Of a DNA stretch of 42,826 nt, positions 1 through 42,826 are shown one piece after another. The stretch's first letter is position 1. Each line of letters begins with the position of its first letter. This stretch comes from Ignisphaera sp. (GTDB lineage Archaea > Thermoproteota > Thermoprotei_A > Sulfolobales > Ignisphaeraceae): contig JAPWTX010000013.1 of NCBI GenBank assembly GCA_028275825.1, positions 1 through 42,826 on the forward strand, given 5' to 3'. Below the pieces are notes generated by a model. That model did no database searches. It saw only the letters and a list, made by a program, of their open reading frames with translations, and was not told where the DNA came from. The position numbers and the translations under genes are program-made.

Positions 1-38
1 GTGCAGAACCCTCGCCATTCATGGCGGGGAGCCGTCAG
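1..38 (+). mobile_element. possible right end of an IS200/IS605-type (tnpB) element, edge of window
   Basis: A near-perfect hairpin (arms CCCTCGCCAT and ATGGCGGGG around a TC loop, positions 10-30) is followed by GGGGAGCCGTCAG. From memory, archaeal tnpB elements end in such a stem followed by a G-rich strand and GTCA; this part also forms the 3' end of the reRNA/omega RNA. The element body would lie left of the window. The stop codon of the next gene lies directly at the inner border. It could instead be a chance terminator-like hairpin. A similar stretch occurs on the minus strand at 11485-11610. Confidence 0.4.
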
Positions 39-1892
39 CTAACTAGGAGGTCTCCAAGGCTTTATACCCCTACTAGCATCTCTCCAAGTTGGAAATAGCT
101 CCCTCTTTCCTGGTAGCATGAAACCTGCCTGATACTCCTCCATAAAATCAGGGTCTAGCATTAGTTCAACAGGTGCAAGTAACTTGGCAACTCTCTCAGC
201 TTCTGCTCTATAATCCTCTGAAAGAAGTGTAAGTATAGCTCCTCCCAATGATCCATTACCTATGTATTCTATTTTTGCACCAGTGAATTCAGGTATCATA
301 CCTATAGTCATAGCGCTATTAAGATTGAGGTAGTTTCCAAAAGCTCCACACACATAAACCCTCTTAACGTCGTATACCGTGATAAGCATCTTCTTAAGCA
401 GAATTGCTATGGCACTGCACACAGAGGATTTAGAGTCTATAATGTTATACAAATCCTCTTCAGTAACAACAATATCTTTTCCTGTACCAGAATCCTCAGC
501 TGGTATAACAACATATTCATATCCCTTTTCCCCTTTTCTGATGTATGAACATCCACAATCTTTATAGAACTTTCCAAATATATCGATTAAGCCATTGACA
601 AAAAGCTGCGCCAAGAGATCTATGTATCCAGAGCCGCATATCCCAATAGGCTTTGCATTGTCTATTGTTCTATAAATAGCCTTACAAGTTTTAGGATCTA
701 TTACAATGCTCTCAACAGCTCCAGCAACAGCTCTAACACCATGTGTCAAGCCCCAGCCCTCAAATGCAGGTCCTGCAGGAGCTGTTGTACCTAAGAACCA
801 GTCTTTACATCCGATAACAACCTCAGTATTCGTACCTATGTCAATGAGTAGCGCTGGCTCTTTAGAAAAGTTTAGTCCAGATGTTATCACGTCCCCCACC
901 ACATCACCACCAAGAAATCTACCAGCACATGGAAGCACATATACATCAGCATTTCTATTCACATTAAGCCCAATGTCACGTGTCTCTAGCCAATATGGAG
1001 TTCTTGGTACATCTGCCCTCTCTTTAAAGGACTTTATCAAGGGGTATGGATTGAGCCCTACGAAAAGATACGTCATTGCAGTATTGCCGGCTACTGTAAC
1101 CATATACACATCTTCTCTCGATACCTTACACCTCTTGCACAACACATCAACGACTGTATTTATTGTATCAACAACTACTTTCTGCAGCTCCTTTAAACCA
1201 TCTTTTCTATCGAGAGCAAACCTAATTCTAGAAATTATGTCTTCGCCATACATTAGCTGCTTATTGAATTCAGAAGCGGTATCTAAAACCCTACCCTTAG
1301 CAATATCTACTAAAGCTACAGCAACTTTTGTTGTGCCAATGTCTACGGCTAATCCGTAAAGCCCTTTCTCATCTTCACTAACATCCACCACCCTTCTCCT
1401 AGCATCATTTAATATGGCAAAAACTTTTTGCACATCTCTCTTCATAAATTCAGAAAGCTTCTCCAAAACACTTGTACCAGGACTATACTTAGAAAACACA
1501 TTATTTATGTCATGTAATGAAAAAGCCTCCCACCTAACAAGAGACCTAGGCCTAACACTCGGTAATGCCACAGATGACTGTAGCTTTGGCCTTCCTATTT
1601 GGCTTTCAATAGGAACTTCGATTACAACATTCTCTACAATACGCGTTAAGCAAGCCAATGCATAACCTTTTGCAACCTCTTCAGGCTTTATCAAATCACT
1701 TTTTCTAGTCTCAACCCTGCCTCTCCTCACAATAACCCTACACTTCCCACAAAGCCCCTTGCCCCCGCAAACACTCCTAATACCAACGCCACACCTAATC
1801 GCAGCTTCAAGAATCGTTGTACCTTTAACTACCTCTGTAGACACGTTGTGAGGCAAAAAATGTACAATATGCTTAGAACCTTCTTCGCTCAT
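39..1892 (-). CDS. RACo-like ASKHA ferredoxin protein, reductive activator of the corrinoid protein
   Basis: Predicted ATP-driven activator that returns inactive Co(II) corrinoid of the CdhDE protein to Co(I). An N-terminal plant-type [2Fe-2S] domain shows C42, C48, C51 and C81 in the CGGKGLCGKC setting. A linker follows, and from about residue 175 comes the ASKHA (DUF4445) ATPase with GLAVDIGTTKVAVALVD, a second phosphate loop LLIDIGTNTEVVIG and GICGSGYIDLLAQL. At 617 residues it is a normal size for bacterial RACo. It lies 121 bases downstream of cdhE on the same strand and probably has its own promoter (A/T-rich 1935-1990). The start has GGTGA 10 bases upstream. The last residues adjoin the putative insertion element at 1-38, so the C-terminal tail may not be original. 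The activator family is clear; the CdhDE partner is inferred from context. Confidence 0.88.
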   Translation of the reverse strand: MSEEGSKHIVHFLPHNVSTEVVKGTTILEAAIRCGVGIRSVCGGKGLCGKCRVIVRRGRVETRKSDLIKPEEVAKGYALACLTRIVENVVIEVPIESQIGRPKLQSSVALPSVRPRSLVRWEAFSLHDINNVFSKYSPGTSVLEKLSEFMKRDVQKVFAILNDARRRVVDVSEDEKGLYGLAVDIGTTKVAVALVDIAKGRVLDTASEFNKQLMYGEDIISRIRFALDRKDGLKELQKVVVDTINTVVDVLCKRCKVSREDVYMVTVAGNTAMTYLFVGLNPYPLIKSFKERADVPRTPYWLETRDIGLNVNRNADVYVLPCAGRFLGGDVVGDVITSGLNFSKEPALLIDIGTNTEVVIGCKDWFLGTTAPAGPAFEGWGLTHGVRAVAGAVESIVIDPKTCKAIYRTIDNAKPIGICGSGYIDLLAQLFVNGLIDIFGKFYKDCGCSYIRKGEKGYEYVVIPAEDSGTGKDIVVTEEDLYNIIDSKSSVCSAIAILLKKMLITVYDVKRVYVCGAFGNYLNLNSAMTIGMIPEFTGAKIEYIGNGSLGGAILTLLSEDYRAEAERVAKLLAPVELMLDPDFMEEYQAGFMLPGKRELFPTWRDASRGIKPWRPPS

Positions 1893-2013
1893 GAAACTGC
1901 TATCACCAGATATTTTATGCTATTATTAAGATGAGCTGAAAATAGGAGTGGAATAAACATATCTTTTTGATAAACTAATCTTTTTAATAAATGCTTGCAC
2001 TATTGTCATATTT

Positions 2014-3459
2014 TCATGCCCCTTCCATGAGCTCTTTAATCTTCTCTGGAGACCAATTCTTATCTAGCCACTTCCCAATTTCTGAAGAGTCCATAGGACC
2101 TACTAACACCCTCCATTTTGAAGCATCCTCTATTTCTCCAGAAACCCTCGCTGCTTTACCAGGTATTATTAGAATTCTATGTTTCACCTTTTTATCTAGC
2201 CCCGTAGATTTAATGGTTTCAGCAACATTATCCCCTGTAAACTTTCTACCCGCTACAGCAACATCTACAGCAAGTCCTTCCGTATCTACAACTAAAAGCC
2301 ATGCATCTATCTTAGCCTTTTCAGCATCGCTTAAGACTATAGAGTATGTTAAAGCATAGTTTGTAGTTACGAGAACAGGGCTCATCTCACTAGGCTTTCC
2401 AACCTCTCTCAGGCCAGGTGGTACTGAAACAGGTTTTCTAGGATCTGTATACAGTTGAAATCTCCACATAACCTGAGGTAGTAGAACCCAGCCATCTAGA
2501 GAATGCATAACTATTAGATCTGCATAGCGAGTCATGAGAATTGTTGCTAATACTGCCTCCCACCACATCACATCCTTTGGATCACCACTTATCTGAGTCC
2601 ATACAGAAATAGGTGTGGCTATCAATGGATAGCCTGTGTACCTCCAAAGATCATAGGTAGCCTTGTATCTAAGCCATGAAAAAGCCTTGATTGTAAATGA
2701 AAGTCCTCCAGAGCCCACAAAACAGCCTGGATCTAGAGCCAATTCCTTTAAACCCATATCTTCAGATAGGGTCTTAGCTAATGAGACAAGCATATCAAGA
2801 TCGCCAGGAGCTGTAACAGCAAGTGGTACATCAAATCTCTTCGCAATTTCCGCCATTTCTCTCCAGTTATCCCTTGTAGCAGCATAGATTAGAGGTCTAT
2901 GGTGAGGTGGGTTAAGAACATTTAGCGCAGCCTCTATTACTGTTGGATTCGTTGAACAGAGGATTAGAGGCAGGGAACTGTTTTCAGCTACTATGGAAAC
3001 AGCTCTTGCAAACTGCTTTGGATCATTAGTTACAGATCTGATGGCAATAGCATCTAGTTTCAGCTTTTGACCTACATATTCGTATTCAAAACCCTCAATA
3101 ATCTTAACTCTTTTGACAAGGGCATCTCTCTCCATAGAGTCATCTACATCAATAGCTATTGCTGTTGGATTATGATACCTTAGCTCATGTCTGTAAAGAA
3201 CATATTTACCACCAATCTTAACAATCTTTTTGGGGCTCTTTAACATCACTTCCTTAACAGGGGGTAGAAGAAGTTCTCTTAGCTTCTCATAATTCTCTCT
3301 ATACTTCTCTTCAACAATTGGAGGACAGTCCTCTATCCTAATATCTAAGCTTGCAAGCCTTACTGCAAAAGCCATGCAATTTGCTTCTCCACACTTTCCA
3401 CAGTTTGTTTTTGGCAAGAGCTGATATATTTGAATTGGTGTTGGCGGTCTCCAAGGCAT
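2014..3459 (-). CDS. cdhE: CODH/ACS gamma subunit, corrinoid/iron-sulfur protein large subunit
   Basis: Large subunit of the corrinoid iron-sulfur protein, which takes the methyl group from methyl-tetrahydromethanopterin and delivers it to the A cluster of CdhC. The N-terminus carries the [4Fe-4S] motif with C20, C23, C28 and C45 (TNCGKCGEANC), then a TIM-barrel and a C-terminal cobamide-binding domain. Length of 481 residues is usual. The ATG follows directly on the stop of cdhD (3460), so the two are translationally coupled. It is the last gene of the cdhC-cdhD-cdhE set. Confidence 0.95.
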   Translation of the reverse strand: MPWRPPTPIQIYQLLPKTNCGKCGEANCMAFAVRLASLDIRIEDCPPIVEEKYRENYEKLRELLLPPVKEVMLKSPKKIVKIGGKYVLYRHELRYHNPTAIAIDVDDSMERDALVKRVKIIEGFEYEYVGQKLKLDAIAIRSVTNDPKQFARAVSIVAENSSLPLILCSTNPTVIEAALNVLNPPHHRPLIYAATRDNWREMAEIAKRFDVPLAVTAPGDLDMLVSLAKTLSEDMGLKELALDPGCFVGSGGLSFTIKAFSWLRYKATYDLWRYTGYPLIATPISVWTQISGDPKDVMWWEAVLATILMTRYADLIVMHSLDGWVLLPQVMWRFQLYTDPRKPVSVPPGLREVGKPSEMSPVLVTTNYALTYSIVLSDAEKAKIDAWLLVVDTEGLAVDVAVAGRKFTGDNVAETIKSTGLDKKVKHRILIIPGKAARVSGEIEDASKWRVLVGPMDSSEIGKWLDKNWSPEKIKELMEGA

Positions 3460-4782
3460 TTAAATCACCGGCAGGGCTCTTGACAACCAGTCCAAAGCTT
3501 TTTCAGGTTCATTGGGCTTGGGTTCAGAGAATAAGTACTCCCTAATAGTCTTCATAATCTTTACTGAAAGTGGGTGTACAAGCATATAGTAATCAGCCCC
3601 TGCTAAAAGGCATATAAGGCTGGTAAGAGTTTCCCAAAGAGGTCCTCTAATTTCCTTAGGCCCCCAGTAAGGATCCATTGTTATCCAAGCCTCTCTAGCA
3701 CCCCAAGCATTTGCAGCTCCAACGTTGAATGGGTGCTGAAGCAGCTCATTGCCTAATAGAGCTGAGAGCCTAGCTCTCTCCATAGCTGTAAAGCCATATT
3801 CTGTGCCATAGCCTATACCACCTATATTCAGATCCAGTATTATTCTATTCTTTGGTATCCATTCATATGTTTTTCTATTTATTTGCTCAGCTTTATCGAG
3901 ATCCATGGGTGAGAAGTTTATGACAGTGGCATTTGCCTTGGCTATATATGGACATACATCCTCTAATTTCATGTCAAGGTTCAGGCTGTTCAGAACAATT
4001 CCTTCTGATGGAAAAGTTTCAACAACTCTCCTAAATACCTTAACATCTTTCTCTGGATTTCCTGATCCACCTACAACTATAGGTACCCTAACCGCTTGAA
4101 GAATTGAATCAACAGTCTTCACAGCCTCCTCCGGTGATGCATCTTTAAATGTAGGGTCTGTACTTACAAGGTGAATATCTATAGCCTCAGCACCATACTT
4201 CTCAATCCATATTTTAGCCCATTCAACTGGGTTATCGAGAGCATCTCCAAATGCTAGTCTTACAGCTCTCGGTAAGCCTATTTTAATATCAAAGACATCT
4301 CCTCCAAATGCTGGTGGATTCGGTGGGCTGTATCCTGCTAGATAGTAGTAAGCAGGCATGGTATGTCCTCCTATTACAATAATTCTTTCCCTTGTCCCAC
4401 CTTCACTCCTAGAAGCTCCAAGCTTTACCTCAACCACCCTACCACTAAATTGAGGCCTTGGCTCTTCAAATACTACTTTAGATAGTTCAACAACCTTCTT
4501 AGCTACAACTTCAACAGCTTTTGCAACTTCGTAAGCAGCTTTAACCTCAGGCTTAGCCTCTGCAACTGCTTTAGGTGGTGTGACAACAATTGGTATAGGT
4601 AGCTGTTGAGGTATTTGCCCAATAAGTCTTATTTCAAGTTCGTCAGACTCTATTTCAACATTGTAAAGCTCTACAACACCCTTCTCCAATGCCTCTGCAA
4701 TTTTAGCAAGCAAACTATATACAGAGGCTTCTTGCCTCGCCTTCATCTCATCGTTATCTCTCTTAGAATCCTCACTACTCAC
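3460..4782 (-). CDS. cdhD: CODH/ACS delta subunit, corrinoid/iron-sulfur protein small subunit
   Basis: Small TIM-barrel subunit that pairs with CdhE to form the methyl-carrying corrinoid protein. The core reads as a typical CdhD (for example DIKIGLPRAVRLAFGD, DIHLVSTDP, VPIVVGGSGNPEKD). About the first 120 residues form a charged, V/A/E-rich extension with the segment LIGQIPQQLPIP, as in methanogen CdhD. The start is GTG and overlaps the TGA of cdhC by four bases (GTGA), and its stop abuts cdhE. Length is 440 residues. Confidence 0.95.
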   Translation of the reverse strand: MSSEDSKRDNDEMKARQEASVYSLLAKIAEALEKGVVELYNVEIESDELEIRLIGQIPQQLPIPIVVTPPKAVAEAKPEVKAAYEVAKAVEVVAKKVVELSKVVFEEPRPQFSGRVVEVKLGASRSEGGTRERIIVIGGHTMPAYYYLAGYSPPNPPAFGGDVFDIKIGLPRAVRLAFGDALDNPVEWAKIWIEKYGAEAIDIHLVSTDPTFKDASPEEAVKTVDSILQAVRVPIVVGGSGNPEKDVKVFRRVVETFPSEGIVLNSLNLDMKLEDVCPYIAKANATVINFSPMDLDKAEQINRKTYEWIPKNRIILDLNIGGIGYGTEYGFTAMERARLSALLGNELLQHPFNVGAANAWGAREAWITMDPYWGPKEIRGPLWETLTSLICLLAGADYYMLVHPLSVKIMKTIREYLFSEPKPNEPEKALDWLSRALPVI

Positions 4783-6407
4783 TTACCTTCACCAATACTG
4801 CCCCTCTTGATAACAACTTTTTCAGCACGTATCTTAACACCCTTAAACACAAGTGTTACAGTTGATTGTTGTGTTGCTTGCTGTTGTTGAAGTAGTGGTA
4901 CTGGTATTGTAACTGATACCGTTATACCTCCAGCTGTTTGTGTAGAAATCGATGCTTGTTGTGGTGCTGTAGCTACTGTAACAACTTGGGGTTGTGCAAC
5001 TGGTTGCGGAGCTTGAGGCTGTGATGGGGCTGGTGGTGGTATTATAGAGGGTGCTTTTTCCTCAGCCTTTGCCTCTTTCTTTTCCTCAGCCTTCTCCTTT
5101 TCCTTCAACTTCTGCACTATTGGGTGGTTTTTCTCTAGTAGGAACTTCTTCAACTCTTCAACAGATGAGGCTTCTTTCTCAGTAGCAATTTTATCTCTGA
5201 GTTCAGGTGGTATAGCATCTGATATTCTCTGCTTAAGTTCTAAAGGCATCCATACAATCCTTGTCCAACCCCCATCAGCTTGAAACAGCTTCTTGCTTCT
5301 TAAATAGAGAAGCCCTATTCCTTGAAATCCAGGCACTTGCTTGCCTCCACCAACAGTATCTGCAATTTGACTAAATCTAAGCCCAATTGGTGTAGTACCT
5401 GCAAACCCCCTGTGCACAAGGCCTACAGCATCGAGCTCTGGGATGTAAAATGTTGCTATTTCAAAACATCCACATATTGTTGGCGGATAATCGAATAATG
5501 AATACAGCTTTACTCTCTGAATCGCTCCATTAGAGAGCTTCCTAACAGCTTCATTTGCCCCCTCATACTCACCCCCTATGGGATCCAATAGCCTACCTTT
5601 TGGAACAGTCTGTATGGGGCCCTTAGGGTCTATCTTAGCGGCAATTCTTGCATCAAGCCATGATATAGCACCACAAGCAGAAGGCCTTTCAGGAGTAATT
5701 ATGCAGACATGTGTCGGTGCAAAGGATTGACATAGTTTACATGAGTAAAACTCATCAACATCTTCATCTCTTAGACCAAGGGCTCTACGATCTCTCTCCT
5801 CATAGATTTTCAAAGCCTGGGGGTGGAGAAGTTCAACAACCCTGGGATCAGTAATTAACACTATTCTCAATTTCTCAATTATTGGAAACGCTGATTTAAA
5901 TAGCCTGTAGAGTACTGTACCTATGTACTTAAATGAGGTAAGACCTTTTTGAACAGCTCTCTTACTTATCCTAAGCCATATATCGTACCTCTGATTGAGA
6001 TGCATATATCCCTGAATATAGTTACTGAACTCATGGATTCTCCTCTCAAGAACGCCTTCGCCCTCGGACTCCAGCCCTCTACCCGCAGCCTCTATTATAA
6101 CTGCATATGGAATACTAGAACCCTCTTTAAGCTCAGGTATATCAGGGCCTATAAGAATTATCTTACCATCTTCTATTTCCTCAAGTCTTTTAATTCTAAA
6201 TAACTCAAACTTGAACTTAACCTTAGGACCCCCAAGCTCAACATACATTTCAGGTCCTCTAACTCGCTGCCCTTCATACTGAGGCCCAACATCAACAGGT
6301 ATGTCGGCAAAAGCACCTTTTTGAGGTGCTGGAAGAACATCAAATACCTGTATCTTGGCGTCTTCAGGAAGTTTTACAGGTTCTAATAACGTAATGCTAA
6401 TAGACAT
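4779..6407 (-). CDS. cdhC: CODH/ACS beta subunit, acetyl-CoA synthase
   Basis: Joins methyl, CO and CoA to acetyl-CoA at the Ni-Ni-[4Fe-4S] A cluster. All six ligand cysteines are present: C223, C226, C235, C245, then C312 and C314 in the CGC motif that holds the distal nickel. Their spacing (3, 9, 10, 67, 2) is the one I recall for methanogen CdhC. As in archaea, the bacterial N-terminal CODH-binding domain is absent. Residues about 415-515 are a charged and then P/Q/A-rich low-complexity linker, ending in a short domain TVTLVFKGVKIRAEKVVIK like that at the end of methanogen CdhC. A 99-base gap with a TATA-like box separates it from cdhB, so cdhCDE may have an internal promoter. Confidence 0.96.
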   Translation of the reverse strand: MSISITLLEPVKLPEDAKIQVFDVLPAPQKGAFADIPVDVGPQYEGQRVRGPEMYVELGGPKVKFKFELFRIKRLEEIEDGKIILIGPDIPELKEGSSIPYAVIIEAAGRGLESEGEGVLERRIHEFSNYIQGYMHLNQRYDIWLRISKRAVQKGLTSFKYIGTVLYRLFKSAFPIIEKLRIVLITDPRVVELLHPQALKIYEERDRRALGLRDEDVDEFYSCKLCQSFAPTHVCIITPERPSACGAISWLDARIAAKIDPKGPIQTVPKGRLLDPIGGEYEGANEAVRKLSNGAIQRVKLYSLFDYPPTICGCFEIATFYIPELDAVGLVHRGFAGTTPIGLRFSQIADTVGGGKQVPGFQGIGLLYLRSKKLFQADGGWTRIVWMPLELKQRISDAIPPELRDKIATEKEASSVEELKKFLLEKNHPIVQKLKEKEKAEEKKEAKAEEKAPSIIPPPAPSQPQAPQPVAQPQVVTVATAPQQASISTQTAGGITVSVTIPVPLLQQQQATQQSTVTLVFKGVKIRAEKVVIKRGSIGEGK

Positions 6408-6464
6408 GGCCTTTCACATCAATTTTAATTATTGCTTCTAGTAGTATCGATATATAGATAGAAG

Positions 6465-6482
6465 TATATGTTTTAAAATGCT
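6465..6482 (-). promoter_or_regulatory. TATA-like element in front of cdhC
   Basis: On the minus strand the gap between cdhB and cdhC holds CATTTTAAAAC about 63-72 bases before the cdhC ATG, allowing a leader of roughly 40 bases. The gap itself is A/T-rich. This suggests a second transcription start inside the CODH/ACS locus. It rests on base composition and spacing only. Confidence 0.4.
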
Positions 6483-6506
6483 TAGTGTGCACATATACTT
6501 TCAAAT

Positions 6507-7031
6507 TTATGCACCTTTTTTTAGCATTTCCTCTAAGCTACATATATTCTTGTACCATAGTGAAAGAGGTAGTGATGCCAGGGTCCATGTAGCATTTGGC
6601 TGTGCATAGGGCTCTAAAGTCAATGTCTTCACATTTGGTGCATAATGCTTTAGATAGTTTAGAATAAGCCACTCATATGCATAAGGGTAGCCTATAAATA
6701 TAGCTAACTCTGCACCCTTTTTAGGAATTTTTTGTGCAAGTTCAAGGGGAAACGCAACTTCATAGTTCTTAACATTTTTTGCATCAAGAACCTTTACGAT
6801 AGTAGGCGAAGATGTGGGTATCCATGCCCCCAAACTCAGTGCTACTGATATTATCCTATCTATGAGATCTGGCGATGTGAGCTCACTTAACCTCGTTATT
6901 TGTGAGCCTATTGCAAACAATTTACTCTTAAATCTCTTGACAATGTCAAGAACATGCTTGATATCTGTAATCACTGATGCCTTTATTGGACCGGGAGGTA
7001 TATCTCCATAAAGCCAGTATTCCAAAGTCAT
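6507..7031 (-). CDS. cdhB: CODH/ACS epsilon subunit
   Basis: Small DHS-fold subunit (174 residues) that in archaea binds CdhA to form the CO dehydrogenase component; it has no metal motif and is thought to help electron transfer. It is recognised by family-like sequence (PGPIKASVITD near the start, LAIFIGYPYAYEWLI, LTLEPYAQPNATWTL) and by its place directly after cdhA, whose TAA overlaps its ATG by one base (TAATG). The subunit is specific to archaeal-type complexes, which separates this locus from bacterial ACS operons. Confidence 0.9.
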   Translation of the reverse strand: MTLEYWLYGDIPPGPIKASVITDIKHVLDIVKRFKSKLFAIGSQITRLSELTSPDLIDRIISVALSLGAWIPTSSPTIVKVLDAKNVKNYEVAFPLELAQKIPKKGAELAIFIGYPYAYEWLILNYLKHYAPNVKTLTLEPYAQPNATWTLASLPLSLWYKNICSLEEMLKKGA

Positions 7032-9421
7032 TAACTACCCCCTTGCCTCCTCCTCTTATATATTTCAATGATATCCTCAATTATTGTGGGATTTGAGGTA
7101 ACAGGCTTTTCCTTCCACCCAACTTCCTTAAGGTATTTCAAAACCTCATCCCTATACGGTACAGGTACATCTCCCTCAGTTCTTATGTATAGATCTATAT
7201 CTGGTGGCAGCTTATCTTCTCCATAGAACCTTTTATACAAGGATATATAGTTTGTGAGCTTTATCGCTCTACCCTGTGGGGTATCTGCAGGTCTCATGCA
7301 TAGCTTAGGTATCATAATCATTGCCTCTTCCTTAGACTCTGCAGCATAGAATAGATGGGCAGGAGCAGGCCCTAGCCACACTTTCTCACCAGTTACAGCA
7401 TCATAACCATACCACACGCCATCGTTTCCCATATCTCCTAACAACATTCTCCTATACTTCATGCCGTGGGGACCCACAATAACTGGTACACCTAGTCTCC
7501 AAAAACCAGAGGCTATAGAAGCGGCTTTCTGGCTCATAGCACCCCATGCAACTCCTACAGCTCCAACCCTATTCAATATGTAATCAGCTATCTCAGCATA
7601 ATTTGCTCTCAGCGGCAACTTAGCAAATATGTTTGCAATCTTTATTGCAGCTCCAGCTATATGAGAATTTGCTACACAGGAACCTACATTAACAAGACCA
7701 CCTGCTTCAAAAGCTCCAGAGAACTCTTCATAAGGTGTCTGCCCCTCTTCATTCTTATACATCGCTATAGCCATGGCTGAGCATCCCGATGCTGTAACTA
7801 TGTATCTTCTTGAAGCAAATTCCCTCACCATTTCAGCTACATCTTGAGCCCCATCGGGCCAATTAGCACAGCCAACAAATGCTATAACACCGGGTATTGT
7901 GCCCAGCACAATGTCCCTGCCAACAGCTCTAATTTCTGTATCCTGTATTGGTCCTCTCCCAGCTCTACATCTATATCTCTCATTCACCATAGCATCTCTA
8001 GATGCTGCTAAAATTAGTGTCAATATAGGTATGTTTACGGGGCACACATACTCACATCTCCTACAAGCAAAGCACCTGCTGTAGAGAGACCTCAAAAGCG
8101 AGACATCTCCTTTTGCTGCTTTTTGCAAGGCTGCTGATATTGGTAGGTTCTGTGGGCAACTTCTTTCACAATTCCTGCACCCTGTGCACTTCTTTGCATA
8201 TTCAATAACTGTTTTCTCATCAAATAAACTCCACTTATACTTTGCTCTTAGTGGTGATAATCTCAAAGCTGTTTTGACAGCTACTTCAGCAAGTCTTTCC
8301 TCATCTAATATAATAGCTCCTGGTATCTTGCCTGAAACCAGCTCCTCTACAACGTTATCTGGGGAGGCATAGGTTCTATCTGGGAGACCTCTCAAAGCCT
8401 TGTCCGAAGCAGCTAAAACCACAGCACCTATCTTCCTAGCCTCCTCAACGATGTTTGTATATATGCACTGCTCATCAATAACAATTACATCGGGCACTCC
8501 AGTACCTACAAACCTTAGTTGCCATGATATTGGTCCAACAATTTTAGCCCTCTTCTTTTCATAACGTGCAAGATCTTGTGCCGTGCAACAAAGTCCTACA
8601 ACCTCTACTTTATCCCTCTGCTGAGTTTCCTCAAGGTAATCTATTATAGCAGCTGATGGCAAAACATTGTGGCCTATAACAAGAATCACAGGTTTTGAAG
8701 AATCCACAGTGCCGATGCCCAAATCTACTAAAGGAGCCTCAGGGTCAGCCTTGGGAAAGCCTAAGGTTACCACCTGAACAACATCAGCTACCTCCATTGC
8801 TACATGATCTAGCATACCAAGGTGTAAAACCTTTGATTCATAGTCTATCCAATCACCTTCTTGACCTGTGTGAACACTTGCAATGGTTTGAACTATTTGC
8901 CTTTCAACATACTCTAAAACAATTTTCAGATCTCTTAAAGTTCTTGGCTTAACTCCTGTTACTAGCCTCGTTATAGGCATTTCCACATAAACCTCGCCTC
9001 CGAGGTCTATAGGCCAGTCTTCACCAAACCTCTCAATTAGTTTATCCAGCAATTCTCTAGCATGGCTTTCATGAGTTGAAGCCCCTATTGCTGTGAGTAG
9101 AGTAACTAACCTTGATTGTTGCTCTGAAAGATTTAGTCCACAGGAACCCCTCTTACCTCTGGACAAGTCACATCTACCATATGTGCAGAGACAGCAAAGG
9201 TCACAATATGGTAGATAAAGTGGTTTGTATCTGCTTAGCAATGCATGATCCCACTTCCTGAGGGTGATTATAGAGGGAAATGGTGTTGGTCCTGGAGGCT
9301 CCTCCCACTCCTCAACAACATAGCCAATACTTATATCAAGCCCTTTAACTTCAGCAATGCTGCTCTTTAGCTCCTCAAGTCTTACCCTCACATCCTTAAA
9401 AGGTACAGACAATATGTGCAC
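7031..9421 (-). CDS. cdhA: CODH/ACS alpha subunit, Ni-Fe carbon monoxide dehydrogenase
   Basis: Catalytic CO dehydrogenase of the archaeal complex, interconverting CO2 and CO at the Ni-4Fe-5S C cluster. Cysteines C73, C76, C77, C79, C84 and C94 form the B/D cluster region. Two ferredoxin-type sets (KCTGCRNCERSCP and RCFACRRCEYVCP) match the extra E and F clusters known only from archaeal CdhA. Later cysteines in CCTAQDL, DEQCIYT, GSCVANSH and SGCSAMAIAMY supply C-cluster ligands. Length of 796 residues is typical. It lies seven bases from cooC and is coupled to cdhB. Confidence 0.96.
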   Translation of the reverse strand: MHILSVPFKDVRVRLEELKSSIAEVKGLDISIGYVVEEWEEPPGPTPFPSIITLRKWDHALLSRYKPLYLPYCDLCCLCTYGRCDLSRGKRGSCGLNLSEQQSRLVTLLTAIGASTHESHARELLDKLIERFGEDWPIDLGGEVYVEMPITRLVTGVKPRTLRDLKIVLEYVERQIVQTIASVHTGQEGDWIDYESKVLHLGMLDHVAMEVADVVQVVTLGFPKADPEAPLVDLGIGTVDSSKPVILVIGHNVLPSAAIIDYLEETQQRDKVEVVGLCCTAQDLARYEKKRAKIVGPISWQLRFVGTGVPDVIVIDEQCIYTNIVEEARKIGAVVLAASDKALRGLPDRTYASPDNVVEELVSGKIPGAIILDEERLAEVAVKTALRLSPLRAKYKWSLFDEKTVIEYAKKCTGCRNCERSCPQNLPISAALQKAAKGDVSLLRSLYSRCFACRRCEYVCPVNIPILTLILAASRDAMVNERYRCRAGRGPIQDTEIRAVGRDIVLGTIPGVIAFVGCANWPDGAQDVAEMVREFASRRYIVTASGCSAMAIAMYKNEEGQTPYEEFSGAFEAGGLVNVGSCVANSHIAGAAIKIANIFAKLPLRANYAEIADYILNRVGAVGVAWGAMSQKAASIASGFWRLGVPVIVGPHGMKYRRMLLGDMGNDGVWYGYDAVTGEKVWLGPAPAHLFYAAESKEEAMIMIPKLCMRPADTPQGRAIKLTNYISLYKRFYGEDKLPPDIDLYIRTEGDVPVPYRDEVLKYLKEVGWKEKPVTSNPTIIEDIIEIYKRRRQGGS

Positions 9422-9428
9422 CTAAAGC

Positions 9429-10238
9429 TTATTTGTAAGAAGTAGAAAATTTATAAGTATTATCTTCAGCTTTTTTAAAGTTGAGAATAAATTTCTTTAT
9501 CATATTCAGCTCTGCAACTATAGGTGAGTTTGGATTGTGATCTAAAACAGCTATCCCAAGTCTATCTGATTTAACTACATTCTCATCGTAGGGTAAATGC
9601 CCTAAAATCTCTATTCCACTCAGTGACCTCTCTATGAAAACCCTATCCTCATCTGACATCACCTTATTTCCTATTACAGCAAAATTCTTAACACCAATAT
9701 CCTTAGACAATCTAAAGATCTCCTGTGTAACATCTATAGACTTGGTAGTTGGTTCTGTTATGCAAAGCATTAGATCTACTCCTCTAGCAGCACCCCTACT
9801 CATTGGTTCCAGCCCTGCAACCATGTCTACTATGACAACATCTCTTCTACCTAAAATCAAGTGTGAAAGAAGAGCTCTTAGAAACGCATATTCTGGGCAC
9901 AAACATCTAGTACCACCCTTTTTCACATAGCCTAGCTTGAGAAGTGTCACATTATCAGGTCCCTTGATCCCATACTTCTCCACAACATCCTCTACTCTAG
10001 GATTTAATCTATAGGCTCCGTCAGGTAATAATGTTCTCTCCTTTATGAATTCTTCGTCAAATAGGACAGGTTTTGAATAAACTGAGTTAGAATCTATACC
10101 CAGGGCTTTTGCAAGATTCAAGCTGGGGTCGGCATCAACAGCTATAACACTATAGCCATCTCTCCCAATTAACCTAGCCAAGCATGCTACCACAGTTGTT
10201 TTTCCAACACCCCCCTTCCCAACGACAACAATCTTCAT
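9429..10238 (-). CDS. cooC: CooC-type nickel-insertion ATPase
   Basis: MinD/ArsA-like P-loop ATPase that helps load nickel into CODH. The deviant Walker A motif GKGGVGKTT sits at residues 7-15, with DADPSLNLAKALG following. A CxC pair at C112 and C114 (TRCLCPEYAFL) is the metal-binding and dimer-bridging motif at the position reported for CooC of Carboxydothermus. Length is 269 residues. It is encoded between the small CooT-like gene (6-base gap) and cdhA (7-base gap), so all three are probably one transcript. It may also serve the A cluster of CdhC. Confidence 0.92.
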   Translation of the reverse strand: MKIVVVGKGGVGKTTVVACLARLIGRDGYSVIAVDADPSLNLAKALGIDSNSVYSKPVLFDEEFIKERTLLPDGAYRLNPRVEDVVEKYGIKGPDNVTLLKLGYVKKGGTRCLCPEYAFLRALLSHLILGRRDVVIVDMVAGLEPMSRGAARGVDLMLCITEPTTKSIDVTQEIFRLSKDIGVKNFAVIGNKVMSDEDRVFIERSLSGIEILGHLPYDENVVKSDRLGIAVLDHNPNSPIVAELNMIKKFILNFKKAEDNTYKFSTSYK

Positions 10239-10244
10239 TACACT

Positions 10245-10439
10245 CTAGCCCCTCTTCTTCAGCACAACTCTATGCCCTATGAAATCTATGTAAGCTATTT
10301 CAGCATCGTTAACTTCATACTTATTGCCATAGATATCCACAAAGATGAAGCCATTCTGTTTTGGTGTCATGGAGGCAACCTCCTTAGCAACAAGTCTCTC
10401 GCCATTCACATCAATTAAATACACACTTGATTCACACAT
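10245..10439 (-). CDS. cooT: CooT-family small nickel-binding protein
   Basis: A 64-residue protein beginning MCESSVYLIDVNG, with Cys2, the residue that binds nickel in Rhodospirillum CooT, and the small beta-barrel pattern ending DFIGHRVVLKKRG. It probably delivers or buffers nickel for CODH/ACS maturation together with CooC, the next gene. A strong ribosome site GAGGGG lies 8 bases before the ATG. It is the first gene of the CODH/ACS locus. Other proteins of this fold occur elsewhere, so the nickel role rests on Cys2 and the neighbourhood. Confidence 0.82.
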   Translation of the reverse strand: MCESSVYLIDVNGERLVAKEVASMTPKQNGFIFVDIYGNKYEVNDAEIAYIDFIGHRVVLKKRG

Positions 10440-10490
10440 AGTCTCAGCCCCTCAGATCAGGTACATAACCAGTTTAACTAGATTAATATG

Positions 10491-10505
10491 CTTATTATAT
10501 TCACA
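10491..10505 (-). promoter_or_regulatory. TATA-like element for the cooT-cooC-cdhAB operon
   Basis: Reading the minus strand, GAATATAATAAGC lies about 55-65 bases before the cooT ATG and would place transcription start near 10470, giving a leader of about 30 bases with the GAGGGG ribosome site. No gene is visible between here and 10703. Confidence 0.4.
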
Positions 10506-10702
10506 TATAACGATGTTGTCAACTACCCTAACACTTCTCTAAGGTGTTTTTGTTTTCAGGATACTGAAAGGTAAAAGACCTTAGAATGCCTTAGACCATT
10601 AATCCCAAGTAAATAGTGTAGAAGAGTGGCAATGGAGTTGTGTCTATAATTAAAATATTGGCTCATATAATTTTGTGGGTTGAGTTTCTTAGCAAGATTC
10701 TG

Positions 10703-11398
10703 CTATGCTATTTCTACTATTTTGCACCACCTCCAACCTATTTTTTCAAGAAGCTGTGCTACAAGTTCTGCAGCTTTTTTCACAAGGTCTTTGCCTACTC
10801 CTGGAACCCCCGCAGCTATTATTAGTAACTTTGAGGTGTTTTTCCTCACCATGGTTTCAATGCTATCTCTGTGTGGGTAGATGTGCATAACTATCCCTTT
10901 TGAGTCTATAAGTATTGGTATACCTTTTTCTAGTATCAGTTCATTTCCTCCTATAGGTCTAAAAACCTCGCCACCTTTACTAATTACTATTCTGAGTGGG
11001 GGCTTTATGCTATTCATATCATACATGCCTATTGGGATCATGGTGTAAGCAGAGGCTATGTTTCCCGCATCAATAACAGGGTCTATTCTCGGAAAGGAGT
11101 TCTTAAGAGCTCTTCTCACAAGGGCTTCGCTTGATGGTCTTGTCTTTGTGGGGTCTATGCCTATTTTCCAAAAGAAGTCTCTGTAAGCCCTGACTATAGG
11201 ATCCTCCTTAAGCTTCTCCAATGTGTACTTGTTCTTAAGATAATTTATAAGATTCTTAATCTCTTCTTCTAATGGGTATTGCGTAAAACTCTTCCTCTCC
11301 TCAAGCCATGCATAGGTGTAAGCTACGAATATCCCCAGACTCTTAGCATCCTCATCTATAGTGAGAATTTCTAGCCTGTTACAAGCCTCTGAATGCAT
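10703..11398 (-). CDS. B3/4 domain protein (stand-alone PheRS-beta-like domain)
   Basis: Resembles the B3/B4 fold found in the phenylalanyl-tRNA synthetase beta chain but encoded alone (COG3382). The hallmark YRDFFWKIGIDPTKTRPSSEAL is present, followed by DAGNIASAYTMIPIGMYD and a substrate-pocket-like GGNELIL. In PheRS this domain edits mischarged tRNA; the function of the free form is not settled, but a role in clearing mischarged amino acids or nucleotides is often proposed. 231 residues. The ATG has GGTG 8 bases upstream and a TATA-like box at 11443-11453. It is transcribed alone, away from the MATE gene. Confidence 0.85.
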   Translation of the reverse strand: MHSEACNRLEILTIDEDAKSLGIFVAYTYAWLEERKSFTQYPLEEEIKNLINYLKNKYTLEKLKEDPIVRAYRDFFWKIGIDPTKTRPSSEALVRRALKNSFPRIDPVIDAGNIASAYTMIPIGMYDMNSIKPPLRIVISKGGEVFRPIGGNELILEKGIPILIDSKGIVMHIYPHRDSIETMVRKNTSKLLIIAAGVPGVGKDLVKKAAELVAQLLEKIGWRWCKIVEIA

Positions 11399-11442
11399 CG
11401 GAATACACCAGAGACAACATTTATAGTAAGGTTATGTAAATA

Positions 11443-11453
11443 CTTTTTAAACC
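11443..11453 (-). promoter_or_regulatory. TATA-like box of the B3/4 gene
   Basis: The minus strand reads GGTTTAAAAAG about 45-55 bases before the ATG at 11398. A start about 25 bases further on leaves a leader of roughly 20 bases with GGTG in the right place. The spacing is typical for archaea. Confidence 0.5.
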
Positions 11454-11484
11454 TCAATTTAAATAAGGATTAAAACATACTAAT

Positions 11485-11610
11485 TTGACCCCCTCCCCTG
11501 AAGAGGCAAGAGCTCCTGCTAGAACAAGGAGGTTTGAAACCGCATCTCCTCACACTTCGGGGATTTAGCTCCAGGCTGGATCCCCCAGCTCATTACCCCT
11601 ACCGTCTAGG
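11485..11610 (-). mobile_element. structured, G/C-rich remnant resembling an IS200/IS605 right end or omega RNA
   Basis: On the minus strand this 126-base island is far richer in G/C than its surroundings and folds into consecutive hairpins: GGGGAT pairing with ATCCCC around a CCAG/CTGG inner stem, GGAG with CCTCC, and CTCCT with AGGAG. It ends in TTCAGGGGAGGGGGTCAAA, close to the TTCATGGCGGGGAGCCGTCAG at the left edge of the window. No tnpB reading frame accompanies it. The best guess is an orphan or internally deleted element; a stand-alone structured RNA is the alternative. It lies in the 418-base gap between the divergent B3/4 and MATE genes. Confidence 0.4.
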
Positions 11611-11754
11611 GCTCAGGGTTGTAAGTATGTTGTATGCTTTTCTATGTTAAAGACTTTATTCATTGTAAGCTGGGTAGCGCTTTGAAGGACATGAAGCAAA
11701 ACATGGACATGGCTAAACATAACATCCAAAGCCAAAGGCCTACCGTGTACCATG

Positions 11755-11770
11755 TTATAAAGTTTTTAAG
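11755..11770 (+). promoter_or_regulatory. TATA-like box of the MATE gene
   Basis: TTATAAAGTTTTTAAG lies 47-62 bases before the proposed ATT start at 11817. A start near 11785-11795 leaves about 25 bases of leader that contains the ribosome site GGGTGAG. Confidence 0.4.
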
Positions 11771-11816
11771 TGTAAACTTTGTATTAGATAATAATGCTGT
11801 GTAGGGTGAGCAAGAG

Positions 11817-13316
11817 ATTTCTAGAAAGGCGATTGATAGGTATAGGGATGCCATACTTGGAGGTCCCATAATTTCAACATTTTTAATGATAGGATTCCCA
11901 ATGCTTGTAGTTAGGCTTGTTCAGGATGTCTATGGTATTGTGGACTCTTTTTGGCTCAGCAGATATCATCAGTTCGCTATTGCAGTTCCGCGACAGGTGT
12001 GGCCTTCTTACTCTATTTTTACAGCATTTGTAATGTCCTTCGTCTCTGCCAATATAGCACTATTATCGCAGTACGCTGGTGCAACACTCTATGAGGAGTT
12101 CTCGAATACTGCATCAAAACTTGTCTTCGTCTCAACCTCAAGTGGTTTTCTCTTTGGCACTCTATTCTATATACTAGCTCCACCTATATTTACCTATATT
12201 GTAGCAACACCTATTGAAATATATGATGAGGTTCTTGCATATGCACGTGTGATGAGTGTGGATATAGTGTTCTTATCAGCAAACATGGCCCTGGCAACCA
12301 TCATCCAGGCACTGGGAGATACTAGGGCTCCTGCACTGTCTCAAGTTGCTGGAGGAATAGCAAACGCTTTTTTAGATCCTATATTTATAATGGGTCTCGG
12401 CACAATGCCAGCAATGGGAGCAGCTGGTGCAGCTCTTGCAACTGTGCTAAGCAAGGTTATCAGCTTAGTAATGATGCTACAGGTAATTAGGAAGAGGTAT
12501 GCGTGGCTAAAACTTAGGATAGATTGGAGTATGGATCGTAATTACCTATATTCTTCACTCCCGATAGCTCTTCCACTACTAGTGATGAATATTTCGAACT
12601 CCCTTGCCTTTAACATGCAAAACAGGTTAGTCAACATTTTCGGAAGTATTGCAGCATCAGCACTCTCCATAGGTTTCATAGTATTTGACCTGGCAAACAC
12701 AAGTTTGTGGGGGTTGACAGAAGGTATTACAATAATGGTTGGGCAGAACCTTGGTGCAGGAAATAGTGAGAGAGCTAAAAGAGTTGCTAAAAGGACTTCA
12801 GCATTCATATTCCTTGCAGTATTTGTAACAGCAGCTATAGTCTACATGCTAAAAGATTTAATAATATTGGCATTTATTACGGGACAAGGAGTATCACAGG
12901 AAGATGTAAATCAAATACTTTTTGAGGTAAATAGATTCCTATCAATAACAATATGGACCCTACCATTCTTTGCCTTAACATTCTCATCAATATCCGTCGG
13001 TAGAGGATCTGGACACACAACAATGCCCACAGCTATAAACATATTAAGATTATGGGGATTGCGTGTAGGTCTAGGGTACATAATGGCGTTAGCACTTGGT
13101 CTAGGCACTCTGGGGATATACATGGCCTTTGCAGCAAGCAATGTTATTGGAGGTATTATATCAATCCTCTGGGTTTCCTGGGGCAGATGGGCAAAACCTG
13201 TGATAAGTGAGGCTCAAAAAGGTTTTGCAGAGGTAAGGGAGGTGAAGACACCGGTACCTGTGGTTATGTGTGGAGATGGGAGAGAACATGGAGAATGTTC
13301 GTCAAAGACCAAGTAG
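11817..13316 (+). CDS. MATE family multidrug/Na+ antiporter
   Basis: Twelve-helix exporter of the archaeal MATE branch, expected to expel cationic compounds against Na+ or H+. Family motifs seen are VRLVQDVYGIVDSFWLSR (with the conserved Asp of helix 1) and FAIAVPRQVWPS, plus the second-half repeat SNSLAFNMQNRLVNIFGS. The first in-frame ATG (11886) would remove the conserved lead-in RYRDAILGGPIISTFL, which is encoded just upstream and is typical of this family. In that open stretch (after TAG at 11802) there is no ATG, GTG or TTG. ATT at 11817 has GGTGAG 8 bases before it, so I take it as the start. If wrong, the start is 11886 or the 5' end carries a frameshift. 500 residues from 11817. Confidence 0.85.
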   Translation: MSRKAIDRYRDAILGGPIISTFLMIGFPMLVVRLVQDVYGIVDSFWLSRYHQFAIAVPRQVWPSYSIFTAFVMSFVSANIALLSQYAGATLYEEFSNTASKLVFVSTSSGFLFGTLFYILAPPIFTYIVATPIEIYDEVLAYARVMSVDIVFLSANMALATIIQALGDTRAPALSQVAGGIANAFLDPIFIMGLGTMPAMGAAGAALATVLSKVISLVMMLQVIRKRYAWLKLRIDWSMDRNYLYSSLPIALPLLVMNISNSLAFNMQNRLVNIFGSIAASALSIGFIVFDLANTSLWGLTEGITIMVGQNLGAGNSERAKRVAKRTSAFIFLAVFVTAAIVYMLKDLIILAFITGQGVSQEDVNQILFEVNRFLSITIWTLPFFALTFSSISVGRGSGHTTMPTAINILRLWGLRVGLGYIMALALGLGTLGIYMAFAASNVIGGIISILWVSWGRWAKPVISEAQKGFAEVREVKTPVPVVMCGDGREHGECSSKTK

Positions 13317-13336
13317 CATAAATTATCGTGTAAGGA

Positions 13337-13849
13337 ATGAATAGGTTTAGAGTCTTGAAGAGATCTACACATAATGTATTTTCATTAGCGCTTTGCCTCT
13401 GGGTATCAAAGCTACTTCATATAGAACCTGTGATAATATCAGTGTTTTTATCACTCATGTTAACTGTTTTCATAAACTGGTTTATTGACTCTGTTGCAGG
13501 GCACAAGGGCTTTAGAAGAACTCCTTATACACATTCAATTCTAGGCGCTTTGATAATTTCATTACTGTTCTCCCTAGGCATATATGCAATCACATTACTA
13601 CTAGGCATATTAATGAGCATGGCACTGCTTACTAAGCTCATTGCCTTAGCATTAACATCGGCATTTTCACACCTGCTTCTCGATATTTTTACAGCGAATG
13701 GAATAGCCTTGCTATGGCCCTTTAAAAAGAGGAGATTCTTAATCATAGGCATGCGTTATGATGATCCTATGCTTAATGCTATCATAATAAGTTTGAGCAT
13801 ACTAATCATATTTATATACATGCTCTCACTTTACGGAATTATTTTATAA
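13337..13849 (+). CDS. DUF1286/YdjM-like integral membrane protein
   Basis: A 170-residue membrane protein with about four hydrophobic segments. It shows the conserved pattern of Sulfolobales DUF1286 proteins, related to YdjM/DUF457 membrane hydrolase-like proteins: RSTHNVFS near the start, RRTPYTHS, then SHLLLDIFTANGIALLWPF and RYDDPMLNA. The conserved His and Asp residues suggest a metal site, but no reaction is known. The family often begins with M-K-x-R/S-T-H, so the TTG at 13355 may be the true start rather than ATG 13337. It follows the MATE gene by 20 bases and is probably co-transcribed. Confidence 0.72.
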   Translation: MNRFRVLKRSTHNVFSLALCLWVSKLLHIEPVIISVFLSLMLTVFINWFIDSVAGHKGFRRTPYTHSILGALIISLLFSLGIYAITLLLGILMSMALLTKLIALALTSAFSHLLLDIFTANGIALLWPFKKRRFLIIGMRYDDPMLNAIIISLSILIIFIYMLSLYGIIL

Positions 13850-13917
13850 AGATCTTTTCTCAAGCATTTTGAGAATTAGCGATACTGTAGAGACTTTGAA
13901 AATCATCAAGGTTTAAC

Positions 13918-13930
13918 CCTTTATAAGTAT
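13918..13930 (+). promoter_or_regulatory. TATA-like box of the alcohol dehydrogenase gene
   Basis: CCTTTATAAGTATA, about 55-67 bases before the TTG start at 13985, in a 135-base gap. The spacing fits a leader of roughly 35 bases ending in GGTGATG. Confidence 0.4.
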
Positions 13931-13984
13931 ACTAAGTATATCAGTGTCTGAAGCACTATCCTTGCTATTAGATGGTGATGTGTA

Positions 13985-15028
13985 TTGAAAGCCGGGCTTG
14001 TGAATGAAAATGCAGAAATTTTTGTAGAAGGTGCTCCAAGAAGATATCAAGGTCTTCCAATTAAGGAAAACCCTGTGGATATTGTTGACATACCTATCCC
14101 CACAGTTAAAAGAAGTCAAGTTCTTATAGAGGTTGAGGCTTGCGGTGTTTGTTATACAGATATAGATATAATTGAAGGTAGGGTGAAATGCAAGCTACCT
14201 GTGATACCTGGTCACCAAATTGTTGGGAAGGTTATTGAATCTGATAAAGGTATTGAACATATTATGGGTAAGAGAGTTGGTGTTGCATGGATTGGTCAAA
14301 CATGTGGCTCTTGCGAATACTGTAAAAGAGGTTTGGAAAATTTGTGTACGAGTTTTAAGGCTACTGGATGCGATTTTGATGGTGGATATGCAGAGTATAC
14401 AACAGCATTCATAGATTATGTATATGAGTTGCCAAAGAGTGTCGAGCCAGAAAAGTTAGCACCCCTACTCTGTGCTGGTTCTGTAGGTTATAGAGCGTAT
14501 AGATTGGCAGAGATATTTGATGGAGCAAGGGTAGGGTTATTTGGATTCGGTTCTTCAGCACACATAATTATACAAGTCATAAGAAGGCTCCACCCATCTA
14601 CAGAGATATATGTATTTAGCAGGGGTGCTGAGCATAGGGAGCTAGCTAAGAGACTTGGAGCTGATTGGGTAGGGCAACCATCAGAGAATCCGCAGAAAAG
14701 ACTTCACATAGCAATAGACTTCACACCAGTTGGAGAAACAGTTACAAGGGCTTTAGAGCTTCTTGATAGGGGTGGGAGACTCATAATAAATACAATAAGA
14801 AAGCAGACACCAATACTACTTGACTACGCTAAGCATTTATGGGAGGAAAGAGAGGTGAAGAGCGTTGCAAATGTTACTAGAGAAGATGTGAAAGAGTTTA
14901 TCAAATACTATGCAAGGTATGGCATAGAAACACATATACACATTTATAAGTTGGAAGAAGTAAATAAAGCGCTTAGGGATCTAAAAGCCGCTAGAACTAG
15001 AGGTACACCAGTACTGAAAATAAAGTAA
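13985..15028 (+). CDS. zinc-dependent medium-chain alcohol dehydrogenase
   Basis: NAD(P)-linked oxidoreductase of the MDR family. The catalytic zinc ligands are C56 (in CGVCYTD) and H77 (in PGHQ). The structural zinc is held by C107, C110, C113 and C121 in the CGSCEYC pattern. The Rossmann fold starts near VGLFGFGSSAHIIIQV, one glycine of which is replaced by Ser-Ser. The usual Glu after the catalytic His (GHE) is Gln here, which is uncommon and may alter zinc geometry. The start is TTG, with GGTGA about 6 bases ahead. 347 residues. Substrate is unknown; primary alcohols or aryl alcohols from the neighbouring aromatic pathway are possible. Confidence 0.9.
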   Translation: MKAGLVNENAEIFVEGAPRRYQGLPIKENPVDIVDIPIPTVKRSQVLIEVEACGVCYTDIDIIEGRVKCKLPVIPGHQIVGKVIESDKGIEHIMGKRVGVAWIGQTCGSCEYCKRGLENLCTSFKATGCDFDGGYAEYTTAFIDYVYELPKSVEPEKLAPLLCAGSVGYRAYRLAEIFDGARVGLFGFGSSAHIIIQVIRRLHPSTEIYVFSRGAEHRELAKRLGADWVGQPSENPQKRLHIAIDFTPVGETVTRALELLDRGGRLIINTIRKQTPILLDYAKHLWEEREVKSVANVTREDVKEFIKYYARYGIETHIHIYKLEEVNKALRDLKAARTRGTPVLKIK

Positions 15029-15273
15029 TACAGGCATCATCCATACAGACTCAAGACACTTTCAAGTAATTAACATTTTGTAATCTGCATGAATATACTT
15101 CTTCCCAAGCATTACCAGAACCCTTCTTTTTAGTACATGTAAGAAGGTATGGATCTTTTATGGATACGCTATAACGACATCCAAATGAGAAAACCAAGCT
15201 CCAGATCCATAAATAACAATTCAATAGCTCTGACATGGTTTTCATAACCTCGCTTTTTATATCTGTTCAAAAA
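15029..15273. other. gap without a recognised gene, left of paaK-1
   Basis: This stretch between the alcohol dehydrogenase stop and the paaK-1 promoter has only a short minus-strand reading frame (15051-15245) with no recognisable composition or motif. I see no RNA gene or repeat in it. Confidence 0.4.
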
Positions 15274-15282
15274 CTTTTATAC
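15274..15282 (+). promoter_or_regulatory. TATA box of the paaK-1 transcript
   Basis: AAAACTTTTATACCCC with core CTTTTATAC. Transcription would start near 15305, leaving about 150 bases of leader before the ligase start at 15457, long for an archaeal mRNA. The leader contains two short reading frames. Confidence 0.5.
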
Positions 15283-15317
15283 CCCTAGGATTACAGAATT
15301 ACGTATGTGGTGAAATC

Positions 15318-15335
15318 ATGCACCAATGGAGTTAA
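15318..15335 (+). CDS. five-codon leader ORF in front of paaK-1
   Basis: ATG CAC CAA TGG AGT TAA (MHQWS), with a full GGTGA ribosome site 5 bases upstream and placed right after the predicted transcription start. Its position makes it a candidate translated upstream ORF. The tryptophan codon is notable next to indolepyruvate oxidoreductase genes, but a single codon is weak evidence. It may be only a fortuitous ATG. Confidence 0.25.
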   Translation: MHQWS

Positions 15336-15451
15336 AACTATGTTTATATGTAAGTGAAGATATAGAGTTAAGCAATGTTAGTGAAGGACATTCTATGAAA
15401 TGTCCATGTAAATCAAGTGAAAATATCCATCAAATGAAGTTCTCTTGGTGA
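15326..15451 (+). CDS. small 41-residue ORF upstream of paaK-1, unknown
   Basis: Open from ATG at 15326 to a TGA that overlaps the ribosome site of paaK-1 (TGGTGATG). The product MELKLCLYVSEDIELSNVSE... is acidic, with a C-P-C pair near residue 28, and matches nothing I recognise. It overlaps the five-codon ORF in another frame and lacks a well-placed ribosome site of its own. Its stop position would couple it to paaK-1. Real gene or leader sequence cannot be decided here. Confidence 0.2.
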   Translation: MELKLCLYVSEDIELSNVSEGHSMKCPCKSSENIHQMKFSW

Positions 15452-15456
15452 TGAAA

Positions 15457-16773
15457 ATGCCAGACAGCTGGATGTATAATCCTAGTTTGGAGGCTGTTTC
15501 TAGGGATGTTATTGAGAGGATTCAGCTTGAGAGATTGAGGGAGGTTGTGCACAGGGTTTATAACAACAACTATCACTATAGATTGAAGATGAAGGAGAGG
15601 GGGGTGAAGCCAGAGGACATAAAAACATTAAAAGATATAGAAAAACTCCCATACACAACAAAAGAAGACCTAAGAGTAACTCAACCCTTTGGCTACCTTG
15701 TAACCCCCTTTGAAAACATTGTAGAAGTTCATGGAACGTCTGGTACTACAGGAGAGCCTATATTTGTCTACTATACTAGTATTGATATAGAGAACTGGGG
15801 GGAGATAATGGCAAGGAGCCTTGCAGCAGCAGGGCTAACAAAAAGAGATGTTCTCCAGATAACGCCTAGCTTCAGCCTCTTTACAGGAGGCTTTGGCTTT
15901 TACTATGGAGCCAGGAAAATAGGAGCAACGGTAGTTCCCATAGGACCAGGATATTCAAAGAGGCAAATATATGTAATGCAGAAATTGGGTACAACAATGC
16001 TGGCAGGAATAGCTAACTATGCTATTAGGCTTGCTGAAGTTGCTTTTGAAATGGGTGTAGATCCATCAAAAGACACAAAAGTCAGGAAGGGCGTATTTGG
16101 AGCCGAGATGTGGAGCGACTCACTAAGAAAAAAAATAGAGAGTATATGGAATATGGAAACCTATGATATATATGGAATGGCAGAGCTCTACGGTCCTGGC
16201 ACCGCCATTGACTGTCAATATCACAGCGGTCTTCATGTTTGGGAGGATCATTTTGTTGTTGAGGTTGTTGATCCTAGGACTGGGGATGTGCTTGAGCCTG
16301 AGGAGAAGGGGGAGCTTGTGTTTACAACACTAACAAAAGATGCAATGCCACTCATAAGGTATAGAACAAGAGACATATCGAGAATACTAGACCAAAAACA
16401 ATGTGACTGCGGAAGAACACACAAAAAGATAGATAGAATACAGGGCAGAACAGACGACATGTTCATAATAAACGGAGTAAACATATGGCCAACAGCAGTT
16501 GAGTCCATAATTATGGGTGATCCACTTGTTGGAAACGAGTATCAGATTATAGTGGAGAAAAAACCTTCTGAAGACATACTATTTATTAGGGTTGAGTCAG
16601 TCACGAAGCTAAGCGAAGACGCTAAAATGGCCTTGGCTAAGAAGCTTGCATATGAATTGCGAGAAAGGTTAATAGTTTCACCAATTGTTGAGGTTGTTGA
16701 TCCAGGGACTCTGCCCAGGTTTGATGGAAAAGCTAAGCGCATTATAATAAAGGATGTTACAGGTTTAAAGTGA
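15457..16773 (+). CDS. paaK: phenylacetate-CoA ligase (AMP-forming), copy 1
   Basis: Adenylate-forming ligase that activates phenylacetate or a related aryl acid to its CoA ester. Motifs: phosphate loop HGTSGTTGEP, IYGMAELYGPG (A5), PLIRYRTRDIS (A7/A8) and the C-terminal GRTDDMFIINGVNIWP. C-D-C-G-R-T-H supplies a zinc-like cluster typical of PaaK. I choose ATG 15457 because GGTGA lies 5 bases ahead; ATG 15451 and TTG 15445 are in frame. 438 residues. It is an inverted paralog of 19491-20795 with three blocks identical at DNA level. The central residues that should shape the acyl pocket differ, so the two enzymes probably prefer different acids. Confidence 0.92.
   Translation: MPDSWMYNPSLEAVSRDVIERIQLERLREVVHRVYNNNYHYRLKMKERGVKPEDIKTLKDIEKLPYTTKEDLRVTQPFGYLVTPFENIVEVHGTSGTTGEPIFVYYTSIDIENWGEIMARSLAAAGLTKRDVLQITPSFSLFTGGFGFYYGARKIGATVVPIGPGYSKRQIYVMQKLGTTMLAGIANYAIRLAEVAFEMGVDPSKDTKVRKGVFGAEMWSDSLRKKIESIWNMETYDIYGMAELYGPGTAIDCQYHSGLHVWEDHFVVEVVDPRTGDVLEPEEKGELVFTTLTKDAMPLIRYRTRDISRILDQKQCDCGRTHKKIDRIQGRTDDMFIINGVNIWPTAVESIIMGDPLVGNEYQIIVEKKPSEDILFIRVESVTKLSEDAKMALAKKLAYELRERLIVSPIVEVVDPGTLPRFDGKAKRIIIKDVTGLK
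15481..15676 (+). repeat. inverted repeat block A (copy 1), 196 bp, identical to 20579-20774
   Basis: This part of paaK-1, encoding the residues from PSLEAVSRDV to TTKEDLR, is base-for-base identical to the reverse complement of 20579-20774. Identity stops abruptly at the right edge: GTAACTCAAC follows here and AGCTTTATCC in the other copy. Confidence 0.95.
16013..16092 (+). repeat. inverted repeat block C (copy 1), 80 bp, identical to 20163-20242
   Basis: Internal segment coding for NYAIRLAEVAFEMGVDPSKD and the following TKVRKG. It is identical to the reverse complement of 20163-20242, with diverged sequence on both sides. Confidence 0.92.
16228..16497 (+). repeat. inverted repeat block B (copy 1), 270 bp, identical to 19758-20027
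   Basis: Codes for the C-terminal half of the adenylate domain, from GLHVWEDHF to VNIWPTA. By eye it is identical at every base to the reverse complement of 19758-20027, including third codon positions, and then ends sharply. Confidence 0.95.
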
Positions 16774-16942
16774 TTTTGTGGTTAGTCTGAATAACATGTA
16801 AATTTTGACTCTTTGTTTTCCACTAACAAAAGTTTAATGCATCACAAACACACTACACAACTCTGAATAACACACTACTGCAGCAACTCAAAAATTATCC
16901 ATGGGGTGTGGGTGAGGTTAGCGAACATACATAGAGATGCAA

Positions 16943-16997
16943 CTCTGTTAACTGTGCTTGGTAGTGTTTGTGAATATCTATAGTTCCATTAACGAGG
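16943..16997 (+). repeat. degenerate dispersed repeat, related to 25919-25975
   Basis: CTGTTAACTGTGCTTGGTAG to TATAGTTCCATTAACGAGG aligns almost gaplessly with the 25919-25975 segment. In the first 34 aligned positions I count 10 differences, 9 of them transitions. It lies in the 248-base gap between the convergent paaK-1 and iorB. No coding frame is kept, so this is either a decayed mobile element or a conserved RNA structure. Confidence 0.45.
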
Positions 16998-17021
16998 AAA
17001 TGCTATAGGTAAAAGTAATTC

Positions 17022-17660
17022 TTATTTATCTAAGCAAATTTTGTTATTTGTAGAGGTGTTGTCAGATTTTTTGTTCTTAACCTCTTCGTATCCCATCAGA
17101 AAAGCTTCTTTATTGATATATCCAAGCATATTCTCAATAACCTCTGCAACAACCTCTATTGGCAAGAGGCTTTCTATAAAGGCTACTAGCCCTCCAAGCA
17201 TGGCCATATTCATTGTCCTAACATCCCCTACTTTTCTTGCAATAGCGTCTGCAGGTACTTGAATCACATTGATTGGCAACTTTTTCAAGGCTGTGATAAT
17301 GTCTTCAGGCAGGGGTACATTCTTCGCTAAGGGGGGTGGAAGAATAATATCGCTTATAAGTATCCAGCCACACTTTTTCAAATATCTTACACCTCTCAAT
17401 GCCTCTAAAACCTCTGTAGCAACTACATAATCTGCTTGTCCTGGCGAAACAAGAGGTGCTCTAACTCCATAGCCTATTCTAACAAATACCTCTACAGCAC
17501 CACCCCTTTGAGACATACCATGGGTTTCAGCTATCCTAATATCAATTCCTCTTCTAATGCATGCCTCTCCCAAAACTCTTCCAAATGTTATAAGACCCTG
17601 ACCCCCAACACCAACTATAACAATATTTACCTTATCTTTGAAAATGCCTTGACTGGACAT
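17022..17660 (-). CDS. iorB: indolepyruvate ferredoxin oxidoreductase, beta subunit
   Basis: Gamma-type (POR-gamma fold) subunit of the enzyme that oxidises indolepyruvate and other aryl pyruvates to aryl-acetyl-CoA with reduction of ferredoxin. Motifs: NIVIVGVGGQGLITFGRVLG at the start and AETHGMSQRGGAVEVFVRIG, both hallmark IorB segments. I take ATG 17660; the frame is open to 17690 with another ATG at 17672. Either way the gene overlaps the end of iorA by more than 30 bases, so the two are tightly coupled. About 212 residues. The convergent neighbour on the right of the gap is paaK-1. Confidence 0.92.
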   Translation of the reverse strand: MSSQGIFKDKVNIVIVGVGGQGLITFGRVLGEACIRRGIDIRIAETHGMSQRGGAVEVFVRIGYGVRAPLVSPGQADYVVATEVLEALRGVRYLKKCGWILISDIILPPPLAKNVPLPEDIITALKKLPINVIQVPADAIARKVGDVRTMNMAMLGGLVAFIESLLPIEVVAEVIENMLGYINKEAFLMGYEEVKNKKSDNTSTNNKICLDK

Positions 17661-19510
17661 ATCTCGTTGCATACTCCACACCCAACACAAAGATTTTCTA
17701 CAACCTTTGGAAAACCTTTTTCAACTTTTATAGCTGGGCATGCAAGCTCATTGACGCATAGCATGCACTTTATACACTTCAGTGTGTCCACCTGATAAAC
17801 ACCACTAAGCCTGCCACTTCTAGCAGCATTTAATGAGCATTCTCTTCTAGCAACTAAAACAGCTACACCGCCAGCCATAACAACCTTGAATCCTTTCTCA
17901 ACGGCTTCGAGAGCTGTTCTCACATTGTATGGATCAAATACATCCACATAATCAGCACCCATGACCCTTGCAATACACTCTATACACACTCTCTTGCCTG
18001 GTGAGCCATCTGCTTTTACACCTGTTCCTGGATGTGGCTGAAAGCCTGTCATGGCTGTAGTTTCGTTGTCTAACACTATTATCAGCATAGGAGCTCTGTT
18101 ATAGATAGCGTTTACGAGTGGTGGGAGCCCTGCATGGAAAAATGTTGAATCACCTATAATTGCAACAACAGGTCTCTCCTTAACTGTGTGTGCAAAGCCG
18201 TTTGCAAGTCCTATGCTACCCCCCATCTCTATTATCACATCCTGTGCATTAAATGGAGGTTGTATCCCTAGGCTATAGCACCCAATATCTCCACTATATA
18301 TGGGGTCTACTTTAAGTCTCTTACTAGCCATCTTCAGTACATAGAAAGTTGCTCTATGAGGACAGCCAGGGCACAGTATTGGGGGTCTTGGCGGAGGCTC
18401 TATAGGGGGTTTGATAAGTTCTGGTATAGACCATGGAACCTTGAACACCTTTGCCATAGACTCTAACACCCTATCTAATGTTAATTCACCTCTTCTGCCA
18501 AGTAAGTTCTCTCCATATACCTCAACTCTCAAATCCATATCTTTTAGTAACGCCTTTAGCTGGAGCTCTACGACAGGGTCGCACTCTTCTATGATAAGCA
18601 CTTTCTCAACACCCTCCACAGCTTTTTCAACAAGCCTCTTGGGTAAGGGAACAGGTGAAGCAATTTTGAGTACTTTAGCCTCTACACCAAGGGTCTCTAC
18701 AGCTTCAGAGGTGTATGCATAGCCTATGCCAGATGCTACAATAAGCACCTTGCCATCACCTTCAATCCTATTGTAAGGCAATTCACTTAGGTTACTCTCA
18801 ATAACTCTCCACTTCTCCAAGAGTCTCAGCTTCATCTTCCTAGCATTCTCAGGTATAACTGCCCATCTGCCAGGATTTCTCGGAAATGAACCTATGGCTC
18901 TAGAGCCCCTCATTATACCTAGCTTTACAGGGGCTCTAACATGGCTAACCCTTGTAACACTTCTCAGTATGAATGGGTGATGGAGTTTTTCAGAAAGTTC
19001 TAGCCCTATGTATGTAAGATCCTTAGCCTCTTGCGGATCGCAAGGCTCTAGTACAGGTATATATGCATGAAGCCCATACCACCTATTATCCTGCTCATTC
19101 TGACTACTATGCATATATGGATCATCAGCCGTGATTATTATGAACCCAGCTTCAACACCAGTATAAGCACTGGTCATGAGGGGATCTGCAGCCACATTTA
19201 GCCCCACATGCTTCATAGCTGTTAGGCTAGGCACTCCACTCATAGCTGCTGCATATGCACTTTCAAAAGCAACCTTCTCATTAACACTCCACTCAACATA
19301 TATTCCCAATTCATTTGCTACAGAGCTAAGGGTTTCAACAACCTCGCTAGAGGGTGTCCCAGGATATGCTGCAGCAAAACCTATTCCATATTCCATAGCT
19401 CCTCTAGCAATAGCTTCATTACCCAAGAGTAAAACAGTTGTGTTGGGCTCGCCTAGAATATTGTGTTTTCCTCTGGCTCTAGGCAAATTCTTAGAGCACC
19501 CTCTTATCAA
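17627..19510 (-). CDS. iorA: indolepyruvate ferredoxin oxidoreductase, alpha subunit
   Basis: Thiamine-diphosphate subunit of the aryl-pyruvate oxidoreductase. The N-terminal pyrimidine-binding half has LLGNEAIARGAMEYGIGFAAAYPGTP. The TPP-binding half has CPGCPHRATF, GDIGCYSLG, GDSTFFHAG and LDNETTAMTGFQPHPGTG. The last 60 residues hold two [4Fe-4S] motifs, CIKCMLCVNELACP and CVGCGVCNEICP. Start: TTG 19510 overlaps the end of paaK-2 by 20 bases; TTG 19486 is an alternative with GGGTG about 10 bases ahead. The gene runs as paaK-2, iorA, iorB on the minus strand, which makes an aryl-pyruvate to aryl-acetyl-CoA role, in either direction, likely. Confidence 0.95.
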   Translation of the reverse strand: MIRGCSKNLPRARGKHNILGEPNTTVLLLGNEAIARGAMEYGIGFAAAYPGTPSSEVVETLSSVANELGIYVEWSVNEKVAFESAYAAAMSGVPSLTAMKHVGLNVAADPLMTSAYTGVEAGFIIITADDPYMHSSQNEQDNRWYGLHAYIPVLEPCDPQEAKDLTYIGLELSEKLHHPFILRSVTRVSHVRAPVKLGIMRGSRAIGSFPRNPGRWAVIPENARKMKLRLLEKWRVIESNLSELPYNRIEGDGKVLIVASGIGYAYTSEAVETLGVEAKVLKIASPVPLPKRLVEKAVEGVEKVLIIEECDPVVELQLKALLKDMDLRVEVYGENLLGRRGELTLDRVLESMAKVFKVPWSIPELIKPPIEPPPRPPILCPGCPHRATFYVLKMASKRLKVDPIYSGDIGCYSLGIQPPFNAQDVIIEMGGSIGLANGFAHTVKERPVVAIIGDSTFFHAGLPPLVNAIYNRAPMLIIVLDNETTAMTGFQPHPGTGVKADGSPGKRVCIECIARVMGADYVDVFDPYNVRTALEAVEKGFKVVMAGGVAVLVARRECSLNAARSGRLSGVYQVDTLKCIKCMLCVNELACPAIKVEKGFPKVVENLCVGCGVCNEICPVKAFSKIR

Positions 19511-20795
19511 TTACATACCTTGGCTTCCCATCAAACCTGGGTAGAGTCCCTGGATCAACAACCTCAACAATTGGTGAAACCATTATCACCTCTCTCAAGT
19601 CATATGCTAGCTTTTTGGCTAGCAACTTTTTATCTTCTTCTGATAACTTAGTTTTGGACTCTACCTGAATAATTAGTTTATCCATAGCGTTCTCTCTGTC
19701 AATAACGATCTGGAAGTGGGGTGCGATAAGAGGTTCTCCTAGCAGTACCTCCTGTATTGCTGTTGGCCATATGTTTACTCCGTTTATTATGAACATGTCG
19801 TCTGTTCTGCCCTGTATTCTATCTATCTTTTTGTGTGTTCTTCCGCAGTCACATTGTTTTTGGTCTAGTATTCTCGATATGTCTCTTGTTCTATACCTTA
19901 TGAGTGGCATTGCATCTTTTGTTAGTGTTGTAAACACAAGCTCCCCCTTCTCCTCAGGCTCAAGCACATCCCCAGTCCTAGGATCAACAACCTCAACAAC
20001 AAAATGATCCTCCCAAACATGAAGACCATGCTTATAAACACACTCTGCGGCTACTCCAGGGCCCCAGAGCTCGCTTAGTCCATACATGTCATAGGCTTGC
20101 ATATCCCAGAGCTCCTCAATCCTCTTCCTCAAGCTTTCACTCCAAGGTGCAGCTCCAAACATGCCCTTCCTGACTTTTGTGTCTTTTGATGGATCTACAC
20201 CCATTTCAAAAGCAACTTCAGCAAGCCTAATAGCATAGTTAGGAACGCTTGTGATTGCCGTGACCCCAAAATCCTTTATCATCATTACCTGCCTCTGTGT
20301 AAATCCAACACCAGCAGGTATAGCAGTTATGCCAACTTTGAGTGCTCCATAATGAAATCCAAAACCACCTGTAAACATATGGTAGTTGTATGCTATCAAC
20401 AGAATATCTCCTTTCACAATATTTGCTGCCACCAGGCTTCTAGCCATAACCTCACTCCAGTTCTCTAAATCCTTCATTGTGTAAAGGGTTACTGTAGGCT
20501 TTCCAGTTGTGCCACTGCTAGCCCTTATTTCTGCAATATGATTCAAAGGAACAGCTGAAGCTCCAAATGGATAAAGCTCTCTTAGGTCTTCTTTTGTTGT
20601 GTATGGGAGTTTTTCTATATCTTTTAATGTTTTTATGTCCTCTGGCTTCACCCCCCTCTCCTTCATCTTCAATCTATAGTGATAGTTGTTGTTATAAACC
20701 CTGTGCACAACCTCCCTCAATCTCTCAAGCTGAATCCTCTCAATAACATCCCTAGAAACAGCCTCCAAACTAGGGTTCCAAATAGCTACATTCAT
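19491..20795 (-). CDS. paaK: phenylacetate-CoA ligase (AMP-forming), copy 2
   Basis: Second AMP-forming aryl-acid:CoA ligase, co-transcribed with iorAB. Motifs: RASSGTTGKPTVTLY (phosphate loop), MYGLSELWGPGVAAEC, PLIRYRTRDIS and GRTDDMFIINGVNIWPTA. ATG 20795 is chosen because GGTGA lies 6 bases upstream and the N-terminus then matches copy 1; the frame is open to 20819. 434 residues. Loss or gain relative to copy 1 is confined to diverged blocks (about residues 65-170 and 205-240, and part of the C-terminal domain). It could activate phenyl- or indole-acetate for reductive carboxylation by IorAB, or release the free acid with ATP formation. Confidence 0.92.
   Translation of the reverse strand: MNVAIWNPSLEAVSRDVIERIQLERLREVVHRVYNNNYHYRLKMKERGVKPEDIKTLKDIEKLPYTTKEDLRELYPFGASAVPLNHIAEIRASSGTTGKPTVTLYTMKDLENWSEVMARSLVAANIVKGDILLIAYNYHMFTGGFGFHYGALKVGITAIPAGVGFTQRQVMMIKDFGVTAITSVPNYAIRLAEVAFEMGVDPSKDTKVRKGMFGAAPWSESLRKRIEELWDMQAYDMYGLSELWGPGVAAECVYKHGLHVWEDHFVVEVVDPRTGDVLEPEEKGELVFTTLTKDAMPLIRYRTRDISRILDQKQCDCGRTHKKIDRIQGRTDDMFIINGVNIWPTAIQEVLLGEPLIAPHFQIVIDRENAMDKLIIQVESKTKLSEEDKKLLAKKLAYDLREVIMVSPIVEVVDPGTLPRFDGKPRYVIDKRVL
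19758..20027 (-). repeat. inverted repeat block B (copy 2), 270 bp
   Basis: Reverse complement identical to 16228-16497, lying in the 3' half of paaK-2. Confidence 0.95.
20163..20242 (-). repeat. inverted repeat block C (copy 2), 80 bp
   Basis: Reverse complement identical to 16013-16092, in the middle of paaK-2. Confidence 0.92.
20579..20774 (-). repeat. inverted repeat block A (copy 2), 196 bp
   Basis: Reverse complement identical to 15481-15676, at the 5' end of paaK-2. Confidence 0.95.
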
Positions 20796-20808
20796 CGAAT
20801 GGCTCACC

Positions 20809-20943
20809 TCAGAAATCATAACTATGTTCTAGACCAAGCCTTTTCCAAACCATTTCCTCAAACTGCTCTACATTACTTATGTGGATGTTTTTCTCGATTT
20901 GCACACATCTCCTCACATCTATAGGATATACAATACGCCTCAC
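20809..20943 (-). CDS. possible small ORF (about 44 residues) in the leader of paaK-2
   Basis: From GTG 20943 the frame reads VRRIVYPIDVRRCVQIEK and on to KRLGLEHSYDF, ending at a TGA that overlaps the ribosome site of paaK-2. It can be extended upstream by a few GTG/TTG codons. A TATA-like TTTTAAACCCTGG lies near 20985-20998. The residue mix looks protein-like but I recognise no family. Like the 41-residue frame before paaK-1 it stops just ahead of the ligase start, yet the two do not resemble each other. Confidence 0.25.
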   Translation of the reverse strand: MRRIVYPIDVRRCVQIEKNIHISNVEQFEEMVWKRLGLEHSYDF

Positions 20944-21059
20944 CAAAACAATTAACAACACCAAAAGATGTAGCTTAAGATATGCCAGGGTTTAAAAAGC
21001 TTTTATAGAAATAAGCATGATTAAGCAGATATACAACTGCATAAATTACCATTTTCCGG

Positions 21060-21270
21060 CAAGCAACTTACACTCTTTCGCTAACCAGATACCGTTTCTC
21101 GGTAGATAGCGGTTCATTGCCCTTCATCTTCATCGATTCCAGGCTCTCCACCATCTACTTCTCAACGGTCCCCCCAAGCCCCCTCACCGCAGTGGCTTCC
21201 ACCTAGTCGCCTAGGGTTCACAGCCTCTGCGGGTCTTGGAAACTTGGGGTCACTAACCAAGCTTATAAAC
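21060..21270 (-). mobile_element. G/C-rich decayed element, possibly a tnpB tail or structured RNA
   Basis: In the 800-base gap between paaK-2 and the radical SAM gene this 210-base island differs from its A/T-rich flanks. The minus strand has inverted pairs such as CCCCAAGTTTCC/GGGGG and GTGGAAGCCAC, followed by a 28-codon open end 21154-21068 reading MVESLESMKMKGNEPLSTEK and onward to a stop. Its part 21164-21218 aligns with 25865-25924. I suspect the remnant of an insertion element, but no transposase domain can be seen and a non-coding RNA is possible. The rest of the gap holds only the leaders of the two divergent genes. Confidence 0.35.
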
Positions 21271-21611
21271 AACAGCAACTTATAAACTTAACTCTAAGTC
21301 TTAAACATCAATGAAAATAAGTGTTACAAATAATTATGAAGACCGAAACAGCCCAAAAACAATTCAATTCATTGGCAAAGGCTTTGTCAAGGATTTGAAG
21401 TGATTTTTATGAATATTTCTTCTAAATACTTCTCAGTGTTATGATGTGTGCCGATGTTGTGCAAAGGTTTTAAAGTTTTGGAAATTATCAAGCTTTTGGT
21501 TATCGTCTATAAGTTTTGAAAAATGGTGCTTACACTAATTTTATGTGTTCTTTTTTGAGATCTCTTTTTATGGTTTTTAACTTTCTTAGCTAAGATTAGG
21601 TGCTGAGAGAC

Positions 21612-22691
21612 ATGGTTTTGGGATTAGATCTGGTTCCAGGCGTGTTGCCTGTTACTAGGGATGCTAGGCTGTGGAAGGCTATTGACAATGGTGTTCAATG
21701 TCTTGTATGTGAGAGGAGATGTGTTATTTTAGAGGGTAGGGTTGGTCTATGTGGTTCTTATAAGAATGTTGGTGGGGTGTTAAAGCATGTTGGGTATGGT
21801 AGGATTAGTGCTGTAGAAAGCAGACCTATAGAGATTAAACCTCTTTTTCACTATTGGCCTAATAGTACTGCTCTTACCTTCTCTACTTGGGGATGCAATT
21901 TTTATTGCCCTTGGTGTCAGAATCATCACTTAAGTTTTAGACCTCCAAGAGAAGATGATGAGCATATCCCTCCAGAGAACCTCTTCAGAATAGCTATTAG
22001 AACAGGTGATGAAGGTTTTAGTGCAAGTTTCAATGAACCTACAGTAAACTTTGACTATTTACTGGATCTAGCAGAGGTGATTAGGGGTAGTGGTCTCTAC
22101 CTAATGATTGTCACCAATGGGTATCAGACTCTAGAAGCAGTAAAAGCTCTTGTTGAAGTGGGTTATGATGGATGGAGCATTGATATCAAAGGGTGCCCAA
22201 AGATAAAGAAAGCCTTGCCAAACATAGATCATAGAATTGTGTATAGAAATGCCAAGGCTGTTCTGGACATGGGTGGACATGTGGAGATGGTTTACCTTGT
22301 AGTCACCAACACAAACGATTTTGATGAATGTGTAGAGTGGATTATAGATAATCATCTCAATATACTGGGGGAGAAAGTACCTCTACATGTGAACAGATAT
22401 TACCCTGCACATAAGTGGAGAGAACCAGTAACACCAATGGAGAAGCTCTTTGCAATTGCGCAGAGAGCTAAGAAAGAGGGGCTTGAATACATCTACATAG
22501 GGAACATCAATAACCCAGAACTAGAGTCTACAAAATGCCCAAAATGCGGCAAGATGCTGATATATAGGAGGTGGTACAGGGTATGGGAATTCAATCTAGA
22601 TAGGAATGGAGAGAAGTATAGGTGCCCTAAATGTGGTTATGAAGTACCTGTAAGAGGGAGGTATATACCATGGAAGCGACACATATTTTAA
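21612..22691 (+). CDS. amrS: AmmeMemoRadiSam-type radical SAM enzyme (AmrS/PflA-like)
   Basis: Radical S-adenosylmethionine protein of the COG1180 group. An N-terminal cysteine cluster CLVCERRCVILEGRVGLCG is followed by the [4Fe-4S]-SAM motif CNFYCPWC, the family stretch IEIKPLFHYWPNS, and EPTVNFDYLLDLAE. A C-terminal zinc ribbon uses CPKCGK and CPKCGY. ATG 21612 is chosen because GGTG lies 9 bases upstream; GTG 21600 is in frame. 359 residues. The usual partners Memo and AMMECR1 are not nearby, so its substrate is unknown; activation of a glycyl-radical or tRNA-related reaction are the known kinds of role in the superfamily. Confidence 0.87.
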   Translation: MVLGLDLVPGVLPVTRDARLWKAIDNGVQCLVCERRCVILEGRVGLCGSYKNVGGVLKHVGYGRISAVESRPIEIKPLFHYWPNSTALTFSTWGCNFYCPWCQNHHLSFRPPREDDEHIPPENLFRIAIRTGDEGFSASFNEPTVNFDYLLDLAEVIRGSGLYLMIVTNGYQTLEAVKALVEVGYDGWSIDIKGCPKIKKALPNIDHRIVYRNAKAVLDMGGHVEMVYLVVTNTNDFDECVEWIIDNHLNILGEKVPLHVNRYYPAHKWREPVTPMEKLFAIAQRAKKEGLEYIYIGNINNPELESTKCPKCGKMLIYRRWYRVWEFNLDRNGEKYRCPKCGYEVPVRGRYIPWKRHIF

Positions 22692-22893
22692 AATAGCTAA
22701 CTCCTCATCATTACTATAGTGTCATTACAGTGTTTGAGGATTTCAAGGTCTTCACCATCACATTATTCAAATCTCTATACTGTTTTCTAAAACAAATTAA
22801 CTAAAAATGTTAAATAGTACAGTCATTATTATGTATTTCTCTACTTCAAGATAGTTGTTTTGGGCGATGGTATGTATAGCTATGTTTTATATT

Positions 22894-24117
22894 CTATTCT
22901 TTACTATCTATTATATCTAGTATCTTTCTATATGGAAGCACTGGTTTTCCATAAACCAGGGTGTAGTATAATATTGGTATGCGCAACTTCTTGAAAAAGG
23001 GCTCTAGCTTTTTATCGACAATCACTATGAGATTATTCAATAGTTTTGAGATTTCATACAGCTTGTAAGCTTTTTTCTCAGCATACTCTTTCCTCCAGTA
23101 TCCAGCAACCTCCACATAGAACACTTTCCCATTTCTATATATCTTGAAGTCTGGTAGGTATACTAGCTGCCCTAGGGCTATGGGTTCCTCTTCTCTCCTA
23201 ATATCCACCCCCATAGACTTTAGCACTCTAAATATGTACTCCTCAATAGAGCTATCAAAAACCTGCTTCACCTCCACATGCTTTCCAATGCCTATAAGTG
23301 GTTTTAATCTGTGTGAGAGAAGTTCTACCTCTATAACTCTTTTACCAACATGCATTAAAGCCTTAACACGCCAATACCTAGCTGTGTAAAGGAGGTCAAG
23401 AAGTTTTAGTATGAGAAGAGAGAGCCTTGAGCCATATGCTGTAGGTCTTCTAAATAGGCTTCTAGGACCCTCAACACTAATCCTCAAAACACCTCCAGAA
23501 TACCTCATATCGTATACAAGTCCATAGAGTTTAGAAAACATGCCAACAGCTCTTACAATGCTGCTTAAAACCTTCTCACTTCTTCCAACTTCTAAAACAA
23601 GCTTAGAGGAATTCACACACACTGTATCTATTGTCTCAAAGTTAAACACCTTAACAACTCCCTCTACAGAAGGCTCAGCCACTCTATTCAAAACAAGTTC
23701 ATTTACGTCATCACTCCACAAAACCTCATCTATATCAACACCAAGCTTTAACTCTTTCTCTATCTCCTCTAAAGCCTCCTTCCTCTTCTCCTGAGGCACA
23801 TAGCCCCCAAACCTTGTGTTTACAAACTGAAATATCTTTAGTCTAAGCAGCTTTAAATCAGCGGGAGGCTTTCTTGGTTGAGAAGCTCTGTAGAAATGAG
23901 CCATAACCTTTCTAAAAGCTTTATAGAGTCTGTCATCACCTACTATTATCCTCAGCTCCTCCCAATCAATATCACCCTGCCTCTTCCCCTCACAAGCCCT
24001 ATAAAACCTTATAACTTCTTCAACAAGCTCCCTATGCTCTACAGTATTTAGATAAAGAGGCTTTGCCCCTCCTCCACCGGAGAACTCAAGCCTAAGATTT
24101 CTCCTGCCATAAGTCAA
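22894..24117 (-). CDS. bax1: Bax1 nuclease (DUF790), partner of XPB helicase
   Basis: Archaeal binding partner of XPB, a structure-specific endonuclease thought to act in nucleotide excision repair. The C-terminal PD-(D/E)xK-like site reads LPDFKIYRNG followed by YVEVAGYWRKEYAEKKAYKL, the arrangement known for DUF790 proteins. The N-terminal half is a helical and charged domain. The start is TTG 24117, seven bases after the stop of the helicase, so the pair is one transcript. 407 residues. The conserved xpb-bax1 gene pair supports the call as much as the sequence does. Confidence 0.88.
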   Translation of the reverse strand: MTYGRRNLRLEFSGGGGAKPLYLNTVEHRELVEEVIRFYRACEGKRQGDIDWEELRIIVGDDRLYKAFRKVMAHFYRASQPRKPPADLKLLRLKIFQFVNTRFGGYVPQEKRKEALEEIEKELKLGVDIDEVLWSDDVNELVLNRVAEPSVEGVVKVFNFETIDTVCVNSSKLVLEVGRSEKVLSSIVRAVGMFSKLYGLVYDMRYSGGVLRISVEGPRSLFRRPTAYGSRLSLLILKLLDLLYTARYWRVKALMHVGKRVIEVELLSHRLKPLIGIGKHVEVKQVFDSSIEEYIFRVLKSMGVDIRREEEPIALGQLVYLPDFKIYRNGKVFYVEVAGYWRKEYAEKKAYKLYEISKLLNNLIVIVDKKLEPFFKKLRIPILYYTLVYGKPVLPYRKILDIIDSKE

Positions 24118-24123
24118 GAGAGC

Positions 24124-25752
24124 TCAGCCCTCCTCAAAAAGCTCAAACCTCCTCCTTCTCCTAGCTAGAGAAGGCTCTTCAGTTCTCTTCGTAATAATCT
24201 CTATCAGCACAGCTTCTCTATCCTTAGGCCTAAGAATCCTGCCTAGTCTCTGCACATACTCCCTATGAGAACCAGTACCACTTATCACTATAGCCACAGA
24301 TGCGTCAGGTACATCAACACCCTCGTCCAGCGCCATGGCTGTAGCAAGCACCCTTACCTTACCCTCCCTAAACAACTTTAAGCACTCTTTTCTCTCATCT
24401 TCAGGAGTGTCATGAAGTATTCTTGGTATTAGAAACCTTCTTGAAATCTCTCTAACAATATCTGTATAGCGAGAGAATATCAACACCTTTTCACTTCCAT
24501 ATTTATTAAGAAGCTCTTCAACAACTCTTATCTTAGCCTCACTACTCAAAGCTATCTTCCTAGCCCTATGCTTAGCCCTCAAAGCCTCTCTTGCTTCCTG
24601 ACTTTTTGAAGCTAGCTCCAAAACTCTTCTAAACCTCTCCTTAGGGTTCTTAATATTTGGAAAAGCTTTTTTGCAAAAGTCTAGGTATATTTTCATAAGC
24701 CTCCTATACTCCCTATACTCCTCCTCAGACAAAGCCACGTAAATTCTCTCCTCCCTATGCCTAGCTAAATACCCTCTAGACTGAAGAACACTACTCCCAA
24801 GAGAGAAGACTATGGGGCCCAAGACCTTCTCATAGTACTTATGCAATCCATCACTTCTATAAGGAGTTGCTGTAAGCCCTAGCCTGTAGGGGGCTGTAAT
24901 GTTTTCCAAAGCCTTTCTATAGCTTGGGCTTACTGCATGGTGACATTCATCAGCTATCACCAAGCCAAAGAAAGTTGGGGTGTTCTCAAGATTTGTACTT
25001 GCAGAGTCGTAAGTCATTATGGTTACTTCATTTACCTCCCTCTTACCACCACCAAAAAGCCCCACCTTACTAGGGGGAATGGATAGCAGCTTTACAATGT
25101 TTTCAAACCACTGGTGCATCAAGTCTATTGTTGGAACAAGAACCAGAGTCTTTACAGCAAGCTCTTCTATAGCCTTTAAAGCAACTACAGTTTTTCCGGC
25201 TGCTACAGGTAGCACCACAACACCTCTTTTACCACCCCTAGCCCAGGAGCTGTAAGCCTCTCGCTGATAATCTCTTAGGGAGACCCCTAGCTTAGCATCA
25301 AAAGAAGCTTTGTAGTTCAGCTCAAAACCAAGCCTATACCGAAACCCCCCAGCCTCTACAAACTCCAGCACCTTGTGAAAATCTATTGGTCTAATCCTAA
25401 GAGTACCACTACCCCTATCAAACACAGCCAAATTCCTTTCCCTAAGCCCATGCAAAAGAGACTTAGAATCAGTGTAAACAACTATATCGGGAGTCTCTAA
25501 AACAAAATACACATCAACATCGCTATTCTCAAGAGAAGCTATGGCATTTTTCACATCATCAGGAACATAAACCCCCACACCATCTAGAATAGATAAGGCT
25601 TTCTGAAGACCGACTCTAGCAGCTTTAACAGGATTAAGCCTGTAAAGCCATAGAGAAGAACTCTCATCAAACCCAATGGGATCTGCAACAAGATTAACAT
25701 CTCTATATAGAGACGAAGGGAGTGGTAGCTTCACACGAAACACCAAAACCAT
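24124..25752 (-). CDS. xpb: XPB-like superfamily 2 DNA helicase
   Basis: ATP-dependent 3'-5' DNA helicase/translocase, expected to open DNA at lesions for Bax1. An N-terminal damage-recognition-like domain (to about residue 170 of the open frame) is followed by SLRDYQREAYSSW (Q motif), VLPVAAGKT (Walker A), VIADECHH (motif II, DECH where many archaeal XPB have DEVH), GLTATPYRSDG (III), KVLIFSRYTDIV (IV) and YVQRLGRILRPK (VI). I prefer ATG 25752, with GGTG 5 bases ahead and an N-terminus MVLVFRVKLPLPSS like other XPB; the frame is open to 25809. 542 residues. A more general SF2 helicase is the alternative, but the Bax1 gene next door argues for XPB. Confidence 0.88.
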   Translation of the reverse strand: MVLVFRVKLPLPSSLYRDVNLVADPIGFDESSSLWLYRLNPVKAARVGLQKALSILDGVGVYVPDDVKNAIASLENSDVDVYFVLETPDIVVYTDSKSLLHGLRERNLAVFDRGSGTLRIRPIDFHKVLEFVEAGGFRYRLGFELNYKASFDAKLGVSLRDYQREAYSSWARGGKRGVVVLPVAAGKTVVALKAIEELAVKTLVLVPTIDLMHQWFENIVKLLSIPPSKVGLFGGGKREVNEVTIMTYDSASTNLENTPTFFGLVIADECHHAVSPSYRKALENITAPYRLGLTATPYRSDGLHKYYEKVLGPIVFSLGSSVLQSRGYLARHREERIYVALSEEEYREYRRLMKIYLDFCKKAFPNIKNPKERFRRVLELASKSQEAREALRAKHRARKIALSSEAKIRVVEELLNKYGSEKVLIFSRYTDIVREISRRFLIPRILHDTPEDERKECLKLFREGKVRVLATAMALDEGVDVPDASVAIVISGTGSHREYVQRLGRILRPKDREAVLIEIITKRTEEPSLARRRRRFELFEEG

Positions 25753-25864
25753 GATAACACCAATCAACAATACCTCAAACACAAGCTTATAACTCTTAGC
25801 GTTCACCACTAGCTAAGCTCTGTGATTAGCCACAAATATATTGTTTACCTGGCAAATGACTTAC

Positions 25865-25924
25865 CACGTTACCCCCACCCCTCACCACAGAAGCTTGCCA
25901 CTAGCCACTTAGCGCGTTCCCCTG
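25865..25924 (-). repeat. degenerate copy of part of the 21060-21270 element
   Basis: CCCCTCACC, CAG, GCTT and CCAC/TAG segments line up with 21164-21218 in the same orientation, about 28 of 36 in the best stretch by eye. It sits in the 455-base gap between xpb and the ABC transporter ATPase gene. Confidence 0.4.
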
Positions 25925-25975
25925 CTAATGGTACTCAGTGGTATCTATGAATATCCTATAGTTTCGTTAGCGGGA
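25919..25975 (+). repeat. degenerate dispersed repeat, related to 16943-16997
   Basis: Contains TGAATATCCTATAGTTTCGTTAGCGGG, matching TGAATATC-TATAGTTCCATTAACGAGG at 16943-16997 mostly through transitions. A further GTTAGCGAA follows at 26028, the same octamer-plus seen at 16917 and, inverted, at 21077. The rest of this gap (to 26208) is A/T-rich and shows nothing else. Confidence 0.45.
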
Positions 25976-26208
25976 TTGTGCCTCTGTGTGTCATCCAATA
26001 ATGGGTTTGTGATGCGTTAATTTTTGTTAGCGAAAACAAGGATTAAGTTTATAGATATGCACAAAAAACTACAATTACTTTAAAATGGTGATCAGCTTCT
26101 CCATCGATATTCTTTTATAGGGTTATGCATATGAAGGGGAAGGATGGGTCTTAGTAATGCATCTAACTCCCTCCAACCTTAAAAACAAGGCTTTTAGTTG
26201 TAAAGGAG

Positions 26209-26967
26209 TCAGGTAATTGGTATTACTGCTCTCAGGTTTGGCATTACCTTGGCTTTTACTCCATAAACTATCTCTATAACCTCTTCATTCATAACTTCTT
26301 CGATTTTTCCCATGGCGTGCACCCTGCCATTGTTTAGAAAAATAGCTTTTTCTGCATATCTATAGGCTTGGGTTAGGTCGTGTAGAGACATCACTACTGT
26401 GAGCTTCTTCTCTTTTGAAAGCTTTGCTATGAGGTTGAGTATTGCTATCTGATACTTTATGTCTAGATTAGCTGTTGGTTCGTCTAAGAGGATTATGCGC
26501 GGTTCTGCAACAAGGGCTCTTGCTATGAGTATTCTCTGAAACTCTCCGCCACTTAGTTCCATGATATCTCTGTCAGCCAAGTGCTCTGCATCAACATATC
26601 TTAGATATTTCAGAACCAGCTCTATGTCTCTAGTCGTTGGCGCAAAGTCTATATGGGGCTTTCTGCCAGTCACTACAAAATCAATTACCTTCACACCTTG
26701 AACCATATTTATGTGCTGAGGTACGAAGCTCACAAGCTTTGCAGCTTCCTTTCTACCCATTTGGAGAACGTTTTTGGAGTCTATATATACAGATCCTTTA
26801 ACAGGCTTCAGAATACCGTCAATGGTTTTGAGTAGAGTTGTTTTTCCACTGCCGTTGGGACCCAGCACAGCCACAATCTCACCTTCATCTACATCCATCG
26901 ATATATCATCAAGCGCCTTAACACTATTGTACCTAACCTCAACTCCTTGGATCCTTATCAAGGCCAC
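26209..26967 (-). CDS. FecE/BtuD-type ABC transporter ATPase
   Basis: Cytoplasmic ATPase powering uptake of an iron complex, corrinoid or similar ligand. Walker A GPNGSGKTT, Q-loop FVPQH, signature LSGGEFQR, Walker B IILLDEPTANLD and the H-loop SLHD are all intact. 252 residues. The start is GTG and overlaps the permease stop by one base (TAGTG). It is the last gene of a four-gene minus-strand operon fmdE, binding protein, permease, ATPase. Confidence 0.93.
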   Translation of the reverse strand: MALIRIQGVEVRYNSVKALDDISMDVDEGEIVAVLGPNGSGKTTLLKTIDGILKPVKGSVYIDSKNVLQMGRKEAAKLVSFVPQHINMVQGVKVIDFVVTGRKPHIDFAPTTRDIELVLKYLRYVDAEHLADRDIMELSGGEFQRILIARALVAEPRIILLDEPTANLDIKYQIAILNLIAKLSKEKKLTVVMSLHDLTQAYRYAEKAIFLNNGRVHAMGKIEEVMNEEVIEIVYGVKAKVMPNLRAVIPIT

Positions 26968-28004
26968 TACCCACCACCTCTGAGAAGGAGGTAGAGCAGC
27001 AATGGAGCTCCAATAAAGGATAATACAATACCCACAGGCAAGATAATGGGGCTCACAACAGTCCTCCCAATATCATCAGCTACTAGCAATAGTGCTGCTC
27101 CTACAAGCATTGAAGCTGGTACCAAGTATCTATGGCTACTTCCAACAACAAGCCTTGCTATGTGTGGCGCTACTAGGCAGAGGAATGCTATCACACCAGC
27201 GAAAGCCGTCACCATAGAAACCCCAAAAGCACTCACTAGTGTTGCCTCTAGCCTAAGTCTCTTTGGATTCACTCCACTAGAGTAAGCAATATCATCTCCA
27301 AGGGATATTAGATCCAGGTCTAGAGATCTAATCATGTAGTAGATAGCTAGCACCCCTGCAACAATGGCAATCATCTTGAGTGCAGTCCAATCAACTCTAC
27401 CAACATCGCCAAAGGTCCAGAAAACAACCATGGCTATCTGGAGCTCGTTCAATGCCAGGTATTGCACTAGGCTGAGGATGGCTTGATAAAGAAAACTCAT
27501 AGCAATTGCTGCTAGGATTAAAGCTCTTTCGCTTAGCATAGCTCTATACGCTAAAACGAGTATTAAACTAACTTGAAGTAGCGAAAAAATGAATGCAAAT
27601 ATTGGTAATATGTAGGGGTTGCTGATGAGTGTAACCCTGTACTGCACAGAACCTGCAATGCCAAGTATTAGTGCTATAGCAACACCAAGAGCAGCTGCTT
27701 GAGATATGCCCAGGGTGAAGGGCGAGGCCATGGGGTTTCTGAGCACTGCCTGCATACAAGTCCCAGTAACACCTAGAACAATTCCCATGGCAATAGATGC
27801 TAACACTCTTCTAAGCCTTAGTAGTAGTGCTGCTCTAACTTCGACAGGAATGCTGTTGTCGCCAAGCATAAGTTTGAATGCATCGAGCAGTGTAGCTCTG
27901 TACACTCCAATAGAGATGGATAGTGGTATGAGTAAGAGGAGAAGAAGGAGAATTACAGTTAGAAAAAGCTTTCTTAATTTAAATAATCTTGCTATTCTAT
28001 TCAT
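26967..28004 (-). CDS. FecCD/BtuC-type ABC transporter permease
   Basis: Membrane permease of the iron-siderophore/vitamin B12 family, with about ten hydrophobic segments. Family landmarks are RLRRVLASIAMGIVLGVTGT near the start, MQAVLRNPMASPFTLGISQA and the coupling region FVCLVAPH-like FLCLVAPHIARLVVG. 345 residues. It is three bases from the binding-protein gene and overlaps the ATPase start. Confidence 0.93.
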   Translation of the reverse strand: MNRIARLFKLRKLFLTVILLLLLLLIPLSISIGVYRATLLDAFKLMLGDNSIPVEVRAALLLRLRRVLASIAMGIVLGVTGTCMQAVLRNPMASPFTLGISQAAALGVAIALILGIAGSVQYRVTLISNPYILPIFAFIFSLLQVSLILVLAYRAMLSERALILAAIAMSFLYQAILSLVQYLALNELQIAMVVFWTFGDVGRVDWTALKMIAIVAGVLAIYYMIRSLDLDLISLGDDIAYSSGVNPKRLRLEATLVSAFGVSMVTAFAGVIAFLCLVAPHIARLVVGSSHRYLVPASMLVGAALLLVADDIGRTVVSPIILPVGIVLSFIGAPLLLYLLLRGGG

Positions 28005-28007
28005 GGG

Positions 28008-29309
28008 TTAGCCACACTTAAACAAGTTGCTGAGGTTTACAAAGCCCTGGTACCCATTCTTAACAAAGTCCTGGTAAAGGGGTTTACCAACGAAAGCTTT
28101 GAAAATCTCATCAGCTTTTTGAATAGGATCCACATCAGCAAATGCCTCTGGGTACAGGACTTTGCCTATGAAATAAGCATCTGCAAATGCTGTAGCAATA
28201 TTTGTGTGATAGTAGTTGAAGGGTAGTACACCGAATATCCTACCCTCTTTAAATGCATTGAGACTGCAATACTGATCTCTATTCTTTGAGAAATCATCTA
28301 AGACCATATTCAAGTTGTTTTCATCTATGAATATGTAGTCAGGCTGCTTCTTCAGCAGGTATTCAAAGTCCACCTGTATATATCCACCTCCAGGTTTCAG
28401 ATTGTCTACTATAGATGAGGTATTGAGTAGCACAAGGGGTGCAAACATAGATTGCGATGCTGTGAAAGGCTGTGCACCTGTATACGATATGGCACCTATG
28501 TATATAGTGGGTTTTTCTCTAACACTCTTTACCCTATTTGAAAGATCCTGTACAACAGAATCAATATAGCTTATCAGTTGCTGTGCTCTCTCATCTCTAT
28601 TAAGAGCCTTGCCCAGCAATCTCAAGGCTTTCTCCAGGAACCCTATATCCACATAGCCAGCAGTGCCATAGTCTATAACTAGAACTGGCACCCCAACCTC
28701 TGCCTCAAGCCTGTCAGGTGGATATAGATTAACATACCCTCTATACATCACTATGAGCTGTGGTTTCACCTGCATCAGCATTTCAGGGTTTGGAGGGTTT
28801 CTAGGCCCTCCAGGACCTATGACAGGTAGCCTTTGAATTGTGCTACAGTATGCCATAGCATAGTCTCTTCCAATACAACCCCATTGCAACTCACTCTGCT
28901 CTACACCAACAAGAAGATTAGTTGCATTAAGGTATGCAACAAGCCTAAGCGCACCAGGACCAATTGCTACAATTCTGCTGAGGTTCTTAGGTATCTTCAC
29001 ACTTCTATTCAGCACATCAACAACCTCTATGTATTGTGCTTCTTGTCTTTGCGTAAAAGCTGTTTGAATTGGTGAGGTGGTTGTAGATGTCACAACCGTA
29101 GATGGGGATGGCACTATCGTTACTATTTGTGTTGTTGTAAAGGTCAGTGTCACGAACTGTGTTTGTGTAATTGTCTTCTCTACAGTAAGTATACGGATTG
29201 TGGTGTATGGCGTGGGTTTTGCAGATAGCGAAAAGTAGCTATATGCTACAAGTGAAGATATTATAGCCACTACGATTAGTATCAAGGCAATTTTTGTAGC
29301 GATGTTCAT
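28008..29309 (-). CDS. membrane-anchored substrate-binding protein, iron-complex/cobalamin type
   Basis: Extracellular binding protein of the ABC importer. Residues about 5-30 form a transmembrane anchor without a lipobox cysteine. A Thr/Ser/Val-rich stalk of about 60 residues follows, as in many archaeal surface proteins. The PeriBP_2 domain starts near IEVVDVLNRSVKIPKNLSRI and contains RIVAIGPGALRLVAYL and PQLIVMYRGYV. 433 residues. The ligand is not evident from sequence; iron chelate, heme, corrinoid or a metal complex related to the neighbouring FmdE are the candidates. Confidence 0.9.
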   Translation of the reverse strand: MNIATKIALILIVVAIISSLVAYSYFSLSAKPTPYTTIRILTVEKTITQTQFVTLTFTTTQIVTIVPSPSTVVTSTTTSPIQTAFTQRQEAQYIEVVDVLNRSVKIPKNLSRIVAIGPGALRLVAYLNATNLLVGVEQSELQWGCIGRDYAMAYCSTIQRLPVIGPGGPRNPPNPEMLMQVKPQLIVMYRGYVNLYPPDRLEAEVGVPVLVIDYGTAGYVDIGFLEKALRLLGKALNRDERAQQLISYIDSVVQDLSNRVKSVREKPTIYIGAISYTGAQPFTASQSMFAPLVLLNTSSIVDNLKPGGGYIQVDFEYLLKKQPDYIFIDENNLNMVLDDFSKNRDQYCSLNAFKEGRIFGVLPFNYYHTNIATAFADAYFIGKVLYPEAFADVDPIQKADEIFKAFVGKPLYQDFVKNGYQGFVNLSNLFKCG

Positions 29310-29332
29310 TTTGAGTGCCCCTCATCAATATC

Positions 29333-30028
29333 CTATGTATTTAGTTGTTTCACAACTTTGTATGGTATGCGAAACGCTGTTGAAATGCCTCTGCCAATAA
29401 CTGCTGGTACCTCCCTACCTGCGCATGTTGAGCAATATGGTTTTCCATCTATGTACACAATCTTTGGAGCCATAACCAGTTCTCCACATTTTGAGCAACG
29501 TATGCTCTCAAATATGGGTGCTCTTTCAGGCTCTTCAACGACTTCAACAACCTGGATTACAAAGTCCTCTTCTGGTAGTTCAGCCATTTTCAAGCCTATT
29601 TCCTCCCATATCCTATTAAGCTTCACTACTTCCTCATCTGTCCCCCTCTTCTCAGTAACAACTTTTCTAAAGAGCTCTAGAGCTTCTTTTGGAAAGTGTT
29701 TTTCCCTAAGCCTCTCTGAATCTATATAGATTCTAATACCCTTATTGCTACCTCTTCTAAACACTGTTAAAGCATTTTTCCCTGTATCTGCATATATTAG
29801 GGAGTTGTTTCCAAGAGTACAGCCAGACGCTATTTGAACACCATCAGCAAAGCAGTTATTAACCTCAACAATAGCTACAATATCCTCTCGAATAGTCTCA
29901 GCAACGCCAGCCTTCTTAATACCCAGCTTGTTCAAAGCTATTTCAGTAGCTCTCAAACCTAGTACTACAAATGGGCATATGTGTCCATGGAACTCTCTGG
30001 CCTTCTCAATAAGCTCCCTACTAACCAT
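29333..30028 (-). CDS. fmdE: FmdE family protein with C-terminal zinc finger
   Basis: FmdE was named from a molybdenum formylmethanofuran dehydrogenase operon; its function is not established, but a cofactor or metal-handling role is suspected. The N-terminal domain begins with EKAREFHGHICPFVVLGLRA, the family signature with His, His and Cys, and contains EVNNCFADGVQIASGCTLGN. The C-terminal zinc finger uses CSKCG and CSTCAG. 231 residues. It heads the ABC importer operon (23-base gap to the binding protein), which hints that it processes or senses the imported ligand. GGTGTGA lies just ahead of the ATG. Confidence 0.87.
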   Translation of the reverse strand: MVSRELIEKAREFHGHICPFVVLGLRATEIALNKLGIKKAGVAETIREDIVAIVEVNNCFADGVQIASGCTLGNNSLIYADTGKNALTVFRRGSNKGIRIYIDSERLREKHFPKEALELFRKVVTEKRGTDEEVVKLNRIWEEIGLKMAELPEEDFVIQVVEVVEEPERAPIFESIRCSKCGELVMAPKIVYIDGKPYCSTCAGREVPAVIGRGISTAFRIPYKVVKQLNT

Positions 30029-30076
30029 AAGTCACACCTATATTGTTTTTAGGTACACATATAGAAGCTATCAGTA

Positions 30077-30100
30077 TCTTAAGCTTAAAAACTTTTGATC
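30077..30100. promoter_or_regulatory. shared divergent promoter core between fmdE and the mutarotase-fold gene
   Basis: TATCTTAAGCTTAAAAACTTTTGATC contains TATA-like sequences readable on both strands (TTTTTAAGC on minus, GCTTAAAAAC on plus) around the palindrome AAGCTT. It lies about 30-50 bases from both starts in the 99-base gap. One region could therefore serve both genes. Confidence 0.4.
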
Positions 30101-30127
30101 TTTAAATATGTATATTGGTGATATGTG

Positions 30128-31027
30128 ATGAGGACGTGGTATGGGGATATAGCAGGCTTTAAATCTTTCTTCGCCCAGCTAGGAAATCTTATCATAGGTA
30201 TCCCTATCGAAGTAGGTCCAAGAATATTGTTTTTGAGTCGCAGGGATAGACCTGAAGAAAATGTTTTCGGTATTGTACCTGAGATGGCTATTGATACTGG
30301 TGAAGGTGTTTGGAGGATATATGGTGGCCATAGGCTATGGACATCTCCAGAAGCAATGCCAAGATCATACTCACTTGATGACAAGCCTATCAATGTCTAT
30401 GCTACTGAAGGTGAGGTCGTTATTGAGGGCAATCCAGAGCCTCAAAATTGCGTACAGAAGTTTATTAGAGTTAAGCAAAGTAGTGATGCTGACACCTTGG
30501 AGGTTGTGCACGAGGTTAAGAACATCTGTAGATGGTCTATAGAGTTCTCTTGCTGGGCTCTCAGTGTAATGAGAAGAGAGGGTTTTGCCATAGTGCCTGT
30601 GGCTCCGAAGTGCATTGACGAGAAGTGTTTGTTGCCAGACAGATCAATTGCCCTCTGGCCTTACACAAAACTCTCAGATGAGAGACTTGTACTTGGAGAG
30701 AAGTTCATATTTGTAAAGCAGAGACCTGATGTAAGCAAACCCATTAAGATAGGTGTGAATGCTCATGACAATTGGGCTGGTTACTGGGTTAATGGACACC
30801 TCTTTGTAAAGTACTTTGAAAAGGTAGCTAACAACTATCCTGATTTTGGCTCCTCTGTAGAGATATATACAAATGACAAAATACTTGAGTTAGAGACCCT
30901 AGGCCCCCTTAGAAGAGTTGATCCAGGAAACATCAACAAACATATAGAGCGCTGGAAACTAGTATACGTAGGGCACCTCGAACCATCTGAAGAAATCATT
31001 GAAAAAGCTTTAAAAATGCTGTTTTGA
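30128..31027 (+). CDS. galactose mutarotase-fold (DUF4380-like) protein
   Basis: A 300-residue protein with the beta-sandwich pattern of aldose-1-epimerase relatives: GPRILFLSRRDRPEENVF near the start, GGHRLWTSPE (conserved His-Arg), and at the end VEIYTNDKILELETLGPL with HIERWKL. This matches the DUF4380 type more than classical GalM, whose catalytic His/Glu pair I cannot place with certainty. A sugar-binding or epimerase role is possible, unproven. ATG 30128 is chosen over GTG 30125 because GGTGAT lies 6 bases upstream. Divergent from fmdE. Confidence 0.72.
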   Translation: MRTWYGDIAGFKSFFAQLGNLIIGIPIEVGPRILFLSRRDRPEENVFGIVPEMAIDTGEGVWRIYGGHRLWTSPEAMPRSYSLDDKPINVYATEGEVVIEGNPEPQNCVQKFIRVKQSSDADTLEVVHEVKNICRWSIEFSCWALSVMRREGFAIVPVAPKCIDEKCLLPDRSIALWPYTKLSDERLVLGEKFIFVKQRPDVSKPIKIGVNAHDNWAGYWVNGHLFVKYFEKVANNYPDFGSSVEIYTNDKILELETLGPLRRVDPGNINKHIERWKLVYVGHLEPSEEIIEKALKMLF

Positions 31028-31617
31028 GATCGGCTGCTGAGAGCTGGATTTATAAGCTATGAATCCATTTACTGTATTTACCTGGGTTGATAACAGCGTC
31101 GCAAGAGATGCTCAGATTTTGAGGAATTTCTCCTAACTTTAATGCTTATTAAACCCTCTCTAGAGATAGCTTTGCTACTAATGAGGGATGTGAAGAGAAA
31201 ACCCATGGATGCGACAAATAAGCATGAAATGATGAGCATCTAGAGACAGTAAACTAAGCTCTGAGCTCAGTGTTTATCACAGTACGTCTAAGTTCTTGCA
31301 CTTCACATTACCCACTACTATAAACTGTTATCTTATCCTCAGTGACACTTTCCACAGCATAGATGACCTTTAGCTTATTCCTAAGAACGTTGTAAGCAAT
31401 ACTAGAGTGCTCAGCAGATGTCATGGTTTTGATTGGGGAGGTGTTTAGTTATGTCTTCAGCAGATTCTATAGGAAAGCTGTTGAGGTCTCTATCAACTTG
31501 TACATAGCATTAATGTGAGAGTGTGTTCCGGGGATCTAGTTTTTGCATGTCAACAGTTTCTAGAACCTCTATACACATTAATTCTCTTTAGCAGTAGATA
31601 ATTTTTGTGAGCGCTCT
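31028..31617. other. 590-base gap, possibly with gene remnants
   Basis: No complete gene is evident. On the minus strand 31308-31424 encodes a 38-residue frame (MTSAEHSSIAYNVLRNKLKV then ...VTEDKITVYSSG) with natural-looking composition. In-frame stops interrupt its upstream continuation (NAMYKLIETSTAFL, stop), as in a decaying gene. I recognise no family. A C-box-like ATGATGA at 31229 and CTGA at 31261 lack the internal boxes of a C/D RNA. Confidence 0.3.
31308..31424 (-). pseudogene. possible small gene or C-terminal remnant, unknown
   Basis: 38 codons from ATG 31424. No ribosome site is clear. Upstream in the same frame two stops separate further protein-like residues, so this may be the end of a broken gene. 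No homology recognised. Confidence 0.2.
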
Positions 31618-32883
31618 GTGTTGAAGCCGAGTCCAAGGCTTTGCATTGAGTGCAAGGGGTACAAACTTCTCTGTGGTCTTTCTAGATGTCCTCTTCTATC
31701 TTCTTATATTAGTAAGGTTTCTGCTGCAACTAGAATTAGTAGAGGTTTTGTGGAGGGCTCTACCCCGCCTACAGCACTCGTTGGTGAGAGTGGTTATCCC
31801 CGGGTTGCTATCTATATGGGTATTCCTCCAGGGGTCTATGGGGAAGAGGCGAGGAATTTTGACAATCCTGTTTCATGGCATCTGAAGCTAGGATTAGAGG
31901 AGATAATTGAACTTAGGAGTGGCATGGCTATGGTTAGTCTTCCAAAGGTACTTGTGACAAGTGTTGGGAAACTCTATGAAAGTGAGGTTGCATTAGCAGC
32001 CATTTCACTAAGACCTGTGGATACAGAAGCTGTGGTTTCAAAGGTTCTGGGCATATCTACTAATTTTGATTACCTCTTGCCACCCACAGGTCCCAGGGTG
32101 TTAGCTGAGTTGCTGAGGGTTGTAGGGAACCCCAGCACCCCTAAAAAGCTAGAGATGATGATATTTGATGATGTGAAAACGTCTGAAGCAATTAAGGAAC
32201 TCTACAACAGCAATATAGACTTCTACACAATTACAAGAGCGTTATCCCTCGGGCTACTTGGTTATAGAAGTAAGAGGAAATTGGTGCCAACAAGATGGGC
32301 TATAACAGCTACAGACACAATCATCAGTAACTTGTTATTAGATGTAGTGAGAGGATTTCAACAGCTTTCAGACACTCTTGTATTCTATGGCGAATATCTG
32401 TACAATAAGTATCTAATAATCCTCTCACCAGGATCCTACAGAGCTTTATGGATAGAAGTGTGGCATCCCAAAGCCATTTATAACCCAGGTGAGGGATTAG
32501 AGTGGTTTGAGGTGAAAGAGCTAAGGCCAAACTCCTTTACAGCTATGGATGGAGGCTTCCTAGCTGCTAGAACAAGTGTTTTGCAATACCTATACTCAAT
32601 TGGAAGACAGGCCAGGGTAACCATACTTAGGGAGATACTACCACAGTACATATATCCTGTTGGAAATTGGCAGATAAGAGAAACTGTAAAACATGCATTG
32701 TCAAGAGGTCCAATACTCAAAAACCCAGTAGAAAGCGAACTTACAAATCTTGTAGAAAGGTTTATGAACGTGCCTAGAGAGGTTTTGAAGAGGTTAATAG
32801 AATTTGTTTATGAGAAAAACCAGCTGAAGCTAGATTCTTTCTTCAAGAATTCGCAAAACGCTATACACTTTTCTACTCCTTGA
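31618..32883 (+). CDS. nreA: NreA-type archaeal DNA repair protein
   Basis: Archaeal repair protein of the Nre family, linked in Haloferax to mitomycin C resistance and PCNA. An N-terminal zinc-finger set C9, C12, C19, C24 precedes the conserved SGYPRVAIYMGIPPG and ARNFDNPVSWH region. Residues 402-409 (QLKLDSFF) form a PIP-box, Q-x-x-L-x-x-F-F, for binding the PCNA clamp. 421 residues. The start is GTG with TGTGAG 6 bases ahead. Its stop overlaps the convergent nucleotidyltransferase gene by 11 bases. Confidence 0.9.
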   Translation: MLKPSPRLCIECKGYKLLCGLSRCPLLSSYISKVSAATRISRGFVEGSTPPTALVGESGYPRVAIYMGIPPGVYGEEARNFDNPVSWHLKLGLEEIIELRSGMAMVSLPKVLVTSVGKLYESEVALAAISLRPVDTEAVVSKVLGISTNFDYLLPPTGPRVLAELLRVVGNPSTPKKLEMMIFDDVKTSEAIKELYNSNIDFYTITRALSLGLLGYRSKRKLVPTRWAITATDTIISNLLLDVVRGFQQLSDTLVFYGEYLYNKYLIILSPGSYRALWIEVWHPKAIYNPGEGLEWFEVKELRPNSFTAMDGGFLAARTSVLQYLYSIGRQARVTILREILPQYIYPVGNWQIRETVKHALSRGPILKNPVESELTNLVERFMNVPREVLKRLIEFVYEKNQLKLDSFFKNSQNAIHFSTP

Positions 32884-33952
32884 ACCATGCAACAGGCTTT
32901 ATAAAGTCTTTTCCCTGAGCTTCATAAGTCCCTATAGTAAGCTGATAGTATGTCTCAGAGCTCTTCATGTCCTGTACTTTCTCTACCTTTCCCTTAGCAA
33001 TTATTTCTTCACCCTCCTTCGCTATGTCTATGTATAACCCCTCATAACTTACAATAAGATTCACCTTCCTAGCCTCATCAACCCCCTCGACAACTCTCAC
33101 ATTATCAACTCTATACACAGCAGGCATGAATATGTTATCCCTGGCATCAATCACCCTAGCCCTCACAGAGGCAAGGCCTATCGATTGAAACACTTTTTGC
33201 TCCCACTGCTCATTTACCTCCTCCTCAAACTTCACTGGATGTATAGAGAACTGTCTTCCTTTGTAGAGAGCTCTATTCCACTTGTATCTGCTATACAGCT
33301 TTATACCCTCCTCAACTGAGAGTGGATGAATACTTGCTATTTCCCTAGCCCATGATTCCAGTAAAGCACCTGCTGGTTGGGAGAAACCTGAATTTGGCTT
33401 ACTATAGAGTTTTTTCAAGGTCTCTCTCACTCTATAGGAATTTTCAACTCCATAAACAACGAGATCTATGTCTGAGTACTGCAGATTATGTATTTTGAGG
33501 AGTATTGAACCTGTAACGCCAAAGTTGCTTAGAGGAACCCCTGATTCCTCAGAAATTCTAGAGGCTATCTCTAGCGCTAGTCTTTCAAGAGCATCCCTAG
33601 GTTCTGCACCTATCTCATGCAACCTCTCCTCAGGTTTGTAGTGTTTTGCAATTCTAGTTAGTGGAACCTCAATGAGTTCCACATTTCTATACTCATCAAA
33701 AACCACATAATCAGGGTATCTCTCCTTAAGCCACTTCAAAACACTCTTAACACCAGTAGCGCTATAAAATGGCAGTATTCTTCCATACTGAATTCCCTCC
33801 CTAGACCACTTAACCCTTATTCTTGATTCCAACCCCCTTACATACTTAAGATAGCTTACAACCCTGCCTCCTGGGTGTACATTACCTATAATACAGAATA
33901 TGAGGCCTTCAGAACTCTCTATAAAGTCTCTATCCCTAAACCTCCTGACCAT
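32873..33952 (-). CDS. predicted archaeal nucleotidyltransferase (COG1665-like)
   Basis: Pol-beta-type nucleotidyltransferase: the site reads GVTGSILLKIHNLQYSDIDL, that is the G-S helix followed by D-x-D. An N-terminal domain (FCIIGNVHPGGRVVSYLKYV) precedes it, and the C-terminus is beta-rich. The substrate is unknown; tRNA, protein or small-molecule nucleotidylation are all known in the superfamily. I favour ATG 33952 with GTGAGAG 5 bases ahead; GTG 33964 is in frame. About 359 residues. It is divergent from fdhD and convergent with nreA. Confidence 0.75.
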   Translation of the reverse strand: MVRRFRDRDFIESSEGLIFCIIGNVHPGGRVVSYLKYVRGLESRIRVKWSREGIQYGRILPFYSATGVKSVLKWLKERYPDYVVFDEYRNVELIEVPLTRIAKHYKPEERLHEIGAEPRDALERLALEIASRISEESGVPLSNFGVTGSILLKIHNLQYSDIDLVVYGVENSYRVRETLKKLYSKPNSGFSQPAGALLESWAREIASIHPLSVEEGIKLYSRYKWNRALYKGRQFSIHPVKFEEEVNEQWEQKVFQSIGLASVRARVIDARDNIFMPAVYRVDNVRVVEGVDEARKVNLIVSYEGLYIDIAKEGEEIIAKGKVEKVQDMKSSETYYQLTIGTYEAQGKDFIKPVAWFKE

Positions 33953-33977
33953 AAAAACTCTCACAAGGATATATGGT

Positions 33978-34008
33978 ATTTTAAAAGCTTAAATCTGTTT
34001 AAAAACTG
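33978..34008. promoter_or_regulatory. divergent TATA-like boxes for the nucleotidyltransferase and fdhD genes
   Basis: GTTTAAAAACTG at 33997-34008 lies about 35-45 bases before the fdhD start. On the minus strand GCTTTTAAAATACC at 33978-33990 lies about 26-38 bases before ATG 33952, which would give a very short leader. Confidence 0.4.
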
Positions 34009-34042
34009 CTTATCTCTGAGTTCTACTGCAATGTGATACGCT

Positions 34043-34738
34043 ATGATATCGGAGAGTGAGGTGTATCTCTTTAGAAACGGTGTATTTGAGAAGATTGTTG
34101 ATAAAGTTGCTGAAGAGGTTGAGGCGAGGATTTATATTGATGGAGTAGAGGTGCTGAGGATAGCTACAGCTCCACACATGCTAAGAGAGCTAGGAATAGG
34201 ATACGCTCTTGTCAAAGGCTTTGATGTATCAAATGTGCAAACAATTGTGGAAGATAATGCCATACTACTGTTCTACGCATCGCCAGGTAATACCAAGGAG
34301 TGTAAATGCGGGGATGATATTTTTATCAATGCACAAAAAGTTTTTGAAATGTTTAGCATTGCAGAGAAATATGCTGAGATGTTTAGGCAAACTGGGTGTT
34401 TTCACTTTGCAGCATTATTTACAGTAGAAGGCAAGCTAATAGAGATTGTTGAGGATGTGAGTAGGTTTGCTGCTTTGCTTAAACTAATAGGGAGGGCTTA
34501 TAGTAGGGGTGTTAATTTCTGTAAAACAGTACTCATAATGTCTTCTAGAGCTGCGCAAGAAATGGTTAGAATTGTATCCTCTATTTGTATACCTATAGCA
34601 GTTTTTCGCGGAGCTCCAACGAGAAAAGCTATAGAGATTGCAAAAAGCTGTAACACAACACTAATAGCTCATGTTAGGGATGGTAGATTCACTATTTATA
34701 CTGGTTTTCAAAGGGTTTTACACGAAGTGAAATCATGA
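34043..34738 (+). CDS. fdhD: FdhD-family sulfurtransferase for Mo/W-bisMGD enzymes
   Basis: Carries sulfur to the bis-pyranopterin Mo/W cofactor of formate dehydrogenase-type enzymes. Family features: TAPHMLRELGIGYALVKG near the start, FRQTGCFHFAALF (usually T-G-G-x-H), VNFCKTVLIMSSRAAQEMV and IPIAVFRGAPTRKAIEIA. The sulfur-relay cysteines of E. coli FdhD (CxxC) seem to be a CxC pair here, C87 and C89 (KECKCG). 231 residues. The likely client is the tungsten/molybdenum subunit FwdB encoded nearby, since no formate dehydrogenase is in the window. It overlaps the next gene by four bases (ATGA). Confidence 0.87.
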   Translation: MISESEVYLFRNGVFEKIVDKVAEEVEARIYIDGVEVLRIATAPHMLRELGIGYALVKGFDVSNVQTIVEDNAILLFYASPGNTKECKCGDDIFINAQKVFEMFSIAEKYAEMFRQTGCFHFAALFTVEGKLIEIVEDVSRFAALLKLIGRAYSRGVNFCKTVLIMSSRAAQEMVRIVSSICIPIAVFRGAPTRKAIEIAKSCNTTLIAHVRDGRFTIYTGFQRVLHEVKS

Positions 34739-35637
34739 TTATAGGGATTGTAACGAGAAATCCCAGTAGCTGGGCTTCATCAAACCTGGTGAGAGCTTTT
34801 GAAGCTCTTGGACACAAGGTGCTACCATTTAGGTTCAGCGATATTGTGGCTCATATAGGTGATAAGCTCAAGTTATTCGTGCAAGGTGTGAACATTCTCG
34901 AAACAGTTTCAGCAATAGTTGTCAGACCCTTTGGCAGGGTTAGCTTGGATCAGGCCATCTTCAGAATAGACCTGCTATATGCAATTCAAGATAATGGAAT
35001 ACCTGTATTCAATAAGCCTGAGGCTATAGAGAAATGCGTTGATAAGTTCAGAGCTCTGGTCACGCTTCTAGCAGCAGGCATCCCTGTCCCCAAGACACTA
35101 GTAACAGAGAGGTCTAGTCTAGTCTTGAGAGCGCTTGAGCTTCTTGGAAAAACACCTTATGTAGTGATAAAGCCTATGTTCGGTTCGAGGGGGCATGGAA
35201 GCACGAGGATTAGGCTCAGGGATAGGGATGTGTTATGGGAGGTTGTGAGAGCACTTACCTTCACCAGACATACAGCTTATTTACAAGAGTTCATACAGCA
35301 TAGAGGTGTTGATATAAGGGCGTTTGTGCTCGGAGATAGGGTGCTGGCAGCAATGTATAGAGTTGCTCCTGCTGGTGAGTGGAAAACTAATGTTGCTAGA
35401 GGAGGTTTGCCGAAGAGGATAGATAGGCTGGATCCTGTAGCTGAGGAAATAGCTGTAAGGGCTGCAAAGATTTTGCATTGCGATATAGCCGGTGTGGATC
35501 TAGCATATGCAGATGGAAGGTATTACGTCTTTGAGGTTAATAGCCAGCCTGGTTGGAGAGGGCTTCAAACAGTTTTTCCAGAGATTGACATAGCTATGGA
35601 AATAGCGAAGTATGTTGTGGAAAAAACGAAAAAGTGA
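34735..35637 (+). CDS. RimK/MptN-like ATP-grasp glutamate ligase
   Basis: ATP-grasp enzyme of the RimK group, which adds glutamate or similar residues to a carboxylate. Features: NKPEAIEKCVDKFRALVTLL, VVIKPMFGSRGHGSTRIR (ATP-binding), LQEFIQHRGVDIRAFVLG and VAGVDLAY-like IAGVDLAYADG with EVNSQPGW (metal ligands). 300 residues. Context with fdhD and mch suggests tetrahydromethanopterin:glutamate ligase (MptN) or F420:alpha-glutamate ligase (CofF); sequence alone does not tell them apart from RimK or LysX. Coupled to fdhD, convergent with mch 33 bases away. Confidence 0.8.
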   Translation: MIIGIVTRNPSSWASSNLVRAFEALGHKVLPFRFSDIVAHIGDKLKLFVQGVNILETVSAIVVRPFGRVSLDQAIFRIDLLYAIQDNGIPVFNKPEAIEKCVDKFRALVTLLAAGIPVPKTLVTERSSLVLRALELLGKTPYVVIKPMFGSRGHGSTRIRLRDRDVLWEVVRALTFTRHTAYLQEFIQHRGVDIRAFVLGDRVLAAMYRVAPAGEWKTNVARGGLPKRIDRLDPVAEEIAVRAAKILHCDIAGVDLAYADGRYYVFEVNSQPGWRGLQTVFPEIDIAMEIAKYVVEKTKK

Positions 35638-35669
35638 AGCAATAGAAAATTCTATTCCTCAAAATATTG

Positions 35670-36629
35670 CTACAAAATTCCAGCAGCCTTCTTAATGATG
35701 TTATAGTTCACTTTTCCTGCCTTAAATAGTGCACCTGTCTTAATGTTATTCACAGCTATTACAGCTGGTGCAAATATTGATGGATCTACCTTGTACAAGA
35801 AGTCCCAGCCAAACTGCTTAACTAGCTCTGTAAATGACTTCCCATAGTCTTTAGAGGCAGCGCTAGGCGTTTTCTCTACAAACTCCTTTAGCCTGGAGTC
35901 ATCAGGATAATCCACTAGGTAGTATGTGGCTCCTCCATAGAGTAGCATGTCATTTGTTTTACCAGCCATGGCAAGTGCATCTCCTTGCAATGGCGCAACT
36001 GGGCATACCCCAAACCCATATTTCACGCTTTTTAAGTCAAAGCCCAGTGTATCGAGCTTAAAAAGCCCTGTCTCTACAATTCTCGCACTCACTTGCACAG
36101 AGCCAGCTATGCTAGCAGGTGAAACAAGTACAAGGTATAGGTTTTCAGGCTTTACCCCAGTTTCCCTAGAGATATACTCCACAACACTCTCTGTAGGGAT
36201 CTTCTCTGTTTCCAATACCAGCACAGCTTCGTCAGAGGTCTCAGAATACCCTATCTTCTCAAATAGTTTCTTAGGCTTCTTAGCAAGGGCCCTTGCCGGC
36301 CCACTCCCATTAGCAAAAAAGTCCCCTACTTGAATCCTCCAACCAGCTAACTGAGAAGCCATGCATGCCTCAATGGGATGATCTGTTGATACAGCAACTG
36401 CAGGGAGATGAATATCATCAATAGTGAAATACGTTTTTATAACATCTGCTAAGCCTCCTAGGCACATCTTTGATACAAAAATCCCCATTTCAAAGCTACC
36501 CAGAGCTTTGATCCCAGCATCTATAAGTACAGCTTTTCCCACTCTTGATACAAGTACCTTTAACTCTTCCTCTCTATCAATAACATCCTTAGCAATGCGT
36601 GTTGCAAGTTTGTTCATCGATATTGGCAT
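35670..36629 (-). CDS. mch: methenyltetrahydromethanopterin cyclohydrolase
   Basis: Interconverts 5-formyl- and 5,10-methenyl-tetrahydromethanopterin, the third step of the archaeal methyl branch. Characteristic segments are CLGGLADV, VAVSTDHPIEACMASQLAGW, FFANGSGPARAL and YGFGVCPVAPLQGD, with YGGATYYLV near the C-terminal third. 319 residues is the normal length. It is the last gene of the ftr-fwdDB-fwdA-fwdC-mch operon and starts three bases after fwdC ends. Confidence 0.96.
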   Translation of the reverse strand: MPISMNKLATRIAKDVIDREEELKVLVSRVGKAVLIDAGIKALGSFEMGIFVSKMCLGGLADVIKTYFTIDDIHLPAVAVSTDHPIEACMASQLAGWRIQVGDFFANGSGPARALAKKPKKLFEKIGYSETSDEAVLVLETEKIPTESVVEYISRETGVKPENLYLVLVSPASIAGSVQVSARIVETGLFKLDTLGFDLKSVKYGFGVCPVAPLQGDALAMAGKTNDMLLYGGATYYLVDYPDDSRLKEFVEKTPSAASKDYGKSFTELVKQFGWDFLYKVDPSIFAPAVIAVNNIKTGALFKAGKVNYNIIKKAAGIL

Positions 36630-36632
36630 GAC

Positions 36633-37493
36633 TTACACCTCTTCTACCAAACTCTTGTAGAACTCCAGCAAACTCTTATTATCTTCATAAGATATCTGTA
36701 AGAATCCTCTTCCACCAACAACGGCATCCCCTATGAAGCTCAGAAAGGGCTTCTTAAACTCCATACCCCTAACCTTAAGTAAAGGTATGTAGGAATCTAC
36801 ATAGAAGCTTGGTAAAATGCCCTTGACCACCCCTCCTATCACAATTCTTCCACCAAGCATCTCGAGTCCTGGGTAAAGCCCTGCACCCTCCTTAACAACT
36901 ATTGTGCCTCCAGTCATGGAGCTTCCCACAAGATTTCCTGCACTCTTCTCAACAACTATTGTGCCTCCAGTCATACCCAAACCCACTTCTGAGCCTGCAT
37001 TTCCATGAATTACTATGCTCCCCTTCTTCATACCTTTTCCAGGCTTTTCACCTTGCAACTTACTTCCAACTCTATGACCAGCATTTCCAAATACTTCAAT
37101 AATTCCATCTTTCATTTTACAGCCTAGATAATTTCTGACACTTCCATGAATCATTATTACACCTCCACGCATTTTATACCCTATGAAGTGCCCTGCATCA
37201 CCTCTTATCACTATCCTTCCTCCACTCATCTTATATCCTATGTAACATATCTTACTCGTGCTACCCTCAATAACTATATCTATCTCCTTAGGATCCGCAG
37301 GAGCTTTTTCGGGACCTATAACCTCAAACAGCTCTCCTACTGTGGTTTCCCAACCTCCTTCTAAAACCCTAAACTTCTTTATCTCATCAATAGCCCTATC
37401 TGCAAACCTATCTGGAGACACCCACCTAGCATCGACTAAAACCTTTGGGACAGCCTTGAGCTTTAGTGTAAATGTTACAGGCACCCCCATCAC
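36633..37493 (-). CDS. fwdC: formylmethanofuran dehydrogenase subunit C
   Basis: Beta-helical (GltS C-terminal-like) structural subunit of the enzyme that fixes CO2 to formylmethanofuran. It shows at least six repeats of the form G-x-x-x-G-x-x-M-x-G-G-x-I-x-I or V, for example IGYKMSGGRIVIRGDAGHF and VGLGMTGGTIVVEKSAGNL. 286 residues. Its ATG directly follows the fwdA stop and it is followed by mch. Confidence 0.95.
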   Translation of the reverse strand: MMGVPVTFTLKLKAVPKVLVDARWVSPDRFADRAIDEIKKFRVLEGGWETTVGELFEVIGPEKAPADPKEIDIVIEGSTSKICYIGYKMSGGRIVIRGDAGHFIGYKMRGGVIMIHGSVRNYLGCKMKDGIIEVFGNAGHRVGSKLQGEKPGKGMKKGSIVIHGNAGSEVGLGMTGGTIVVEKSAGNLVGSSMTGGTIVVKEGAGLYPGLEMLGGRIVIGGVVKGILPSFYVDSYIPLLKVRGMEFKKPFLSFIGDAVVGGRGFLQISYEDNKSLLEFYKSLVEEV

Positions 37494-39215
37494 CTACCTT
37501 AAATATGTTTTTGTAGAGATTCTCATTGGCTTAGCTATCTCATTTTCCTTAATTACAAAGCTCTCGAGAGCTACAGTGTACAACTCTCTAAACTTTGCTT
37601 CAAGCACCTTACTAAGCTCCTTCTCCAGCTCTGCTGGCATCTCTGGATCAATGTAAAATGTTCTCCCATACACAGTCTTCACAATTTCGCCATCCCTAAC
37701 AATAATTTCGCCATCCTTAACCACGAGCCAAGCTCTTCTAAATGCTTTGACAACTCTCTCATAATCCTTGCTTATATCCACTACACGTGGATCAATATCA
37801 TATACAACTATATCAGCATCAGCACCTACTCCGAGATGCCCCTTAAACCTCTCTAAACCAAGGAGCTTTGCAGGTGCTGCTCTAGTCATTATAGCTAAGT
37901 CGTATAGTGTATACTCCCTATCTATAGATGGCAAGGAGCATCTCTTAAGCGCTCTCTGATTAACCTTCTTCATAGTATCTTCCCTAGCCTTCCTGCTGAT
38001 AAGCCATGCAAACACCTTTGGATAGTCTATAAATGGACCTGCATTTGGATGATCTGTGGTTATAAAAATTCTCCAAGGATCTCTAGCTAGCAAAGCCACC
38101 TCTAGACCTATTGCCCACTGAACTGTGTTAACATAGCTCTTACTCCTATACCTGTAAGGCACTATACCAGCAGCTGCATCAACTTCTGTATCAGAATTGA
38201 ACCACTTCCACCTAGTTAAGTGATATAATACAAATTCAAAGGGGGCGTCAGCAGTCATTGTAGTCACAGGCCTATCTAAAATCACTTGTCCAAGGTCTAG
38301 CGATATGTATGGATTTGCATTGAGCTCCTTAGCTATATCCTCACCACCACTCTCTAGCGTAGCCCATGAATCCCCTTTATATCCAGTGAACTGGACATGT
38401 GTTATATGCATTGCAAGACCCTCACCAACCTTGGTAATATCCCTTGCTGTAGCCATGGTTTTTAACGTTGTCATGTAGTTTCCTGGATAGCCAAGCCTAT
38501 TGCAGTGAACATGTATTTTATGAGGTATGTTAAGAAGCTGTGTAACATCACCGATCACTTTTATGAGCTCTCTTGGTGTAAAGCCATACTCGGGCATCTG
38601 ATCATCGATATCGAGGCCAGATCCCTTTATAATCCACGCAACATCAGAACCGGGATCCACAAGCTTTAATGCATATGTCTTTGTCGCCTTTAACAGCCAT
38701 GCGTAGTATGCTGCCAGCAAATCTCTCCTCCCCTCCTTAATTAGATCTAGAGAAACCCAGTTAGAATCCACAAGTACGAAAGCCATTTTATCTATCATTG
38801 GAATGGCGTTGAGTTCATGATGTGTATGCCTAGTTTTTATAGGTGGGGTAGCTGGCTCTGCTACTAGTGTAAAGCCCATTCTGGCATATTCATAGCCTAT
38901 TCTAAATACATTTGGTGTTGTGAGACCTGTTTCAGCTCTTTTATAAGGTAGAATGTGTGGTATGTTAGTAAGGTAGTGATCTTCTGGTCTCATAAGCCTT
39001 CCAGTATTTACCTTCGGCCCTGCTATATGGCTATGCACATCTATACCCCCAGCCATCACAACCCTACCCTTAACATCAATCACTATAGCTCTTGACTCAT
39101 CTACCTCCTTTAAATCAACTATCTTCCCATCCTTAATCGCTATATCCATAACCTCCCCCTTAATGTTGCTAAGAGGATCAATCACAAATCCGTTCTTAAT
39201 TATTATCTGCGTCAA
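37494..39215 (-). CDS. fwdA: formylmethanofuran dehydrogenase subunit A (amidohydrolase)
   Basis: Binuclear zinc hydrolase subunit that condenses formate with methanofuran. Metal ligands seen: H61 and H63 (DVHSHIAGPK), K184 (YALKLVDPG, the residue carboxylated in FwdA), H235/H237 (IHVHCNR), H270/H273 and the late Asp in TTDHPNAGPF. 573 residues is typical. Its ATG overlaps the TGA of the fwdD-fwdB fusion by four bases. It is coupled to fwdC. Confidence 0.96.
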   Translation of the reverse strand: MTQIIIKNGFVIDPLSNIKGEVMDIAIKDGKIVDLKEVDESRAIVIDVKGRVVMAGGIDVHSHIAGPKVNTGRLMRPEDHYLTNIPHILPYKRAETGLTTPNVFRIGYEYARMGFTLVAEPATPPIKTRHTHHELNAIPMIDKMAFVLVDSNWVSLDLIKEGRRDLLAAYYAWLLKATKTYALKLVDPGSDVAWIIKGSGLDIDDQMPEYGFTPRELIKVIGDVTQLLNIPHKIHVHCNRLGYPGNYMTTLKTMATARDITKVGEGLAMHITHVQFTGYKGDSWATLESGGEDIAKELNANPYISLDLGQVILDRPVTTMTADAPFEFVLYHLTRWKWFNSDTEVDAAAGIVPYRYRSKSYVNTVQWAIGLEVALLARDPWRIFITTDHPNAGPFIDYPKVFAWLISRKAREDTMKKVNQRALKRCSLPSIDREYTLYDLAIMTRAAPAKLLGLERFKGHLGVGADADIVVYDIDPRVVDISKDYERVVKAFRRAWLVVKDGEIIVRDGEIVKTVYGRTFYIDPEMPAELEKELSKVLEAKFRELYTVALESFVIKENEIAKPMRISTKTYLR

Positions 39216-40942
39216 GATCTCAACCCCTTCAAAGCTCTAACCTTTTCAACGAGATTTGTGAGGATCTTTACATCGCAGAGAACCCCAGGTGGGGGTTCAA
39301 CAACTTTTTTCATGTAAATGGGAACTCCATCCATTCTATAGGCAGTACCTTCACACTCTATTCCAACGAGCCCAGCAGGTATTATCACATCTGCAAATGC
39401 TGCTGTAAGAGACCACTTAGCATCTACTACAATCACTGGTATTTTGGAGAGATGCTCAACAGCTTTTCTTGGAAAGTGTGCAACAGGATCGCTAGCAATT
39501 ATGAGTGCCGCATCCACATCGCCATTTGTAAGCAGGTCAACAGCTGTTGTAACCCCTGGCACCATTCTTGGAAAGCCCCTAGAGAAGTCAACGGCGTAGG
39601 GATACCCTGTTAACCATAGTGAAGCCTGGTTAGCGCCAGTAACATTGTAGTGCCCCCTCATTGGGAGTAGCACAAACTTTGTCCATTCGTTAAGCTCTTG
39701 CACAAGCCTTATCACAGCCTGGATATTCCTCAGCTTTGCACCTGTTTGCGTAACCCCCATGCCGAAGAATATCACACCATACCTCGCAGTTCTAAAAATC
39801 TCTGCAAGTTCATATATCTTCTCCCTCGGAACCCCTGCAACAGTAGGGCTCTCTATATCCAGATCCTTTAGAGCCATTCTCAATGCAGTTATCAGCTCAA
39901 GATCTCTGCCAGGCTCTACCTGGACAAATATGTCAGACATATCAGCAGTCATAGTCTTTCGAGTATCTATAACCACAACTTTTCTATCTCTTCTACCCTT
40001 TCTAAACCTGCCAATAGCTGTGATAAGCCTTGTGATGTGATTTCCATGAGCCTCTCTTGCATTTGTGCCCCAAAACACTATAACATCTGCTAGGTGAAGC
40101 ACTGGTGCAAATGTCATATACACACCTCCAACTTCCTGAACAGCTAGCACGGTTGGGCCATGGCAAACCGTAGATGTGTTATCAACAACGCCTCTCACAA
40201 TCTCTGCAAGCTCTATAGCAACCTCTACAGCTTCCACACATGTGCTGGAAAGCCCATAGATAAGGGGGTACTTAGAGCTAGCAAGAATCTTTGCAGCTTC
40301 CTCTAAAGCCCTATCAAAATCCACGCTAGTTAATGAGCCATTCATCCTCATATAAGGCTCTAGAATTCTGTGCTTGTGGTAGTTAAGGAATTTGGCTATG
40401 GATACAGCACAGCCCCCAACATTTCTAACAATTCTATTTCCATCAACCTCTATCTTGAGGTAGTCACATAGATCTCCGCAGAAGGGGCATGAAACGCTTT
40501 CAAAAAATTTCCTCTCTCCACTCTTCAAAGGCAAGTCTTTTGCAAAAACCTCTAGGTTCTTAGCCCCCAATAACTTCAAAACATCTCTAAGTGTTGTTAC
40601 TTGTTCTTCTGATACCCTTACCTCAACTTCAGTAGTTTTAAATGTTGGTATGCCCACGCCATCTGTATCCCCATCAACCAAAAGGTTTGCTATAGGCCCC
40701 ATAGGTATGAATATAGTGCCTTCCGCAACTCTATCACTAGGCTTTACAAGAGCTACAATACCATTGCCATTGCTAAATATCTTCACCCTGTCTCTCACAC
40801 CCAGCTTTTTAATATCGCTGGGATTCATCTCTATTGTCGCAACGATTTTGAAGTAGCTCTCAGACCACTTCCCCTCACTCTCCATGTACATCCCTTGAGA
40901 CAGGCTTCTACCAGTATTAAGTATGAACTTAGCGTTTGACAC
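39212..40942 (-). CDS. fwdB: fused formylmethanofuran dehydrogenase subunits D and B
   Basis: Tungsten/molybdenum bis-MGD subunit that reduces CO2 to formate. Residues 1 to about 115 are an FwdD-type cofactor-binding barrel (ILNTGRSLSQGMYMESEGKW, IEMNPSDIKKLGV, FIPMGPIANLLV). From about 150 to 576 is FwdB, with a [4Fe-4S] site at C152, C155, C159, C178 and the metal-binding C260 in STVCHGPT, Cys rather than Sec. In most archaea D and B are separate genes, and in classical molybdopterin enzymes the D-like domain comes last, so this D-first fusion is unusual. 576 residues. The polyferredoxin subunits FwdF/G are not in the window. Confidence 0.95.
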   Translation of the reverse strand: MSNAKFILNTGRSLSQGMYMESEGKWSESYFKIVATIEMNPSDIKKLGVRDRVKIFSNGNGIVALVKPSDRVAEGTIFIPMGPIANLLVDGDTDGVGIPTFKTTEVEVRVSEEQVTTLRDVLKLLGAKNLEVFAKDLPLKSGERKFFESVSCPFCGDLCDYLKIEVDGNRIVRNVGGCAVSIAKFLNYHKHRILEPYMRMNGSLTSVDFDRALEEAAKILASSKYPLIYGLSSTCVEAVEVAIELAEIVRGVVDNTSTVCHGPTVLAVQEVGGVYMTFAPVLHLADVIVFWGTNAREAHGNHITRLITAIGRFRKGRRDRKVVVIDTRKTMTADMSDIFVQVEPGRDLELITALRMALKDLDIESPTVAGVPREKIYELAEIFRTARYGVIFFGMGVTQTGAKLRNIQAVIRLVQELNEWTKFVLLPMRGHYNVTGANQASLWLTGYPYAVDFSRGFPRMVPGVTTAVDLLTNGDVDAALIIASDPVAHFPRKAVEHLSKIPVIVVDAKWSLTAAFADVIIPAGLVGIECEGTAYRMDGVPIYMKKVVEPPPGVLCDVKILTNLVEKVRALKGLRS

Positions 40943-40945
40943 AGA

Positions 40946-41878
40946 TTACACCTTGACCTCCAAATCCTTTACCATTTCAAGAGCATCTTTCAAATATAGC
41001 AAATAGGGACCCAGTTTGCCACCATAGTTACCAGCATCAATCTTAACAACGCCTGGAACTGTTGCAGCTGCCTTTATAGCAACGCCCATCGCCTTTAAGA
41101 CATGCTCCTTCTTCAACCCATTTATAACTATTTCAAATACGCTATTGACCTCAGGAGGGATTCTAGTCTCCTTAACAATGTTTTTGAGTGTTGGACAATA
41201 CAAGTGGTTTGTAGTAGCTCTGAGCTTTGGATACTTGAGTGAGCCCACTTTTGAACCTGACCTCACAATACCTCCTGGAAACGGTGTTATAACGCCCCTC
41301 GCATACCTCCTAATAGCTTTAACAGCTCTCTCTGCAGCCTCTAACCCAGCTTCTCTACTTCTAGCCAAGATCAGCATGTTTCCGCCAGCAACAGCTTTCA
41401 CAACACCAAATGTGTCTTCAATTATGAACTCCCCCTCCATAACTGGTATCCTCCAAACTCTCCTACCATTCAAAACATCTTCTTTCTCAAAACCATCTCC
41501 AAACTTGGCCAAAGCCCTTCCCACAGCCATTTTCCTACGCGCTTTTGGAAGACCATTAAACGCTGCTGTAGTGGGTGCTGTTAAAATGCATTGGCCAACT
41601 CTAGTCATGGTCACAATTTTCAGGTTTGCAGGGTCTTGGTGATAGAATTGAATAGATGCTCCATACCTACCATCAGGAGTTGCATTTGGTGAAAGTAATG
41701 CCTCTATACCACACTCCCCAGGACTAGCAATAACAGAAGTGCCAAAACCTGTGGCAACACGGGCTGCAGTTAAAGCCCACTTCCTATCTACAGCAGTTAT
41801 AATGATCCTTGTTGCGTACATCGGAAAAGCTTCTGCAAATGTATCCTCAATAACTACTTCGCCTAGTTTTAAACCCAA
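40946..41878 (-). CDS. ftr: formylmethanofuran-tetrahydromethanopterin formyltransferase
   Basis: Moves the formyl group from formylmethanofuran to tetrahydromethanopterin. Segments typical of Ftr: VVIEDTFAEAFPMYATRIII, ATGFGTSVIASPGECGIE, QFYHQDPANLKIVTMTRVGQ and the late GVVKIDAGNYGGKLGPYL. I prefer TTG 41878, which gives the usual 9 residues before IEDTF; the frame is open to ATG 41914, but that ATG lies only a few bases after the best TATA-like box. First gene of the fwd-mch operon, three bases from fwdDB. Confidence 0.94.
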   Translation of the reverse strand: MGLKLGEVVIEDTFAEAFPMYATRIIITAVDRKWALTAARVATGFGTSVIASPGECGIEALLSPNATPDGRYGASIQFYHQDPANLKIVTMTRVGQCILTAPTTAAFNGLPKARRKMAVGRALAKFGDGFEKEDVLNGRRVWRIPVMEGEFIIEDTFGVVKAVAGGNMLILARSREAGLEAAERAVKAIRRYARGVITPFPGGIVRSGSKVGSLKYPKLRATTNHLYCPTLKNIVKETRIPPEVNSVFEIVINGLKKEHVLKAMGVAIKAAATVPGVVKIDAGNYGGKLGPYLLYLKDALEMVKDLEVKV

Positions 41879-41916
41879 GCCAAACGCCCAAGTAAGGTGT
41901 ATAGCTTTACACATAA

Positions 41917-41933
41917 TAAAAGTTTTTATTAGT
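41917..41933. promoter_or_regulatory. divergent TATA-like region between ftr and the F420 ligase gene
   Basis: ATAAAAGTTTTTATTAG can be read as a TATA-like box on either strand. It lies about 40 bases before TTG 41878 on minus and 46-60 bases before TTG 41979 on plus. Confidence 0.4.
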
Positions 41934-41978
41934 TATAGAGCAAGAGTAGTATTGCAGTTTTTGTCGAGGCACAGTGTA

Positions 41979-42826
41979 TTGCTTAAGGTATTCAGAATTA
42001 AGAGTAGTTACTGGTACCCTGGTACAGATGTGTATGCAAAAGTTGCTGAGCTTGTAAAACCTGTGATTCGAGACCAGGATTTTGTTGTTGTATCGGAGAA
42101 ACCAATTTTAATAGCCCTTGGCTCTATATATGATGAGAAAGTCATTCCTCTAGACCCACTAACAGAGTTTGTTACAAAGGTTCTGAGCAGCCTCTGGCTC
42201 AGCTTCTTCAGAAAGTTTCCATCGCCAGTTGTAGAGGAGGTACTAAGAAATACCTCTCTGAAGAACCTAGCTAAGCACAAAAAGCTTGTTCTCAAACACA
42301 GCTCTCTACTGCACTTTCTCAAGCCTGTTTCAGAAGCCGGTATAGATGCTTCGAACCTTCCCTACCACTACGTGGCGATACCTATGCGTGGCATGAGCAA
42401 AGTTGTAGAGGGTATAAGAAGGACCTTGGCAGAGAGGCTAGGGGTAAACGTAAACGTTATGGTGATAGACAGCGATAGAATGGTTGTTTTTAGGAGATGC
42501 AGAGGCATTGCCATAGCTCCGAGACCAACTGAATACAGATATGTAATTGACTTGGGTGTGCTCAGCTATATTACGAGATTCCTACTTGGGGGAAAGGTAA
42601 GGCTCTACCCAACAATAGTAGCCTACGCAGGAAAGCAATACCCCCTCCACCTACTCCTAAAAATAGCTAAAAAAGCTGACAAAGCAATCATGAGTGGGTT
42701 AGGGAGAACAGCCATAGAAATGCTGAGAAATCTAAACAAGACCTCTTTCGATGAAGTGAAATGGAGTGATATGAATAAAGCCAAGCACTACCCAATAGCA
42801 ATAGTGAGAATACTGCACAGCCAACA
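41979..42826 (+). CDS. cofE: coenzyme F420-0:L-glutamate ligase, partial at window edge
   Basis: Adds glutamate to F420-0. The frame runs open from before 41979 to the last base (282 codons, no stop in the window). It shows the family pattern WYPGTDVYAKVAELVKPVIR, DQDFVVVSEKPILIALGSIY, KPVSEAGIDASNLPYHYVAI and TEYRYVIDLG, close to the thermophile archaeal branch. TTG 41979 is chosen because GAGG lies 9 bases ahead; TTG 41952 and 41961 are also in frame. F420 is the electron carrier of the Mtd and Mer steps not seen here. The gene is divergent from ftr. Confidence 0.8.
   Translation, partial: MLKVFRIKSSYWYPGTDVYAKVAELVKPVIRDQDFVVVSEKPILIALGSIYDEKVIPLDPLTEFVTKVLSSLWLSFFRKFPSPVVEEVLRNTSLKNLAKHKKLVLKHSSLLHFLKPVSEAGIDASNLPYHYVAIPMRGMSKVVEGIRRTLAERLGVNVNVMVIDSDRMVVFRRCRGIAIAPRPTEYRYVIDLGVLSYITRFLLGGKVRLYPTIVAYAGKQYPLHLLLKIAKKADKAIMSGLGRTAIEMLRNLNKTSFDEVKWSDMNKAKHYPIAIVRILHSQ

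Follow-up and report, generated by a model that had tools for sequence, protein, structure and literature searches.

A probable fossil of an ISDka2-type IS200/IS605 right end upstream of a B3/4 gene in Ignisphaera, and the gene-less mini-elements of its genome

The locus and its features

The window, that is, the whole stretch of DNA that was analysed, comprises 42,826 nucleotides from the start of a contig of Ignisphaera sp. A sequence-only reading had described on its minus strand, at 11485-11610 between B3/4 and MATE genes, a structured RNA-like island that ends as IS605-type elements do and lacks a nearby tnpB, and had proposed for it either a decayed element or a domesticated guide-like RNA. 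An island was found at that site, although the element to which it belongs reaches beyond this interval, to about 11741. The features recognised in the window are the following:

1-38, plus strand: second right end, truncated where the contig begins (covariance model R1, 19.4 bits, E 5e-4, model positions 102-140)
11465-11484, minus strand: flank in guide position, upstream of the B3/4 gene (sequence past the right end)
11485-11622, minus strand: decayed ISDka2-type IS200/IS605 element, its omegaRNA/right-end region (model R1 and HAV2 homology)
11505-11663, minus strand: tnpB C-terminus relic, HAV2 orfB residues 365-419, overlapping the omegaRNA (tblastn)
11665-11741, minus strand: tnpA (Y1 transposase) scrap, HAV2 orfA residues 38-63 in two frames, adjoining the tnpB relic (tblastn and DNA)
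11754-11776, minus strand: possible eroded left end, TTTAC followed by a TATA-like stretch, not significant (similarity to TTTACAACTGAAAGCC)
26163-26204, minus strand: probable terminal-only remnant, in which a left-end palindrome is joined to the tail of a right end (R1 and by eye)

No tRNA was found in the window, and no Rfam family was matched in it at gathering scores, the two matches that fall in the island region being at chance level. The stated lack of a nearby tnpB stands, none having been found in the window, whose lone and weak PF07282 place (21600-22691) corresponds to a radical SAM protein.

Identity of the island

In an intact IS200/IS605 element, tnpA and tnpB lie between a left-end hairpin and a right end. 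The right-end transcript, which overlaps the 3' end of tnpB, is the omegaRNA scaffold, guiding TnpB to a site set by the flanking sequence.

The covariance model R1 was built from an alignment of 36 right ends from other loci, the window copy being kept out of its training. Positions 11485-11622 of the minus strand match it over its full length (68.2 bits, E 2.4e-17, model positions 1-140 of 140), and these 138 nt follow the consensus colinearly; the right end with its omegaRNA region, one of the parts by which an ISDka2-type element is recognised, is thus present in the window copy. In a DNA search, the island showed 72.3% identity (E 4e-9) to the ISDka2 right end in Hyperthermophilic Archaeal Virus 2 (HAV2), in a match that takes in the end of orfB (tnpB) and the sequence just past this gene. 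According to Pfam, the HAV2 orfB product is a TnpB (PF01385) and that of orfA a Y1 transposase (PF01797). The minus-strand end, TTCAGGGGAGGGGGTCAAA at 11484, has no other place in the window at up to three mismatches (0.02 expected). These results bear out the IS605-type end that had been proposed on this strand, and homologs of the island were found at the 3' ends of tnpB genes.

The structure attached to R1 consists of 43 pairs computed from the 36-sequence alignment, with 91.3% paired cells. Double-sided changes occur in 19 of its pairs, where shuffles gave 12.0 and slid controls 6-14, a count that leans towards this structure, which was derived from the same alignment. Taking into account that the family covaries and that the R1 match is full-length, the island is a homologue of a genuine omegaRNA, one whose structure covaries. 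The likeness to the left edge of the window also holds, the second right end at 1-38 being recognised by the same model. Around the probable terminal-only remnant, the R1 match extends over 26163-26271 and is weak (12.0 bits, E 0.054); the fusion at 26163-26204 resembles the core deletions described in Haloquadratum.

Decay of the element

Of tnpB, the window copy keeps only the last ~55 codons, aligned by tblastn at 39% over 57 columns with three in-frame stops (E 5e-4 in a 501-nt region, weakening to 0.037 when further sequences were searched together with it). The Y1 transposase gene is reduced to a 73-nt scrap in two frames, whose two adjacent pieces show 64% over 14 amino acids and 58% over 12 with HAV2 orfA; these pieces are short, and their protein-level E values were 0.0003-0.003 in a small search and 0.014-0.27 in another. 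At the DNA level, the scrap is 82.6% identical over 46 nt to a tnpA of the congener G002 (E 2e-7) and 71.6% identical over 74 columns to another tnpA, and its alignment with HAV2 tnpA scores 38, compared with 25 for the best of 500 mononucleotide shuffles. The left-end candidate differs from TTTACAACTGAAAGCC by five substitutions, and its alignment score was equalled by 13 of 500 shuffles.

Most probably, an old ISDka2-type element was inserted at this locus, which when whole would have had its left-end hairpin, tnpA, tnpB and right end. An internal deletion would later have removed the core that is now missing, so that a bit of tnpA borders on what is left of tnpB, its last ~55 codons. The reading frames have since been broken by stops and frame changes, and the RNA fold has been lost to drift. 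The relic would then be neither transcribed nor used.

The source would have been a full element rather than one of the gene-less mini-elements, ~270 bp long, that this genome contains, a decayed member of which the window copy might otherwise be. The latter origin would accord with the abundance of such elements, since 30 of the 36 own-genome copies examined contain their shared core, and with the best own-genome DNA match of the window copy, L008, which is a copy with the core. However, the window copy is among the six without a core and has in its place the tnpA scrap, in a stretch upstream of the relic that none of the 35 other own-genome copies tested shares, so that a mini-element origin is very improbable.

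Fold and surroundings of the window copy

The sequence-only reading had called the island structured, with three successive hairpins. The exact interval folds no better than its shuffles, of which 66 in 200 did equally well (z -0.46), its best fold differs from that of the family, and a longer interval reaches a z of only -1.50 (18 of 200 as good). For comparison, z was -6.22 for the intact HAV2 element, -5.99 for the mini-element L015 and 0.07 for the old copies L008 and L012. In an alignment fitted to the model, the window copy retains 34 of 37 countable pairs, five of them through double changes; random placement of its own substitutions would retain 32.4 (p 0.18), while retention lies above this null in some other old copies (L008, p 0.004; L166, p 0.009; L170, p 0.007). 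Thus, the family fold proper to a functional omegaRNA is missing from the window copy, even though most of its pairs could still form, and it takes the analogy with the family, which has a covarying structure, to draw the three hairpins at all.

The flank past the right end lies where a guide would. The first 17 nt of this would-be guide recur nowhere else in the assembly as an exact match; two places were found with two mismatches, and none in the backward control. The B3/4 gene itself is present in all 11 genomes of the genus. Across the 10 congeners, no R1 match lies within 5 kb of this gene, and the nearest one, in G001, is at 6 kb, in a search that scored up to 150 candidates per genome and that weak relics could escape. 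In the DNA upstream of B3/4 in G010, G002 and G006, blastn and tblastn gave no relic, only short chance matches. Within 1.5-kb flanks, a MATE gene accompanies B3/4 only in the genome of the window and in G010. Between the B3/4 and MATE genes of G010 sits a mechanosensitive-channel gene (L070:2194-3177); its homologue in the genome of the window is found on another contig (G000:C57:809-1420; 66% identity, query residues 119-323). It is likely that a rearrangement took place close to the relic.

These data bear on the proposal of domestication, according to which the island would be a solo guide RNA, used by a TnpB, or by a nuclease-dead relative, whose gene lies elsewhere, to act on a site that matches the flank. 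The right end and the length of the omegaRNA are intact, the 34 pairs are kept, the genome contains 17 PF07282 places above the cut-off, and a trans-acting TnpB could be missed in a draft assembly. Nevertheless, the fold is lost, pair retention does not exceed what chance gives for the copy's own substitutions, the guide has no exact second target in the assembly, and no congener has an R1 match near B3/4; domestication must be regarded as highly unlikely. The position of the island, upstream of B3/4 on the same strand, would suit a structured RNA of another kind, for instance a leader or a riboswitch of that gene; this reading is hardly credible in view of the strong homology to a transposon end, the same lack of R1 matches near B3/4 in the 10 congeners and Rfam matches at chance level only.

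The term decayed element fits what was found: homology to the orfB and right end of ISDka2, a tnpA scrap adjoining a stop-ridden tnpB C-terminus, and a lost fold. The refuting condition that the sequence-only reading had named, which includes a lack of covariation and of homologs next to tnpB, does not apply in that form, as the family covaries and its homologs stand at tnpB 3' ends. This copy is decayed, and the stretch is a relic of an omegaRNA and not a working one. We therefore consider with high confidence that the island is a genuine and old ISDka2-type IS200/IS605 right end, a fossil without function now and not a domesticated RNA, the present lack of function of the window copy being the most likely state.

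Search for intact transposon genes

In the genome of the window, no intact ISDka2-type tnpB was found: the matches of at least 47% identity cover only residues 342-420, and the remaining TnpB matches, at 27-28%, belong to other TnpB types. PF01385 has no match in this genome and, taking into account that HAV2 orfB matches this family, the search would probably have picked up any intact tnpB of the ISDka2 type. A Y1 transposase was likewise not found there, either with HAV2 tnpA or with PF01797. The assembly, a draft, is 98% complete and consists of 86 contigs, and it could therefore lack some repeats. Among the congeners, intact ISDka2-type tnpB genes are present in G001 (one) and G002 (two).

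The association of right ends with tnpB was surveyed at 89 places, taken from 80 of at least 112 stretches and from six viral ones, using a protein panel from one genome and HAV2 that may miss other TnpB types. A matching ORF of at least 150 amino acids was found near the right end in 17 places and a fragment in four; no tnpB was found in 43 places for which the DNA upstream extended for 1.5 kb or more, nor in 25 with less. Several of the 43 are, by eye, terminal-only fusions, and a left-end palindrome lies upstream in seven of them, in one case 2 kb away. Terminal-only fusions of this kind, a left-end hairpin with the GGAGGAGGTCAG tail, were recognised by eye in L178, L235, L238, L241, L245, L247 and others, from records of Desulfurococcales, Methanomethylicota and Archaeoglobales.

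Gene-less mini-elements

At least 47 R1 places exist in the genome of the window, where 150 of 478 first-look candidates were scored. With up to 150 candidates scored per genome, the congeners yielded 13 (G001), eight (G010), six (G002), five (G006), two (G003 and G009 each) and one (G005), and none in G004, G007 and G008. The copies examined were the best 36 of the 47 own-genome matches (38.4 bits or more), the 11 weaker ones being left aside. The 30 with the shared core before the omegaRNA, among them L080, L015 and L010, are the gene-less elements of ~270 bp. They have no transposase, possess IS605-type ends and occur in multiple copies, the traits by which PATEs are defined; this comparison concerns the mini-elements and not the window copy.

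Across the 36 copies, the core word GTGATGA, which we take to be a C-like box, is exact in 24 and within one change in 27, and GGCGATGAT, presumably a C'-like box, occurs with up to two changes at a fixed place in 29. A TATA-like word lies at -80 to -84 in 25 copies, and the left end at -101 to -132 in 24. The D boxes are inconsistent among the cores and, for one mini-element copy, Rfam archaeal sR models gave E values of 0.86 or more and other C/D models of 0.16 or more; judged on these motifs, the C/D-like reading of the core is a resemblance only. A conserved peptide was considered as well and is unlikely, the frame MSVKLFE... being open in many copies and shifted or stopped in others.

Two pairs of copies are nearly or partly identical. 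L086 and L154 share an identical 191-nt run, from just before the C-like box to 2 nt past the right end, with differing left ends and flanks, and between L010 and L085 identity reaches 96.3% over 270 nt. Such likeness suggests that copies have recently moved or undergone conversion; for L086 and L154, it suggests conversion or recombination, likewise recent.

Comparison with known systems

ISDka2 (HAV2, GU722197), which carries tnpA and tnpB, is homologous to the window copy in the right end, the tnpB C-terminus and a tnpA segment; unlike it, the window copy is deprived of nearly all of tnpA and tnpB, contains stops and has no clear left end. For a TnpB of Sulfolobus islandicus, published work assigns the TAM to the left end and the scaffold to the right end (PMC10640517). 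For the mini-elements, the closest known kind in the literature found is that of the PATEs of Haloquadratum walsbyi, which they resemble as transposase-free IS605 derivatives; PATEs are described there together with core-deleted IS605 remnants, transposase-free, some arising by core deletion, and terminal-only forms (PMC3119063). Many mini-elements have, ahead of the omegaRNA and at fixed spacing, a TATA-like word and C/D-like motifs, a module in which they may differ from PATEs.

Two Rfam families touch these right ends. The HAV2 right end scores 44.3 bits with HgcC (RF00062) and 47.2 bits with sot0042 (RF02656), whose gathering scores are 50 and 88, respectively, and all right-end matches lie below both. 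HgcC also matches several mini-element right ends below its gathering score; the best right-end score, 48.0 bits, is that of L020:1344-1477 (minus strand), where a TnpB frame of 388 aa ends. Neither family matches the window copy itself. In its genome, HgcC has at least 30 matches at E of 0.001 or less (62 of 217 candidates scored). Overall, 17 of 41 genomes have HgcC matches, in none of the 41 above the cut-off; of 14 control genomes, three have matches, one of them above the cut-off. A tnpB-like match accompanies eight of 20 HgcC loci, in seven cases in an ORF of ~190 amino acids or more.

In Thermococcus kodakarensis, five of seven HgcC RNAs are reported to be expressed, three of them from transposase genes and two not (PMC4247193), and a 2017 paper calls the function of HgcC still unresolved (PMC5732400). 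Our literature search found no paper joining HgcC to TnpB, which is not proof of absence.

A tentative and rather doubtful possibility is that the ~270-bp elements are self-transcribed solo omegaRNA genes, with a left-end promoter and, replacing the tnpB message, a C/D-like 5' module that putatively binds L7Ae, providing guides in trans for a TnpB encoded elsewhere or by viruses; HgcC RNAs would be the same, TnpB omegaRNAs, some of them solo. The window copy, the fossil of a known type of element, matters little in itself, and the mini-element setting and the possible identity of HgcC matter more. Some thirty omegaRNA mini-elements of one design, for which no cognate tnpA or tnpB was found, raise the question of whether TnpB guide RNAs can live as separate parasites, and the match of HgcC to TnpB right ends offers a concrete and testable identity for this archaeal RNA.
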